Shown: positions 1 to 56,400 of the stretch, in pieces
Layout: every line of letters starts with the position of its first letter
How positions within the stretch are numbered: the stretch's first letter is position 1
Source: Planctomyces sp.
Lineage (GTDB): Bacteria > Planctomycetota > Planctomycetia > Planctomycetales > Planctomycetaceae
DNA length: 56,400 bases
NCBI GenBank assembly: GCA_013822855.1
Contig: PNLE01000004.1
Location: forward strand, 1 to 56,400
Reading direction: 5' to 3'
Notes under the pieces: model-generated
What the model was told of the DNA's origin: nothing
The model's database searches: none
Seen by the model: the letters and a program-made list of their open reading frames with translations, nothing else
Position numbers and translations under genes: made by a program

Positions 1-107
1 GTGGGGGCTTCCTGCTCAGCGATCAGCGCCTTTTCGTCGTGTGGCTCTTTTTCACTAGGCGGCTCTTCGGGGGGCGTGAGACCGACGGGATGATCCGTAA
101 TGGGCAA
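1..107 (-). CDS. possible partial coding region at left edge
   Basis: A reading frame on the minus strand stays open from a TTG at 105-107 to the window edge (35 codons). It gives an acidic, Pro/Glu/Lys-rich sequence (PPEEPPSEKEPHDEKAL). It would be the next gene after the CvpA-like gene in the same direction. GAGGAG lies just 5' of the TTG (too close), but would be 7 nt from an ATT codon. There is no homology I recognise and the stretch is too short to be sure it is coding. Confidence 0.3.
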   Translation of the reverse strand, partial: MPITDHPVGLTPPEEPPSEKEPHDEKALIAEQEAP

Positions 108-223
108 ACTCCTCGAAGAACTGCTGGAGGGCCATCACACCTGGTAGGCATGCCTTGGAGACCAACGTAGATCGAGTGGTGAACGCCCGCCATCCATCGT
201 CAACGGATGCCCCCGACAGATCC

Positions 224-901
224 TTAGAAGCCGGGATTGGTGGGGGCGGCGACACCGGGATTCCCCACGGGAGCGGCAGGGGCGGCGGCCACGACACCTC
301 CGCCGCCCGAGAAACGCTCTCGCCGGGTGGCATAACGGATGGGGAAGGAGGCCCACTGTTCGTTGGGGTAGTTGGCCAGCTTCATATTGATGGTGTCGAA
401 CGCATGATTGCCCCCGCGAGTAAGGGCATGTTCGGAAACGTACTGCGTGAGGCCGAGCCATTGCCGATCCGGTGCGGCGACCCCCATCAAGTTGGGACGT
501 TCGGCGCGGAAGCCGATGAACTCCCGTGGCAACGGGGCCGTATGGAGGGCCGTCAGCAGGAAGGCCATCGTGACATAGCCGGTGAGGAGGGCGAACGACC
601 AGCGGAGGGCGTCGTGGGCCATGGGGACGACTTCGACATGCAGCTTCACAATCTGCTCGAAGCCGATCCGCAGGGCGAACAGGGTCGCGATGAAGAGGCC
701 GATGAGGGCGATCATGTCCGAGCGGTAGGCGAAGAAGGGGTTGATTCCCTCCAACAAGATGGCCAGCGGCTCGAAGAAGTTCATGGCCACCAGTCCGGCG
801 ATCAGCGTGCACCAGAAGGTGACGACGGCCGACCAGGCGCCATCGCTGGCGACACACCAGGTCACCAGACCCAGGACGGCGAGGAGGAGGATATCGATCA
901 T
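224..901 (-). CDS. CvpA-like integral membrane protein
   Basis: About 225 residues starting MIDILLLAVLGLV. Four hydrophobic segments fill the first ~140 residues (around 2-18, 24-45, 60-80 and 100-120), with the CvpA-like layout of a short membrane protein opening directly with a helix. The C-terminal third is soluble and ends in a Gly/Ala/Pro-rich tail (GGGGVVAAAPAAPVGNPG). The ATG at 901 is preferred to the upstream one at 961 because a hydrophobic helix starts at once and the extra 20 residues look non-coding. The gene lies 88 bp behind the GspE-type ATPase gene and is probably co-transcribed with it. CvpA proteins are linked to colicin V production and envelope homeostasis; the role here is unknown. 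Confidence 0.6.
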   Translation of the reverse strand: MIDILLLAVLGLVTWCVASDGAWSAVVTFWCTLIAGLVAMNFFEPLAILLEGINPFFAYRSDMIALIGLFIATLFALRIGFEQIVKLHVEVVPMAHDALRWSFALLTGYVTMAFLLTALHTAPLPREFIGFRAERPNLMGVAAPDRQWLGLTQYVSEHALTRGGNHAFDTINMKLANYPNEQWASFPIRYATRRERFSGGGGVVAAAPAAPVGNPGVAAPTNPGF

Positions 902-989
902 AGCCCAGGGCCTCGTCGAGAAAGAAATTGGCGGATCTATAAAAGTCGAATATGAAAACAATATTTGCCGAACGGTCGAGTGGGGTGCG

Positions 990-2795
990 CTACTTCACCA
1001 CCCGCAGCAGTTCTTCAAGGCTGGTGGTCCCCTTGAGAACCAGACGGAGGCCTTCTTCTCGCATGTAGAGCATCCCCTGTTTGCGGGCCTCCGCACGGAT
1101 GGAGGTCATGTTCGGTGATTCCCGCAGAAGGTCGCGGATGCGGTCGTTGATCACCAGGAGTTCGAAGACCCCGATGCGGCCCATGTAGCCCATGCCGCTG
1201 CAGGTGGGGCAGGCGTCCGTGCCATCCTTGGGGGGGCGGTAGAAGACACCGGCCTTCTCGGCGGGGAGGCCGATCTTTTCGAGCTGTTCGGCGGAGGGTT
1301 TGTACGACTCCTTGCAGTCGTCGCAAAGTTTGCGGCAGAGGCGCTGGCCGAGGATCGCCGAAAGGGAATCGGAGAGCAAAAAGGGTTCGACACCCAGGTC
1401 GATCAGTCGCGAGAGGGCGGTGATGGTGTCGTTGGCGTGGACGGTGGAGAAGACCATGTGGCCGGTGTTTGCCGCTTGGCAAGCGATCTTGGCGGTTTCT
1501 CCATCGCGGATTTCGCCGACCATCACGACATCGGGATCCTGCCGCAGAATGCTGCGGAGCGAGCCGGCGAACGTCTGCCCCGCCTTCTGGTTGATTTCGA
1601 TCTGGGTGACCCCCTCCATCTTGTATTCGACGGGGTCTTCCACCGTGATGATGTTGTTCTCGAAGCGGTTGATCTCTTGGAGCGAGGCGTAGAGCGTGGT
1701 CGATTTCCCCGCACCCGTGGGGCCGCAGGAGAGGAACAACCCGTGGGGTTGTTGCACCACGCCGATGATCCCTTCGATCATCTGCTTGCGCATGCCGAGA
1801 TCGGCGAGCCGGCGGACCTTCGAGCCGCCATCGAGGATACGCAGCGACATCTTTTCGCCGAACTGTGTTCCCTGCGTGGCCACGCGGAAGTCGATCTCGC
1901 GGCCTTCGGTCTCGGCGCGGAAGCTACCGTCCTGCGGCTTGCGGCGCTCGGTGATATCCATCGCACCGAGGACCTTGAAAATATTGACGACCGATTCACC
2001 CGTGGGGCGATCGAATGGCTCGGCGGGGAACATCACACCGTCGACACGCAGACGGACGGCGAATTCGTCCTCCTTGGGTTCGAGGTGGATATCGGTCGCG
2101 CGGCGGAGGATGGCGTCGTAGACGAGTTCCCGGGCGGAAGTGTAGCCGCGGCTGCTTTCGACCTGCCGTGATCGATCGACTTCACCCGCCCCCTTGTTCG
2201 ATTTGCCGATAAAGACAATGGGCGGGCCCATGGCGGCCTGAACGGCCTTCTTGCCGCCCACTTGGATACCCAGCCGGGCCAGCCCCTGGATGGCGAGCGT
2301 CTGCAGGTGGTGCTGTGTGAGGATCTTGGCGTTCTCAGGGACTTTGCGATTGCGTTCGGGGGTGTAGGCCCCCAGCAGGCCCGCGTAGCAGACCGCGAAT
2401 CCCAGGAAGCCGACGCCGAAGCTCGGAGCCAGATAGAGGATGAGGACGGCGAGGGTCGCGACCATGAGGCCGATGGTGTTCCAGAACTCCGGGCGCACCT
2501 TGAGGCTGCGGGCATCCTCGGCGATCCAGCCGAGCGTCCAGACGAAAAGCGTGACCAAGGCCAGGGAGAAAATCAGCACCGGAAGGCTGAAATAGTGGCC
2601 CGCTGAACGGGGATTGAGGGGATCGTTCCCCCGATAGAACATTCCGCCGGGAACTGGGGGGAAGCTGTCCGGTGGGCGGACGGCGACCGCGGCTCCTCCC
2701 TGGGCGCGAACCTCGGGAGCAACCCAACCCATGCCTGCGAGCATCAGGAGGAACAACAACACGCGGGCGCATGGAAATGGCGGAGAGCTATACAT
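990..2795 (-). CDS. gspE: GspE/PilB-family secretion ATPase with membrane N-terminus
   Basis: About 601 residues. The C-terminal two thirds are a complete type II secretion / type IV pilus assembly ATPase: an N2-like stretch (DAILRRATDIHLEPKEDEF), Walker A (GPTGAGKST), Asp box (ITVEDPVEY), Walker B (VMVGEIRDGETA), His box (STVHAND) and a tetracysteine zinc site (CRKLCDDC, later CPTC). The first ~150 residues are unusual. They comprise a signal-peptide-like stretch (RVLLFLLMLAGMGW, with an AxA-like site near VRAQ) and two or three hydrophobic helices. The ATG at 2795 is chosen because it begins the signal peptide; the upstream 60 residues look like translated leader. The ATPase would power a pseudopilus or pilus. 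No gspF/G neighbours are visible. The CvpA-like gene follows. Confidence 0.85.
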   Translation of the reverse strand: MYSSPPFPCARVLLFLLMLAGMGWVAPEVRAQGGAAVAVRPPDSFPPVPGGMFYRGNDPLNPRSAGHYFSLPVLIFSLALVTLFVWTLGWIAEDARSLKVRPEFWNTIGLMVATLAVLILYLAPSFGVGFLGFAVCYAGLLGAYTPERNRKVPENAKILTQHHLQTLAIQGLARLGIQVGGKKAVQAAMGPPIVFIGKSNKGAGEVDRSRQVESSRGYTSARELVYDAILRRATDIHLEPKEDEFAVRLRVDGVMFPAEPFDRPTGESVVNIFKVLGAMDITERRKPQDGSFRAETEGREIDFRVATQGTQFGEKMSLRILDGGSKVRRLADLGMRKQMIEGIIGVVQQPHGLFLSCGPTGAGKSTTLYASLQEINRFENNIITVEDPVEYKMEGVTQIEINQKAGQTFAGSLRSILRQDPDVVMVGEIRDGETAKIACQAANTGHMVFSTVHANDTITALSRLIDLGVEPFLLSDSLSAILGQRLCRKLCDDCKESYKPSAEQLEKIGLPAEKAGVFYRPPKDGTDACPTCSGMGYMGRIGVFELLVINDRIRDLLRESPNMTSIRAEARKQGMLYMREEGLRLVLKGTTSLEELLRVVK

Positions 2796-3349
2796 CAGAC
2801 ATCTCGAGTGCAATGAGCGGGAGCACGGGACAAGTTCCGACAATTCCTCCGATCGGCGGGGAGGGCCTGTCGGATGTCGATCATTTCTAATACGGGATTT
2901 GTCCGGCAGGAGAAGCCCCGGCGGATCGACGTGGCGAAGGTAATCTAATTCGACAGCGAAACAAAGATGCGCCATGGGGAATCAAGACAATCAGACGGGA
3001 TCATGGCCGGTCGTCGGCGATGGCTGCGATTTCGGCGATGCTCAATCGCGATCCGTGGAATCGCTGCAATCCGTGGATTTCGCGTATTGCGACCACGCGG
3101 AGACCCGCAGATCTGCGGTGCGCCGGTTCTCGGCGGCGTGCGATTGCAGGGGCCGTCGCATTCGTCTAGGTTCATCTGTTGATGGGTGGCTGGTTCCAAG
3201 CCGCGAAACGGTGGCGGGGGACTTCGCCGGAAAGGCACTTCCGGTAATCGTGGTGGTTGGCGCGGGCTTGCCCCGCAGCCGGCTGCCGAATTGGCTCGAA
3301 GCGTGCCATCCCTCGAAAAGAGTCCACGTCGAGACGGAGAATCTTCAGC
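2796..3349. other. intergenic region between divergent genes
   Basis: No convincing gene. It must hold the promoters of the ATPase gene (leftward) and the transporter gene (rightward). It contains a degenerate repeat: on the minus strand ATCCACGGAT and TCCACGGAT are separated by TGCAGCGAT (about 3050-3082), a type of short intergenic repeat common in many bacteria. A long antisense frame across this region and the transporter gene is a high-GC shadow. Confidence 0.5.
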
Positions 3350-5176
3350 ATGACATCGCCACAGCCTCCGGAATCCACCGTGCCGAGTCCTCACCCGGCT
3401 GTCGAGCCGAATGCGGATCTGGCACCCCATCCGGGCGTGGAGTCGATGCCGCGGTGGGATCTGGGTGACCTTCCCGCGCCACCGGTTTTCAAACTGCGGA
3501 ACATCGCGGGCTTCATCGGGCCGGGGATCGTGCTCGGCGCCTCGGCGATCGGCGGTGGCGAATGGCTCACGGGGCCGCTCAACACGGCCCGCTTCGGCGG
3601 CGCGCTGTTGTGGCTCTCGACCATCAGCATCCTCTGCCAGACCCTCTACAACATCGAAATCAGCCGCTACACGCTCTACACCGGCGAACCCATCTTCACG
3701 GGAAAGTTCCGCCTCTTCCCCGGGCCCATGTTCTGGCTTTCGTTCTATCTGATCCTCGATTTCGGTTCTTTTCTGCCTTACCTCGCATCGAGTGCCGCAA
3801 TCCCCGTGTTGGGCCTGTATCTGGGTTACGTCCCCAACCCCAAGGAGTACGACCTTACGCTCCGCCTCATCGGCTGCGTGATCCTCGTCGGTGTGATGGT
3901 CCCTTTGAGCGTGGGGGGGAAGGTCTATAACTCGCTCAAGGCGATCATGGTCTTCAAGCTCTGCTTCGTGGTCGGCTTCCTGCTGATCCTCGCCTTCATG
4001 TTTTCCACGTTTGAAACCTGGCGCGAGATCGGGACCGGCTTCTTCCAGTTCGGCAACGTCCCTGTCGTCGCCGAGAATGATTTGAACGGCAACGGCATTC
4101 AAGATGCCGACGAACAGCCGCTGGGCGAGAACGTCAAAAACGTCTTCACGGAGTTCTTCGGCGGTCGCGGATTCCCCCTGATCGATCTGAGCGTCATCGG
4201 GATCCTGGCAACCATGGCGGCCATCTCCGGCAACGGTGGCCTGACCAACACCCCCATGAGCAATTACACCCGCGACCAGGGCTGGGGCATGGGCCGGCAT
4301 GTGGGGGCCATTCCCAGCTTCGTGGGAGGCCACGAAATCGCCCTCTCCCACGTGGGGATGGTTTTCCGGCAGACCAAAGAGAATCTCACCCACTGGGCGG
4401 GCTGGCTGAAGCATGTCCGCCGCGAACAACTGATGATCTGGATGCCGGCATGTTTCATCGGCCTGGCACTGCCCAGCATGCTCTCGGTGCAGTTCCTCCC
4501 ACGCCGCACGGTGCTGGAGAATAACTGGGCTGCCGCGGGCATGACGGCCAACGGCGTCGCGGAAGCCGTCAGCGGTGTCCCTTCGGAGCGGCTCTTTCCC
4601 AAGTCCGCGAAGATCGTTCGCGGAGGCGATCGCGTCGAGCTAACACCCGAACAGGCAGCCGAGGCCGAAAAGAACCTGCCCCCCATCACCACCAGTCAGC
4701 GGACCTGGGGTCAGATCTTCTGGACGATGACCTTGCTGTGCGGCTTCCTGGTTCTCGGCACGAGTTGCGCCTCGACTGCGGAGGGGACGCTGAGACGGTG
4801 GGTCGATGTCACCTGGACGGCCAGTGCCCACATGCGGAAGATCGATCCGAAACATATCGGAAAGCTTTATTTCGCGGTGCTGTGGGCCTACGTCGCCATT
4901 GGCATCTTCATGCTGATGACCGTCAACGGGGCCGATCTGCTCGTCCTCTCCGGCATGCTCTACAACTATGCTCTGGGCTTCAGTTGCTTCCACACCCTGT
5001 TCGTGAACAGCGTGCTGCTGCCCAAGCCGATCCGGCCCGGCTGGGGGGCCCGCTGCGGTCTGCTCGCGGGCGGGCTGTTCTTCTCGTTCATCGCCGTCCT
5101 GGCCACCTACGCCGAGTGGCACAACATCACCAAGGTCTTCGGCAAATTCCTCTCGCTGGTCGGCATTTCCGGTTAA
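3350..5176 (+). CDS. Nramp-like multi-pass membrane transporter with EF-hand-like insert
   Basis: 608 residues with about 11-12 predicted helices. The opening helix (RNIAGFIGPGIVLGASAIGGGEW) follows the Nramp/APC-fold pattern GPG-x-hydrophobic, and a later segment (ATMAAISGNGGLTNTPMSNY) resembles the discontinuous helix. The classic Nramp metal motif DPGN of helix 1 is not present (GGGEW instead), so metal specificity cannot be assumed. Between helices, residues 244-255 read DLNGNGIQDADE, an EF-hand/TSP3-type calcium loop, within a ~60-residue hydrophilic insert. Another hydrophilic loop lies around residues 400-450. ATG 3350 is chosen because the upstream extension looks non-coding. The gene stands alone. 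The alternative is a generic APC-superfamily transporter. Confidence 0.7.
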   Translation: MTSPQPPESTVPSPHPAVEPNADLAPHPGVESMPRWDLGDLPAPPVFKLRNIAGFIGPGIVLGASAIGGGEWLTGPLNTARFGGALLWLSTISILCQTLYNIEISRYTLYTGEPIFTGKFRLFPGPMFWLSFYLILDFGSFLPYLASSAAIPVLGLYLGYVPNPKEYDLTLRLIGCVILVGVMVPLSVGGKVYNSLKAIMVFKLCFVVGFLLILAFMFSTFETWREIGTGFFQFGNVPVVAENDLNGNGIQDADEQPLGENVKNVFTEFFGGRGFPLIDLSVIGILATMAAISGNGGLTNTPMSNYTRDQGWGMGRHVGAIPSFVGGHEIALSHVGMVFRQTKENLTHWAGWLKHVRREQLMIWMPACFIGLALPSMLSVQFLPRRTVLENNWAAAGMTANGVAEAVSGVPSERLFPKSAKIVRGGDRVELTPEQAAEAEKNLPPITTSQRTWGQIFWTMTLLCGFLVLGTSCASTAEGTLRRWVDVTWTASAHMRKIDPKHIGKLYFAVLWAYVAIGIFMLMTVNGADLLVLSGMLYNYALGFSCFHTLFVNSVLLPKPIRPGWGARCGLLAGGLFFSFIAVLATYAEWHNITKVFGKFLSLVGISG

Positions 5177-5402
5177 ACTTGGCCATCCGCAACTGTGAAC
5201 TTTCACTCACATCCTGATGTGCCGATCGGCAACGGATTGCCTTTCCGATTCCGCCATAGCAGACTCAATGGCGTGGGACAGAGAGATGCCGAAAATGTCG
5301 CCTCATAATGCGGCGGTACTGACAGGTGCTTTGTTCTCCCACTGAGTTCTCCCAGAAATCAGGGTTGCTTCAGGGATGGGAAACATTCCCAGAGTGTGCT
5401 GT

Positions 5403-6725
5403 ATGACATTCCGCCCGATGACGAAGTTCTCATGGATACTGCATTCGCTGGCCTGCGCTGGCTTGTTGACGGCTCTTGCCGGATGCGGCGGCGGCTCCAA
5501 GCCACCCACTCCCGCAGCAGCACCGGCGGCACCACCTCCCGTCGCGATTAAGACCGTCAAGCCGGTCGAGCAGCCGAAAGATGACGAACCACCAGCGATC
5601 GCCGATGCGGCGGCTCCCGGAGGGCCGGCCATGGCACCCGCCGGGGAACACCCCACCAACGTCTTCGCTTACGTCGCACCGGCGTCTGTCAATCTGATCG
5701 TGGCCAAAGCCCCCTTGCCGCGAGATGACGAACAGTTCGTAGTGACGCAAGCCGCTCCACCCGAGGGATCAAGCCACTTCAAAGTGACGGAAGTCCCCCC
5801 GCCGGCAACGGCGAACACAGCCGCCATCACTCCTGCCGCCCCCGGCACAGCCACATCCACCAATGTATTGCCAGCGGGCTTCCTTCCTGCTCCTGGAACG
5901 GACATGTCGCCCGAAGGCTGGCCTCGTCGCATTGTCTGCCAGATCGACGGCAGCTTGATGGCTTACATCCCCCCCGGCCCCGCAAAATTGGGGTCGAACT
6001 CCGGCCCCGCCAACGCCCGGCCGGAAGCAACCGTCCTCTTGGATGGCTACTACATCAACGTCTTTGAAACGACCGTGGCCGAGTACAAGCGGTATCGCGA
6101 AGAGATGAAGGCCAAGAACAAGAACAGCTTCGCGGCCATCAATGAAACGGCCGGCGATCGGCAGCCGGTGTTGGGCATTCCCTGGGGGGTGGCCAGCGCC
6201 TATGCGAAGTGGTCGGGACGCGAACTTCCCACCGAAGCCGAATACGAAAAGGCGGCCCGCGGCCCCGATGGCTTCCGCGCTCCCTGGGGCGATTCCCGGG
6301 CCGTCTGGCCCGAGCCACGGACACCCCAGACGATCGCGCCGGTCGGCAAGTTTGTCAGCGACCGGAGCATCTACGGCGTCTTCGATCTGGCGGGCAATGC
6401 TCGCGAATGGGTCGCCGATTGGCATGACGATTCCAGCCATGCCGAAGCGGCGAAGTCCCGCGACGGCGTGAAGAACTGGGCCGGTGCGAAGAAGCCGAAG
6501 ATCACCAGCCAGCACACCGTCAAAGGGAGCATCCACGATTGGGATGTGACGGCCCGCGAAGGCCGCCTCATGACCGAGAAGTTCCCCGATGTCGGCTTCC
6601 GCACGGTGCTGCGACTGGGCGCTGGGAATGCGGGGCCACAGGGTGTCACGCCGCCCAACGCACCGAACACAAAGCCAGCCACCCCCAATCGCGGCCCGAA
6701 TCCCCCTCGCGGCAACTCGTTTTAA
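5403..6725 (+). CDS. lipoprotein with formylglycine-generating-enzyme (FGE/SUMF1-type) domain
   Basis: 440 residues. A basic start and hydrophobic stretch end in the lipobox LAGC, so it is probably a lipid-anchored exported protein. Residues ~22-175 are a Pro/Ala/Thr-rich linker. From ~180 to ~410 there is an FGE-sulfatase-type domain: YIPPG near its start, VFETTVAEYKRY, WGVASAYAKWSGRELPTEAE, the core motif GVFDLAGNAREWVADW and a terminal GFR. Such domains are often sensor or binding modules in planctomycetes, and no sulfatase lies nearby. I see no active-site Cys pair, so catalysis is doubtful. In-frame ATGs at 5376, 5403 and 5418 are all possible; 5403 gives a normal signal peptide. No clear ribosome site decides it. 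Confidence 0.75.
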   Translation: MTFRPMTKFSWILHSLACAGLLTALAGCGGGSKPPTPAAAPAAPPPVAIKTVKPVEQPKDDEPPAIADAAAPGGPAMAPAGEHPTNVFAYVAPASVNLIVAKAPLPRDDEQFVVTQAAPPEGSSHFKVTEVPPPATANTAAITPAAPGTATSTNVLPAGFLPAPGTDMSPEGWPRRIVCQIDGSLMAYIPPGPAKLGSNSGPANARPEATVLLDGYYINVFETTVAEYKRYREEMKAKNKNSFAAINETAGDRQPVLGIPWGVASAYAKWSGRELPTEAEYEKAARGPDGFRAPWGDSRAVWPEPRTPQTIAPVGKFVSDRSIYGVFDLAGNAREWVADWHDDSSHAEAAKSRDGVKNWAGAKKPKITSQHTVKGSIHDWDVTAREGRLMTEKFPDVGFRTVLRLGAGNAGPQGVTPPNAPNTKPATPNRGPNPPRGNSF

Positions 6726-6837
6726 AGTTTTTTCGACGGCGGTGATGAGACACCGGTGATCTACTTCACGTCTCCACGGAATTCGTCGCAATAGAAGTAT
6801 GGTCTCCCTCTGGATCTCTCTTCTTGGAGACCTTCGG

Positions 6838-6897
6838 GCCTTCGCGTGAGCTCATCTCCTCTTCATCCCGAAATCCAAGCATGGCTCACGCGAAGGC
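6838..6897. repeat. 14-bp perfect inverted repeat, 32-bp spacer
   Basis: GCCTTCGCGTGAGC at 6838-6851 is repeated inverted at 6884-6897 with no mismatch. A second, shorter pair lies just upstream (GGTCTCC at 6801-6807 and GGAGACC at 6826-6832). The right arm continues into a GCGAAG-rich run (to about 6912) of a kind often seen dispersed between genes. It marks the left side of the HINT/SUKH island. Confidence 0.6.
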
Positions 6898-6963
6898 GCG
6901 AAGAGCGCGAAGGAATGACAAAGGTGAGGCCAGCGGGTGCATCCGGCTTTGCCGAAGGGTTGA

Positions 6964-7272
6964 AAGTTGACTGCCGCTCCGCTGGAAGGGCGTTTCGTCG
7001 ACTTGCGGCAGGTGGAACTGGTGCTCCTGATCGACAATACCCCCTGCGGCACCGCCACACTCCTGCGTCCCGCTGAGTAGGTCGTGGTGCAAGGTACCAC
7101 GCCTGACGGAACTATCCGCCTCAATCTCCCCGAAATCGGCATTGAGGGACCGATCGAGGTGGTTAGCATTGAGGCTGTTGCGGTCGCACCGGGTCCGGGC
7201 GGGCTGGTCGCGGGCGTCTTTCGCCACACTTCCGGTGACATTCTCGACCCTCAGTTCGAAATAGAGAATTAA
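6964..7272 (+). pseudogene. broken HINT-domain (polymorphic toxin) fragment
   Basis: One frame reads KLTAAPLEGRFVDLRQVELV...TLLRPAE, meets a TAG at 7078-7080, then continues VVVQGTTPDGTIRLNLPEIG...GPGGLVAGVFRHTSGDILD to a TAA at 7270-7272. The Leu-Pro-Glu-(I/M/L)-Gly segment followed by VVSI-x8-PGPG and VFRHTSGD-(I/V)-LD is the pattern I know from the pre-HINT/HINT part of planctomycete RHS/YD-repeat toxins. It has no start, is interrupted by a stop, and lacks the downstream His-Pro-Phe part of a HINT fold, so it is a relic. A further open stretch in another frame (7263-7412) may be its decayed continuation. Functional alternative: the short piece from GTG 7084 could be expressed, but nothing supports that. 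Confidence 0.55.
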
Positions 7273-7494
7273 CCGCTCCGCACAACGAGGTCTACCCGGC
7301 TGAAGTGCTAAGTCTAATCAGATATGGGTTGATAGTAGATTACGATGTTGAAACCAATCATGACTCGCTTAGCGATACTGCTCCAATATCTATTACAATC
7401 CAGGTCGCATGAAATAATTCAGATGATGGTTGCGGAGCGATAGGTTCTGTTTCATTCGCAATTCCCAAGAACCTGCAGAAGTGCTGAGGCTTCG

Positions 7495-8031
7495 ATGAAA
7501 AATGATATTGAACGGCTTGTGAGAATTCTTCCTCCACCAGAATCTCCAAAGAATAATAAGGGAGACTGGCACGTCGTAGAAGCGAGCTTGGGATCAAGCC
7601 TTCCTGCTGACTACAAGCAATTCACTGAAAAGTATGGAAGCGTTAAGATATGTAACTGGTTGGTAATTCACACAGCATTTCCTTGGGACGAGGGGTTCAA
7701 GGAGTTTTTGCTGACATTGAATCAGCAATACGATCAGGTTGTAAACGGACGGGACAACATTCCGTTTGCTGACTTTCCAACTCACGGGGGACTTCTGCCA
7801 TTTGGCGGCACGGATAACGGCGATATCGTCAGCTGGATTACTGGGGGGCCTCCTGATGAATGGGGTGTTTTCTTTTGGGAATTCCCTGGATTGAAAACAA
7901 TCGAGTTAAAATCGTTGAGTTTCAGCGAGTTTCTTGTTGAGTGCTTCGATCAACATTCTACTGTTTCACCCGGTCTTGCCCCTTGGGCCTTTTTTTGCCC
8001 TGAGCAAAGAGGGTTGGTCGTCACGACGTAG
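7495..8031 (+). CDS. SMI1/KNR4 (SUKH)-family immunity-type protein
   Basis: 178 residues. The N-terminal part (SSLPADYKQFTEKYGSVKI) is the SUKH signature: small-Pro-x-Asp-Y/F-x-x-Y/F followed by Gly. Further matches are GGLLPFGGTDNGD (the usual L-hP-hG-x-(T/D)-xxGD) and a C-terminal SFSEFLVE stretch. SUKH proteins are antitoxins in bacterial polymorphic-toxin loci. It lies downstream of a HINT-toxin relic, the expected toxin-immunity order. The gene is clearly AT-richer than its surroundings and uses codons such as ATA, AAA and AAT freely, which suggests transfer. No toxin domain remains intact nearby, so it is probably an orphan. Confidence 0.75.
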   Translation: MKNDIERLVRILPPPESPKNNKGDWHVVEASLGSSLPADYKQFTEKYGSVKICNWLVIHTAFPWDEGFKEFLLTLNQQYDQVVNGRDNIPFADFPTHGGLLPFGGTDNGDIVSWITGGPPDEWGVFFWEFPGLKTIELKSLSFSEFLVECFDQHSTVSPGLAPWAFFCPEQRGLVVTT

Positions 8032-8050
8032 GGCGTCAATAGCCAAATAG

Positions 8051-8221
8051 TGTGGGTTAAGGCTCTGAGCAACCCACCATCGACTTTCCCTTTCGACGAA
8101 AGTCGATTGTCACCATTCCAGATAGCGTCAATCGCGATCAACGATTTCGTAGGCTATGGGTTGACTTCTGCTGTCCCAATTAAGTCCAAGTCGGTGGGTT
8201 GCGCAAGGCCTTGACCCACCC
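8051..8221. mobile_element. MITE-like element with ~33-bp imperfect terminal inverted repeats
   Basis: The left end (GTGGGTTAAGGCTCTGAGCA, then ACCCACC and TCGACTT) and the right end (from about 8187: AAGTC, GGTGGGTTGCGCAAGGCCTT, GACCCACC) are inverted copies with few mismatches. Each end is itself a hairpin (GTGGGTT/AACCCAC at 8052-8077; GGTGGGT/ACCCACC at 8193-8220). The ~170-bp element has no coding capacity. Target-site duplications are not evident. Confidence 0.5.
8079..8107. repeat. 10-bp perfect stem-loop
   Basis: ATCGACTTTC (8079-8088) pairs with GAAAGTCGAT (8098-8107) across a 9-nt loop, 48 bp after the SUKH stop codon. There is no T-run after it, so it is either a weak terminator or an internal part of the MITE-like element. 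Confidence 0.5.
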
Positions 8222-8314
8222 TGTCCGGATGCACCGCTGGTGCCTGGAAAAAGTCATCAGAATGCAGTCAACCGCTGGTGATATAAGAATCACTTTAAAT
8301 GGATCGGTGCCGGT

Positions 8315-8345
8315 AGAAACAGTGGGTTGACACCCACCGCTCGCC
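8315..8345 (-). repeat. 31-bp dispersed repeat, copy 1
   Basis: This 31-bp sequence recurs without mismatch, inverted, at 51207-51237. It contains the hairpin GTGGGT-TGAC-ACCCAC. Read on the minus strand it lies downstream of the sigma-54 activator gene, the same orientation relative to a gene end as copy 2. Confidence 0.85.
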
Positions 8346-8352
8346 TTGGGAA

Positions 8353-8393
8353 AGAAACAAGCCCCGGCGTTCACGGGGAAGGCCGGGGCTTGG
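8353..8393 (-). terminator. intrinsic terminator of the sigma-54 activator gene
   Basis: On the minus strand AAGCCCCGGC pairs with GCCGGGGCTT, followed directly by TTGTTTCTTT. It lies about 25 bp after the stop codon of the regulator gene. Confidence 0.85.
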
Positions 8394-8418
8394 AAGGTTG
8401 TTGAGTAGTCGCTGTTTG

Positions 8419-9954
8419 CTAGTTGCCGATGCCGTAACGTTTCATCTTGTTGTAGAGCGTCACGCGGCTGATCCCCAGATCTTTGGCCGTTCGCGTCCGG
8501 CTGAAGCTGTTCTTGAAGAGGGCCTGCTCGATGATCTCCTTCTCGGTGAAGGCGATCTGCCCCTCCAGGCTGCGGTTGGGGGTCGCGCCGGGGGTGAACT
8601 GGTGGCCCAGATCGACCGAGGGATCGTTCGTCGGACCGGCGTAGCCACCCACGATGTGCGAGGGAAGATGTTCCGCCCGCAGCACGCCGTCGCGGCAATA
8701 GATGACCGCCCGCTGGATGACATGCTCCAGCTCGCGGACGTTCCCCGGCCAGGGGTAACCCAACAGGGCTTCGAACAGGCCGGGGTCGATCTCGCGGATC
8801 GTGACCCCATGCTTCTGCACGAACTGCCGCACGAAACGCCGGGCCAGAGGAACAATATCGACCTTGCGATGACGCAGCGGCGGGATGTTGAACTTGAGCA
8901 TATTGAGGCGATAGTAGAGATCGGGGCGGAAGCGGCCCTGTTCGACCAGCGGCTGCAGTTCGAGGTTGCTCGCGACGATGAGCCGGGCCTGTGAGCGGAG
9001 TGTCTGGTTCGAGCCGACCGGCTCGAACTCCCCTGTTTCGATCACCCGCAGCAGCTTGACCTGCTGCTCGAGGCCGAGGACGTCGATTTCGTCGAGCAGC
9101 AGCGAGCCACGGCGGGCGGCGATGAACTTCCCCTCCTTGTCGGCATGGGCACTGGTGAACGAGCCTTTCATGTGGCCGAAGAGTTCGCTCTCGATGATGT
9201 CGTTGGGCAGAGCCCCGCAAGCCACCGGCAGGAAGGGTTCCGTGCGGCGGGGCGAGATGTCGTGGATGAGTCGGGAGAGATACGTCTTGCCGGCACCGGT
9301 CTCGCCGATGAGCATGATGGTGACATCGTGCCGGGCTGCGATCTCCAGATCGGCCAGCATCTGCTGGAGTTGGGGCGAATTGGTCTCGAACCGCTTGCTG
9401 ATACTGTTGGCGGAAGCCGCCAGATCCTCGGCAAGGCTCGCACTGGAGCGTACGACGGGTGCGGGAGCGGCCGCAGGGGGAACAAGGCCCGCCGGGGTTT
9501 CATGCGACCGGTTGGCGGCGGGTCTGGATTCCGGTGCGGAGGGGAGTGGTCGCCGGGCGGGAGCCGCGGGTTCGACGGCCGATTGCCGGTCGGCGAGTTC
9601 ACGGAAGGTCTGCGCCAGGATCTGTGAATCGACCCGGCCCTTGAAGTGGGTGAGGTCGGTTTCGTCGGCCCGCTTCTGAAGCGATTCGGGGCAGTGATCC
9701 GGCGTGAGCATGGCGATCCGCAACGCGGGAAACCGCTCCTTGAGCAGCGAGAGCAGGCGGGCTTCAGCCACGCCGTTGTTGGAAGGCCGCCGGAAGTCGG
9801 CGACGAAGCCTTGGGGTGTCACCGATCGAAGTAGGTCCTGCACCTCCTCCGTGGAGTCGCAGGAACGGACATCGACCCGCCCTTGAAGTGCCGAGGGGAG
9901 TTCGACGGCCAACTGCTGATCGCATGAGAGCACAACGATGACGGGTTTGTTCAT
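8419..9954 (-). CDS. sigma-54-dependent Fis-type response-regulator-like activator
   Basis: 511 residues in three parts. Residues 1-~120 form a receiver-like domain (VIVVLSCDQQ at the start; D53 in FVADFRRP at the phosphoacceptor place). Residues 121-185 are a Pro/Ala linker. The AAA+ sigma-54 interaction domain spans ~190-420, with Walker A GETGAGKT (217-224), Walker B LLLDEID (285-291), and arginine-finger and sensor region (FRPDLYYRLN; YPWPGNVRELEHV). A C-terminal Fis-type helix-turn-helix (RTAKDLGISRVTLYNKM) ends it. The loop that contacts sigma-54, normally GAFTGA, reads GSFTSA (264-269). ATG 9954 starts the receiver fold, so the 37 upstream residues are excluded. It is divergent from the MFS gene; no histidine kinase is adjacent. 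Confidence 0.9.
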   Translation of the reverse strand: MNKPVIVVLSCDQQLAVELPSALQGRVDVRSCDSTEEVQDLLRSVTPQGFVADFRRPSNNGVAEARLLSLLKERFPALRIAMLTPDHCPESLQKRADETDLTHFKGRVDSQILAQTFRELADRQSAVEPAAPARRPLPSAPESRPAANRSHETPAGLVPPAAAPAPVVRSSASLAEDLAASANSISKRFETNSPQLQQMLADLEIAARHDVTIMLIGETGAGKTYLSRLIHDISPRRTEPFLPVACGALPNDIIESELFGHMKGSFTSAHADKEGKFIAARRGSLLLDEIDVLGLEQQVKLLRVIETGEFEPVGSNQTLRSQARLIVASNLELQPLVEQGRFRPDLYYRLNMLKFNIPPLRHRKVDIVPLARRFVRQFVQKHGVTIREIDPGLFEALLGYPWPGNVRELEHVIQRAVIYCRDGVLRAEHLPSHIVGGYAGPTNDPSVDLGHQFTPGATPNRSLEGQIAFTEKEIIEQALFKNSFSRTRTAKDLGISRVTLYNKMKRYGIGN

Positions 9955-10515
9955 GTCGAGTCGCCTGGGGCTGGTCGTGCCGGTGAAACGTGGGCCAATT
10001 GATCGAGTCGATTGACGTCGCGTCACAAACCAGAAACAAACCCCGCGCCAACCGGCAGGCAACATTCCGGTGGGTTGACGCTAATTCGCTGCAAGATATT
10101 TATATGATTGGTCTTGCGCCGATTCAAGAGGTGCTGGATTCGGCTCGACACTCCGAACGGGATGATGCCGAATCGCCACATCACCGGAACCATCGACGCG
10201 ACTTGGCAACATCTGTTGCCAATTGACTACAGCTGCCGCAAGGCCATGGCGCCCCGCGTGTTGGAGCCGGTCATCCCCGTGTTCGGAATCGCTTACAGTG
10301 CAGGCGTTGCGGGATGATCAGAAGTGACGAGCAGGAAGGAGACGAACCCCGCAGGCGGGAGGTGTGTCCACCGCTCGTGCGGTCTTCGCCGGATGAAGCA
10401 TGGTCTTCGTCCGATGAAGTCGTCTGTTAGACTTCGGGGAAAGTCGAGTACTTCTCTTCAATGAAACCTCGCTGCACATTCCCCGCCTTCTCTCCTCGCC
10501 TTGAATTGAGCCACT
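9955..10515. other. intergenic region between divergent regulator and MFS genes
   Basis: No gene seen. It holds a 20-bp palindrome (10203-10222), a pair of 18-bp direct repeats (10381-10398 and 10402-10419, 16/18 identical) and one GGTGGGTTGAC fragment of the GTGGGTT repeat family near 10069. Confidence 0.6.
10203..10222. promoter_or_regulatory. operator-like 9-bp perfect palindrome
   Basis: TTGGCAACA and TGTTGCCAA are perfect inverted arms with a 2-bp centre, in the divergent intergenic region. The size and symmetry fit a dimeric repressor or activator site, though a small RNA-type hairpin is also possible. No T-run follows. Confidence 0.45.
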
Positions 10516-11811
10516 ATGTCTGCCGCTGTTCTCGCTGGTGATCGCATGGAAGCGACCGGTTCCTCCGAGGTCTCCGAACCCGACATACGTCGGATGGATG
10601 GACAATCGGTCGGCCTGTTGACGCTGGGGCATTGCACGGTCGACCTCTGCCAGGGACTGGTTCCCGCCATGGTCTCGTATGTGGTACTTCGCGAGAACTA
10701 CACCTACTTCATGGGGGCGACACTCGTCTTCGCCACGGCGGCGATGTCTTCGATCGTCCAACCCGTCTTCGGCCAGATGGCCGACAAGCTCAAGCTCCAC
10801 TGGCTTCTGCCTGTCAGCGTGCTCACCGCCGGTGTGGCGCTTGCGCTGGGGGCTCAAAGTCCGCAGTATCCCATCCTGTTGATCGCCTTGGCGATGAGTG
10901 GCTTCGGCATCGCGGCCTTCCATCCCGAAGCGGCCCGGCAAACCCACTTGGCCGCAGGGGATCACCGCACCACGGCGATGAGCTTCTTCTCATTGGGCGG
11001 AAGCATCGGCTTCGCCCTCGCACCGGCTGTCGGTTCGTTCGCCCTCGAACGTGGCGGCAGGCTCGGGATGCTGTGGGTGCTCATTCCCACGCTGCTCGTC
11101 ACCTGGCTGTTGGCCCTGCAGTTCTCCCGATCGTCCTCCCCATCGAGGAAGCGGGCGGCGGCACGGGAAGTCCGCGCGCGGGATGATTGGTTCGGCTTCG
11201 GCGTCCTCTCCATCAGTGTGGTGGCCAGGTCGATCGTCTTCTTCGCCGTGAACACGTTTCTCGTGCTCTATTGGCGGCAGCGCTGGGGTCTGCCGACCGA
11301 GGGCATCCTGGACGCCGAATCCAGAGAACTCATGTCGCCTGGCTTGTTGCAAGCGGGGACGATCGCCCTTTCGGTCTTTCTGGGGGCCGGGATCGCCGGG
11401 ACGATTCTGGGCGGCTGGTTCGCCGATCGGGTGGGTCGCCGCGCCGTGCTTCAGGCCGGCTTTGGCTTGTCGCTGTTGACATTCCCGTGGATGGTCTGGT
11501 CCCCATCGCCCGCACTTTCGCTGGTAATGGTGGCGCTCACGGCAGCTCTGTTCTTCTCGCCCTCGAGCCCCGCAGTGGTGTTGGGGCAGGAGTATCTTCC
11601 CAACCGCGTCGGGATGGCTTCCGGCGTGACGATCGGCCTGGCTGTCAGCGTGGGGGGCATGGTTGTCCCCTTGCTCGGTTGGCTGGGCGACATCTACGGC
11701 CTTGGCGTGGTCTTCCTGATCATGGAAGCGATGCTCGCCGTCTGCTTCCTCTCCACACTGCTGCTGCCGGACCCACGCATCAGCACGCGGGAAGAGCCGC
11801 AACCGGCCTGA
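10516..11811 (+). CDS. MFS transporter, fosmidomycin-resistance (Fsr)-like
   Basis: 431 residues with about 12 membrane helices. The helix-1 pattern GHCTVDLCQGLVPAM matches the Fsr family (GH-x3-D-x3-G-x2-PA), and the loop motif AAFHPEAARQ is the Fsr signature (FHPE-A). The MFS loop motif GGWFADRVGRRAVLQ appears in the second half. Fsr-type proteins export small compounds; the substrate here is unknown. The start ATG at 10516 has only a weak ribosome site; M11 (10546) is an alternative. A terminator lies 43 bp downstream. Confidence 0.85.
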   Translation: MSAAVLAGDRMEATGSSEVSEPDIRRMDGQSVGLLTLGHCTVDLCQGLVPAMVSYVVLRENYTYFMGATLVFATAAMSSIVQPVFGQMADKLKLHWLLPVSVLTAGVALALGAQSPQYPILLIALAMSGFGIAAFHPEAARQTHLAAGDHRTTAMSFFSLGGSIGFALAPAVGSFALERGGRLGMLWVLIPTLLVTWLLALQFSRSSSPSRKRAAAREVRARDDWFGFGVLSISVVARSIVFFAVNTFLVLYWRQRWGLPTEGILDAESRELMSPGLLQAGTIALSVFLGAGIAGTILGGWFADRVGRRAVLQAGFGLSLLTFPWMVWSPSPALSLVMVALTAALFFSPSSPAVVLGQEYLPNRVGMASGVTIGLAVSVGGMVVPLLGWLGDIYGLGVVFLIMEAMLAVCFLSTLLLPDPRISTREEPQPA

Positions 11812-11853
11812 GCCCAGAGCGCGGCATGGCTCGATACCAATGTCTAGAAAAGC

Positions 11854-11897
11854 AAGAAGCCAGCATGTCCCGAAGGAGATGCCGGCTTCTTTGCGTT
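11854..11897 (+). terminator. intrinsic terminator after the MFS gene
   Basis: AAGAAGCCAGCAT pairs (one mismatch) with ATGCCGGCTTCTT across a 12-nt loop and runs into TTTGCGTTGTTGTTT. Confidence 0.75.
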
Positions 11898-12055
11898 GTT
11901 GTTTCCAAGGCGTTGGGCCGGTGGCGATGAACGGCTCAGTCAAACTGAGACATCCAGCGAGATGGGCCGATTAGTGTGGCCGGGCCAAGTTTGGCCGGGT
12001 CAGGTAGGGCCGGATTCAAGTCTGGCGATGATCCGCCAAGGGCGGATCGCTGCGA

Positions 12056-12343
12056 CTACTTGGCGGCGGGGGTCTTGGGAGCGGCTGGCTTGGCAGCCTT
12101 TGGAGCCTTGGCGGGCTTCGCGGCTGGGGCGGCCTTGGGCTTGGTCGACTTGACTGGCTTGGCAGCGGGGGCCGCCTTGGTGGCCTTGGCCGGCTTGACG
12201 GCTGGTTCAGCCTTCACAGGCTTTTCGGCCTTGGGCTTGGTCGACTTCGCTGGCTTAGCTGCGGCGGGCTTTGCGGCCGGGGTGGCCTTCTTCTCAACAG
12301 GCTTCTTCGCGGGAGCGGCCTTCGTCGTCGTCTTTGTCGCCAT
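12056..12343 (-). CDS. histone H1-like Lys/Ala/Pro-rich protein
   Basis: 95 residues, almost wholly Lys, Ala, Pro and Thr, with repeats such as AKSTKPKA and VKSTKPKA. It resembles the C-terminal tail of eukaryotic histone H1 and bacterial H1-like nucleoid proteins (AlgP, Hc1-type tails). It has no folded domain and no hydrophobic segment. It probably binds DNA non-specifically. ATG 12343 is supported by a CAGGAG ribosome site; the 11 residues upstream are excluded. A well-formed promoter lies about 170 bp upstream. Such sequences evolve by repeat slippage, so homology is compositional only. Confidence 0.75.
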   Translation of the reverse strand: MATKTTTKAAPAKKPVEKKATPAAKPAAAKPAKSTKPKAEKPVKAEPAVKPAKATKAAPAAKPVKSTKPKAAPAAKPAKAPKAAKPAAPKTPAAK

Positions 12344-13016
12344 GCTCGTAAACTCCTGAAACGTCTGGACGCACATATCTCACCGCTGGAGATCATCTCT
12401 CAGGGGGAGTTCGCTCTTGCGTCCTTGGAGCGAGTTTTGCGCCTAACATTCACACTCCATCCGAGGAGTGGTGTTCATCCTTGAAACTTAAAACATACTG
12501 GCAAGTTCTTTTGTAGGACGCTCCGAGAAACAGGTCAATCGGAATCTGTTCCATTGCAACACTTTGTTGCCAATCGTTCTGTCACAACTCTTCGTGCGGC
12601 TCACAGAATGATCGACGTAACCCACCGAAGGAAATTCGTTGTGGACATCTATCGGCCATTCCGGCTGGTGGGTTTGGGTGATCTGTAGCGAAATTAGCGA
12701 TTTCAGTGAAAATCCGGCTTGTGATTGATGGGGCGGTTGAGGGCACTTTTGGAAATGCGGATTCGACCGCCCGCCAACGCGAACTTGATCGAGGCCTCAC
12801 GCGTCCAGTGGCCGTTCCATCCGGTGGGTGGCCATCGAGGGAAACGGGATCTCGTGGCATCCGCCAGTCCATCTCAGCCTCTTGGTGAAGCACAATTTTC
12901 AGGATGGCTTTGGTGATTGCCACGCTTCAAAAACGTCCTTCCTTGACGCTGCCGCGAACAGCCCTGACAATCTGTTTCCTCGCCGTGCTCCATTGATTTT
13001 TGGAAGTTATCCCGCC
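12344..13016. other. intergenic region, H1-like promoter and one GTGGGTT-family hairpin
   Basis: No convincing gene. It contains the promoter for the H1-like gene, a small hairpin in its leader (CACTCC/GGAGTG, 12453-12470), and an ACCCACC (12620-12626) ... GGTGGGT (12667-12673) inverted pair belonging to the dispersed repeat family. A related GGTGGGT copy is near 12823. Confidence 0.55.
12510..12538 (-). promoter_or_regulatory. sigma-70-type promoter of the H1-like gene
   Basis: On the minus strand: TTGACC (-35), 17-bp spacer, TACAAA (-10). It faces the H1-like gene, with a leader of about 160 nt. Confidence 0.6.
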
Positions 13017-14231
13017 ATGCCCGCCATGACATTGTCACCCTTGGTCGATGCCTTAAAGCCCTCCGCCACGCTGGCCGCCGCCGCCAAGGCCCGTGAACTC
13101 AAGGGGAAGGGGATCAAGGTGCTCGACTTCACGTTGGGCGAGCCGGATTTCAACACACCCGAACACATCCAGACCGCCGCCATCGAAGCCATGAAGGCGG
13201 GCAAGACGCACTACACCCCTTCGGGTGGTATCGCCGAACTCAAGGAAGCCGTCTGCCGGGCCTACAAGCGGGATTACAACCTCGATTATGCGCCCGCGCA
13301 GGTTCTCGTCTCGAACGGTGCCAAGCATTCGATCCACAACGTGCTGGCCACGCTCTGCGGCCCCGGCGATGAAGTGATCATCCCCACGCCCTACTGGGTC
13401 AGCTACGGGGCACTGGTGGAACTGACGGGAGCCGTCCCAGTGCTGGTCGACACCACCGAGGCCAGCGGCTTCATCATGACGCCCGAACAGTTCGCCGCCG
13501 CCATCACGCCGCGCACCAAGCTGCTCCTCCTCAACAACCCCAGCAACCCGACGGGTGGCACCTACACACCGGCCCAGTTGGAAGCGTTGGGGAAGGTCGC
13601 GGTCGAAAAGAACATTCCCGTCCTCTCCGACGAGATCTACGAGAAGCTGATCTATCCCGGCAGCGAGTTCCGCTCGTTCGCCACCTTCAGCCCCGAAGTG
13701 AAGGCCCTCACGATCATCGTCAGCGGGGTCAGCAAGGCCTATGCGATGACGGGTTGGCGCATCGGCTGGACGATCGGGCCGGTTCCCGTGATCAAGGCGA
13801 TGGACAACCTGCAGAGCCAGGAAACTTCCAACCCGTGCAGCGTCAGCCAGTACGCCGCCGTCGCCGCCCTGGATGGCCCGCAGGATTCGGTCGAGGCGAT
13901 GCGGGTCGTCTTTGAACGCCGCCGCGAATACGCCCTGAGCCGCATTCGTCCCTGGCAGGAAAAGTACGGCATCACCTGCGCTCCTCCCGGCGGAGCGTTC
14001 TATCTGTTCTTCAATATCTCCAGCATGCTGGGCAAAAAGTTGCCGGGCGGGCAGGTCGCGAAGGACGCCTCCGAGTTCTGCACGATCCTGCTGGAACAGG
14101 CGCATGTCGCGCTTGTCACGGGGGACGCTTTCGGCGCACCGGGATTCGCCCGGCTGTCGTTCGCCACGGACGACACGACCTTGAAGCTCGGCTTCGATGC
14201 GATGGAGGAGTTTCTCGCCGCAGCCATCTGA
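13017..14231 (+). CDS. aspC: class I/II PLP-dependent aminotransferase, aspartate aminotransferase type
   Basis: 404 residues, the usual length. Family motifs in order: LDFTLGEPDFNTPEHI; YTPSGGIAELKEAV; SNGAKHSIHNV; LLLNNPSNPTGG (PLP-anchoring Asn); SDEIYEKLIY (Asp and Tyr contacting PLP); SGVSKAYAMTGWRIGW with the Schiff-base Lys; and FARLSFA with the carboxylate-binding Arg. It is most like subgroup Ib aspartate/prephenate aminotransferases. GGAAG ten bases upstream supports ATG 13017. The DAHP synthase gene follows, so a role in aromatic amino acid (prephenate/arogenate) supply is possible. Confidence 0.9.
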   Translation: MPAMTLSPLVDALKPSATLAAAAKARELKGKGIKVLDFTLGEPDFNTPEHIQTAAIEAMKAGKTHYTPSGGIAELKEAVCRAYKRDYNLDYAPAQVLVSNGAKHSIHNVLATLCGPGDEVIIPTPYWVSYGALVELTGAVPVLVDTTEASGFIMTPEQFAAAITPRTKLLLLNNPSNPTGGTYTPAQLEALGKVAVEKNIPVLSDEIYEKLIYPGSEFRSFATFSPEVKALTIIVSGVSKAYAMTGWRIGWTIGPVPVIKAMDNLQSQETSNPCSVSQYAAVAALDGPQDSVEAMRVVFERRREYALSRIRPWQEKYGITCAPPGGAFYLFFNISSMLGKKLPGGQVAKDASEFCTILLEQAHVALVTGDAFGAPGFARLSFATDDTTLKLGFDAMEEFLAAAI

Positions 14232-14447
14232 TCCCGCCCCGCCGACTGTTCCCGGCCTGGGTGGGAACCTAGAATAACATATGCAAATTGTGTGAAACGG
14301 GCCGAGTGCCTCGCTCGCACCGTTGGCCTGATCAAGAGTTGCCGCTGTTGGTTTCACTGGAGCGTCTGAGTTTCCTTAGCCGGTCCCTTCCGCCCGGCGC
14401 AATGAAGTTTGCGGCAAGTCCGCGTTGCTTCACAGAATGTCGATGTC

Positions 14448-15512
14448 ATGCAGCCGCTTCAAAATGTGAATGTCCGGGATACCGTGCCACTGATCGCCCC
14501 CCGCTACCTGAAGTCGGAAGAGAACATCTCCGACACCGCCATGCGCACGGTTGTCGAGGGGCGGGAGGCCATCAAGCGGATCCTCACGGGCGAGGATAGC
14601 CGCCTCTTCGTGACGGTCGGGCCTTGTTCGATCCATGATCATGTCGCCGCCCTCGAATACGCCCGCAAGCTCCGCGGGCTGGCCGAGAAGGTGAAGAGCC
14701 ACATGCTCGTCGTCATGCGGGTTTACTTCGAGAAGCCCCGCACGACCGTTGGCTGGAAGGGTCTGATCAACGACCCCCATTTGAACGAGACTTTCGACAT
14801 CGCGGCCGGCCTCCGCGCGGCCCGGCGGATCCTGCTCGAAGTCAACGACATGGGCCTGCCCGCTGCCACCGAATTGCTCGAAGCGATCACGCCGCAATAT
14901 ATTTCCGATCTGTTGGCGTTCTCGGCCATCGGGGCCCGCACCACCGAATCACCCACGCACCGCCAGATGGCCAGCGGCTTGTCGATGCCCGTCGGCTACA
15001 AGAACGGCACGGACGGCGCGCTGCAGGTCGCCCTCGATGCGATGCAGGCCGCCCGCACCTCGCACAGTTTCCTGGGCATCGACCCCGAGGGGAAGACCTG
15101 CATCATCAACACCAAGGGGAACCCCTGGGGCATGCTGATCCTCCGCGGCGGAAGGACGGCCCCCAACTACTCGCCCGAGCATGTCACCGAAGCGGTCGCG
15201 AAGCTCAAGGCGGCCAACCTCTGCGAGCGGATCATGGTGGATTGCAGCCATGCCAACTCTTACAAGGACTACACCAAGCAGCACCTTGTCTGGAACGATG
15301 TCATCGAGCGCCGCCTGGCGGGCGAGACAGCGTTGGCGGGCGTGATGGTCGAGAGCAACCTCCTCCCCGGCAACCAGCCGCTCAAAGATCCGGCCCAGCT
15401 CAAGTACGGCGTCTCGATCACCGACGGCTGCATCGGCTGGGAAGAAACCGAAGACCTCCTCCTCTCCGCCTACGAGAAAATGAACCCGACCCCGGCGGAA
15501 GCGACGGTTTAG
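14448..15512 (+). CDS. 3-deoxy-7-phosphoheptulonate (DAHP) synthase, class I AroF/G/H type
   Basis: 354 residues, as expected for the E. coli-type enzyme. It condenses phosphoenolpyruvate and erythrose 4-phosphate, the first shikimate step. Signatures: the PEP-site GPCSIHDHVAALEYA; YFEKPRTTVGWKGLINDP; GARTTESPTHRQMASGLS; GYKNGTDG; DCSHANSYKDY; and a C-terminal SITDGCIGWEETE (metal-binding Asp). ATG 14448 fits the family N-terminus; an upstream TTG extension is unlikely. It cannot be assigned to the Phe-, Tyr- or Trp-sensitive form from sequence alone. The aminotransferase gene upstream runs in the same direction, 216 bp away. Confidence 0.95.
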   Translation: MQPLQNVNVRDTVPLIAPRYLKSEENISDTAMRTVVEGREAIKRILTGEDSRLFVTVGPCSIHDHVAALEYARKLRGLAEKVKSHMLVVMRVYFEKPRTTVGWKGLINDPHLNETFDIAAGLRAARRILLEVNDMGLPAATELLEAITPQYISDLLAFSAIGARTTESPTHRQMASGLSMPVGYKNGTDGALQVALDAMQAARTSHSFLGIDPEGKTCIINTKGNPWGMLILRGGRTAPNYSPEHVTEAVAKLKAANLCERIMVDCSHANSYKDYTKQHLVWNDVIERRLAGETALAGVMVESNLLPGNQPLKDPAQLKYGVSITDGCIGWEETEDLLLSAYEKMNPTPAEATV

Positions 15513-15548
15513 CAACCGTTCGAGCTAGGTCTTGCTTCCTTTCAGCCG

Positions 15549-16358
15549 CTAGTAACGCCGTTTGACGTCCTGTGTCGTGACAAAATCCTGCAAGGCCTCT
15601 TCGGAGACCTGTGGAGCTGTTCCAAGTGGCACCGACGCCAGCATCATTGAATTGATCACCCGCCGGTGATGCGGCAGCGGGGATAAAATGGTGGCGGTGT
15701 GCAGCACCCCCTGCAAACTTCCGCTTCCAACAGCCGCCACGCTGTTGTTGATCACCACGATCTGTGGTCTGGTGGGATCGAACGATGTAAGGGCTGTCAT
15801 ATAGGGTGAGAGTTTTTCTTCACCCGGCACGAACATCGGGTTGTACCGTTCCAGCACCTCGGCGGGAGTTATTCCCAAGTCGCCGGCACACTTGGAGAAG
15901 TCGGCCATGGCAAGTTGCGACCGGACTTCACTTGGTTCGTAGCCGAGCACCAGCAGGCTCTCCTCCGGCCCACCGTCGCGGTGCAGTTTGGTCGATTCCT
16001 GCTGATCAAAGCGGCCCGCCGTCCAGCAGACAAAGTCCTTTCCGAGTCGCGCCCGATGAATCCGCGCCAAGTTGTTCTTGAGGTCGACTTGAAGCCCTCT
16101 CAGCGATTCCGAATCGGTGTTGAAACCCAAGTGAATGACACAAAACCCAGGTTCACTGTGATCGGTGCGGCAGACCTTGCGGTAAACCGCCGCGCCGAGA
16201 TCAGCGTAATCGACCTTGCCGGAATGCAGCTGGTTCTGTGAAACCTCGATTGTGTAGTCCGCTGACCCCCACATTGCGAGTTTTTCAATCGTGCCGGCTT
16301 CACCCACGAGGTTCCCCTCTGATTTTCGTTCGATGACATCGCGAAAATGGGGAGACAA
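15549..16358 (-). CDS. unrecognised protein, possible Fe(II)/2-oxoglutarate-oxygenase-like motifs
   Basis: 269 residues, soluble, no signal peptide. I cannot name the family. Visible features are an H-x-D motif (KLHRDGGPEES, mid-protein) and, near the C-terminus, GVLHTATILSPLPHHRRVINSMM. The latter gives a distal His and an Arg, an arrangement compatible with a 2-oxoglutarate-dependent oxygenase or cupin. It starts at TTG (16356-16358); the frame continues upstream to a stop without an ATG, so the N-terminus is uncertain (next internal ATG at 16274). It is convergent with DAHP synthase with 36 bp between the stops. Confidence 0.65.
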   Translation of the reverse strand: MSPHFRDVIERKSEGNLVGEAGTIEKLAMWGSADYTIEVSQNQLHSGKVDYADLGAAVYRKVCRTDHSEPGFCVIHLGFNTDSESLRGLQVDLKNNLARIHRARLGKDFVCWTAGRFDQQESTKLHRDGGPEESLLVLGYEPSEVRSQLAMADFSKCAGDLGITPAEVLERYNPMFVPGEEKLSPYMTALTSFDPTRPQIVVINNSVAAVGSGSLQGVLHTATILSPLPHHRRVINSMMLASVPLGTAPQVSEEALQDFVTTQDVKRRY

Positions 16359-16488
16359 CCGACTAATGCAATAGGTTCATTCAGCTAGGGCAGGGTCAAC
16401 CCTGCGGATCATGCGGGACGTAGCCACTCCATTAGCATTATTTCACCAACGATGCTGAGTACCACCATCGCGACGAGAGCCAACCCAC

Positions 16489-17046
16489 CTAATGCGGGCC
16501 GCTCAGTTCCAGCAGCGACTGGGTTCTCACGATGCCGCAGTGGGTGGGGAACGAGTGGAAGGCGTGGACGGAGATCGCGTGGCCGGTCACTTCGAGCATC
16601 AGGAGGCTCAAGGGGGCCGGGCTGAGGCGGTTGCGGGTGGGGAAGACGTGGCTGAGGGTCGCGCGGTGCAGATCGCTCAAGAGATCCTCATGCGCTCCCA
16701 GGAACTGATCCGGCTCCAGAAGTTCCAACTGGCTGCTGACAGAATACTCCCAGCCGCCGGTGGCGGGCCGGATGATGTGAGTCTTGCAGCCGCGGATCTT
16801 CTGTATCAGGCAGGATCGTGCGCTGGCCGAGGCCGGCGCCTGCTCGGCGATCAGTTCGCAGAGCACGCTTCCCTGCCGCTTCCAGATGACCGCATGCCCC
16901 ATGGGGGTGAGCGCGATCTCGGCGGTCACGTCATGGGTGCGGAAGACATCCTTTTCCACGGCACTCAAGAGTTCCGGGTGGGGGGCCTTCTGGCTGACCT
17001 GGAGCATCAGCGATGTCACGTCGGGTCGGACGGAATCGACGCGCAT
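16489..17046 (-). CDS. DUF2617-like protein
   Basis: 185 residues. The opening (RVDSVRPDVTSLMLQV...PHPELLSAVEKDVF) and later TAEIALTPMGHAVIWKR, THIIRPATGGWEYSVSSQLE, and YxHxFPTRNR-like HVFPTRNRLSPAPLSL match my recollection of the planctomycete family DUF2617. The function is unknown. The C-terminal HSFPTHCGIVRTQSLLEL is also typical. AAGG lies 10 bp before ATG 17046. It is transcribed in the same direction as the preceding unknown gene, 130 bp apart. Confidence 0.65.
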   Translation of the reverse strand: MRVDSVRPDVTSLMLQVSQKAPHPELLSAVEKDVFRTHDVTAEIALTPMGHAVIWKRQGSVLCELIAEQAPASASARSCLIQKIRGCKTHIIRPATGGWEYSVSSQLELLEPDQFLGAHEDLLSDLHRATLSHVFPTRNRLSPAPLSLLMLEVTGHAISVHAFHSFPTHCGIVRTQSLLELSGPH

Positions 17047-17598
17047 GATGGCCTTTCTTCAAGATGATTCCGTGCCACCCGGCGTGGCCCGCGGAAGTCT
17101 TTGGGAGTGTGTCGGACGAATTGGCTGGCGAGCGAGACCACGTCGAACAAAGAGTTGCCGAGGTGATTCACCGTCAAAACCGAACTGGTCATCGCATGTT
17201 GTCCGCCTGGATGACGAACGCATCGATGACCCTCACAAGATCCACACTACCGAAGTGATCCTCAACATTTCCAGAGTCGAGTTCCACTCGGAGGGAAGCT
17301 TCTCAAAGTTCAAAAACAGCCTTGCAATCGGCTGCGGAAGTTCATCGGAAAAACGAGACCGTGACATCCCTTCGCATCTGCCCTTGGCTCTTTGCCACGT
17401 GTCCCATTTCGATTCAAGCCGAGCGGCGGATTTTGCCGATCAACAATTGATGGGAACACCTTCGCGCGAGCGGAGGGTCTTCGTTCGCGCGATCACATCA
17501 TTCGATTCGATATTCCGGCAAGGAGGCTGGCGTCATTCACCTTAGGGCCTTTCGCCGCCGCAACGAGCGGGAGCGATCGCCTGTTCGAGACGGCCCCG
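17047..17598. other. intergenic region, nothing identified
   Basis: Divergent gene starts on both sides, so promoters must lie here. I see no conserved protein, RNA or clear repeat. Reading frames here have no recognisable composition. Confidence 0.4.
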
Positions 17599-18597
17599 AT
17601 GACCACACCGATCACTCGCGGCAAGGCACGTTGGATGCGGTTGTTCCGACCGCGTGTCCTGTTCGTGCTGGCCATCTCGTTGGCCGCGCTGGTCATGCTC
17701 CCCACCTGGCTCAAGCGGCTTCCGCGACTCGATACCCGTACCGACTATCAGCTGGCGTGGTCCCAACTGGAACTCCCCGCCGGGCCTGCGGAGCTCCCGC
17801 CGGGGATCTCGTCGCAGTTGGAGCAGATCTCGGGTGTGAAGAGTCTCTCACTCTTCGATCAGCGCGCCGCCGAGAAGATCGCCTGGACGCTTGCGAAGCA
17901 TCCTTGGGTGGCGCGGGTCGACGAGGTGCGGCTGGCCTATCCCGCGAAGGGGATTGTCCGCGTCGAATATCGACAGCCGGTCGCCATGGTCGAACGACCG
18001 CGGGGCATCTATCCCGTCGCTTCCGACGGAGTGCTCCTGCCGCCGGAGGATTTCCGCCGGGAGACGATCGCCGGTTATCCGCAGATTCGCGGCATCACCA
18101 CCCAGCCCGCCGGGGCACCGGGGACGGTCTGGGGGGATCCTGTTGTCGAGAGTGCGGCCCGGCTGGCCCAGATGCTGGCCACCGATTGGAACCGGCTCGG
18201 CCTGGAAGCGATCGTACCGGCAGCTTCCGCCGATCTGGTTTCACAAACCCGCTCGCTGGGAGATCTGGAGCCCACTCAGCGGAAGGTGGAAGCGGACGGT
18301 TTTCGCGGACCGGCAGTACTGCATGAAGAAACCAAGCTGAACGAAGAAACCAAGGGAAGGGCGATGTCCCCCGAATTCGTGATTCTCACAAAGGCCGGTT
18401 CACGGATCGAGTGGGGCAAGGCCCCCGGCGACGACGGGCCGGGAGAACTGACAGCAGCCCAGAAACTGGGGCGGCTCAACCGCTATGTGGCGGAAGTGGG
18501 CAGCTTCGGCGAAGGCTACGCCATCGACCTGAGGCACTGGCACGAGATCAGCCGCCGCCCGATGACCGCGACCCGGCCCGCCTCGACACGCCGGTAA
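17599..18597 (+). CDS. FtsQ/DivIB-like POTRA-domain membrane protein
   Basis: 332 residues, single-pass: a basic N-terminus (KARWMRLFRPR), one helix (VLFVLAISLAALVMLPTW), then a periplasmic domain. HPWVARVDEVRLAYPAKGIV followed by RVEYRQPVAMVE is the FtsQ POTRA pattern (PWV-x-V-x5-YP-x3-V-h-V-x-E-x-x-P-h-A). YPVASDGVLLP and the spaced beta-rich C-terminal half (EGYAIDLRHWHEI) fit the FtsQ beta domain. Planctomycetes lack FtsZ, so an FtsQ-like protein would be a relic or a repurposed division factor. It is not in a dcw cluster. ATG 17599 starts the usual short cytoplasmic tail; no strong ribosome site. Confidence 0.6.
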   Translation: MTTPITRGKARWMRLFRPRVLFVLAISLAALVMLPTWLKRLPRLDTRTDYQLAWSQLELPAGPAELPPGISSQLEQISGVKSLSLFDQRAAEKIAWTLAKHPWVARVDEVRLAYPAKGIVRVEYRQPVAMVERPRGIYPVASDGVLLPPEDFRRETIAGYPQIRGITTQPAGAPGTVWGDPVVESAARLAQMLATDWNRLGLEAIVPAASADLVSQTRSLGDLEPTQRKVEADGFRGPAVLHEETKLNEETKGRAMSPEFVILTKAGSRIEWGKAPGDDGPGELTAAQKLGRLNRYVAEVGSFGEGYAIDLRHWHEISRRPMTATRPASTRR

Positions 18598-18758
18598 CCA
18601 CGCTGCAGGGCAGGCTGACAGAGCGGCCCTTGACAGTCGTTTTTGCTGGCCGCGTTTGCTACTGGCCGTGGTTGAAGGGCTCGCAGTTTGCCGTCTCCAT
18701 TGCCGTAGCCACTTGTTTTGACTTCGGAATGACGCTCCTTCAACCCGATAACGAGTGA

Positions 18759-19259
18759 ATGAAGCAACTGGGGAGAGGTCAATTGGCTCACTCGCATCTG
18801 GTCATACAGCATCTTCTCAAGCAGATGGATCAACACGCGGCGGTCAAGAAAGACAAGCGCCCGAAGTGGCTGATCGCCGCCGCCGAACGCTTCGCCGACG
18901 CTTTCGACCCGCTGGGTGATGTGGGCCGCGTGGGCTACGAATGCGAATGGACCGACTGGGGCTGGGAACTGCGGATGTACCTCGGCATGACCGAGGTCGT
19001 CGGTGGCAAGCATGACGGCGACTGGCAGGGGGCCAGCTTCGAGCTGGACGTCGCCCGCCTGGTCGCCGTCTTCGACGACACGCCGGCCATCGCCTGGAGC
19101 GTCAGCGCTACCAATCCCGACGCCAGCCGCTCGTTCCTCACCATCATCGGCACCAGCGACAACGAGCCACTGCGGCTCAAGGTCTACTCGCTGCCACCCC
19201 GCGAGTCGTCCCCCGTTCTGACCCGCCGTCCGGACGGCACAGTCGAACCAAAGGAGTAG
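18759..19259 (+). CDS. conserved-looking hypothetical protein
   Basis: 166 residues, soluble, no signal peptide and no motif I recognise. It is rich in Trp/Asp in the middle (YECEWTDWGWELRMYLGMTEVVGGKHDG) with a beta-rich C-terminal half. The start is ambiguous: ATG 18759 has no good ribosome site, whereas TTG at 18783 is preceded by GGGGAGAGG at good spacing and would give MAHSHLVIQHLLKQM. Codon use matches its neighbours. Confidence 0.7.
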   Translation: MKQLGRGQLAHSHLVIQHLLKQMDQHAAVKKDKRPKWLIAAAERFADAFDPLGDVGRVGYECEWTDWGWELRMYLGMTEVVGGKHDGDWQGASFELDVARLVAVFDDTPAIAWSVSATNPDASRSFLTIIGTSDNEPLRLKVYSLPPRESSPVLTRRPDGTVEPKE

Positions 19260-19298
19260 CGAGCCGAAGGGAATCGCGGTGGAGTCGGAGCGGACGGC

Positions 19299-19610
19299 CT
19301 ACGTGCCCCACGAATCGAAGACGCGGACGCGCTTCCACGTCGGTTTGTTCTCGGCGATGAATTCCAGGTGCAGGGGGGCCGTCTGGTAGATGTCGTGGTT
19401 GGCCTTGGAATCGAAGGCCACGCACAGGGCGACTTGGAAGTCCCGCTGGTTCACCGGACGATCCAGCTCTTCCACCAGCCCGCCCGCCGCGAAGTAGACC
19501 ACGCCGGGATGATCCTTCAGATACTTGTGGCAGGCCGCCACGAGCTTCTGGGTGTTCTCGGGAGTCGGCTCGTGGAGCTCGAAGTAGACGACATGGACGA
19601 GTGGCGGCAT
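19299..19610 (-). CDS. Dabb (stress-responsive A/B barrel) domain protein
   Basis: 103 residues, the full length of a single Dabb ferredoxin-like domain. The pattern LVHVVYFELHEPTPEN...KYLKDHPGVVYFAAG and VALCVAFDSKANHDIYQTAPLHLEFI (the H-x-x-Y-x3-P-x-H element) is typical. The biochemical role is unknown; some Dabb proteins are cyclases, others stress proteins. It follows nuoN on the same strand, separated by a hairpin, and is probably not part of complex I. Confidence 0.85.
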   Translation of the reverse strand: MPPLVHVVYFELHEPTPENTQKLVAACHKYLKDHPGVVYFAAGGLVEELDRPVNQRDFQVALCVAFDSKANHDIYQTAPLHLEFIAENKPTWKRVRVFDSWGT

Positions 19611-19669
19611 GGGTGTCTCGATTCAAGAGGCCGGGTTTACGAATTGAGATGGCAATCACACGCCAAGGA

Positions 19670-19700
<31 letters not shown>

Positions 19701-19732
19701 CTTAAGAGCCATCCGGTCGAAGACTTGATCAT

Positions 19733-21241
19733 CTAGCTGCTGCGAACCGTCTGCACCATCGTCCAAAGCCAGGTCGGCACGAAGAAGAGGGTGATCACCA
19801 TGGCCGTGCAGGCGACAGAGGCGATGATCGGGGCCGGGGCGTGCGAGCCGTGGTGTTCATCCAGCGGCTCGCGGAGGTACATCGCCCCCACCACCCGCAG
19901 GTAGTACCACGATCCGATCGCCGCGTTGATCACCATGAACAGTGCCAGCCACCGGTTCGAGATATCCCCCTGCGCCCAGGCGGCGAAGAAGAGGTTCAAT
20001 TTCGCCAGAAAACCGGCCGTCGGAGGCATCCCCGCCAGGCTGAACATGAAGACCATCAGCATCAGCGCCAGCCCGGGCCGCACCCGGTGCAGACCGGCGA
20101 GCTGATCCAGGTTCTCCAGCGGCTTGTTGTCCCGCTCCGCCGCGATCAGCACCGCGAACGCACCGATCGTCATCAGCCCATACACCGCCAGATAGAACAG
20201 CAGCGCCTCGATGCCGTCCGGCGTCGAAGTCGTATGGTGACCCACGATCAGGCCCACCAGCATGTAGCCCACATGCGCCACACCCGAATAGGCGAGCATC
20301 CGCCGCAGATCGTTCTGCAGGATCCCCAAGAAGTTCCCCACGAACATCGTGATGACCGAGAGCCACCACAGCATCGGCAGCATGATATCCGCGAGCATCA
20401 GCCCCGGCGGTGCGTCGATCACCGGTTCCAACAACCGGATCAAGGCAATAAAGCCCGCCAGCTTGGGAACAAACGACAAGAGTGCCGCACCGCTGACCGC
20501 CGCCCCCTGGAAGACATCCGGGGCGTAGAAGTGGAAGGGGACCGCCGTCAACCGGAAGGCCAACCCGCAGACCACGAAGACCATCCCCAGGATCGCTAGC
20601 ACGGGTGTTTGGTTGCTGTTGGCGAGGGCTGTCTGGATGGCGGGCAGGTCGGTCGTCCCGGCCATGCCGTAGATCAGGCTGAAGCCGTAGAGCATGATCG
20701 CCGACGAGAAGACGCTCAGCAGGAAGTACTTGATCCCCGCCTCCTGCGTGGCCGCATCTCTGCGGGGCAGGAACAGGAACAGGTACGTCGGGATGCTGAT
20801 CAGTTCCAGCGCCAAGAAGAGCGTCGTGAGATCGTTCGCGAGCGCGACGAGGTTCACCCCCGCCGTGATCGCCAGGAGGCAAGCATGGCTTTCCGCCGCC
20901 TTGCCATCCTCGATCTGCGACCAGTTGACCAGCACCAACAGCGAGGCGGCAATCAGCATCACGCCCCGGACATACCACACGAGATTGTCATGCCGGAACG
21001 GCCCTGTCGTGACAACTTCCGTCGAACCGGTCCACCACAGGTAGAGGGCGGTGGCGAGGGCGAAGATCGCGATCCCGCCCCAGCGGTGACGCAGTCCCGG
21101 CAAGGCCCGCCCCGTGGCAGTCACGAGGAATGGGCCGACCAAAAAGTTGATGCAGACCGTCCCCAAAAGCACCAGTTCCGGCACGACCCGGCCGGCAGCA
21201 CTGGTGATCGAGGAAATCATCGCGGCATCCGGCTGACTCAT
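19733..21241 (-). CDS. nuoN: NADH-quinone oxidoreductase subunit N
   Basis: 502 residues with ~14 helices; one of the three antiporter-like proton-pumping subunits in the membrane arm of complex I. Visible family features include ELISIPTYLFLFLPRRD (key Glu in helix 5), GAALLSFVPKLAGFIALIR (Lys in helix 8), LRRMLAYSGVAHVGYMLVG and LAGMPPTAGFLAKLNLF. It is the last gene of the operon; its ATG overlaps the nuoM stop by 4 bp (ATGA), implying coupled translation. Confidence 0.95.
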   Translation of the reverse strand: MSQPDAAMISSITSAAGRVVPELVLLGTVCINFLVGPFLVTATGRALPGLRHRWGGIAIFALATALYLWWTGSTEVVTTGPFRHDNLVWYVRGVMLIAASLLVLVNWSQIEDGKAAESHACLLAITAGVNLVALANDLTTLFLALELISIPTYLFLFLPRRDAATQEAGIKYFLLSVFSSAIMLYGFSLIYGMAGTTDLPAIQTALANSNQTPVLAILGMVFVVCGLAFRLTAVPFHFYAPDVFQGAAVSGAALLSFVPKLAGFIALIRLLEPVIDAPPGLMLADIMLPMLWWLSVITMFVGNFLGILQNDLRRMLAYSGVAHVGYMLVGLIVGHHTTSTPDGIEALLFYLAVYGLMTIGAFAVLIAAERDNKPLENLDQLAGLHRVRPGLALMLMVFMFSLAGMPPTAGFLAKLNLFFAAWAQGDISNRWLALFMVINAAIGSWYYLRVVGAMYLREPLDEHHGSHAPAPIIASVACTAMVITLFFVPTWLWTMVQTVRSS

Positions 21242-23121
21242 CGCCGCACTCCTGTTCCGGTGGTGAGTGTCTCGGTGGTGAGGCTCGTTGCGGGCACCAC
21301 GGTCGAAATCGTTGAATTAACAGGCACCACCTCACTCACCAAAGCCATGCGGCTCGGTGTTGTGGCAGTGACGGACGGCGCATCGGCCAGCATTTCGTCG
21401 GGCACATCGTAGATCGCGACCAGCGACTGCACATCGGGTGCGATCAGGTCGAGCAGCACCTGCGGAAAGAGACCCAGCCCCAGGCAAATCAGTGCCAGCG
21501 GAGCGATCGCCAGTCCCTCGCGGACGGTGAGGTCGGAGACATGCGAGTGATCCCCCGCCGGTTCCCGCAGCGGGCCGAACAGCCCCGTCTGCACCATTCG
21601 CAGCAGGTACCACGCACTCAGCACCACACCCGTCGTCCCGATGACCGCGTAGAGCGCGTTCACCTGGAACATCCCCAGCAGCGAGAGGAGTTCACCGATG
21701 AATCCGTTGAGGCCGGGGAGGCCGATGCTGGCGAAGCTGATGAACACCAGGAGTGCCGCCAGCACGGGAATGCGGTTGGCCAGCCCCCCCAGATCGGTCA
21801 GCGAGCGAGTGTGGTAGCGTTCGTGGATCATCCCGACGAGCGAGAAGAGGGCCCCGGTTGCGATGCCGTGGTTGATCATCATGCAGATCGCGCCACTGAG
21901 CCCTTCGCTGTTGAGGGCGAACAGCCCCAGCATGCAGACTCCCAGGTGGGCGATCGAACTGTAGGCGACCATCCGCTTGATATCGGTCTGGTGATAGGCG
22001 CAGAGCGAACCATAGACCACACCGATGACCGCCAGGATCGCCACCAGCGGCTGACCCACCGACAGGCTCGCGTCGGGGAGCATGGGGATCGCGATCCGCA
22101 GGAAGCCGTAGCAACCCAGCTTGAGCAGCACCCCCGCGAGGTCGACCGAACCGGCCGTCGGCGCTTCCACGTGCACCAAAGGAAGCCACGTATGGAACGG
22201 GAACATCGGCACCTTGATGAGGAAGCCCGTTGCGATGAGGAGGAAGAGGATCGTCTGCGTCTCCACCGGCAGCGGGTTGTCGGCTAGCGCGCGGGCCATG
22301 TCGGGCATCGAGAAGGGGGTCGCCAGTCCCGTCCGCGACTGCGTTTCCACCACGAGCGACACCAGCCCCAGCAGCATCACCAAGCTGCCCGCCAGCGTGT
22401 AGATGAAGAACTTGCCGGCGGCGTAACGACGCTTCGGCCCACCCCACACGCCGATCGTCAAAAAGAGCGGTAGCAGCGTGAACTCGAAGAAGGCGTAGAA
22501 CAGGATCAGATCGTAGGCGAGGAACACCCCGATCAGACCCGATTCGAGGATCAGGATCCCCGCGTAGAACTCCGCCGACCGTTCGCGGATCTCGCTCCAC
22601 GAAACGAGGATCGCCGAGACGCACAGCACCGTCGTCAACAGGATCATCGCCAGTCCCAGGCCATCCAGCCCGAGATAGAATTCGAGGTTGATAAAGTCGC
22701 CCGACCGCTTGCTGGCGACTTCCGGGGGCACGGCTCCGGAGGGAGCGGATTCCACCACGGGGGCTGCGGCGGGTGATGCGGTGGCTTCCGGCGACTGACC
22801 CCGGATGACTTCACCGGTGGCTGTCCCTACTGAAATCGGAGCGGCGGAAACCTGGGGGGCGGAGGCCTTCGGTTCCACCAGGATGCCATCGGAGAGCGTC
22901 AGCCAGGTGTGACGCCATTCCCAACGCGTCGTGACCGGGCCTGGAGTGATGGGTCCCTTGGGAAGCTGGGCCGCCACTCCCCACGACAGGAACAGCGTAG
23001 CCACGGTCGCCACCAGTGCGAAGCCACGGGCCCGCGCGGCGGTGGCCCGCGCGTCGAGCACCAGCATCAGCACGGCGGCCGTCACCGGCAGCAGCAGCAT
23101 GGCGAACACCAGCGTTGTCAT
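21238..23121 (-). CDS. nuoM: NADH-quinone oxidoreductase subunit M
   Basis: 627 residues, longer than the usual ~500. Family signatures are YAFFEFTLLPLFLTIGVWGG (helix 5 Glu), MFPFHTWLPLVHVEAPTAGS, KRMVAYSSIAHLGVCMLGLF and IGLPGLNGFIGELLSLLG. The extra length is mainly a Pro/Ala/Ser-rich insert at residues ~82-142, between the first two helices and the conserved FYLGLDGLGL segment. It would lie in a loop outside the core fold. Start ATG 23121. The gap to nuoL is 121 bp. Confidence 0.95.
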   Translation of the reverse strand: MTTLVFAMLLLPVTAAVLMLVLDARATAARARGFALVATVATLFLSWGVAAQLPKGPITPGPVTTRWEWRHTWLTLSDGILVEPKASAPQVSAAPISVGTATGEVIRGQSPEATASPAAAPVVESAPSGAVPPEVASKRSGDFINLEFYLGLDGLGLAMILLTTVLCVSAILVSWSEIRERSAEFYAGILILESGLIGVFLAYDLILFYAFFEFTLLPLFLTIGVWGGPKRRYAAGKFFIYTLAGSLVMLLGLVSLVVETQSRTGLATPFSMPDMARALADNPLPVETQTILFLLIATGFLIKVPMFPFHTWLPLVHVEAPTAGSVDLAGVLLKLGCYGFLRIAIPMLPDASLSVGQPLVAILAVIGVVYGSLCAYHQTDIKRMVAYSSIAHLGVCMLGLFALNSEGLSGAICMMINHGIATGALFSLVGMIHERYHTRSLTDLGGLANRIPVLAALLVFISFASIGLPGLNGFIGELLSLLGMFQVNALYAVIGTTGVVLSAWYLLRMVQTGLFGPLREPAGDHSHVSDLTVREGLAIAPLALICLGLGLFPQVLLDLIAPDVQSLVAIYDVPDEMLADAPSVTATTPSRMALVSEVVPVNSTISTVVPATSLTTETLTTGTGVRR

Positions 23122-23242
23122 AACTCCCCAACCTTATCTGCGAATCTCAGGCCCCTCGGACGTTCATCCCGAAGAGTTCACCCCGGAAAGTTCGACCCAG
23201 AGACCTGCGTGTTGTATTTAATTCCCGCCAGCCCGGCGTGGT

Positions 23243-25318
23243 TCATACCGCCGCAATTGCCCGCAGTACGCTGACCAGCGCCACGATGACCCCCAGCAGC
23301 ATCACTGCGGCATAGGAATTCACCAGCCCATTCTGCACCGGGCGGATGATTCCCCCCGCGATCATCGGCAAGAGGCCCACCGCATCCACGATCTTGTCGA
23401 GGATCATCCGATCGATGAACTCGCAGACCGCCGAAAGTGCCGCCATCGGTTTCACCACCACGAAGCCATAGAGTTCATCGATGTACAGCCCCTGGAGCGA
23501 CAACCGCTCCCAGAAGTTGGTGGTTTGCGAGGTTGTATAAGCCGTCCGTGTGGCCGAACCATAAATGGCGTAAGCGATGCCGATCCCCCCCAAGGCCAGA
23601 ATCGTGCTGAGTGCCATCATCCCCAGGTTCATCCCGGCGGCCTCGGCGGCGGGGAAGTTGGGGGTCTTCTCGATGTAATGGGCATACAAATGCGTCGGCC
23701 CGAGGATGATCCCCGCAATGAGTGCGAGACCCGCGAGGAGATACAGCGGTATCGCCATCGCCGGTGGAGCGTCGTGCGGATGATGACCCGCCTCCTCCGG
23801 GAAACGCTCGGGGCCGTGGAACGTGAGGAAGTAGGCGCGGAAGGTGTAGAACGCGGTGAGCAGGCTCGTGAACAACCCGATCGCCAGCACCACGAGGAAG
23901 AACGTGCCGTAAGGCCCGACCCGCGTCGCTTCCCACACCACCGAGAGGATCTCGTCCTTGCTCCAGAAGCCCGAGAGGAGCGGGAAACCCGCGAGCGCCA
24001 AAGCGCCGCACAGGAACGTCAGATGGGTGATCGGCAGCGACTTCTTCAGCCCGCTGAAGCGCCGCATGTCGATGACATCGCCCATCGCATGCATCACGCT
24101 CCCTGCCGCGAGGAAGAGGACCGCCTTGAAGAAGGCGTGGGTCAGGAGGTGGAACATCGCGAACGTCTCGGCATGGGCCGCGAGCGCCGGACTGGCGGCC
24201 GCCGCTCCAAGGGCCATGAACATGTAACCCAGTTGGCTGACTGTCGAATATGCCAGCACCCGCTTGAGGTCGTATTGGCACAAGGCGGTGATCGCCGCGA
24301 TAAGCGCCGTCGCAGCGCCGACACCTGCCACGAAGAGCTGTGCCGTCGGCGAATGGACGAAGAGCGGGGTGCAGCGGGCGATGAGGTAAACGCCAGCGGT
24401 CACCATTGTCGCCGCATGGATCAAGGCACTGACGGGCGTGGGGCCTTCCATCGCATCCGGCAACCAGACATGCAGCGGGAACTGGGCCGATTTGCCGATC
24501 GCACCTAGCAGCAGCAGCAGGCAGATCGTGGTCACCAGCCCCGGCTGCGCGGCGGCCAGTTCGCTGAGCTTGGCGGGATCGAGGACCGTCTCGAAATCGA
24601 CCGAGCCGAACGTGCGGTAGATCAGGAAGATCGCCGTCATCAGGCCGAAGTCGCCGATGCGGTTGACGACGAACGCCTTGCGGGCGGCGGCGGCGGCGGA
24701 TGGCTTGTGGTACCAGTGCCCGATGAGCAGGTAGGAGCACAGCCCCACCCCTTCCCAGAACACGAACACCTCGATGAAGTTCCCCGCCAGCACCAGCATG
24801 TTCATCGAGAAGACGAAGAGGGCCATCGCCCCGAAGAAGCGGGGGTAGCCCTTGTCGCCGTGCATGTAGCTCGACGCGAAGATCGCCACCAGGAGGCTCA
24901 CGAAGTTGACCATCACCAGCATCAGGGCGGTCATCGCATCTGCGCGGAGGTCGATCCGCACATCGAGGCCACCCACAGTCATCCAGCGGTAGACTTCCAG
25001 CACATAAGGCTTGTGGTCGACGCCATGACCGTCATGACCGGCGGCACCACCATGTTCATTCGAGGTGGCGGCACCCGCCGCGTCTGTTGAAGCACTTGCG
25101 GAAACATCCGGCGGATGGGCGGAGCCGTCCACGATCGAACCGGGAACGACGACCGCCAGCAGATAGAAGGCCGCGACCAGCGATGCCGCCAGCGCCAGGA
25201 TCACCGGGCGGTGGGACGTATTCCGCCGGACGACTTGCGCGACGGTGCCACACCAGACGGCGGCGGCCAGCGGCGCCGCGGGAATCGTCGCCAGGGCGAT
25301 GTCGGACCAGTTTGCCAC
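23243..25318 (-). CDS. nuoL: NADH-quinone oxidoreductase subunit L
   Basis: 691 residues, a little over the usual ~615-670. It is the distal antiporter-like subunit with the lateral helix. Motifs: VFWEGVGLCSYLLIGHWY (helix 5 Glu), AQFPLHVWLPDAMEGPTPVSALIHAATMV (His/Lys channel residues), LKRVLAYSTVSQLGYMFMALG and LAGFPLLSGFWSKDEIL. An inserted loop at residues ~62-103 is Ala/Ser-rich, then His/Gly-rich (NEHGGAAGHDGHGVDHK). The start is GTG (25316-25318). It is 90 bp after nuoK. Confidence 0.95.
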   Translation of the reverse strand: MANWSDIALATIPAAPLAAAVWCGTVAQVVRRNTSHRPVILALAASLVAAFYLLAVVVPGSIVDGSAHPPDVSASASTDAAGAATSNEHGGAAGHDGHGVDHKPYVLEVYRWMTVGGLDVRIDLRADAMTALMLVMVNFVSLLVAIFASSYMHGDKGYPRFFGAMALFVFSMNMLVLAGNFIEVFVFWEGVGLCSYLLIGHWYHKPSAAAAARKAFVVNRIGDFGLMTAIFLIYRTFGSVDFETVLDPAKLSELAAAQPGLVTTICLLLLLGAIGKSAQFPLHVWLPDAMEGPTPVSALIHAATMVTAGVYLIARCTPLFVHSPTAQLFVAGVGAATALIAAITALCQYDLKRVLAYSTVSQLGYMFMALGAAAASPALAAHAETFAMFHLLTHAFFKAVLFLAAGSVMHAMGDVIDMRRFSGLKKSLPITHLTFLCGALALAGFPLLSGFWSKDEILSVVWEATRVGPYGTFFLVVLAIGLFTSLLTAFYTFRAYFLTFHGPERFPEEAGHHPHDAPPAMAIPLYLLAGLALIAGIILGPTHLYAHYIEKTPNFPAAEAAGMNLGMMALSTILALGGIGIAYAIYGSATRTAYTTSQTTNFWERLSLQGLYIDELYGFVVVKPMAALSAVCEFIDRMILDKIVDAVGLLPMIAGGIIRPVQNGLVNSYAAVMLLGVIVALVSVLRAIAAV

Positions 25319-25408
25319 AGCCTTGCTTCCTTAACTCACCCAATCAAACCGACTGAACTCAACCGCGATCGACCACTTCCAGTACCGCTGGACTTTCGCG
25401 AGCGGGTC

Positions 25409-25885
25409 TCACGCCTTCGACCCTTTGCCCGTCCCCTTGGGAGGGACGATGATCGGGCTGGAGACATGGCCGTCCGCACCGATCGTCGGCCTTCGGCCGG
25501 CGGGTGCCAGCTTCGGCAACGGCTCGGACGGTGCCTGCACTTCACGCGAGGCGGCATCCGCCATCGGTGGCATCAGCTCCTCCTCGCCGAGTGTCGTCCA
25601 CAGCCGGATATCGAGCGAACGGGTGCGCTGGTAAAGCGCCAGGATGATCGCCAACGACAGCCCCGCTTCGCAGGCGGCGACCGTCAGGATGAAGATCGTC
25701 AGCGCCTGGCCGTCGTGCTGGTCATGGAACCGGCTGAAGGCCGTCAGGTTGACCGAGACGCCATGCAGCATCAGCTCTGTCGAAAGCATCATCAGGATGA
25801 GATTGCGGCGGGTGAGGAACCCGATCGCCCCCAGGCTGAAGAGGATCGCGCCGATGACGAGGTAATGGGAGGGATCGGGACTCAT
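25409..25885 (-). CDS. nuoK: NADH-quinone oxidoreductase subunit K
   Basis: 158 residues. The first ~105 are a complete NuoK (three helices): YLVIGAILFSLGAIGFLTRRNLILMMLSTELMLHGVSVN with the essential Glu in the second helix, and ILTVAACEAGLSLAIILALYQ with the third-helix Glu. A ~50-residue hydrophilic, Pro-rich C-terminal extension is unusual (NuoK is normally ~100 residues). The start overlaps the nuoJ stop by 4 bp. Confidence 0.95.
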   Translation of the reverse strand: MSPDPSHYLVIGAILFSLGAIGFLTRRNLILMMLSTELMLHGVSVNLTAFSRFHDQHDGQALTIFILTVAACEAGLSLAIILALYQRTRSLDIRLWTTLGEEELMPPMADAASREVQAPSEPLPKLAPAGRRPTIGADGHVSSPIIVPPKGTGKGSKA

Positions 25886-26625
25886 AGGCTCCCTTGGGGT
25901 CGGCGCGGGGCGATGGCGATGGCGCCGATCGTCGCAACCAGCAGAATGGTGCCCGCCAGTTCGACGGCGAACAGATAATCGGTGAAGAGCGTCCGGCCGA
26001 TCCCGCGCGGCGAACCCAAATCGCCTTCCACGGGCCGGGACGAGACATGCAGATTCGAGCGGTCGACGGCCAGGAGCGCGGGCTCCGCCGGGCCGAAGGT
26101 CTTGTGGATTCCGACCAGCATCGTCCCCACCAGGAGGCAGCCCAGGATGGTCGCGAGCAGTGGCTGCTGCGGAATGCGGTCGTAGCCCGCACTTTTCTCC
26201 TGCTGGGCCAGCATGATCACGAAGACGAACGTCACCACGATCGCACCGGCGTAGACGATGATCGTGACGGCTGCGAGGAACGGAGCCGAGTTGATCACGA
26301 ACAAGCCGCAGACACCCAAGGTCGCGACGGCGAACCAGAGCGCGGCATAGACGGGATTGCGTTCGGTTGTCATCAGGAGGCCGCCGATGACCGCCGTCCC
26401 GCCCGCCACGTAGAACAGGATGTCGCGGACCATGTCGCCCGTCGGTTGCAGGAAAACCCAGCCCAGCGCCGCCAAAGAGACGGGGATGAGCAGGTAACCC
26501 AGCAGCTTCGACCGCTTTCCACTGGAGTTCGACACGGTGGGGAACAGCATCAGGATCGTCGCCCCCAGCAGGACGAGCGTTCCGATCAGTGAAGCGTTCT
26601 CGGAAACCCAGTTCATGGCCAACAT
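25882..26625 (-). CDS. nuoJ: NADH-quinone oxidoreductase subunit J
   Basis: About 247 residues with five helices. The characteristic third helix is present (PFLAAVTIIVYAGAIVVTFVFVIML), as is the GLLMTTERNPVYAALWF loop. Two ATGs are possible, 26625 and 26616 (MNWVSENAS); neither has a clear ribosome site. A longer frame reaching further upstream has no family similarity and is excluded. There are 250 bp between nuoI and nuoJ, the largest gap within the operon apart from inserted genes. Confidence 0.93.
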   Translation of the reverse strand: MLAMNWVSENASLIGTLVLLGATILMLFPTVSNSSGKRSKLLGYLLIPVSLAALGWVFLQPTGDMVRDILFYVAGGTAVIGGLLMTTERNPVYAALWFAVATLGVCGLFVINSAPFLAAVTIIVYAGAIVVTFVFVIMLAQQEKSAGYDRIPQQPLLATILGCLLVGTMLVGIHKTFGPAEPALLAVDRSNLHVSSRPVEGDLGSPRGIGRTLFTDYLFAVELAGTILLVATIGAIAIAPRRPQGSL

Positions 26626-26875
26626 TTCAGCGGAAGGAACAGAGCGGAAACCTGTCTCGACAAATCGCGGCACCGGCTCCATCACAGAAGCCCGCCCACT
26701 TTTCCAAACATGCGAATGGGAGAAACTGACAATCAGCTTTCCAGACGATAAGCAGTTGAATTCCCGGTTCGGCCCCTGAAGTACCCCATGCGGGGGGTCT
26801 CCGTCAAACGAGGGGAGTCCATCGCTGTCGGAAAGTGAAGGGAGCGGCAGGCCCCCTTCAGTCGCGGATCCGGCA

Positions 26876-27541
26876 TCAATGGCCAATGACCCCCGAAGTC
26901 GGGGAGTTGGCGGATTTGTCACCTTGGGGGACCTGGGTGGCCGGGCCGACGGTGGGGAGCGTCGCGAAAGCCGAAGCCGGGCCGAGGATGCCGCGATGCG
27001 TGCGGATCGGATCGCGGGGATTGTCCTTCGTCTTGTCGTAGACGTCGAGCAGCTTCTCCTTGTCGAACTTCATCTCCGCCCGTGTGAATCCGGTGAGGTC
27101 GTAGATACTGGTCAGTTCGATCGAGTCGACCGGGCAGGCCTCTTCGCACATGCCGCAGTAGATGCACTTGAGTTCGTCGATGACGAACGACTTCGGCCGT
27201 TTGTCGCGATCCGTCCAAAGGGGATCGTCCTTCGGGGCTTCCTCGGCGACGATGTCGATGCAGCGGGCCGGGCAGGCCGTCGAGCACATCATGCAGGCCA
27301 CGCACTTCACTCGGCCTTGGTCGTCCCGGTTGAGCCGGTGGACACCCCGGTAATGGAGCGGCAGATCGGGCTTCTCTTCGGGATACTGCTGCGTCACCGG
27401 GTGGAAATCGGTCACGTGGCGGAGCGAGTTCCTCAATCCGCCGAAGATCGCGGGAAGGAACGTCGACTCCCAGAATCCCATCTCGGGTTCTTCCATCCAG
27501 ACGACATCGGCCTCGGGAATCGGTGTTTGCTGCTCGGCCAT
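26876..27541 (-). CDS. nuoI: NADH-quinone oxidoreductase subunit I (2x[4Fe-4S] ferredoxin)
   Basis: 221 residues. Two cluster motifs, CVACMMCSTACPARC and CIYCGMCEEACPVDS, ligate N6a and N6b in the hydrophilic arm. The N-terminal helix region (FWESTFLPAIFGGLRNSLRHV) and PEEKPDLPLHYRGVHRLNRDDQG are typical. The C-terminal ~45 residues are low-conservation tail. The gene lies 60 bp downstream of nuoH. Confidence 0.95.
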   Translation of the reverse strand: MAEQQTPIPEADVVWMEEPEMGFWESTFLPAIFGGLRNSLRHVTDFHPVTQQYPEEKPDLPLHYRGVHRLNRDDQGRVKCVACMMCSTACPARCIDIVAEEAPKDDPLWTDRDKRPKSFVIDELKCIYCGMCEEACPVDSIELTSIYDLTGFTRAEMKFDKEKLLDVYDKTKDNPRDPIRTHRGILGPASAFATLPTVGPATQVPQGDKSANSPTSGVIGH

Positions 27542-27601
27542 GGGGCACCTGAAAGTTCTGTCAGCAAGATGGAAAAAGAATCGAATATGTTGCAGTGGGC
27601 A

Positions 27602-28771
27602 TTAGTGGGCGTGGACATGTCCTTCGGGCGATTCGCCGAAATCGACCGATTGCTCGCCCACCACGAACTTGCCGCTGGTTCCAATCAGGCCCGCCGCGAT
27701 GAAGATCGCGAACGAACCCACGGTCAGCGTCCACAAGGGCCAGTCGAACTGCTTGGCCGTCATCACCACCAGGATGTTGACCGCCGCCATCGGGATGAGA
27801 CCCAGCCAGGCGAGGTTCATCAGTTGGTCGAAGCGGAAGCGGGGGATCGTCCAGCGGATGAACATGATGAGGAGGATGACCATCAGTACCTTGGTCAGGA
27901 GCACCAGCACCTTGACGAGCGTCGCCCCCAGGTAGGCACTGTCGGCTTCCGCAATGAACGGAAAGTGCCAACCGCCGAAGAAGAGGATAATCGTCAGGAA
28001 GCAGACCGTGATGATGTGGGCGTACTCACCCAGGAAGTAGAGGGCGAACTTCATCGAGCTGTATTCGGTATGGAAACCGCCGACGAGCTCCTGCTCGCAC
28101 TCCGAAAGGTCGAAGGGCAAACGGTTGGTTTCCGCGAGGGCAGAGACGAAGAAAATGAGGAGCGCCAGCGGCTGCGTCCAGATGTTCCAGCCGATGAAAC
28201 CCTGGCTCGCCTGATGCTCCAGGATCGTGTTCAGATTGAGCGAGCCGGTGAGCAGCACGACGCCGATGATCGACATCCCCAGCGGAATCTCGTAGCTCAC
28301 CACCTGGGCGCTGGCCCGCATCGAACCGAGCGAACTGTATTTATTGTTCGAAGCCCAGCCGCCGAGGATCACGCCGTACACACCCAGGCTGCCGATGCAG
28401 AAGATGTAGACCATCCCGATGTCGACGTTCGGCGCGATGACGAACCGCATCCACGAAGGGGCCTGATCGACCGGGCCGAAGGGGATGATCGCGAAGCCCG
28501 CCATCGCCGTGAAAACCGCGATGCTCGGCCCCAGGATGTAGAGCACCTTGTTGACATGGCCCGGGATCACATCCTCCTTGAGGAGGAACTTGGCCCCGTC
28601 CGCGATGGGTTGCAGCAAACCCGCCCAGCCGACACGGTTCGGGCCGTAGCGATCCTGGATGAACGCGGCCAACCGGCGCTCGACGAGGATTAAATACGCG
28701 ATCGTCCCCATGAGGCCGCCGAAGGCGACACCGATGGTGATGATCGTCGTCAGAAAGAATGTCCACGTCAT
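27602..28771 (-). CDS. nuoH: NADH-quinone oxidoreductase subunit H
   Basis: 389 residues with about eight helices; it forms the quinone-entry end of the membrane arm. Signatures: RYGPNRVGWAGLLQPIADGAKFLLKEDVIP (first loop), YSSLGSMRASAQVVSYEIPLG, LPFDLSECEQELVGGFHTEYSSMKFALYFLGEY (the charged quinone-site loop) and WTIPRFRFDQLMNLAWLGLIP. The start ATG overlaps the nuoG stop by 4 bp. Confidence 0.95.
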   Translation of the reverse strand: MTWTFFLTTIITIGVAFGGLMGTIAYLILVERRLAAFIQDRYGPNRVGWAGLLQPIADGAKFLLKEDVIPGHVNKVLYILGPSIAVFTAMAGFAIIPFGPVDQAPSWMRFVIAPNVDIGMVYIFCIGSLGVYGVILGGWASNNKYSSLGSMRASAQVVSYEIPLGMSIIGVVLLTGSLNLNTILEHQASQGFIGWNIWTQPLALLIFFVSALAETNRLPFDLSECEQELVGGFHTEYSSMKFALYFLGEYAHIITVCFLTIILFFGGWHFPFIAEADSAYLGATLVKVLVLLTKVLMVILLIMFIRWTIPRFRFDQLMNLAWLGLIPMAAVNILVVMTAKQFDWPLWTLTVGSFAIFIAAGLIGTSGKFVVGEQSVDFGESPEGHVHAH

Positions 28772-30483
28772 GACCGGCTTCCTCCCGCCACGGGCACAGC
28801 ACCATTGGCTGCCGCAGGCGATTGCCCCGCGGGTTCGTCGTTCGATTTCAGAAACACACCCTCGTCACCCAGGTCGCCCACGATCAGGGCGGCCAGCGAC
28901 GGGATCACGCCCGCGATCTCCTGCCGGATCGTCACGGCATGGAACATACCGCTCCGGCCCGCCAGTTCATAAGCAATCCGGCCATCCGGCCACGCGTCAC
29001 CCGGCGACCTCAACCCGCGATGGATCGCCTGGGCCAGCCCCGCATGGTTCACGAACGTCCCGTCCCGCTCGGCCCACGATGTCCCTGGCAGCACGAACGT
29101 CGCCTGGGGCAGCGCGGGCGAATCGAGCAGATCCTGCACAACGACCAGCTTGGCCTTGGCCAACGGCTTCGTCTGATCCGGCGTGATCCAACCCTCGGGA
29201 TCACCACCAACAAGGTAGATCGCCTCGATCGCACCGTTGGCCACCTGGGCCAAAGCCGTATCAAGTGGAGCGATTTCACCGCCGAAGTGCTTTAAAACCG
29301 CTTCCACCCCGGCCCGATTCGGCGCCTTCTCGGCCCGGATGGTGAACTTGGGATTGAGCGTCGCGTTGCCGTGAAGATCTTTGGGATACTGGTCGTCCTC
29401 CCCCACCACCCGCGGTGGTGTCATCCACAGCTTCGCGCCGGAAGAGAGCGATTTCACGTACTTCGAGAGCAGGTACGCCTCCTCCACCGTCATGAACGGC
29501 GAGAGAACGACACCCAGCTTGTCCGGTGCCCGCTGGGCAGCCTCCGCCAGCGCCTGCTTCACTGCGGGAAGAATCTGCGGCCACGAGACCGCCGACATGC
29601 CGCCGGGAAGCTTCTGCATGGGGAATTTGAGGCGGTGCTCGGAGTGGATGTATTTCCAGCCGAAGCGGCCTTCATCGCACATGAACTCGCCCTGGGCCAG
29701 CGGGTTCGAGCGGGGCTTGAGGCGGTAGACGACATCCTTGTTCTGGTCGACTCGGATGCTGCAACCCGTGCTGCAACCCGCGCAGACCGAGTTCTTCCCC
29801 TTGAGCCACCACACCCGCTGCTCGTAGAGGAAATCCTTGCTGCACAAGGCCCCCACGGGGCACAGGTCGACCACGTTCCCCGCGAGTTTGTTGTTGCAGG
29901 GATTGCCCGGGAAGATGTCGATCTCCTCCCCCGAACCTCGGCTGACCACCTGCAGTTCCGCCGTCCCCGAGATCTCCCGCGTGAAGCGGACGCACCGCGT
30001 GCACATGATGCAGCGGTCCGTGAAGAGCGTGATCTGCTCGCCGATGTGCGGTTTGTCGACCTTCTGGTTTTTCGGCTCCGCCAGGCGGCTGTAGGCCCGG
30101 CCGTACTTGAAACTGAAGTCCTGCAAGCCGCACTCGCCCGCCTGATCGCAGACCGGGCAATCGAGCGGATGGTTGAGGAGCAGGTACTCCAGCGTCCCCG
30201 CCTGGGCCGCCTTCACCTTGGGCGAATTGGTGACGATGACAGTGCCGTCCTTGACCGGCGTCTGGCAGCCGGGGACCACCTTGGGAACCATCGCCACGGT
30301 GCCGTCGGGCTTCTTGTCGCCCACTTCGACCAGGCACATGCGGCAACTGGCGACGACCGACAGGCTCGGATGCCAGCAGTAATGTGGGATCTCGACGCCC
30401 GCCTTCTGCGCCGCCTGAATGCAATTCAGCTTCTCGCCGGCACCCAGCTCGACGGGCTGATCGTTGACGTAAACTGTGGGCAT
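28768..30483 (-). CDS. nuoG: NADH-quinone oxidoreductase subunit G
   Basis: 571 residues, shorter than the ~800-900 of proteobacterial NuoG. The N-terminal ferredoxin domain carries N1b (CxxxxxxxxxxC and CLVEVG), a CxxCxxxxxC set (CPVCDQAGECGLQDFSF), then CIMCTRCVRF for the 4Fe clusters, and CAGCSTGCSI with a distant Cys (EFMCDEGRF), the extra N7-type site. The molybdopterin-like C-terminal domain is present but reduced (TFVLPGTSWAERDGTFVNHAG). No ribosome site is visible before ATG 30483. The four-helix-bundle gene lies immediately upstream. Confidence 0.93.
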   Translation of the reverse strand: MPTVYVNDQPVELGAGEKLNCIQAAQKAGVEIPHYCWHPSLSVVASCRMCLVEVGDKKPDGTVAMVPKVVPGCQTPVKDGTVIVTNSPKVKAAQAGTLEYLLLNHPLDCPVCDQAGECGLQDFSFKYGRAYSRLAEPKNQKVDKPHIGEQITLFTDRCIMCTRCVRFTREISGTAELQVVSRGSGEEIDIFPGNPCNNKLAGNVVDLCPVGALCSKDFLYEQRVWWLKGKNSVCAGCSTGCSIRVDQNKDVVYRLKPRSNPLAQGEFMCDEGRFGWKYIHSEHRLKFPMQKLPGGMSAVSWPQILPAVKQALAEAAQRAPDKLGVVLSPFMTVEEAYLLSKYVKSLSSGAKLWMTPPRVVGEDDQYPKDLHGNATLNPKFTIRAEKAPNRAGVEAVLKHFGGEIAPLDTALAQVANGAIEAIYLVGGDPEGWITPDQTKPLAKAKLVVVQDLLDSPALPQATFVLPGTSWAERDGTFVNHAGLAQAIHRGLRSPGDAWPDGRIAYELAGRSGMFHAVTIRQEIAGVIPSLAALIVGDLGDEGVFLKSNDEPAGQSPAAANGAVPVAGGSRS

Positions 30484-30560
30484 GGGTGGGGGACTTGTTG
30501 GAAAAGGTGAAAAGGAAAGAAGGTTGGAAGGAAAGAAGCCGGAAGTTAAGAGGGAAACAG

Positions 30561-30929
30561 CTAAATCAGGTTGGTGGAGATCTTGTGTCGGAAGGCGATC
30601 AGCATTCTTGAAACCTCGTCGAAACTTGTTTGCGGTCTCCGGCAGTCGCTTTCTTTGATGTATCCCAGTTGTAATGCGACTTCACAGTGCGAGTCGAGTT
30701 CGGCGAGCGATCCGATGGCGATCTGCAGGAAATGAAGCAGTGATCGTGAGTTGCCGTAAGCCTTTCCTTCCGCGATGTTCGCCGAAACTGAAATCGCCGC
30801 TCTTCGAATCTGGTTGGTCAATCCATATTGTTCATGCCGGGGGAACGACTCGGTAATCTGATAGCACTCCCTCGCGATCTCGATCGCCTTTCTCCAAAAG
30901 ATCAGATCCCGGTGATCACCGAACGTCAT
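30561..30929 (-). CDS. four-helix-bundle protein (S23/23S rRNA IVP-like) inside the nuo operon
   Basis: 122 residues with the family pattern: an N-terminal DLIFWRKAIEIARECYQIT, then FPRHEQYGLTNQIRRAAISVSANIAEGKAYGNSRSLLHFLQIAIGSLAELDSHCEVALQLGY. These proteins form pentamers of four-helix bundles; the family is known from intervening sequences in 23S rRNA genes and as free-standing genes, and its function is unknown. Start ATG 30929 has GGAG seven bases upstream; the preceding TTG is less likely. It is in the same direction as nuo, between nuoF and nuoG, and must be transcribed with them unless it has its own promoter. Nothing links it to complex I biochemically. Confidence 0.9.
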   Translation of the reverse strand: MTFGDHRDLIFWRKAIEIARECYQITESFPRHEQYGLTNQIRRAAISVSANIAEGKAYGNSRSLLHFLQIAIGSLAELDSHCEVALQLGYIKESDCRRPQTSFDEVSRMLIAFRHKISTNLI

Positions 30930-31011
30930 CAAACATCTCCGGTCATCATGGTGTCTGGGCCATTCGTCCAGAAATCTGGCTTCTCACCTTCTCCCCTTTT
31001 TTCCTCATGAA

Positions 31012-32343
31012 TCAATGCGCCCCAACGAGCTCGCTCGGCTTGATCGTCGAGCGGCCGCTTTGGATGTACTCCTCGAATTCGCTGCGGAATTTGCGGATGG
31101 CGTTCTTCACCGGCCAGCCCGCGCCGTCGGCGAGGCCGCAGATTGTCGTGCCGGGCATCATCCCGATGCCATTCGAGACTTCCAGCAGGAGGTCAAGATC
31201 TTCCATCCGGCCCTGGCCACTCCGGATGCGGTGGAGGATCCGCTGCATCCAGTTCGTCCCCTCGCGGCACGGCGTGCACTGCCCGCAAGATTCATGAGCG
31301 AAGAAACGGGCACAGTTGTAGACCACATCCACGATGCTCGTCTGGTCGTCAACAACGACCACCGCCGCAGTCCCCAGACCGAGACACCCGACCTTGCCCG
31401 GCCCGTTGAAGTCGAGCGGCGTGTCGAGTTCCGACGGTGCCAGGAAGCCCATGCTGATCCCGCCGGGAACGACCGCCTTGATCCCCCGACCACCGGGCAC
31501 ACCACCGCCGTACTCTTCGATGAGCCGCCTCGCCGTGATGCCTAGGGGAACTTCGTAGCAGCCGGGCTTGTTGACATGGCCGGAGAGGCAATAAAGCTTG
31601 GGGCCGTAGCTGCCGGCATCGCGCGGATTGTTCGGGTCGGGCGGCACTCCGATCGACTTGAACCACTCGATGCCGCGCTTCAAAATCTGCGTGACGCAGG
31701 CCATCGTTTCGATGTTGTTGACGATCGTCGGCTTGCGGAAGAGACCTTCGATGGCGGGGAAGGGGGGCTTGATGCGTGGCCAAGCCCGCTTCCCTTCGAG
31801 GCTTTCGATGAGGCCAGTTTCTTCACCGCAGATGTAGGCCGCCGCACCCCGGTGGAGCCTCACATCCAGGTCGAAACCGGAGCCGAAGACGTTCTTGCCG
31901 AAGATCCCCTTTTCATAGCATTCCGCCACCGCCTTCTGCAGCGCCCGCCACGCGCCACCGTACTCGTACCGCAAGTAAAGATAGGCGGTGTTCGAGCGGA
32001 TCGCGTAGCAGCTGATGGCGATCCCTTCGAGAACCTGGTGCGGATCTTTTTCCAGCAGGATGCGGTTGTTGAAGGTGCCGGGCTCGCTCTCGTCGCCGTT
32101 GACCGCCAGATAGATGGGGCCGGGATGATCCTTGGGGAGGAACGTCCATTTGAGACCGGTGGGAAAGCCCGCGCCGCCGCGACCGCGGAGTCCCGAATCC
32201 TTCACGAGGTTCGTGACATCGGCGGGGGCCATGCCGAGCGCCTTCTTGAAGGCGTCGTAGCCGCCGTCGGCGAGATAGCTGTCCAGCGTGTGGCTCTGAT
32301 CCTTGTTGATCCGGGCCAGCAGGACGGGTTCGTAGGTGGACAT
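31012..32343 (-). CDS. nuoF: NADH-quinone oxidoreductase subunit F
   Basis: 443 residues, the normal size. NADH/FMN-binding motifs are GLRGRGGAGFPTGLKW and VNGDESEPGTFNNR, plus LYLRYEYGGAWRALQKAV. The N3 [4Fe-4S] site is ESCGQCTPCREGTNW with a distant Cys (GTTICGLADG). This subunit accepts electrons from NADH. Start ATG 32343 has no strong ribosome site. Confidence 0.97.
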   Translation of the reverse strand: MSTYEPVLLARINKDQSHTLDSYLADGGYDAFKKALGMAPADVTNLVKDSGLRGRGGAGFPTGLKWTFLPKDHPGPIYLAVNGDESEPGTFNNRILLEKDPHQVLEGIAISCYAIRSNTAYLYLRYEYGGAWRALQKAVAECYEKGIFGKNVFGSGFDLDVRLHRGAAAYICGEETGLIESLEGKRAWPRIKPPFPAIEGLFRKPTIVNNIETMACVTQILKRGIEWFKSIGVPPDPNNPRDAGSYGPKLYCLSGHVNKPGCYEVPLGITARRLIEEYGGGVPGGRGIKAVVPGGISMGFLAPSELDTPLDFNGPGKVGCLGLGTAAVVVVDDQTSIVDVVYNCARFFAHESCGQCTPCREGTNWMQRILHRIRSGQGRMEDLDLLLEVSNGIGMMPGTTICGLADGAGWPVKNAIRKFRSEFEEYIQSGRSTIKPSELVGAH

Positions 32344-32404
32344 GGGGGCATCCGGGAGTCGGAAGGGGCGTGTTGGGTATTGGAGGCTTGGTGTTGGGTG
32401 CTTG

Positions 32405-32674
32405 TCAGTTGTCGGTTGTCGGCGGGGAGGCTTGGCTAGCGAGTTCGCGTTTGACCTGGTTGGCGATCATGTCGTAGCAGGGGAAGCGTTTGAGTTCTTC
32501 ATCGGTGGGCCAGACATCGACCACTTGGCCATCCCGCAACGCGCTCGCCGGAAACCCGTGCAGCCAGCTTTCCATGACGGCTTCCCGGGCCGCCTCTCGG
32601 GCCAACTCCAGCATGCGTTGAGAATGGGCTTTTCTTTCGCTGGAGAAGGAATGTTCAGCAATGGTCAAAGGCAT
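32405..32674 (-). CDS. small hypothetical protein in the nuo operon
   Basis: 89 residues, soluble, helical and charged in the first half (SSERKAHSQRMLELAREAAREAVMESWLHGFPAS), then VWPTDEELKRFPCYDMIANQVKREL. No family recognised and no membrane segment. AAGGAG eight bases before ATG 32674 is a strong ribosome site and supports translation. It lies between nuoE and nuoF, 41 bp from the nuoE stop and 61 bp from nuoF, so it is part of the transcript. It could be an assembly or accessory factor, but only position suggests that. Confidence 0.7.
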   Translation of the reverse strand: MPLTIAEHSFSSERKAHSQRMLELAREAAREAVMESWLHGFPASALRDGQVVDVWPTDEELKRFPCYDMIANQVKRELASQASPPTTDN

Positions 32675-32715
32675 TGAGCAACTCCTTACCAACTCTAAAC
32701 CTGCCTGCTGCTTCC

Positions 32716-33195
32716 CTAGGCCTTCAACTGTGCAATCATCTGATCGGCTTGCTCATGGGTCACATTCGGCACGCAGTCCTCATCCACCAGCACGCACGGA
32801 GCGCCGTCGCAGACACCCAGGCATTCGGCGAATTCAAGCGTGATCTTGCCGTCCTCCGTCGTGCCGCCCGGAGTGACATGGAGCTTCTCGCACATGTGGG
32901 CGAGCAGCTCTTCACCACCCCTGAGGCCGCAACTGATGCTCCGGCAGACCCACACCCGGTGCTTCCCCAGTGGATTCTCTTCCGTACGGAAGAACTGGTA
33001 GAAGCTCATCGTGTCGTGGACTTCCGAAGGATGTAGCTCCAGCAGTTCGGCAATATCCCTGATCGCTCCCACGGAGACATGCCGCAATTCGTCGTGCACC
33101 ATGTGCAACGCTGGCAACGTGACGGCCCGCTTGTTGGGATACTTCGGGAACTCGGCGGTGATGCGAGCCTTCAGCTCGTCCGAAAGAACCGTCAT
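32716..33195 (-). CDS. nuoE: NADH-quinone oxidoreductase subunit E
   Basis: 159 residues with a thioredoxin-like [2Fe-2S] fold. The four ligands are in VWVCRSISCGLRGG and ECLGVCDGAPC, the N1a site. The N-terminal helical region (ITAEFPKYPNKRAVTLPALHMVHDE...PSEVHDTMSFYQFF) is canonical. A GGAG ribosome site lies 8 bp before ATG 33195, inside the end of nuoD; the genes overlap by 4 bp. Confidence 0.97.
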   Translation of the reverse strand: MTVLSDELKARITAEFPKYPNKRAVTLPALHMVHDELRHVSVGAIRDIAELLELHPSEVHDTMSFYQFFRTEENPLGKHRVWVCRSISCGLRGGEELLAHMCEKLHVTPGGTTEDGKITLEFAECLGVCDGAPCVLVDEDCVPNVTHEQADQMIAQLKA

Positions 33196-34454
33196 CGATC
33201 AAGCTCCGCTGCAATGATGTTCAAACTCCCCAGTACCGCCGGGACGTCGCTCAGCATGTATCCGGGCATGATGTGCTGGAAGGTGGCGAAGTGGATGAAG
33301 GACGGCGGCCGGCACCGCGCCCGATAAGCCCGCGGTTCGCCATCCGCCACGATGTAGAAGCCCAATTCGCCGTTGGGGGATTCCGTGCTGGCGTAGATTT
33401 CCTCCACCGGCACCTTGAATCCGCGGTTGGGCATCACCATCTCGAAATGATGGATCAGCCCCTCGATGCTGCGGTAGACGGCGGGCTTGGCCGGGAGAAC
33501 CGACTTCCCTTCGAGGTCGACGTTTACCGGGCCGTCGGGAATGTTCTCGATCGCCTGATCGATGATCTTGATGCTCTCGAGCATCTCCTGCATGCGGACG
33601 AGATATCGCGCGTAGCAGTCGCCCCCCTTGGAAGCGGCCACCTTGAAGTCGAGATCGGCGTAGGCAAGGTAAGGCTCGTCCTTCCGCAGATCGCGAACCA
33701 CGCCCGATGCGCGCGCGATCGGCCCGCTGCAGCCCATATTGATCGCATCTTCCCGCGACAGGACACCCACGCCCTTGACGCGGTCGACGAAGATCCGGTT
33801 GCGGGTCAGGAGGCGGTCAACCTCGCTGTGGATCTTGGGGAAGCCCTTCGAAAAGTTCCGCACCTTGTCGGCCCAGGCGGTGTTCACATCGAACATCACA
33901 CCCCCGACACGCGTGTAACTCGTGTGGAACCGCTGGCCCGAAGCGTATTCGACGATGTCGTAGATCAGTTCCCGCTGCTGGAAGAAGTAGAGGAACGCCG
34001 TGAACGCCCCCAGATCGAGCGCGACCGCGCCGATGCACAGCAGATGGTCGTGCAGCCGCATCAGCTCGGCGAGGATCGTCCGCAGATAGGTGCACCGCGG
34101 CGTGATCTTGATGTCGAGCAGCTTCTCGACCGTGTGGTGCCATGCGATCTCGTTCGCGAGCGGCGAAATGTAATTCATGCGGTCGACGATGGTCACGTAC
34201 TGGTTGAAGTCGAGGTCTTCACCCAGCTTCTCGAACCCGCTGTGCAGATAACCGATATCCGGCTCCGCCTTGACGATCCGCTCGCCGTCGAGGGTGAGCA
34301 CCAGCCGGAGGGTGGTGTGCGTGGCGGGGTGCTGCGGCCCGAAGTTGAGCGTCCACAGATATTCCGAGTCGACAGGTTCGCGCGGATGGGAGCCGTGTCC
34401 GCCCGTGTGGGCACGGGACGCGGCCGGGTTGAGCGAAGAAGCGACGACAGGCAT
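33192..34454 (-). CDS. nuoD: NADH-quinone oxidoreductase subunit D (49-kDa)
   Basis: 420 residues, a free-standing NuoD (not fused to NuoC). It forms the quinone pocket with NuoB and NuoH. Motifs: NFGPQHPATHTTLRLVLTLDGERI (quinone-contact His), YLHSGFEKLGE, MNYISPLANEIAWHHTVEKL and the C-terminal SFIHFATFQHIMPGYMLSDVPAVLGSLNIIAAELDR. ATG 34454 is chosen; the 15-residue upstream extension has no family similarity. The N-terminus (~30 residues) is Ser/His/Gly-rich. Confidence 0.96.
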   Translation of the reverse strand: MPVVASSLNPAASRAHTGGHGSHPREPVDSEYLWTLNFGPQHPATHTTLRLVLTLDGERIVKAEPDIGYLHSGFEKLGEDLDFNQYVTIVDRMNYISPLANEIAWHHTVEKLLDIKITPRCTYLRTILAELMRLHDHLLCIGAVALDLGAFTAFLYFFQQRELIYDIVEYASGQRFHTSYTRVGGVMFDVNTAWADKVRNFSKGFPKIHSEVDRLLTRNRIFVDRVKGVGVLSREDAINMGCSGPIARASGVVRDLRKDEPYLAYADLDFKVAASKGGDCYARYLVRMQEMLESIKIIDQAIENIPDGPVNVDLEGKSVLPAKPAVYRSIEGLIHHFEMVMPNRGFKVPVEEIYASTESPNGELGFYIVADGEPRAYRARCRPPSFIHFATFQHIMPGYMLSDVPAVLGSLNIIAAELDR

Positions 34455-34532
34455 GGTCCACCTTCGGGAAGGACAGCGGTTGGCAAGAACAGGCGGCAAT
34501 GGTCAATTCAGTGAAACAGCGGGCGAACAGGG

Positions 34533-35021
34533 CTAACTTTCCGCGCGGGTGATCACCGGGAAGTTATGGCGCTCGCCCCGGCCTTTGAGCGGATAATCCT
34601 TGCGGAGGGCGTGGCTTTCGAATTCGGGCGGGCAGAGGATGCGCTGCAGGTTGGGATGACCCGTGAAGTGGATGCCGAACAGATCGTAGACTTCGCGTTC
34701 GGTCCAATCGGCGGTCTTCCACAGGCTGTACATCGACGGAAGCTTCGGGGCCGGGTCGTTGACGAAGGTCTTGACGATCAGCCGCTCGCGGGTGGCGGTG
34801 TTGACCAGGACGTAGACCACGCCGAAGCGGTCGGTCGCCCCGGGATACTCCAGGTAGTCGACGCAGGTGACATCGCTGAGGAAGTCGAAGCCGCCCACAT
34901 GCTTGAGGTGCGACATCAGTTCTTCGAGACGGTTGGCCGGAACGATCACGCGGTTGTTGTCGCGGAAGGCCTCCGACTTGAGGACACCGCCCAGATGCTC
35001 GTTGAGTGCTGCGAAGTCCAC
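34533..35021 (-). CDS. nuoC: NADH-quinone oxidoreductase subunit C (30-kDa)
   Basis: 162 residues from GTG 35021. Signatures: FLSDVTCVDYLEYPG, VVYVLVNTATRERLIVKTFV, and WKTADWTEREVYDLFGIHFTGHPNLQRILCPPEFESHALRKDYPLKG, the NuoC hallmark. The GTG at 35021 is preferred to the longer frame (GTG 35075) because AGAAGG lies nine bases upstream of it. It is separate from nuoD, 78 bp apart. Confidence 0.93.
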   Translation of the reverse strand: MDFAALNEHLGGVLKSEAFRDNNRVIVPANRLEELMSHLKHVGGFDFLSDVTCVDYLEYPGATDRFGVVYVLVNTATRERLIVKTFVNDPAPKLPSMYSLWKTADWTEREVYDLFGIHFTGHPNLQRILCPPEFESHALRKDYPLKGRGERHNFPVITRAES

Positions 35022-35030
35022 CGAAACCAC

Positions 35031-35036
35031 CCTTCT
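35031..35036 (-). promoter_or_regulatory. ribosome-binding site deciding the nuoC start
   Basis: AGAAGG on the minus strand, nine bases before GTG 35021. No comparable site precedes the upstream GTG at 35075. Confidence 0.7.
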
Positions 35037-35091
35037 GAGAAATTGCTCGCTGCGGATCAACCAACCGGCCCACACCTGCGAACCCCGACGA

Positions 35092-35772
35092 TCAAGGCGT
35101 CGCCTGAGTGAGTGTCGGGGTTTGAGCCTGCTTGAGCGACACAGGCAATTCGAGCGGCGTGAGCTGCAACTGGCCTTCTCGAATGCGGATGATTTCGTCC
35201 GCGTCGAACGGCGCGGGGCCGGTGGGCCGGTTGCGGTATTGGAATTCGGTTCCCTGCATCGTCCCCGTCCGCTGCACGAGTTCCTGAATCTGCATGATCC
35301 CGGCGATCAGCTGTTCCGGCCGGGGAGGGCAGCCGGGGACGTACAAATCGACGGGGATGAAGCGGTCGACTCCCTGCACGACGGCATAGGTATCGAACAC
35401 GCCGCCGGTGCAGGCGCACGCTCCCATCGAGATGCACCACTTCGGCTCGGGCATCTGCAACCAGATGCGCTGGAGGACGGGCATCATCTTCATCGCCACG
35501 CGGCCCGCCACGATCATCAGGTCGCACTGCCGGGGCGAGAATCGCATGACTTCCGCACCGAAGCGGGCGAGGTCATGCCGGGACGACGCGGTGGCCATCA
35601 GTTCGATGCCACAGCAGGCGGTAGCGAACGGCATGGGCCAGAGGCTGTTCTTGCGGGCCCAGCTCGAAGCGGCGTTGAGCGTGGTCAGGAAGACGTTGTC
35701 GGGCAACCCCTTTTGGGGGTTCACAAACGGGCTGGACGAACCGGCTGCTCCTGCAGGAGTGGCTATCGCCAT
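35092..35772 (-). CDS. nuoB: NADH-quinone oxidoreductase subunit B
   Basis: 226 residues. N2 cluster ligands are visible: the tandem Cys in [13 protein letters not shown], Cys in MGACACTGG, and the Cys of [15 protein letters not shown]2 is the last cluster before quinone. A hydrophilic, Pro/Gln-rich C-terminal tail of ~50 residues follows the core. Start ATG 35772 overlaps the nuoA end by 10 bp. Confidence 0.97.
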
Positions 35773-36140
35773 TTGAACACACCCTTTCGCCAGGCATAGA
35801 TGTAGGCGATGGCCAGCGTTCCGAAGAACACCAGCATCACGCCGTAAACGGTCGCGGAGAGAGCTTGCGGAACCCCGCCTTCACCCAGATAAGCCGCGAC
35901 AGCCCACGGGTACATGAAGAGGAGCTCCACGTCGAAAATGAGGAACAGGATCGCGACGAGATAGAACTTCACGTCGAACGGCTGGCGGGCATCGCCCACG
36001 GGATCCATGCCCGACTCGTACGGCATCTGCTTGACGGCCGTCTTGTTGGTGGGGCCGATGAGATGCGTGAGAATCAGATTCGTGATCACGAACCCGACCA
36101 GCACACCGGCGTAAATCAACACCGCGAATAAACCGTCCAT
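35763..36140 (-). CDS. nuoA: NADH-quinone oxidoreductase subunit A
   Basis: 125 residues, three helices. Family features: [44 protein letters not shown], with the Asp/Glu pair in the second helix. ATG 36140 is used: a longer frame upstream does not match the family. First gene of the operon; the promoter lies about 190-220 bp upstream. Confidence 0.96.
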
Positions 36141-36329
36141 CGAATTCCGTTCTATTGGCTGATCCGCACCAGTGGCCAATTCGCACTGGAGTTAGCCCCA
36201 CAACTCACGGGTTTTGTCGTGTTTGTCGCCACCCAGCATTGAATTCCGGCTCGTTCAATTCAGAAGGAAAACGAGTCGTGAATCGGGATGCTGGCACCCA
36301 TCACGGCTTGAGCGCAAAGTTTTCACGTG

Positions 36330-36358
36330 ATTCTAGTTCCATTCAACGTCAACTTCAA
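36330..36358 (-). promoter_or_regulatory. nuoA: sigma-70-type promoter upstream of nuoA
   Basis: On the minus strand: TTGAAG (-35), 17-bp spacer, TAGAAT (-10). It faces the nuo operon, giving a leader of about 180 nt. Confidence 0.55.
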
Positions 36359-36555
36359 CCACTGCCGGTTTTGCCGGCAAATGGTCCTTCGGCGAAACCT
36401 CTGGGTTTAAGTGTTTGATGTGTCAGCTGTTATGTTTCAACTGGCATCCACAACATGCTGGGATAGCCGAATCTCTCACGAATTGGAAAGGGGAGAAGAC
36501 AGGAGATGGCCTTCCGGTATTTTCCGCCGGATCGAGCTGTTGTCGGATGGGTAAT

Positions 36556-36587
36556 TTTCCACCGACAACACTTTCCACTGACAACAC
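36556..36587. repeat. two tandem 16-bp repeats
   Basis: TTTCCACCGACAACAC (36556-36571) is followed immediately by TTTCCACTGACAACAC (36572-36587), one mismatch. It could be a pair of protein-binding half-sites upstream of purQ. Confidence 0.7.
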
Positions 36588-36787
36588 AATGGGAAGCGGT
36601 GGATTGAAGTTGCCGCCGGGTTTCGGGAGACTGGGGTTTCGGCAGGTTTGCGAACAACTTTCGACCCGATCGCCGTCACCGCCATTCGAATTCAACAGAG
36701 CTCCCAAGCAGCCGGCCGGATGGCCTTCGCGAACAGTGACGGCACTTTTCCAAACAAACACCGGCCGTGCGGGAGGCTTCAGGGCCC

Positions 36788-37654
36788 ATGATCATGTCGT
36801 CTCCGCGAGTCTGTGTTCTGCGTGCCCCCGGAACCAACTGCGACCAGGAAACGGCGCACGCCTTCGAGATCTGCGGCGGCCAGCCCGAGGTGCTGCATCT
36901 CAACCGGATCCTCGAAAACCCCAAGTTGCTGGCCGATTTCCAGATCCTCTGTATCCCCGGCGGCTTCAGCTACGGTGACGACATCGGCTCGGGTGTGATC
37001 TTCGCCAGCCAGTTGCGAACCGCTCTAGGGAGCGAGATCGGCGAGTTCCTGTCATCTGACAAGCTGGTGCTGGGGATCTGCAACGGCTTTCAGACGCTCC
37101 TCAAGGCGGGCATTCTGCCGGATGGCGCCGAGGGTTGGGCACGCACCACGGAGCACCTTGCTCCGTCCGATGCGACACTCACCTGGAATGCCAATGGGCG
37201 CTACACCGCCCGTTGGGTGCGCCTGAAAGCCACCTCCAGCAATTCAGTATTCTTGAAGGGGATCGACGAACTCGATCTGCCGATCGCCCATGCCGAAGGC
37301 CGGATCGTGGTGCGTGATCCGGGTGTTCTCGCCCGGTGGGAAGCCCGCCAGCAGTTCGCCCTGACGTACCAGCCTTGGCGGAAGTATCACAATGCCGATT
37401 CGATCTCCGCGATGACGACAGAGCAGGCTGGCGGAACAGCCGTGGCCGCACCGATCATGTCGCAGGCCAATCCGAATGGTTCCGTGGCCGATCTGGCCGG
37501 CCTGTGTGATGCTTCGGGACGAGTGCTGGGTTTGATGCCGCACCCGGAGCGGTTCCTCTTCGCCACGCAGCACCCCAACTGGACCCGGCTGAACTTGAAG
37601 GGCGACGGCGCCGGAAAGCAGATCTTCCAGAACGCCGTCGACTACTTCAAATAG
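36788..37654 (+). CDS. purQ: phosphoribosylformylglycinamidine synthase subunit PurQ
   Basis: 288 residues, the long-type PurQ. It is the glutaminase that supplies ammonia for FGAM formation in purine synthesis. The class I amidotransferase triad is visible: nucleophile Cys in LGICNGFQTLLKAG, and His/Glu in GLMPHPERFLF. RAPGTNCDQETAHAFE and IPGGFSYGDDIGSG are PurQ-specific. GGGAGG lies 11 bases before ATG 36788; ATG 36794 is a close alternative. purL is not in the window. It is convergent with the Fae-like gene, only 7 bp between stops. Confidence 0.95.
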   Translation: MIMSSPRVCVLRAPGTNCDQETAHAFEICGGQPEVLHLNRILENPKLLADFQILCIPGGFSYGDDIGSGVIFASQLRTALGSEIGEFLSSDKLVLGICNGFQTLLKAGILPDGAEGWARTTEHLAPSDATLTWNANGRYTARWVRLKATSSNSVFLKGIDELDLPIAHAEGRIVVRDPGVLARWEARQQFALTYQPWRKYHNADSISAMTTEQAGGTAVAAPIMSQANPNGSVADLAGLCDASGRVLGLMPHPERFLFATQHPNWTRLNLKGDGAGKQIFQNAVDYFK

Positions 37655-37661
37655 AGTCGCA

Positions 37662-38303
37662 TCAAACCGGCTTGAAGCAGTGTTGGATCTCATGCTGATG
37701 CTCGAGCAGCCAATCGATGGAGGGCTCGTGGTTCATCGCTTTGGCGATGGCCTTCGTGGTCGCCCGGCGGTGGGTGTCGAAGAGGATGTTGTGGTCGATC
37801 TCGACTTCCGTCACGCTGGGATCGAGCCAGACCGAGACGATGATTCCCAAATCGTTCGCTTTCTCCTTGGGGATGTCGCCCCGGCGGACGGCATCCAGGA
37901 CGCCGTTGGCGATGGCGGCCTGCACGGTTCCCATGAGGATGTTGGTGTAGGCCTCGCTCTTGACGGTCACCTTGCTGACCATGAGCGTCGCGGGCCGCAC
38001 CTGCACATCGCAATTGAGGATCGCGAAGACGCGTGAGTGCCCCTTGATCTGGTCGCCCAGAAGATTGGCCATGGCGTAGCCGACGGGGCCGTCGAGTTCA
38101 CCAATCACCACCTCAGGCTCAGCGGCCGACCAGGCGGGTTCCGCCTCCACCAGGGCTTCCCCCGTCCGCATGACAATCCGGCTGGAAGCTGGTGCCGCGA
38201 CAGGTGCCGCCGCTGTTTTCTTGGTCACCGTTTTCGCTGCAACCGCAGCGGGAGCGGATTTGTTCGGCGCGGTCTTTTTGGGGGCGGCTTTCTTTTTGGC
38301 CAT
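37662..38303 (-). CDS. formaldehyde-activating enzyme (Fae) homologue with histone-like N-terminal tail
   Basis: 213 residues. Residues ~45-195 align with Fae, which joins formaldehyde to tetrahydromethanopterin: TGEALVEAE, GYAMANLLGDQIKGHSRVFAILNCDVQVRPATLMVSKVTVKS (cf. LLAV-x-APN-x5-P-x-T-hMV-x-KV-T) and IPKEKANDLGIIVSVWLDPS, then HRRATTKAIAKAMNHEPS. Where Fae has the catalytic His of VAHIDLIIG, this protein reads AEPEVVIG, so that His appears to be Glu62. It may be a non-canonical Fae paralogue, not the formaldehyde enzyme itself. Residues 1-40 are a Lys/Ala/Pro-rich tail (AKKKAAPKKTAPNKSAPAA) like the H1-like protein in this window. No other H4MPT pathway gene is adjacent. Confidence 0.75.
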   Translation of the reverse strand: MAKKKAAPKKTAPNKSAPAAVAAKTVTKKTAAAPVAAPASSRIVMRTGEALVEAEPAWSAAEPEVVIGELDGPVGYAMANLLGDQIKGHSRVFAILNCDVQVRPATLMVSKVTVKSEAYTNILMGTVQAAIANGVLDAVRRGDIPKEKANDLGIIVSVWLDPSVTEVEIDHNILFDTHRRATTKAIAKAMNHEPSIDWLLEHQHEIQHCFKPV

Positions 38304-38488
38304 GGGGTCGCTTTCTGAGGGACGAGTGGTCTATCGGGAGTCTGCCCGGAGGAGGGAAGCCAACGGGGGATCGAAGCGGGAAGCATGTGTTCCATTCACC
38401 ACGGAGTGGGACTCCGCGCGGTGAAAGCATGCGAATCGAGCGGGAGGGTTGTCAACTCCCGCTTTCGGCCTCGCTCTTCCATGTGGCC

Positions 38489-39451
38489 TCAGCCGACACT
38501 CACGCTCTGCATCTGCACGAGTTCCTCGTGGGCCTGCAATTCGAGCAGCTTACGGCGCTGCAGGCGACGGTACTCGGCCAGACGATTGACGGCATCGCGG
38601 TATTGCTGTGAAGCCCGGTGGAGCGCCAATCCGGTGTCCCCTTCCGCCACCAGATGGTGCAGCGTGTTGAAAAGTGGCAGGAACTCGTTGCGGGTGTATT
38701 CGAGCAGTTCATGCGTCGCGGCTTCAATCTGCCGGGCCAACTCGCGGGAGGCCTGACGATCGTGCTGCCGCTCGATGCCGGTCATTTGCCGCATCACGCC
38801 CGAACTGTCGGATGTGTTCTGTTGCAGGGCGGCCTTCTGATCCACCAGCCTCCCGAAGGGACTGATCTGGTTCTTCAGCTGCTGGGAAAGCCCCTCCGCC
38901 TTCTGCAATCCCGCGATCGCTTTGGCGAATCCCGGCTTGACCTCGAGCGCCTTCTTGAAGTTCTGAATGGCGAGAGGATAGTTGGTCATTTCGAGGTAGA
39001 CGTTGCCCAGGTTCTGAAAGGCCTCGGCGAAGGTGGGGTCGAGCCGAATGGCTTCTCGATAGGCGGAGATCGCCATCTGCCACTGCGACTGTTTGCGGTG
39101 GGCGATTCCCAGGTTGTAGTAGCCTTCGGCGCATCGCTTGTCGCGGACGAGACCTTTGCGGATGACATCGACCGCCTTCGCATGCTCTCCCATGCGGTTG
39201 TAGATCGCACCGGCGTTGAACAGCGGCTTGCCATCGGTTGGCTTGAGGGCGGCCACTTCCAGGAAGCAGTTCACCGCCTGCTGGTAATCCTGCAGGACGA
39301 AGTAGACCGTTCCCAAACCATCCAATGCCGGAGTCGAAGAGGGATGTTGTGCGATAACCGCCTGGTACAGACGGGCCGCTCCTTGAAAATCCCGCTGCTC
39401 GGCCAGAGTTTTGGCCTGATCGAGCAGTTCATCCAGCGAGGCGTCGGACAT
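38489..39451 (-). CDS. tetratricopeptide-repeat protein
   Basis: 320 residues, no signal peptide. At least five TPR units occupy residues ~8-190 (e.g. ARLYQAVIAQHPSSTPALDGLGTVYFVLQDYQQAV; EGYYNLGIAHRKQSQWQMAISAYREAIRLDP; FAEAFQNLGNVYLEMTNYPLAIQNFKKAL). The remaining ~120 residues form charged helices that may be a coiled coil (RELARQIEAATHELLEYTRNEF; LAEYRRLQRRKLLELQAHEELVQ). It probably acts as a protein-interaction scaffold. GGAGG eight bases before ATG 39451 fixes the start. It is upstream of, and in the same direction as, the Fae-like gene. Confidence 0.85.
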   Translation of the reverse strand: MSDASLDELLDQAKTLAEQRDFQGAARLYQAVIAQHPSSTPALDGLGTVYFVLQDYQQAVNCFLEVAALKPTDGKPLFNAGAIYNRMGEHAKAVDVIRKGLVRDKRCAEGYYNLGIAHRKQSQWQMAISAYREAIRLDPTFAEAFQNLGNVYLEMTNYPLAIQNFKKALEVKPGFAKAIAGLQKAEGLSQQLKNQISPFGRLVDQKAALQQNTSDSSGVMRQMTGIERQHDRQASRELARQIEAATHELLEYTRNEFLPLFNTLHHLVAEGDTGLALHRASQQYRDAVNRLAEYRRLQRRKLLELQAHEELVQMQSVSVG

Positions 39452-39744
39452 GTTGAGATCCTCCCCGGCAAAGCCCAGACAATCCCAAGGCGAAGCATGA
39501 CATCGCGGAAAATGCGAGAGCACGGTGTGTCCAAGGTCGATCCGCGCAACCGCCGAATTCAGTGGCATGCCGCCAGAACTGCCCACCACGCCGTTACTCG
39601 TGAAAGGCGTTTTGATGATCAACGGATTCGACTATAGGCATTTCCGCGACACGACCAAAAGTAAATTTTTGGCTGAATTCCCGTGAAATCCCCCCGTCTG
39701 AACAGCCGCCCATTGAGCTGGGGGCTGCATCAATCATCGCGGAT

Positions 39745-40215
39745 CTATTCGTCGCTGGCGGAATGATCCTGTTCGATACCGTCGTCGGCTTGCACGCTCT
39801 TGGCGATCGCTTCCAGCAACGGGCTGATGTCTTCGAGTTCCTTGTCGGGACCTTGCACCAAGGTCATCAGCGTCCGTTCGCCGGTGCGGAAGGCGTGCAA
39901 CGCGACCGTCGTGACCACATCGAGGCAGACGAAGTCCAGTTCCCGGGCGGCATGCATTCCGGGAGCCCCCGCCGGAATGAAGTGAGGGTATTCGTCCATC
40001 TCCGGATAGATCTCGCGGTAGGTTTCCACGATTTGCTCGATGACATCCTCCGGGTCTTGCGGCGGATCCATCACGACCAGCGTGAAGAACGAGCAGCCGC
40101 TGGAGGTGACGGTGATGGTGATCGCATCGTCGTTGGATTCCTCGCTGATCTCCCATCCCCGGGGATGGCTGAAAGAGAGGCCGTGACCTTCATAGCGGGC
40201 CAGATCGGCAACCAT
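39745..40215 (-). CDS. hypothetical soluble protein
   Basis: 156 residues, acidic, no membrane segment. The opening (YEGHGLSFSHPRGWEISEESNDDAITITVTSSGCSFFTLVV) resembles the PsbP/DUF1795-like beta-rich fold that often starts with a (F/Y)-x-(Y/H)-P-x-x-W pattern, but the match is weak. AAAGGA lies 8 bases before ATG 40215. It is divergent from the glycosyltransferase gene. Confidence 0.7.
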   Translation of the reverse strand: MVADLARYEGHGLSFSHPRGWEISEESNDDAITITVTSSGCSFFTLVVMDPPQDPEDVIEQIVETYREIYPEMDEYPHFIPAGAPGMHAARELDFVCLDVVTTVALHAFRTGERTLMTLVQGPDKELEDISPLLEAIAKSVQADDGIEQDHSASDE

Positions 40216-40351
40216 CGGGAAATCCTTTGCGGCGAGTCGTGGAAGGAATGGAGTTCAGGCGGGATCTTCGCTCATGGGAGGTCGCGAGCCGTGGAATACG
40301 ATATTCTGCCGGGGATTCGGCGTGGAGTGAAGCGAGCGAAACGAGGTACGG

Positions 40352-42145
40352 ATGCCGGAACGCCCAACGATGAATCCGAGGAAGGTAGTACCAGCCAGCT
40401 CTTTGCCTGGATTTTCCCGCTGGAACGGAGTGAGAACATTCCTGAAAAACGAGTGGCCGGGCCTGTTGCTGGGGCTGGTGGCAACGATCTGGGTGTTGTG
40501 CCAGATCGATTCGGGGGGACTGCATCCCGGTTGGCCGGAAGGGCCGGGGCTGACGATCGATGAATCGTTCAATGTCCAGCAAGGGGTTTTTCTGTGCCGC
40601 GCGTTCCATGCCTACGGCTTGGCGGTGGTCGATCCCCGGAGTCTGGGCGAGATTTTCCAGCAAGAGATTTATCTGGCTGATCATCCCCCCCTGGGACGCA
40701 TCTGGCTGGGTGTGCATCATGAATTCCTGCGGTGGATCGTTGGCGTGCGTAGTGTCGGGATGGGGCCAGCACAGATCGACTACACGCTGGCGCGAACCGG
40801 TTCCGCCACCGCCTTCGGCCTGACAATCGCACTCCTGACAATCTGGGGCAGCTGGTGGGGTGGCCGGATCGTGGGGGTGACGGCCGGTTTGGCGCTCCTC
40901 ACGATGCCGCGCGTCTTCGCCCATGCGCATTTCGCTTCCCTGGAGACGACGACCAACCTGGCCTGCACCGCGTTCTCGCTAGCGGCCGCCGGGATGCTGG
41001 TGATGAAGCCGGTCTCGGGCGAAGGGCTCCAACCGCGATTGCCGCCGATTCCCTGGGAGCGGCTGGTGTTCGTGGGGGTGCTCTATGGCTTGGCGCTGTT
41101 GACGAAGATCCAGGCCGTGCTGCTGCTGCCGCCCGTCGTGGTCTGGCTGGTTTACGCTTACCGGTTGCGGGCGGGACGGGCGATCGGGATCGCCGCAGTC
41201 GCGGCGGCGATCGTCTTCTTCAGTTGGCCTTGGCTATGGAGCGATCCCGTCGGGCACACCATGTCCTATCTGGGGCGGGCCACCAACCGGGCGACACTTT
41301 CCGTCTGGTACTTCGGGCGGCAATTCTCTGATCGGGAAACGCCGTGGCATTATCCGTGGGTGCTGAGTGCGATCACCGTTTCACTCCCCGTGTGGCTCGT
41401 GGGCTTCTATGGCTCTTGGCTGGTTTTCCTGGGCCGGTTACCGCAATCAATGCGGGAACCCGAAACGGCGGTGGCGCGGGGTCGAATCCTGCTGAGATTC
41501 CTACTGGTGCCGCTCTTCGTGTTCAGCCTGCCCCATGTCGCCATCTACGACTGCGAGCGGCTGTTTCTGATCATCTATCCCATGTTCGCCCTCATGATCG
41601 GCGTGGGGACGGCCAAGCTGTGGGAACATTGGTGCCGGTATTCCCGGCTGCCGGAACCGATGCGGCGGCTGGAAGCCCAATGCGTGGCGGGTGGCTTGCT
41701 GATCTGGTTGATCGGGATGCAGCTCTGGACGGCCCCCTTCTGGCTCTCGCGATACGGCGGTTTGGCGGGCGGGATGCGCGGCGCCCAGGCGATGGGAATG
41801 GAGGCCAGCTATTGGGCCGATGGGTTGACCCGCGGTTTCTGGGACGAATGCGAAAAGCAGATTCCGCGCGGTGCGACGATCACCGTCGCTCCCGTGTTGC
41901 ACCAGTTCCAGCTTGACGACTGGAAGTCGCAGGTTCCCGCCATCACGAGAAACGATTGGAACCTGATCCCGCTGCCTGCAGAGGAAGCCGCGAGTCCCCC
42001 CGGCAGGAGCGGTAATGAATACCTTGTTGTCTTCTGGCGGAAGGCCGACCTGCCCTCCGCGTTACAGAAGGAGTTGGCCGGTCGACAACCGCTGGTTCAG
42101 CGAAGCTCGGGCGGCGTGATCATCGCCGGGCTGTATCGGCGTTGA
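40352..42145 (+). CDS. GT-C/ArnT-PMT-type membrane glycosyltransferase-like protein
   Basis: 597 residues, about 11 membrane helices. After the first helix comes LTIDESFNVQQGVFL, an Asp-Glu pair at the place of the GT-C catalytic DE/DD motif, then LADHPPLGRIWLG (the H-P-P-L-x motif of PMT/ArnT family proteins). A soluble periplasmic domain of ~130 residues ends the protein. It probably transfers a sugar from a lipid carrier; acceptor and donor unknown. GAGG six bases before ATG 40352 supports the start. It stands alone. Confidence 0.75.
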   Translation: MPERPTMNPRKVVPASSLPGFSRWNGVRTFLKNEWPGLLLGLVATIWVLCQIDSGGLHPGWPEGPGLTIDESFNVQQGVFLCRAFHAYGLAVVDPRSLGEIFQQEIYLADHPPLGRIWLGVHHEFLRWIVGVRSVGMGPAQIDYTLARTGSATAFGLTIALLTIWGSWWGGRIVGVTAGLALLTMPRVFAHAHFASLETTTNLACTAFSLAAAGMLVMKPVSGEGLQPRLPPIPWERLVFVGVLYGLALLTKIQAVLLLPPVVVWLVYAYRLRAGRAIGIAAVAAAIVFFSWPWLWSDPVGHTMSYLGRATNRATLSVWYFGRQFSDRETPWHYPWVLSAITVSLPVWLVGFYGSWLVFLGRLPQSMREPETAVARGRILLRFLLVPLFVFSLPHVAIYDCERLFLIIYPMFALMIGVGTAKLWEHWCRYSRLPEPMRRLEAQCVAGGLLIWLIGMQLWTAPFWLSRYGGLAGGMRGAQAMGMEASYWADGLTRGFWDECEKQIPRGATITVAPVLHQFQLDDWKSQVPAITRNDWNLIPLPAEEAASPPGRSGNEYLVVFWRKADLPSALQKELAGRQPLVQRSSGGVIIAGLYRR

Positions 42146-42188
42146 AACTTGCGGTATCGATCGAGCCCGTGAGATCGAATGGGGCTGA

Positions 42189-42231
42189 AAAAAGTGCCAA
42201 CTTCGTCGCGTGGCATGCCCGCGACGAAGTT
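42189..42231 (-). terminator. intrinsic terminator between convergent genes
   Basis: AACTTCGTCGCG and CGCGACGAAGTT form a perfect 12-bp stem with a 9-nt loop. On the minus strand the stem is followed by GGCACTTTTTT, so it terminates the cytochrome c biogenesis gene and may work for the convergent glycosyltransferase gene as well. Confidence 0.8.
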
Positions 42232-42251
42232 AGTGAAGCACAATTGGCCGT

Positions 42252-45971
<3,720 letters not shown>

Positions 45972-46098
45972 GTTGCAATATCCTGGAATCGGCCTTCATA
46001 GGCGCGATGCGATGGAAAAATTTTCTGTTGCTATCGCAGGCTATTCCCGGCTCTGCGGGATTCCCTTGCCGCTTTCACGGCTTCCCCGCGCTGCTGAT

Positions 46099-47259
46099 TC
46101 ATGGAACCGAGAGTGTGGAGACGAATTCGATGAAGCGAGATTTCTCCGCGGCAGCGAGTGGACTCGCCCCCTGGAGTTTAACGAACCAAGTCCGATCGCC
46201 CTTGGGAATGATGACGCCGATGATCGTTTGTCCTGAGTTCGTTTTTCCGGGGGCCTCTTTCCCCTGGGGGCCGACGAGTTCCACAAGCTGCGCGGGTTCG
46301 CCAGCAGTCTTTACGCTTTTCAGCTCCGAAGTGAGGGCGGCGAGTTCAATGGCTGGAAGGCCCACCTGATCCCGCCAGCGATTGATGTTTTCAAGCAGCC
46401 CGCCCGATTCACCCGCCAGATCAATCACGGTGATCTCGACCTTCTGATCATCCCGCGTCACCTCGAAAGCGGCTTTGCGGAAGGCATTCATCTTGCCGGG
46501 CTGCCATTCGGGTGGAGCCGTGAACTTCAGGCCGCTGGCGGCGGGATCGGGGGATTGAGGGGTCGTGGCGGGAACTTGGCCCGTATTCGACATCGGCCCG
46601 GCCGGGGCGTTCATGCCCGGAGGCCGCATGCCCATGCCCGGTTGTCCGGAGGCCTTTGTGCCGGTCAGGGAGACGAAGGTCACCTCGTCGTCGCCGATCT
46701 TTTCCGTGGACTGCGTGACGGCGGAACTATCCACCGGTCCGATGCCCAGCTGACCCTTCCAGCGGGAGAGGTTGGCCTCCAATTGGGAATCCCACTCGGC
46801 TTCGTCGCGGGGGAGCATCGAGACCGACAGCTCGACCGGGCCCGCCGCCTCATCGCGAACGATGACAGTGGCAAAGCGCATGCCGTCGCCGGGGCGCTGG
46901 CTCCAGCCTTCGGGAAGCGCCCATTCCGGTTCGCCCTGGGAACTGAATTTCACGGTTTTGACGAAGTCGTTCCAGCGGCTTTGCCATCGTTCGGCTACTT
47001 CCGGGCGTGTCGTCGCTTTGAAGAACCAAGCCTGTTGACCGCGAGGCCAGATGGCCCCCCAAGTGACGGCAGGCTCCAGTTCCACTGGGGGAGAGGTGGC
47101 GATTTCCACGCTCCCCTTTTCCACGAACTCAGGCTTGGTGACGGTGTACTGCCGGATCTCGGGTGCGGCGGGGCAGCCGGTGAGCGTCAGCAGGAGTGCG
47201 CAAACGGCGAAGGGGAGCCGATCCGCGAATCGAGTCATCAATCGGGCAACCAGTGTCAT
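46099..47259 (-). CDS. lipoprotein with two related domains, upstream of cytochrome c biogenesis gene
   Basis: 386 residues. A signal peptide ends in the lipobox LTGC. The mature part holds two similar units: PEWALPEGWSQRPGDGMRFATVIVRDEAAGPVELSVSMLPRDE...NLSRWKGQLGI and FTAPPEWQPGKMNAFRKAAFEVTRDDQKVEITVIDLAGE...NINRWRDQVGL, each followed by a WFVKLQG- or WFFKATT-like strand. A Gly/Pro/Met-rich linker separates them. An internal duplication is therefore likely. The family is unknown to me. It is 127 bp upstream of the fused ResB/CcsA gene and probably in one operon, so a role in cytochrome c maturation is plausible but unproven. ATG 47259 is chosen; ATG 47238 is an alternative. Confidence 0.8.
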   Translation of the reverse strand: MTLVARLMTRFADRLPFAVCALLLTLTGCPAAPEIRQYTVTKPEFVEKGSVEIATSPPVELEPAVTWGAIWPRGQQAWFFKATTRPEVAERWQSRWNDFVKTVKFSSQGEPEWALPEGWSQRPGDGMRFATVIVRDEAAGPVELSVSMLPRDEAEWDSQLEANLSRWKGQLGIGPVDSSAVTQSTEKIGDDEVTFVSLTGTKASGQPGMGMRPPGMNAPAGPMSNTGQVPATTPQSPDPAASGLKFTAPPEWQPGKMNAFRKAAFEVTRDDQKVEITVIDLAGESGGLLENINRWRDQVGLPAIELAALTSELKSVKTAGEPAQLVELVGPQGKEAPGKTNSGQTIIGVIIPKGDRTWFVKLQGASPLAAAEKSRFIEFVSTLSVP

Positions 47260-48318
47260 GGAGGCGAATCTTCGGTGGCAAGTGGGGAGAACGGCTTCGA
47301 CCGTGACTGGCGAGGGATGCTCCCCGAGCCGATGAACATCAAATCCGGGGTCATCAAACAGAAACGGATCGTCGGGGAGATTGTCTGCGGGGAGTCGGGG
47401 CGGGAGCTTCGCTTTGGCGGCAATCGCTGGTGCGGGATGCGTTGGGGCGATGCACCAGACCGTGACGCATCAATCCCCGATTATAAACCAAAGTGGCGCG
47501 CCGAACCTACGCCCGGAACCCTGGGGGAAGACCGCTTTCTTGAGAATGACACGAATCGCTAGCAAGTCGAGGGTCTGACTCACGGCGAGAGCGGAAGCTT
47601 CCTGGAAGTCGCTGCAAAATTCGGCCCCCTTGCCGGAGACAGTCAATATCTAATCTTTATCTGTTGTGCCAACCCTGACTAATTGTCGCGATTTGGCGAT
47701 ATGACAATCCCCTGCTTGGTGCCCATAAGTTCTTGTGAGTCAAAGAAATGGAGAAAAAACTCTCGATCGATTCCCGTGACAATTTTCTTCTGAGCAGAAG
47801 TAGGAATGGTTTGGAAGTGTGAACGTCCCGCCACTCAGAATGTTCACGCCCTCTGACAACGTTTGCTACGGCAAACATTGATGCCACCGATGTCGTGTTT
47901 TTCCATCGCCGACATAACTTGTTGCCACATCAACGTTTTTCTGGCGTTTGAACGGCTACGAATGGTGGTGTCCGGTGCGAAATGCCCACACCTCGGCACT
48001 CGCCGTGCTTTCCCTCTCCTCCATCAGGCTGCCACACCTGATCGCCACGCACGGAGTTCACATTCCGCCGCTGGCATCCGGCGATGAACTTTCGGTTCAC
48101 GCCAAGTTTCCCTCCGGACATCCGAGAGCCTCAGCTCTCTTTCGTCATCACCTGCGCAGCGTGTGAATCGTCGGCCGGCGACCACACACCCTTGTTCGTT
48201 CCTCCATGAGGTTGTGCCCTCGTGGATCGCAGCTGACCCGTCACGGGTGGCTGCGGCAGTGCCGCCACGCACTGTGCTTTGCGTCTCATCAAAACAGTTC
48301 ACACAGAAAGTCTCACAC
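47260..48318. other. long intergenic region and probable pilin leader
   Basis: About 1 kb with no convincing gene. The stretch 47640-47800 is notably AT-rich. It contains two small stem-loops, GTGAAC/GTTCAC (47819-47847) and GTTTGC-TACG-GCAAAC (47861-47876). Short frames here have unlikely compositions. I found no clear promoter hexamer pair for the pilin gene. Confidence 0.5.
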
Positions 48319-48648
48319 ATGCTTCGTAACCTGCTCAACGACGAAAACGGTGCGATCATCTCCGCCGAGCTCGTTCTCGTTCTCACCATCCTCGTCATCG
48401 GCGTGATCGTCGGCCTCAGCGAAGTTGCCGTCGCCATCAACACCGAACTCAACGACATCTCGAACGCCATTGGCCGCCTGGACCAGAGCTACTACTTCAC
48501 CGGCTTCAAGGCCAACGATACGAAGGACAAGAGCTACACCCGCGGTTCACGCTACGTCGATTCGCCAGATGATTGCGATCTCAACGGCACCTGCGACATC
48601 GTCTGCGGCACCACCTCGATCCCAGCTGCCGAAGGCGGCATCCTCTAA
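48319..48648 (+). CDS. Flp-like type IVb pilin (class III signal)
   Basis: 109 residues. The start MLRNLLNDENGAIISAELVLVLTILVIGVIVGLSEVAVAINTELND is a short basic leader, a Gly followed by A-I-I-S-A-E (Glu a few residues after the processing site), then one ~22-residue hydrophobic helix, the class III pilin arrangement. The mature tail carries four Cys (DDCDLNGTCDIVCG). The codons are strongly biased to C-ending forms, and a perfect terminator follows, so high expression is expected. The function could be an adhesive pilus or surface protein; assembly genes are not adjacent. Confidence 0.65.
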   Translation: MLRNLLNDENGAIISAELVLVLTILVIGVIVGLSEVAVAINTELNDISNAIGRLDQSYYFTGFKANDTKDKSYTRGSRYVDSPDDCDLNGTCDIVCGTTSIPAAEGGIL

Positions 48649-48695
48649 TTTCACCAGCCGCTCGACACGAGTGGCGTGAAAAGAGAATGATCAAC

Positions 48696-48744
48696 AACCG
48701 GCCGCTTGGAGAATTCCTCCAAGCGGCCGGTTTCATTTTTTTTA
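48696..48744 (+). terminator. strong intrinsic terminator after pilin gene
   Basis: A perfect 16-bp stem (AACCGGCCGCTTGGAG with its complement), 5-nt loop, then TCATTTTTTTT. Located 47 bp beyond the pilin stop. Confidence 0.95.
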
Positions 48745-48798
48745 GAGCTTCCACGTGTTTCCCGTGAATCGTGGATGGGAAATCCCGAAGCCAGATTC

Positions 48799-49722
48799 TC
48801 AGGCCAGCGCCTGCGACCAATCGAATGCGAGGTCGAGTTGGGGAGCGCTGTGGGTGATGGCGCCCACGCTGATACGATCGACCCCGGTCGCGGCGATCTC
48901 GGCCACGGTGGCAAGGGTGACGCCGCCGGAGGCTTCCAGCAGGATGTGCGGCGCGTGGGTGTCGCGATAGGCGACCGCTTCCGCGAGCTGGGCCGTCGTC
49001 ATGTTGTCCAGGAGGACGATCTGGGGCGATCCCGCGAAGGCGTCGACCATCTGCTCCAATGTGTCGACCTCGACTTCGATATCGATGTCCGATCCCGGTG
49101 CGCCGGAGGTCTGCCCCAACTTGCGGCGGGTGTGGGCGATGGCCTCGGCGATGGAACCGGTGGGTTGCCAGGCGGCGAGGTGGTTGTCCTTGATGAGGAC
49201 ACCATCGTGCAGGCCCATGCGATGGTTGTGCCCGCCGCCGCAACGGACGGCGTACTTGGCCAGGATGCGGTAGCCGGGGAGCGTCTTGCGGGTGTCCAGG
49301 ATTTTGGCCTTGGTGCGCCCGGTCCGGGATCCCCGTGCGGCTGCCACGAATTGGCTGGTGAGCGTGGCGATGCCGCTGAGGTGGGTGAGAAAGTTGAGCA
49401 TGGTCCGCTCGCCGGTGAGGAGTGTGCCGACCGGACCGGTGACATTCGCGACGACCTGACCCGCCGTCAGTGAGTCGCCATCGCGAGCCAAGGCTTCCCA
49501 TTGCACCGCAGGATCCATCTGCCGGTACATCAGCTCGCCGACGGGCATGCCGGAGAGAAATCCCGGCTTCCGGGCAACGACCTGCACGGTGGCTCTTAAC
49601 TGTGGGTCGATCAATCCCTGGCAGGTGAGATCGCCCCGTTCGCCGAGGTCTTCCTGCAGGCCGAGTTGAATGAGCCGCAAAGCGGCGGCGTGTTCGAGGG
49701 GGCCGAAGGAAGAGGCAGACAT
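48799..49722 (-). CDS. nadC: nicotinate-nucleotide pyrophosphorylase (quinolinate phosphoribosyltransferase)
   Basis: 307 residues. It converts quinolinate and PRPP to nicotinate mononucleotide in NAD synthesis. Motifs: LQEDLGERGDLTCQGL, ERTMLNFLTHLSGIAT, KILDTRKTLPGYRILAKYAVRCGGGHNHRMGLHDGVLIKDNH, EVEVDTLEQ, and LLEASGGVTLATVAEIAATGVDRISVGAITHS. ATG 49722 begins the family N-terminus; long upstream extension frames are excluded. It is divergent from the zinc-ribbon-like gene; no nadA/nadB in view. Confidence 0.97.
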   Translation of the reverse strand: MSASSFGPLEHAAALRLIQLGLQEDLGERGDLTCQGLIDPQLRATVQVVARKPGFLSGMPVGELMYRQMDPAVQWEALARDGDSLTAGQVVANVTGPVGTLLTGERTMLNFLTHLSGIATLTSQFVAAARGSRTGRTKAKILDTRKTLPGYRILAKYAVRCGGGHNHRMGLHDGVLIKDNHLAAWQPTGSIAEAIAHTRRKLGQTSGAPGSDIDIEVEVDTLEQMVDAFAGSPQIVLLDNMTTAQLAEAVAYRDTHAPHILLEASGGVTLATVAEIAATGVDRISVGAITHSAPQLDLAFDWSQALA

Positions 49723-49992
49723 GGTGCGGTGCCGATCGTGGGGAAGCGAGTGGAGTTGATAGCTCAAAGTGTAATCGTTCGGGGCCTTCCATTGCGCTCT
49801 GATGGAGAGGCGGGTCCCCACGGGCAGTGCCAATGCTTTTCCTTGCCGTGCCGTGGGTGGAGATTGGCGTGAGCCGCACACTGAGGAGACTTTTTCGTTA
49901 GTCGTGTCTTCAACCGCTACGCTTGCAGCGAACTGTTCGCCAGTGGTGAATCGATGCTGGATTTGAACGCCGATGTTGCCGGAGGTTTCCCG

Positions 49993-50235
49993 ATGAGTTT
50001 CGTTCAATCCTTGGCGAAGCGTCTCTTTCCCGCGAGTTGGATGACGGCGATGGAGGAAGAGTCGCGCACGTGGGCGATGCGGTGTCCCTGCGGGGTTTAC
50101 ACATCGATCTGGGAGATGGGGGGCATTCGCTACAAGGCTTCGGGCCAGCCACACCGCTATGGCCGTTGCCGTGAATGTGGCAAGACGTTCTGGGGTCAGT
50201 TGGAACACCGGGCGGATCTGCTGTCGCGCGAGTGA
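49993..50235 (+). CDS. small zinc-ribbon-like protein
   Basis: 80 residues. Two Cys pairs, MRCPCGVYTSIWE and YGRCRECGKTFWG, are spaced as in a rubredoxin-type zinc ribbon. The family is not known to me. GGAGG seven bases before ATG 49993 is a strong ribosome site and decides the start over an upstream in-frame ATG. It is followed 174 bp later by the secretin-like gene in the same direction. Confidence 0.7.
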   Translation: MSFVQSLAKRLFPASWMTAMEEESRTWAMRCPCGVYTSIWEMGGIRYKASGQPHRYGRCRECGKTFWGQLEHRADLLSRE

Positions 50236-50408
50236 GCCGAAATCGGTTGGTCACATAGGCTGCCCTAGGGTTACCCACAATTGGCGCGATCTGTGTTCTC
50301 GGAGAATCGGTGCCGAGGATTAGTAGACGCCCTCTTGAGATCTGGTTTCCGATCGCTTTAGCATTCACGACCGTAGCCACTGGGAACGAACATCGAAGGA
50401 GCAGTCTC

Positions 50409-51197
50409 ATGCGCGGAATATCACTCGCTGGATTGATCGTATTGGCCACACTGTCGGGGTCGGTCGTTGCTCAACCCCCTGCGGCGGTGCCGCCGTTCGC
50501 TGGCGGTGAAGCGCCGAGGGTGAATGAATTCGTGCGTCCGCTCCATTCCCACGCTTCGACCTCCCAGCATTCGGAGGGAGCCGTCCCTACCGAAGCGTTT
50601 CCCACACAATTTGTGCGGGTTCAGGTCAAGATCATCGCCCTGCACAAGAGCCAGGTCGGGGAGGGAGTCGTTCCCAAGGACGAGGCCAAATCCGAGCTGC
50701 TCTTTCCTTCAATGGAGCGGTTGAAGCAGTTGGAGGAATCCGGAAGCGCCACATCGATCACGCGGGCGGAGGTCGTCACGGGAAGCGGCCTCGAGGCTTC
50801 GTGGCAGGATGGCGAGGCGATGCTGGTGCCGGTCGGACGCACCCAGAACGGCTTTACACGCAGTGGCCGGGAAGGTGTCCCCGTACCGAGCATGGCGGTG
50901 AACTACCAGCAGGAACGCGTCGGCACGATGATCCGCGTCACGCCGCGGATTCATGGGGAGACCATCGTGGCCAACCTGACGTTGGAACAATCGGTCGTCC
51001 CGCCGTTTGAACTGAAGGAGCCGGATGCGACCGCGGCTCCTCAGCCGCTCCAGCGCACCCACACGGTGAAAAGCACGGTCCCCCTGAGGCCCGGTGCTCC
51101 GCTGATCGTGGGGGGCTATCAGTCGATCTCGCTCAAAAACGGTCAGCCCACCGAGACGTTCCACGTCGTGGTGATGTCGGCCCAGATTCTGCCGTGA
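50409..51197 (+). CDS. secretin-like (GspD C-terminal) exported protein
   Basis: 262 residues. A signal peptide (MRGISLAGLIVLATLSGSVVAQ, AxA-type site) is followed by a Pro/His-rich stretch. FVRVQVKIIALHKSQV, RVGTMIRVTPRIHGETIVANLTLEQS and TVPLRPGAPLIVGGYQSI...TFHVVVMSAQIL match the beta-rich C-terminal secretin core (IxV-x-P-x-I and the (V/L)-GG-(L/Y) near the end). It is much shorter than a full GspD (no N-domains), so it may be a stand-alone secretin-fold protein. AAGGAG eight bases before ATG 50409 decides the start. A terminator-like repeat follows. Confidence 0.7.
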   Translation: MRGISLAGLIVLATLSGSVVAQPPAAVPPFAGGEAPRVNEFVRPLHSHASTSQHSEGAVPTEAFPTQFVRVQVKIIALHKSQVGEGVVPKDEAKSELLFPSMERLKQLEESGSATSITRAEVVTGSGLEASWQDGEAMLVPVGRTQNGFTRSGREGVPVPSMAVNYQQERVGTMIRVTPRIHGETIVANLTLEQSVVPPFELKEPDATAAPQPLQRTHTVKSTVPLRPGAPLIVGGYQSISLKNGQPTETFHVVVMSAQILP

Positions 51198-51206
51198 GGA
51201 ATTCCG

Positions 51207-51237
51207 GGCGAGCGGTGGGTGTCAACCCACTGTTTCT
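51207..51237 (+). repeat. 31-bp dispersed repeat, copy 2, terminator-like
   Basis: Exact match (inverted relative to the window) of 8315-8345. Here GTGGGT-GTCA-ACCCAC is followed by TGTTTCTT and starts 10 bp after the secretin-like stop codon, so it may serve as a transcription terminator. Confidence 0.85.
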
Positions 51238-51329
51238 TCGTGCGAGCCGCTAGCCATGATCAACAATTGAAGCCGGTGCATTCCGAGGACTTCATACTTG
51301 CTAATTAAATGCATACCTATACTCCCGCA

Positions 51330-51671
51330 CTACTGGTTCCTGGCAAGATTGTGGAATTCGTCGACGGGATGGCCTTCGCCGACATTGGGGGTCCAGTCGA
51401 AGAGCTGGCCTTGGTCGTCGAAGACGTAACAGGAGGGGCCGGAGGGGAGTGCGGGAAACGCCATTGTCGGCCCGATGCAGACGTCATAGCGAATATCGCC
51501 CACTGGGACCGAAACCCAGTTCATCAACTGCGGCCGGCTCTGTTTGAACCCAGTGATTGTGACTTCAGCGTCGCTCGGTTTCATTCGGGAGGATTCATAC
51601 CAAACGAACCCCATGTTGACCGCGAGAATGGCCATGACAACAAGGATGGAACCGAAGATCTCTTTCTTCAT
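51330..51671 (-). CDS. small membrane-anchored hypothetical protein
   Basis: 113 residues. One N-terminal helix (KEIFGSILVVMAILAVNMGFVWY) probably anchors an extracytoplasmic domain of ~85 residues with two Cys (YDVCIGPTM, PSCYVFDD). AGAAGG upstream of ATG 51671 supports translation. No family recognised. It lies downstream of purU, same strand, 65 bp away. Confidence 0.65.
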   Translation of the reverse strand: MKKEIFGSILVVMAILAVNMGFVWYESSRMKPSDAEVTITGFKQSRPQLMNWVSVPVGDIRYDVCIGPTMAFPALPSGPSCYVFDDQGQLFDWTPNVGEGHPVDEFHNLARNQ

Positions 51672-51736
51672 GGCGAGTTCCTTCTCATGAGAAAAGATAG
51701 CGTTCAGTCATGTCACGCTTCCAAATAGTTTCCCGC

Positions 51737-52600
51737 TCACTCCACCCGCCGACGAATCACGCGTTGGAAATGCAGCTCCACTTCTCGGTCGACGACGCGG
51801 CGGACGCCTTCCAGCAGGCATTGCGGTTCGTGGTCGCTTTCGCCTTGGCGTTTGATATCGGCCAGGGGCGTGCCCGGCGGCACCGTGAAGGTGCTCTGGT
51901 GGATGATCTGGTTGCCCGCGTCGAGTTCCGGAACGATGAAGTGGACCGTCGCGCCGAAGGTCAGCATGCGGCGGGCGTAGGCGTCTTCATAGGGGTGGAA
52001 GCCGGGGAACGGCGGCAATAGGCCGTGGTGCAGATTGATGATCCGCCCCGCGAACCGCCAGCAGACATGTGGCGGCAAGACCCGCATATAGCGAGCCAGA
52101 AGTATATAGTCGACGCAGGATTCATCGAGGACCTGAATGAAGCGATTGTAGTCCGGCTCTCCCTTGGGATCGCCGATGTTCACGAAGGGGGTATCGAACT
52201 GTTCGGCGACGCCGCGGCAGGCCTCGCGGTTGCCGATCATCACAGCGGCTTCGGCCTTCAGGCGGCCGTCGCGGATGGCGCGGAGGATCGCCAGGGCCGG
52301 TTCCGCCCGGTAGGTCGTGCAGATGGCCAGACGCGGCGGGGCGGGGCGCTCGTCCCGGCTCCAGACGCGGATGCCGAGCTGCTTCAGTTCGCCGATCTGC
52401 CGCATGGCTTCACGGAGTTTCACGACCGAGGCGCTGTCGCCGGGCCATTCGATGCGGAGGTGCATGGCGAAGAGACGTTCGGCGTCGTGGTCGAACATCT
52501 GGATTTCATGGATGTTCGCACCGGCGCCGGTCACATGGTGAACGATCGGATCGGCGAGGCCGACATTGTCGGGTCCGACGGCGGTGATGACGACTTGCAT
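51737..52600 (-). CDS. purU: formyltetrahydrofolate deformylase
   Basis: 287 residues. An N-terminal ACT domain (VVITAVGPDNVGLADPIVHHVTGAGANIHEIQMFD) and a formyltransferase-fold C-terminus are the PurU arrangement. Catalytic Asn/His/Asp are visible: INLHHGLLPPFPG (Asn and His) and VPELDAGNQIIHQ (Asp). It releases formate from 10-formyl-THF, balancing one-carbon units for purine synthesis. The H-G rather than the more common H-S after the catalytic His is a modest variation. Start ATG 52600, no clear ribosome site. Confidence 0.9.
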   Translation of the reverse strand: MQVVITAVGPDNVGLADPIVHHVTGAGANIHEIQMFDHDAERLFAMHLRIEWPGDSASVVKLREAMRQIGELKQLGIRVWSRDERPAPPRLAICTTYRAEPALAILRAIRDGRLKAEAAVMIGNREACRGVAEQFDTPFVNIGDPKGEPDYNRFIQVLDESCVDYILLARYMRVLPPHVCWRFAGRIINLHHGLLPPFPGFHPYEDAYARRMLTFGATVHFIVPELDAGNQIIHQSTFTVPPGTPLADIKRQGESDHEPQCLLEGVRRVVDREVELHFQRVIRRRVE

Positions 52601-52710
52601 GGGGGGGCCAGAGAGTAGAGGGTAGAAAGTGGAGAGTTGAGAAGAGTCGCGCCGCGAGGATTGATTTTACGACCAACAACTTCCCACCCACAACCATCAA
52701 CTCCCCACCG

Positions 52711-53934
52711 TCACTTCCTCGCCTCCCACTCCTCAAAGTAAACATGTGGCTGTGTCTTTCGCCAGAGGGCGAGGGCCTTGCCCACGTGGCTGAAGAAGGT
52801 GTAGCTGCCGAGGATTTCGGCGTCGGTCTGGGCGTTCGTGGTGGCGATGACCCAGTCGGCGGCCTTCAGGATCTGTTCGCGCGGAGGGTGGAGTTCTTTC
52901 GGGGCGATGGCCAGCCATTCGAGGTGGTGGCCGGTGGCGATGACCTTCTTGTAAAGCTCGTCGTCCACGGGATTCTTGAGTGCGGCGGCACCATCGGACC
53001 AGTTGGAGGGCCAGTGGCCATCCTCCATCTGCGAGACGGTGATCTGATCGCGGATGAACTCCAAGTGTTTCCAGGCGAGGTCCCGACCGGCAGGGGAGAG
53101 GATCTTGTATTCGTCATCCAGCCGGATGAGCAGCATCAGCGAATAGACGCGGTGGGTGCCGGTACAGACTCCGAACCGTTGGTGGCCGCGAACCAGACGC
53201 TCGGCGAGGAGGTCGAAATCGATCTTTCGGCCCTGCCCGTTGGTCCACTGGTTGACGGGGGCCAGCCAGAGGCCGAAGGCCATGGCCGACCATTCGACTT
53301 CGACCTCGTCGACATGGAAGTCGAGCAGCGATTGGCGGAGGACGTCGCCGATGTTCCGCTGTTTGCCGCCGGGAAGGAAGACGGGCTCGTGGAGCGAGAC
53401 GCCGGCTTCCGTGAGGGAGGCGAGCCAGTGGTCGTGATGGACGGAGGCGCAGGCTTCCTTGCCCCAGCGGATGGCGACGCCATCGGGACGGTCTTCGAGG
53501 ATCGGCTTGATCTTCTCGCCCCAAGAGGCGAGGAACTGGCCGTGGTTGGTGAGGAATTCCTTCATCTGCTCGCCGCTCATGACGGCGGGGTCTTTGAACT
53601 TGGCGTGGATCGACCACGTGCGCAGCGCGTGCTCGACGTAGTTGGCCTTGAGCGATTCCTTGGGAAAGCGCGGCTGGATCTTGGCGAGAACCTGGGCGAG
53701 TTCCTCGTCGCTGACGACTTCGGGATCGTCGTAGAGGGGGGAGATCGACAGCGGCTCAGTACGCGGGGGCACGGGGACGCTGGGCACTGCGAGGAGTGGC
53801 GACGAGTCGTGCCGCAGTGGAGCCGCGGGGGAGTAGGCCCAGGCCAGGGAGGTCGCCAGCAGAATGGCCGCAGCGAGCTGGGTCAGCCCGACGGTCATCC
53901 AGAATCGAGATCGCGCTGCCGGATGGCGAGGCAT
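52711..53934 (-). CDS. exported hypothetical protein, possible alpha/alpha-toroid fold
   Basis: 407 residues. A Tat-less signal-like N-terminus (RFWMTVGLTQLAAAILLATSLAWA) suggests export or membrane anchoring. The rest is helical with QMEDGHWPSNWSDGAAAL, a Q-x-x-D-G-x-W motif of alpha/alpha toroids (prenyltransferase/terpene-cyclase-like), and repeated helix pairs. It is not a recognised enzyme. ATG 53934 is preferred to a TTG further upstream. It follows the GT-C-like gene by 97 bp, probably in one transcript. Confidence 0.7.
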   Translation of the reverse strand: MPRHPAARSRFWMTVGLTQLAAAILLATSLAWAYSPAAPLRHDSSPLLAVPSVPVPPRTEPLSISPLYDDPEVVSDEELAQVLAKIQPRFPKESLKANYVEHALRTWSIHAKFKDPAVMSGEQMKEFLTNHGQFLASWGEKIKPILEDRPDGVAIRWGKEACASVHHDHWLASLTEAGVSLHEPVFLPGGKQRNIGDVLRQSLLDFHVDEVEVEWSAMAFGLWLAPVNQWTNGQGRKIDFDLLAERLVRGHQRFGVCTGTHRVYSLMLLIRLDDEYKILSPAGRDLAWKHLEFIRDQITVSQMEDGHWPSNWSDGAAALKNPVDDELYKKVIATGHHLEWLAIAPKELHPPREQILKAADWVIATTNAQTDAEILGSYTFFSHVGKALALWRKTQPHVYFEEWEARK

Positions 53935-54031
53935 GGCTGGGTCCTGCGTGTTCGAGAGAAAGTGTTCGAGAGAGAAGGGCCGCGATGGTGAAGATGCCGG
54001 GCGGCCCGGGGATTGGTCGTGTTCCAAGCGA

Positions 54032-55696
54032 TCAGCGGTCGATCACGATGCGGCGGTTGAAGACCGCGCCGCGGGCGTCTTCGTAGACGAGTTTCCAGGC
54101 GGCTTCCTCTTTCATGCGGCGGATGAGACCGTCGCGGAATTGCTTGTCGAGGACGACGGTGTTGACGCTGTAGCGGTCGAGGATCTCGCTCCAGCCGGAA
54201 CCCATGTCGACGACGGTCAGATAGTCGCGCCAGACTTCACGCGGGGCCAGCTGAACCTGGGAGTTGACGAAGAGTTGTATGCCCGCCGGCCCGTTCGCCA
54301 GCAGATAGTCGCCCCACTCGCAGGAGTTGAAGACCTGGCCGACGGGTGGCTTCTTATGCAGGTACTCGGTGATTTCCACGGGAGCGAAATCGGAGTTGAG
54401 GCGGGTGGGTGTCGGCTGCTTGCCGTGCAGGACACGCATCCCCAGGGGGCTGAATCCAAAGAAGATCCAGACCAGCCCGACGATGATGACCGACCATTTG
54501 CCGGCCCGCGGCGAGGGGGCCTTGACCCATTTCCGGCTGGTGAGAAGCGCGTCGAGATGGAGGGCGGTCGTCCAGATCGCCACGGGGAAGAACCAGACCA
54601 ACAACCGGGTGTTCCAGCAGCCCAGGGCGGCCAGACTCAGGAGCAGCAGCAGTTCGCCCGTTGAAACGCGGCGGGGCGAGTTCCGCAGGACGGCCAGCAG
54701 GATCAGCCCCGTCACGGCGAAGAGTTGACCTTCAAAAGCTCGCAGCGTGAGCGGATTCCAATCCGTCAGGGCGGCGAGGTTGGGGTTCTGCGAGAACGTG
54801 AGGATCTCGACCCAGAGTCTCCCCTGATAGGGATTGAGCAGGGTGGCGACGGCGCAGAGCTGGGTAAGCAGCACGAGCTTCCACAGCCGGGCGTCATGCA
54901 GCACGCTGGTCAAGCGGCCGGTGCGGCGGGCGTGATCGAAGGCGCGGCCGACGATCATCGAAAGGGGGACGAGCAGACCCACGAGGAACGAGCCGTGGAG
55001 GTTGGCCCAGAGGGCGAAGAGAAGCGGCAGCTGCCACCAGACCTGCCGCGACTTGCTGGCGTTTTGCCACAGAATCAGGCTGCCGAGAAAACAGGCGAGG
55101 CCCAGAAGCTGGGGCCTGAGGATCGATAGCTCGGCATTGGTGAGCAAGAGGAAGGCCAGCCCGCAGGCACACGCCAGCAGCGTGCGGCCTGTCCGCCGGG
55201 CGATGGGAATGGCGATCAACCCCACCATGAGGGCACCGAGGATCCCGGCCAATCCTTGAAGACCCGCTCCGCCCAGGGCGCGATCCACGCCGACCAGCAC
55301 GAGATCACCCAGCCAGCTGGAGTTGATGTAGGGCATCCCTTGTGAAAGGGGCATCAAGGGTTCGGTGGAAGGGAGACCGCTGGCGAGGAGCTGCCGACCA
55401 TAGGCCAAGTGGCCCCAGAGATCGGAGTGCCAGAGGGGCTTGATCGAGAAGAACCAGAAGGCCAATCCCATGAGAGCCGTGATCGCCGCCAGTTGACGGG
55501 AGGCCCGCAGCCAGGGGGGTGTCTTGTCGGTGAGCATCGAGACATCGGCCCCGACGCGGGGATGCCCGCCGGAGGGGTCCTCGTTTCCGCCATCGGAGGA
55601 GGTCGCCAAGCTTTCGGCGGAGTCTGGGCCGGTCATAGTCGACGCATCACGCCGGGAATCGGTTTCCGAAGGCGAGGTGAGGAGGTCGACGGGCAT
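54032..55696 (-). CDS. multi-pass membrane protein, GT-C-like
   Basis: 554 residues, about 10-11 helices. It has LWHSDLWGHLAYGRQLLA in the first extracytoplasmic loop and PYINSSWLGDLVLVGV, with acidic residues where GT-C enzymes hold their catalytic site. A C-terminal soluble domain (VEITEYLHKKPPVGQVFNSCEWGDYLLANGP...VQLAPREVWRDYL) resembles the C-terminal domain seen in several planctomycete polyprenyl-sugar-dependent glycosyltransferase-like proteins. No exact family is claimed. The start at 55696 drops a charged extension of 22 residues; ribosome site weak. Confidence 0.65.
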   Translation of the reverse strand: MPVDLLTSPSETDSRRDASTMTGPDSAESLATSSDGGNEDPSGGHPRVGADVSMLTDKTPPWLRASRQLAAITALMGLAFWFFSIKPLWHSDLWGHLAYGRQLLASGLPSTEPLMPLSQGMPYINSSWLGDLVLVGVDRALGGAGLQGLAGILGALMVGLIAIPIARRTGRTLLACACGLAFLLLTNAELSILRPQLLGLACFLGSLILWQNASKSRQVWWQLPLLFALWANLHGSFLVGLLVPLSMIVGRAFDHARRTGRLTSVLHDARLWKLVLLTQLCAVATLLNPYQGRLWVEILTFSQNPNLAALTDWNPLTLRAFEGQLFAVTGLILLAVLRNSPRRVSTGELLLLLSLAALGCWNTRLLVWFFPVAIWTTALHLDALLTSRKWVKAPSPRAGKWSVIIVGLVWIFFGFSPLGMRVLHGKQPTPTRLNSDFAPVEITEYLHKKPPVGQVFNSCEWGDYLLANGPAGIQLFVNSQVQLAPREVWRDYLTVVDMGSGWSEILDRYSVNTVVLDKQFRDGLIRRMKEEAAWKLVYEDARGAVFNRRIVIDR

Positions 55697-56033
55697 GGCG
55701 GGAGTCCTTGGTCGAAGACGGAAAGTGCGGCTTCCGCGCCCAGGTCGCCCCAAAGCGCGCAATCCAACACTGCCAACTTACGTTTCCAATCGACCCTCGG
55801 GGGAGGCTTGTTGCGGGAATGCCACAGTTGACCGGGCCGGTTGATCCGGTCGTGCCGGTTCTACCGATGGGCCGGGCCGGGGAGTCGGATGTAACTCCAT
55901 TGATTGGGCACGAATTCCTGATGCCGTTCGGAGTGTGGGCAGCGCGATTTGCGAGTGAGGGAAGAGATTGAACCCCGGCGGTTTCCGGGTATTCTCGCTG
56001 TGGGTTTGATCCGAGAGTCACCAGCTTGCCGTC
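55697..56033. other. intergenic region, nothing identified
   Basis: Divergent gene starts flank it. No gene, repeat or RNA seen; it should hold the promoter of the GT-C-like operon. Confidence 0.4.
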
Positions 56034-56276
56034 ATGAAACACTTGTGTGCCACCGAGAAGGAATTGCCTGAGATCCTTGTTTGGGAGGGTTCATTTCCTT
56101 CTTTGAACGAGGATCAGCAATCGCTGTGTGTCGCCTTGCATCGCAATCGGGGACCCATGGGTGAAGTGGAATTGTCTTCATTTCTGAATTGCACGGTCAA
56201 AGATCTCAGAGATATCCAACGCGGTGTTCACGGCATTCTTGTGGATTCATCGACACGAGAATACTGGGTAAAGTAA
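56034..56276 (+). CDS. small hypothetical protein
   Basis: 80 residues, soluble. NEDQQSLCVALHRNRGPMGEVELSSFLNCTVKDLRDIQRGVHGILVDS looks like a small winged-helix-type module. No family recognised. It is AT-richer than neighbours. No ribosome site before ATG 56034, so it may be spurious. Confidence 0.4.
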   Translation: MKHLCATEKELPEILVWEGSFPSLNEDQQSLCVALHRNRGPMGEVELSSFLNCTVKDLRDIQRGVHGILVDSSTREYWVK

Positions 56277-56400
56277 TAGCCGGTGACCGCATAATGGCGG
56301 GCTGATCTGACGATTTCCGAGAATCTTTGGAGTGTTGTTGAAGGAGGCTCCTTCCTTTGGTTCACGGTTCGCTTCGTGCCGTTGTTGGGAGTTAAACTCG

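Follow-up and report, generated by a model that had tools for sequence, protein, structure and literature searches.

An extra member of the formaldehyde-activating enzyme (Fae) family, encoded in the 56,400-nucleotide stretch of planctomycete DNA analysed here (the window), belongs to a clade in which the histidine presumed to be catalytic in Fae has given way throughout to a glutamate, and which in planctomycetes is found only alongside the H4MPT pathway. We tentatively suggest, at a probability of roughly 0.4, that this protein is a Fae3-like paralogue with a remodelled pocket, and that its part in the H4MPT network is an auxiliary step of C1 transfer and not the bulk activation of formaldehyde. 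Fae paralogues lacking an assigned function are already known, and the roles guessed for such extra Fae-like proteins span sensing, regulation and folate-linked C1 transfer (PMC11748545, PMC5023235, PMC3728764); what is added here is the clade-wide glutamate, the pathway linkage, the apparent transfer between phyla and a variant with an N-terminal tail. The combination of a clade-wide swap at the proposed catalytic residue, co-occurrence with H4MPT genes and inter-phylum transfer brings the question of these extra proteins within reach of experiments on one protein and a handful of point mutants.

The gene and its fold

The features under discussion are as follows.

37662..38303, (-) strand: Glu-type Fae paralogue, whole gene (213 aa; stop codon 37662-37664)
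38181..38303, (-) strand: Lys/Ala/Pro-rich tail, predicted disordered, residues 1-41 (pLDDT, composition, orthologue comparison)
37665..38168, (-) strand: Fae core domain, residues 46-213 (Pfam residues 47-210; model match to 1y5y)
38112..38120, (-) strand: Glu-Pro-Glu, residues 62-64, replacing canonical His-Ile-Asp (alignments; 129/129 clade sequences EPE)

The protein is a member of the Fae superfamily (PF08714) by both full-length profile match and fold. The Fae homology claimed in an earlier note, made from the DNA sequence, is confirmed by the Pfam profile, which covers residues 47-210, nearly its whole length, at 201 bits (cut-off 27); the NCBIfam model one_C_fae is passed narrowly, by about 3 bits (121.3 against a cut-off of 118.05). 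An AlphaFold2 model built from 45 window and locus sequences is mostly confident over the core, with a weak stretch at about residues 81-100, and this core matches Methylorubrum Fae 1y5y with a Z of 22.1 and an rmsd of 2.3 over 155 residues (1y60 also gives Z ~22), unrelated folds coming next in the structure search at Z ~10. A wrong start codon is ruled out by MAKKK and MPKKK starts that recur in relatives.

Glutamate in the histidine column

Glu62 (codon 38118-38120) occupies the column of the active-site histidine of Methylorubrum Fae, which is residue 22 when 1y5y is numbered from its Met and which we take to be His17 in the enzyme's own numbering, the proposed catalytic residue of Fae; no paper pairing Fae with His17 was found in open-access text. 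The same placement comes from HMMER against 1y5y, from hhalign and from a MAFFT alignment in which 83 Glu-type sequences were set against 26 canonical planctomycete ones; this agreement across the gapless stretch from Glu62 to the conserved Ile-Gly (67-68) rules out a misaligned column. The earlier assignment of Glu62 to the histidine position therefore stands, and there is no His in the active-site column.

Canonical planctomycete Fae has further invariant positions at which the Glu-type has settled on another residue; numbered as in 1y5y from its Met, these include Q79Y, Q82I, F84M, A87V, G117S, F119W and Y135R, a pattern that looks like remodelling and not decay. Purifying selection on the Glu-type core is strong and matches the constraint on canonical Fae: within the genus the core is 96% identical, with third codon positions ~45% identical and a dN of ~0.03, the same as that of canonical Fae.

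The clade and its spread

In species genomes, one scan turned up 80 loci (290 candidates) with 75-96% core identity, spread over planctomycetes and gammaproteobacterial methanotrophs. The 184 collected sequences comprise 129 with Glu-Pro-Glu, 47 with His-Ile-Asp, 6 with Met-Pro-Glu, one with His-Ile-Asn and one that is unreadable, and all 129 sequences of the window protein's clade carry Glu-Pro-Glu. On a maximum-likelihood tree, a quick build whose many weak inner branches make its finer branching unreliable, the Glu-type forms one branch (SH-aLRT 98) with the Met-type as its sister, and the two together split from the His-type with a support of 100. The window protein lies within the Glu-type clade, both by EPE at residues 62-64 and by its place inside the branch. 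Lacking the active-site His and falling outside the His-type branch, it is not a canonical Fae (Fae1), as the earlier note had held; nor is it a Met-type Fae2, since it has Glu, not Met, in the His column and belongs to the sister branch. The clade may correspond to the Fae3-like proteins of the literature, such as those encoded by MEALZ_RS07105 and METUNv2_520523, to which it is likened by description only.

Several individual loci deserve mention. Two adjacent Glu-type genes in opposite directions represent a local duplication (L173/L176, G092:C1:4263951-4265067). One copy is split across two frames (L175/L177, G100:C16:26662-27151) and elsewhere a 3′ fragment lies beside an intact copy (L174/L178, G121:C1:9822676-9824318), each being either a decaying or broken copy or a sequencing error. 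A very divergent Fae-like protein with a His-Ile-Asn motif and a very long branch, encoded on a Burkholderia multivorans plasmid (L158:2698-3438), possibly represents another Fae-like group.

Both Planctomycetia and Methylococcales commonly carry the clade; in the latter, 45/101 genomes have a Glu-type-scoring hit. Glu-type identity between Planctomycetes and Methylococcales is 65-89% (median 73%) and that among the planctomycetes tested is 71%, whereas canonical Fae from the same genomes shows 60% between phyla and 79% within; on the tree, the Methylococcales Glu-type sequences are nested in the planctomycete part, mixed with some planctomycete sequences. Since the Glu-type, unlike canonical Fae, is as similar between phyla as within them, transfer is the simple reading, and the gene appears to have crossed between Planctomycetes and Methylococcales, in either direction. 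One further Glu-type gene sits on a conjugative Methylobacterium plasmid and adjoins glnT, glxC-like and FMN-binding glutamate-synthase genes, which read as an N-methylglutamate (methylamine) set.

Linkage to the H4MPT pathway

In a phylum-wide sample of 195 genomes, the 33 with a Fae-family hit are exactly the 33 with Mch (methenyl-H4MPT cyclohydrolase), and the Glu-type is present in 16 of these 33 Mch-positive genomes and in none of the 162 Mch-negative ones (P ~1e-14, kinship ignored). Fae and Mch again coincide in the same 105 of 109 genomes of the class, ~63 of which hold the Glu-type by a hand count, which took second hits with the score and length expected and added two genomes where the Glu-type is the sole Fae hit. 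The window's own genome conforms to this pattern: the canonical fae that the earlier note suggested looking for is found on another contig (C133:2572-3045) and is His-type, with the motif Ala-His-Ile-Asp, and a single Mch copy lies on C143. The Glu-type shares only 33-39% identity with the canonical copy of the same genome. Replacement of canonical Fae by the Glu-type was considered and set aside, as it would concern only G060 and G113, drafts listed as 99% complete that have Mch and the Glu-type and no canonical Fae hit, and two in 105 is what assembly gaps could give.

The co-occurrence is notable in organisms that mostly have no recognisable methanol dehydrogenase. A PQQ alcohol dehydrogenase scores over the family cut-off in 1 of the 109 class genomes, as against ~63 with the Glu-type, and a type III glutamine synthetase in only 7; thus, neither methanol oxidation nor methylamine use, as modes of growth, explains the planctomycete Glu-type.

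The immediate neighbours of the paralogue in the window are purQ, the nuo operon and a TPR protein; purQ is convergent, with 8 bases between its end and the stop codon of the Fae gene, and just one further genome of the genus shows purQ beside the Glu-type gene. The earlier note described the gene as separated from other H4MPT genes in the window; separated it is, canonical fae and mch being on other contigs, but no other H4MPT gene was recognised in the window itself. ORF clustering around 87 Glu-type loci revealed no widely conserved neighbour, and operon context was accordingly rejected as a clue to function. Two other genes in the window may be recorded. A gene 13 kb from the Fae paralogue (51740-52600, (-) strand) encodes a formyl-transferase domain with an N-terminal ACT domain and reads as the folate C1 enzyme formyl-H4F deformylase, PurU; a 23S rRNA-intervening-sequence-type protein (30564-30932, (-) strand; PF05635, 117 bits) is encoded inside the nuo operon, between nuoF-like and nuoG-like genes.

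The N-terminal tail

Residues 1-45 of the window protein include 10 Lys/Arg, 15 Ala and 5 Pro and are free of acidic residues; disorder is predicted for residues 1-40 (pLDDT <50), so that the 40-residue Lys/Ala/Pro-rich tail of the earlier note is indeed present. Searched across the assembly, the strict MAKKK...KK start pattern turns up a single time, so such a start is no general habit of this genome. Among 98 distinct Glu-type proteins, a Lys-rich start is present in 35 (13-45 residues, of which 5-13 are basic and 0-2 acidic), all of them in planctomycetes and mostly shorter than that of the window protein, whose genus has the longest; 59 are tailless, with a plain 7-residue MS[QED]RIVM-like start before the core, and the tailless proteins include that of a near relative outside the genus, L035 (MSQASGRIVM). 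The tail state changes ~5 times on the tree, gain and loss being indistinguishable and the state of L052 probably miscoded, and core conservation is the same in tailed and tailless proteins. The tail exists, and some members preserve its basic character, but it is not a defining feature of the clade. As a key to function it fares poorly: the earlier note named absence from orthologues as a refutation, and most orthologues do lack it. Although 35 orthologues keep a Lys-rich version, its absence from 59/98 weakens the idea of tail-based sensing.

What the Glu-type protein may do

In the reading that we favour, the Glu-type protein would retain a pocket, equated from the sequence with that of canonical Fae, for formaldehyde or a tetrahydropterin C1 carrier, and Glu62 would act there as an acid/base or as a ligand contact. 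Its task could then be an auxiliary transfer of C1 units within the H4MPT network, such as passing them between H4MPT and folate-bound or N-methyl-derived donors, while the cell's canonical Fae handles the bulk condensation of formaldehyde. A Lys-rich tail would be an optional tether to an anionic partner, such as nucleic acid or a polyglutamate-bearing cofactor, outside the core mechanism. The invariant EPE, the other fixed columns, the low dN, the co-occurrence with Mch and the presence of canonical Fae in the same genome all point in this direction, as do the methylamine-type context of the plasmid copy and the behaviour of Methyloversatilis fae3, which goes up 11.7-fold on methylamine and has been proposed as a C1 shuttle linking H4F and H4MPT (PMC5023235). 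Against it count the lack of a conserved operon context, the rarity of methylamine genes in planctomycetes, and the fact that fae3 deletions in Methyloversatilis (PMC5023235) and Methylotuvimicrobium (PMC11748545) cause no growth defect, a result compatible with any role that is minor or conditional. A bolder version, which we regard as speculative and on balance unlikely, makes the Glu-type a separate H4MPT-network enzyme with an undescribed Glu-for-His reaction, for instance one in which H4MPT exchanges C1 units with folate- or N-methyl-derived carriers; the enzyme would have moved between Planctomycetes and methanotrophs, and in some planctomycetes its histone-like tail would anchor it to an anionic partner.

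The earlier note, from the possible binding of the tail to DNA or another anionic partner, hinted at regulation or formaldehyde sensing rather than catalysis. Loss of the His does not imply loss of catalysis, given that the Glu is invariant (129/129), the core is constrained like that of canonical Fae and the clade keeps company with H4MPT genes; sensing itself stays a live but secondary possibility. A sensor or regulator of the C1 pool would bind H4MPT, methylene-H4MPT or formaldehyde without turnover and signal to a partner, its tail, where present, contacting nucleic acid. Such a role has been suggested for Fae-like proteins (PMC3728764, PMC11748545) and would suit the clade-wide loss of the proposed catalytic His, the stand-alone gene and the basic disordered tail of 35/98 orthologues, but an ionisable Glu in every sequence is needless for pure ligand binding, and with no DNA-binding domain, no tail in most orthologues and no conserved regulatory neighbour, we hold it to be a rather unlikely, if serious, contender.

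The plainest reading is that of a Fae isozyme, Glu62 functionally replacing His in the condensation of formaldehyde with H4MPT, perhaps at another pH, substrate level or growth phase. The shared fold, the narrowly passed NCBIfam equivalog cut-off and the strict link to Mch agree with it, and so would the two drafts with Mch and the Glu-type and no canonical Fae hit, were it not that two missing hits in 105 genomes could be assembly gaps. Yet many canonical fixed positions are replaced, the similarity to the same-genome canonical copy is low, and the methanotroph Methylotuvimicrobium fae3, likened to the Glu-type by description only, did not complement a Methylorubrum fae null (PMC11748545), which leaves the isozyme doubtful. 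That the histone-like tail is instead the main function, in a nucleoid-associated or DNA-protecting protein whose Fae core holds or scavenges formaldehyde near DNA, is hard to credit: the tail is basic, disordered and, by the strict start pattern, unique in the genome, but 59/98 orthologues, near relative L035 included, do without it, the core is conserved independently of it, and its state changes repeatedly (~5 times) on the tree. Auxiliary C1 transfer in the H4MPT network remains our preferred reading.

Relation to known Fae proteins

Canonical Fae (Fae1) of Methylorubrum extorquens (PDB 1y5y, 1y60; TIGR03126) shares with the window protein its fold, a full-length alignment and the link to H4MPT genes; the window protein differs in being only 28-29% identical, in having Glu-Pro-Glu for His-Ile-Asp with many other fixed positions changed, and in falling on a separate branch. 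Fae2 of Methylobacterium aquaticum 22A, here taken as the sole Fae homologue found on plasmid pMaq22A_1p, which carries the published fae2 (PMC7356819), is a Met-type protein that likewise lacks the active-site His, shares the Pro-Glu after it and belongs to the sister branch, but its His column holds Met, not Glu, and where the two proteins match they are ~39% identical. The window protein has a Lys-rich tail, whereas none was seen among proteobacterial Glu-type proteins. Fae3 of Methyloversatilis universalis FAM5 and Methylotuvimicrobium alcaliphilum 20ZR, compared by description, is like the Glu-type a distant Fae paralogue beside Fae1, and the methylamine induction of the FAM5 gene (PMC5023235) would fit the methylamine-type context of the one plasmid-borne Glu-type gene.
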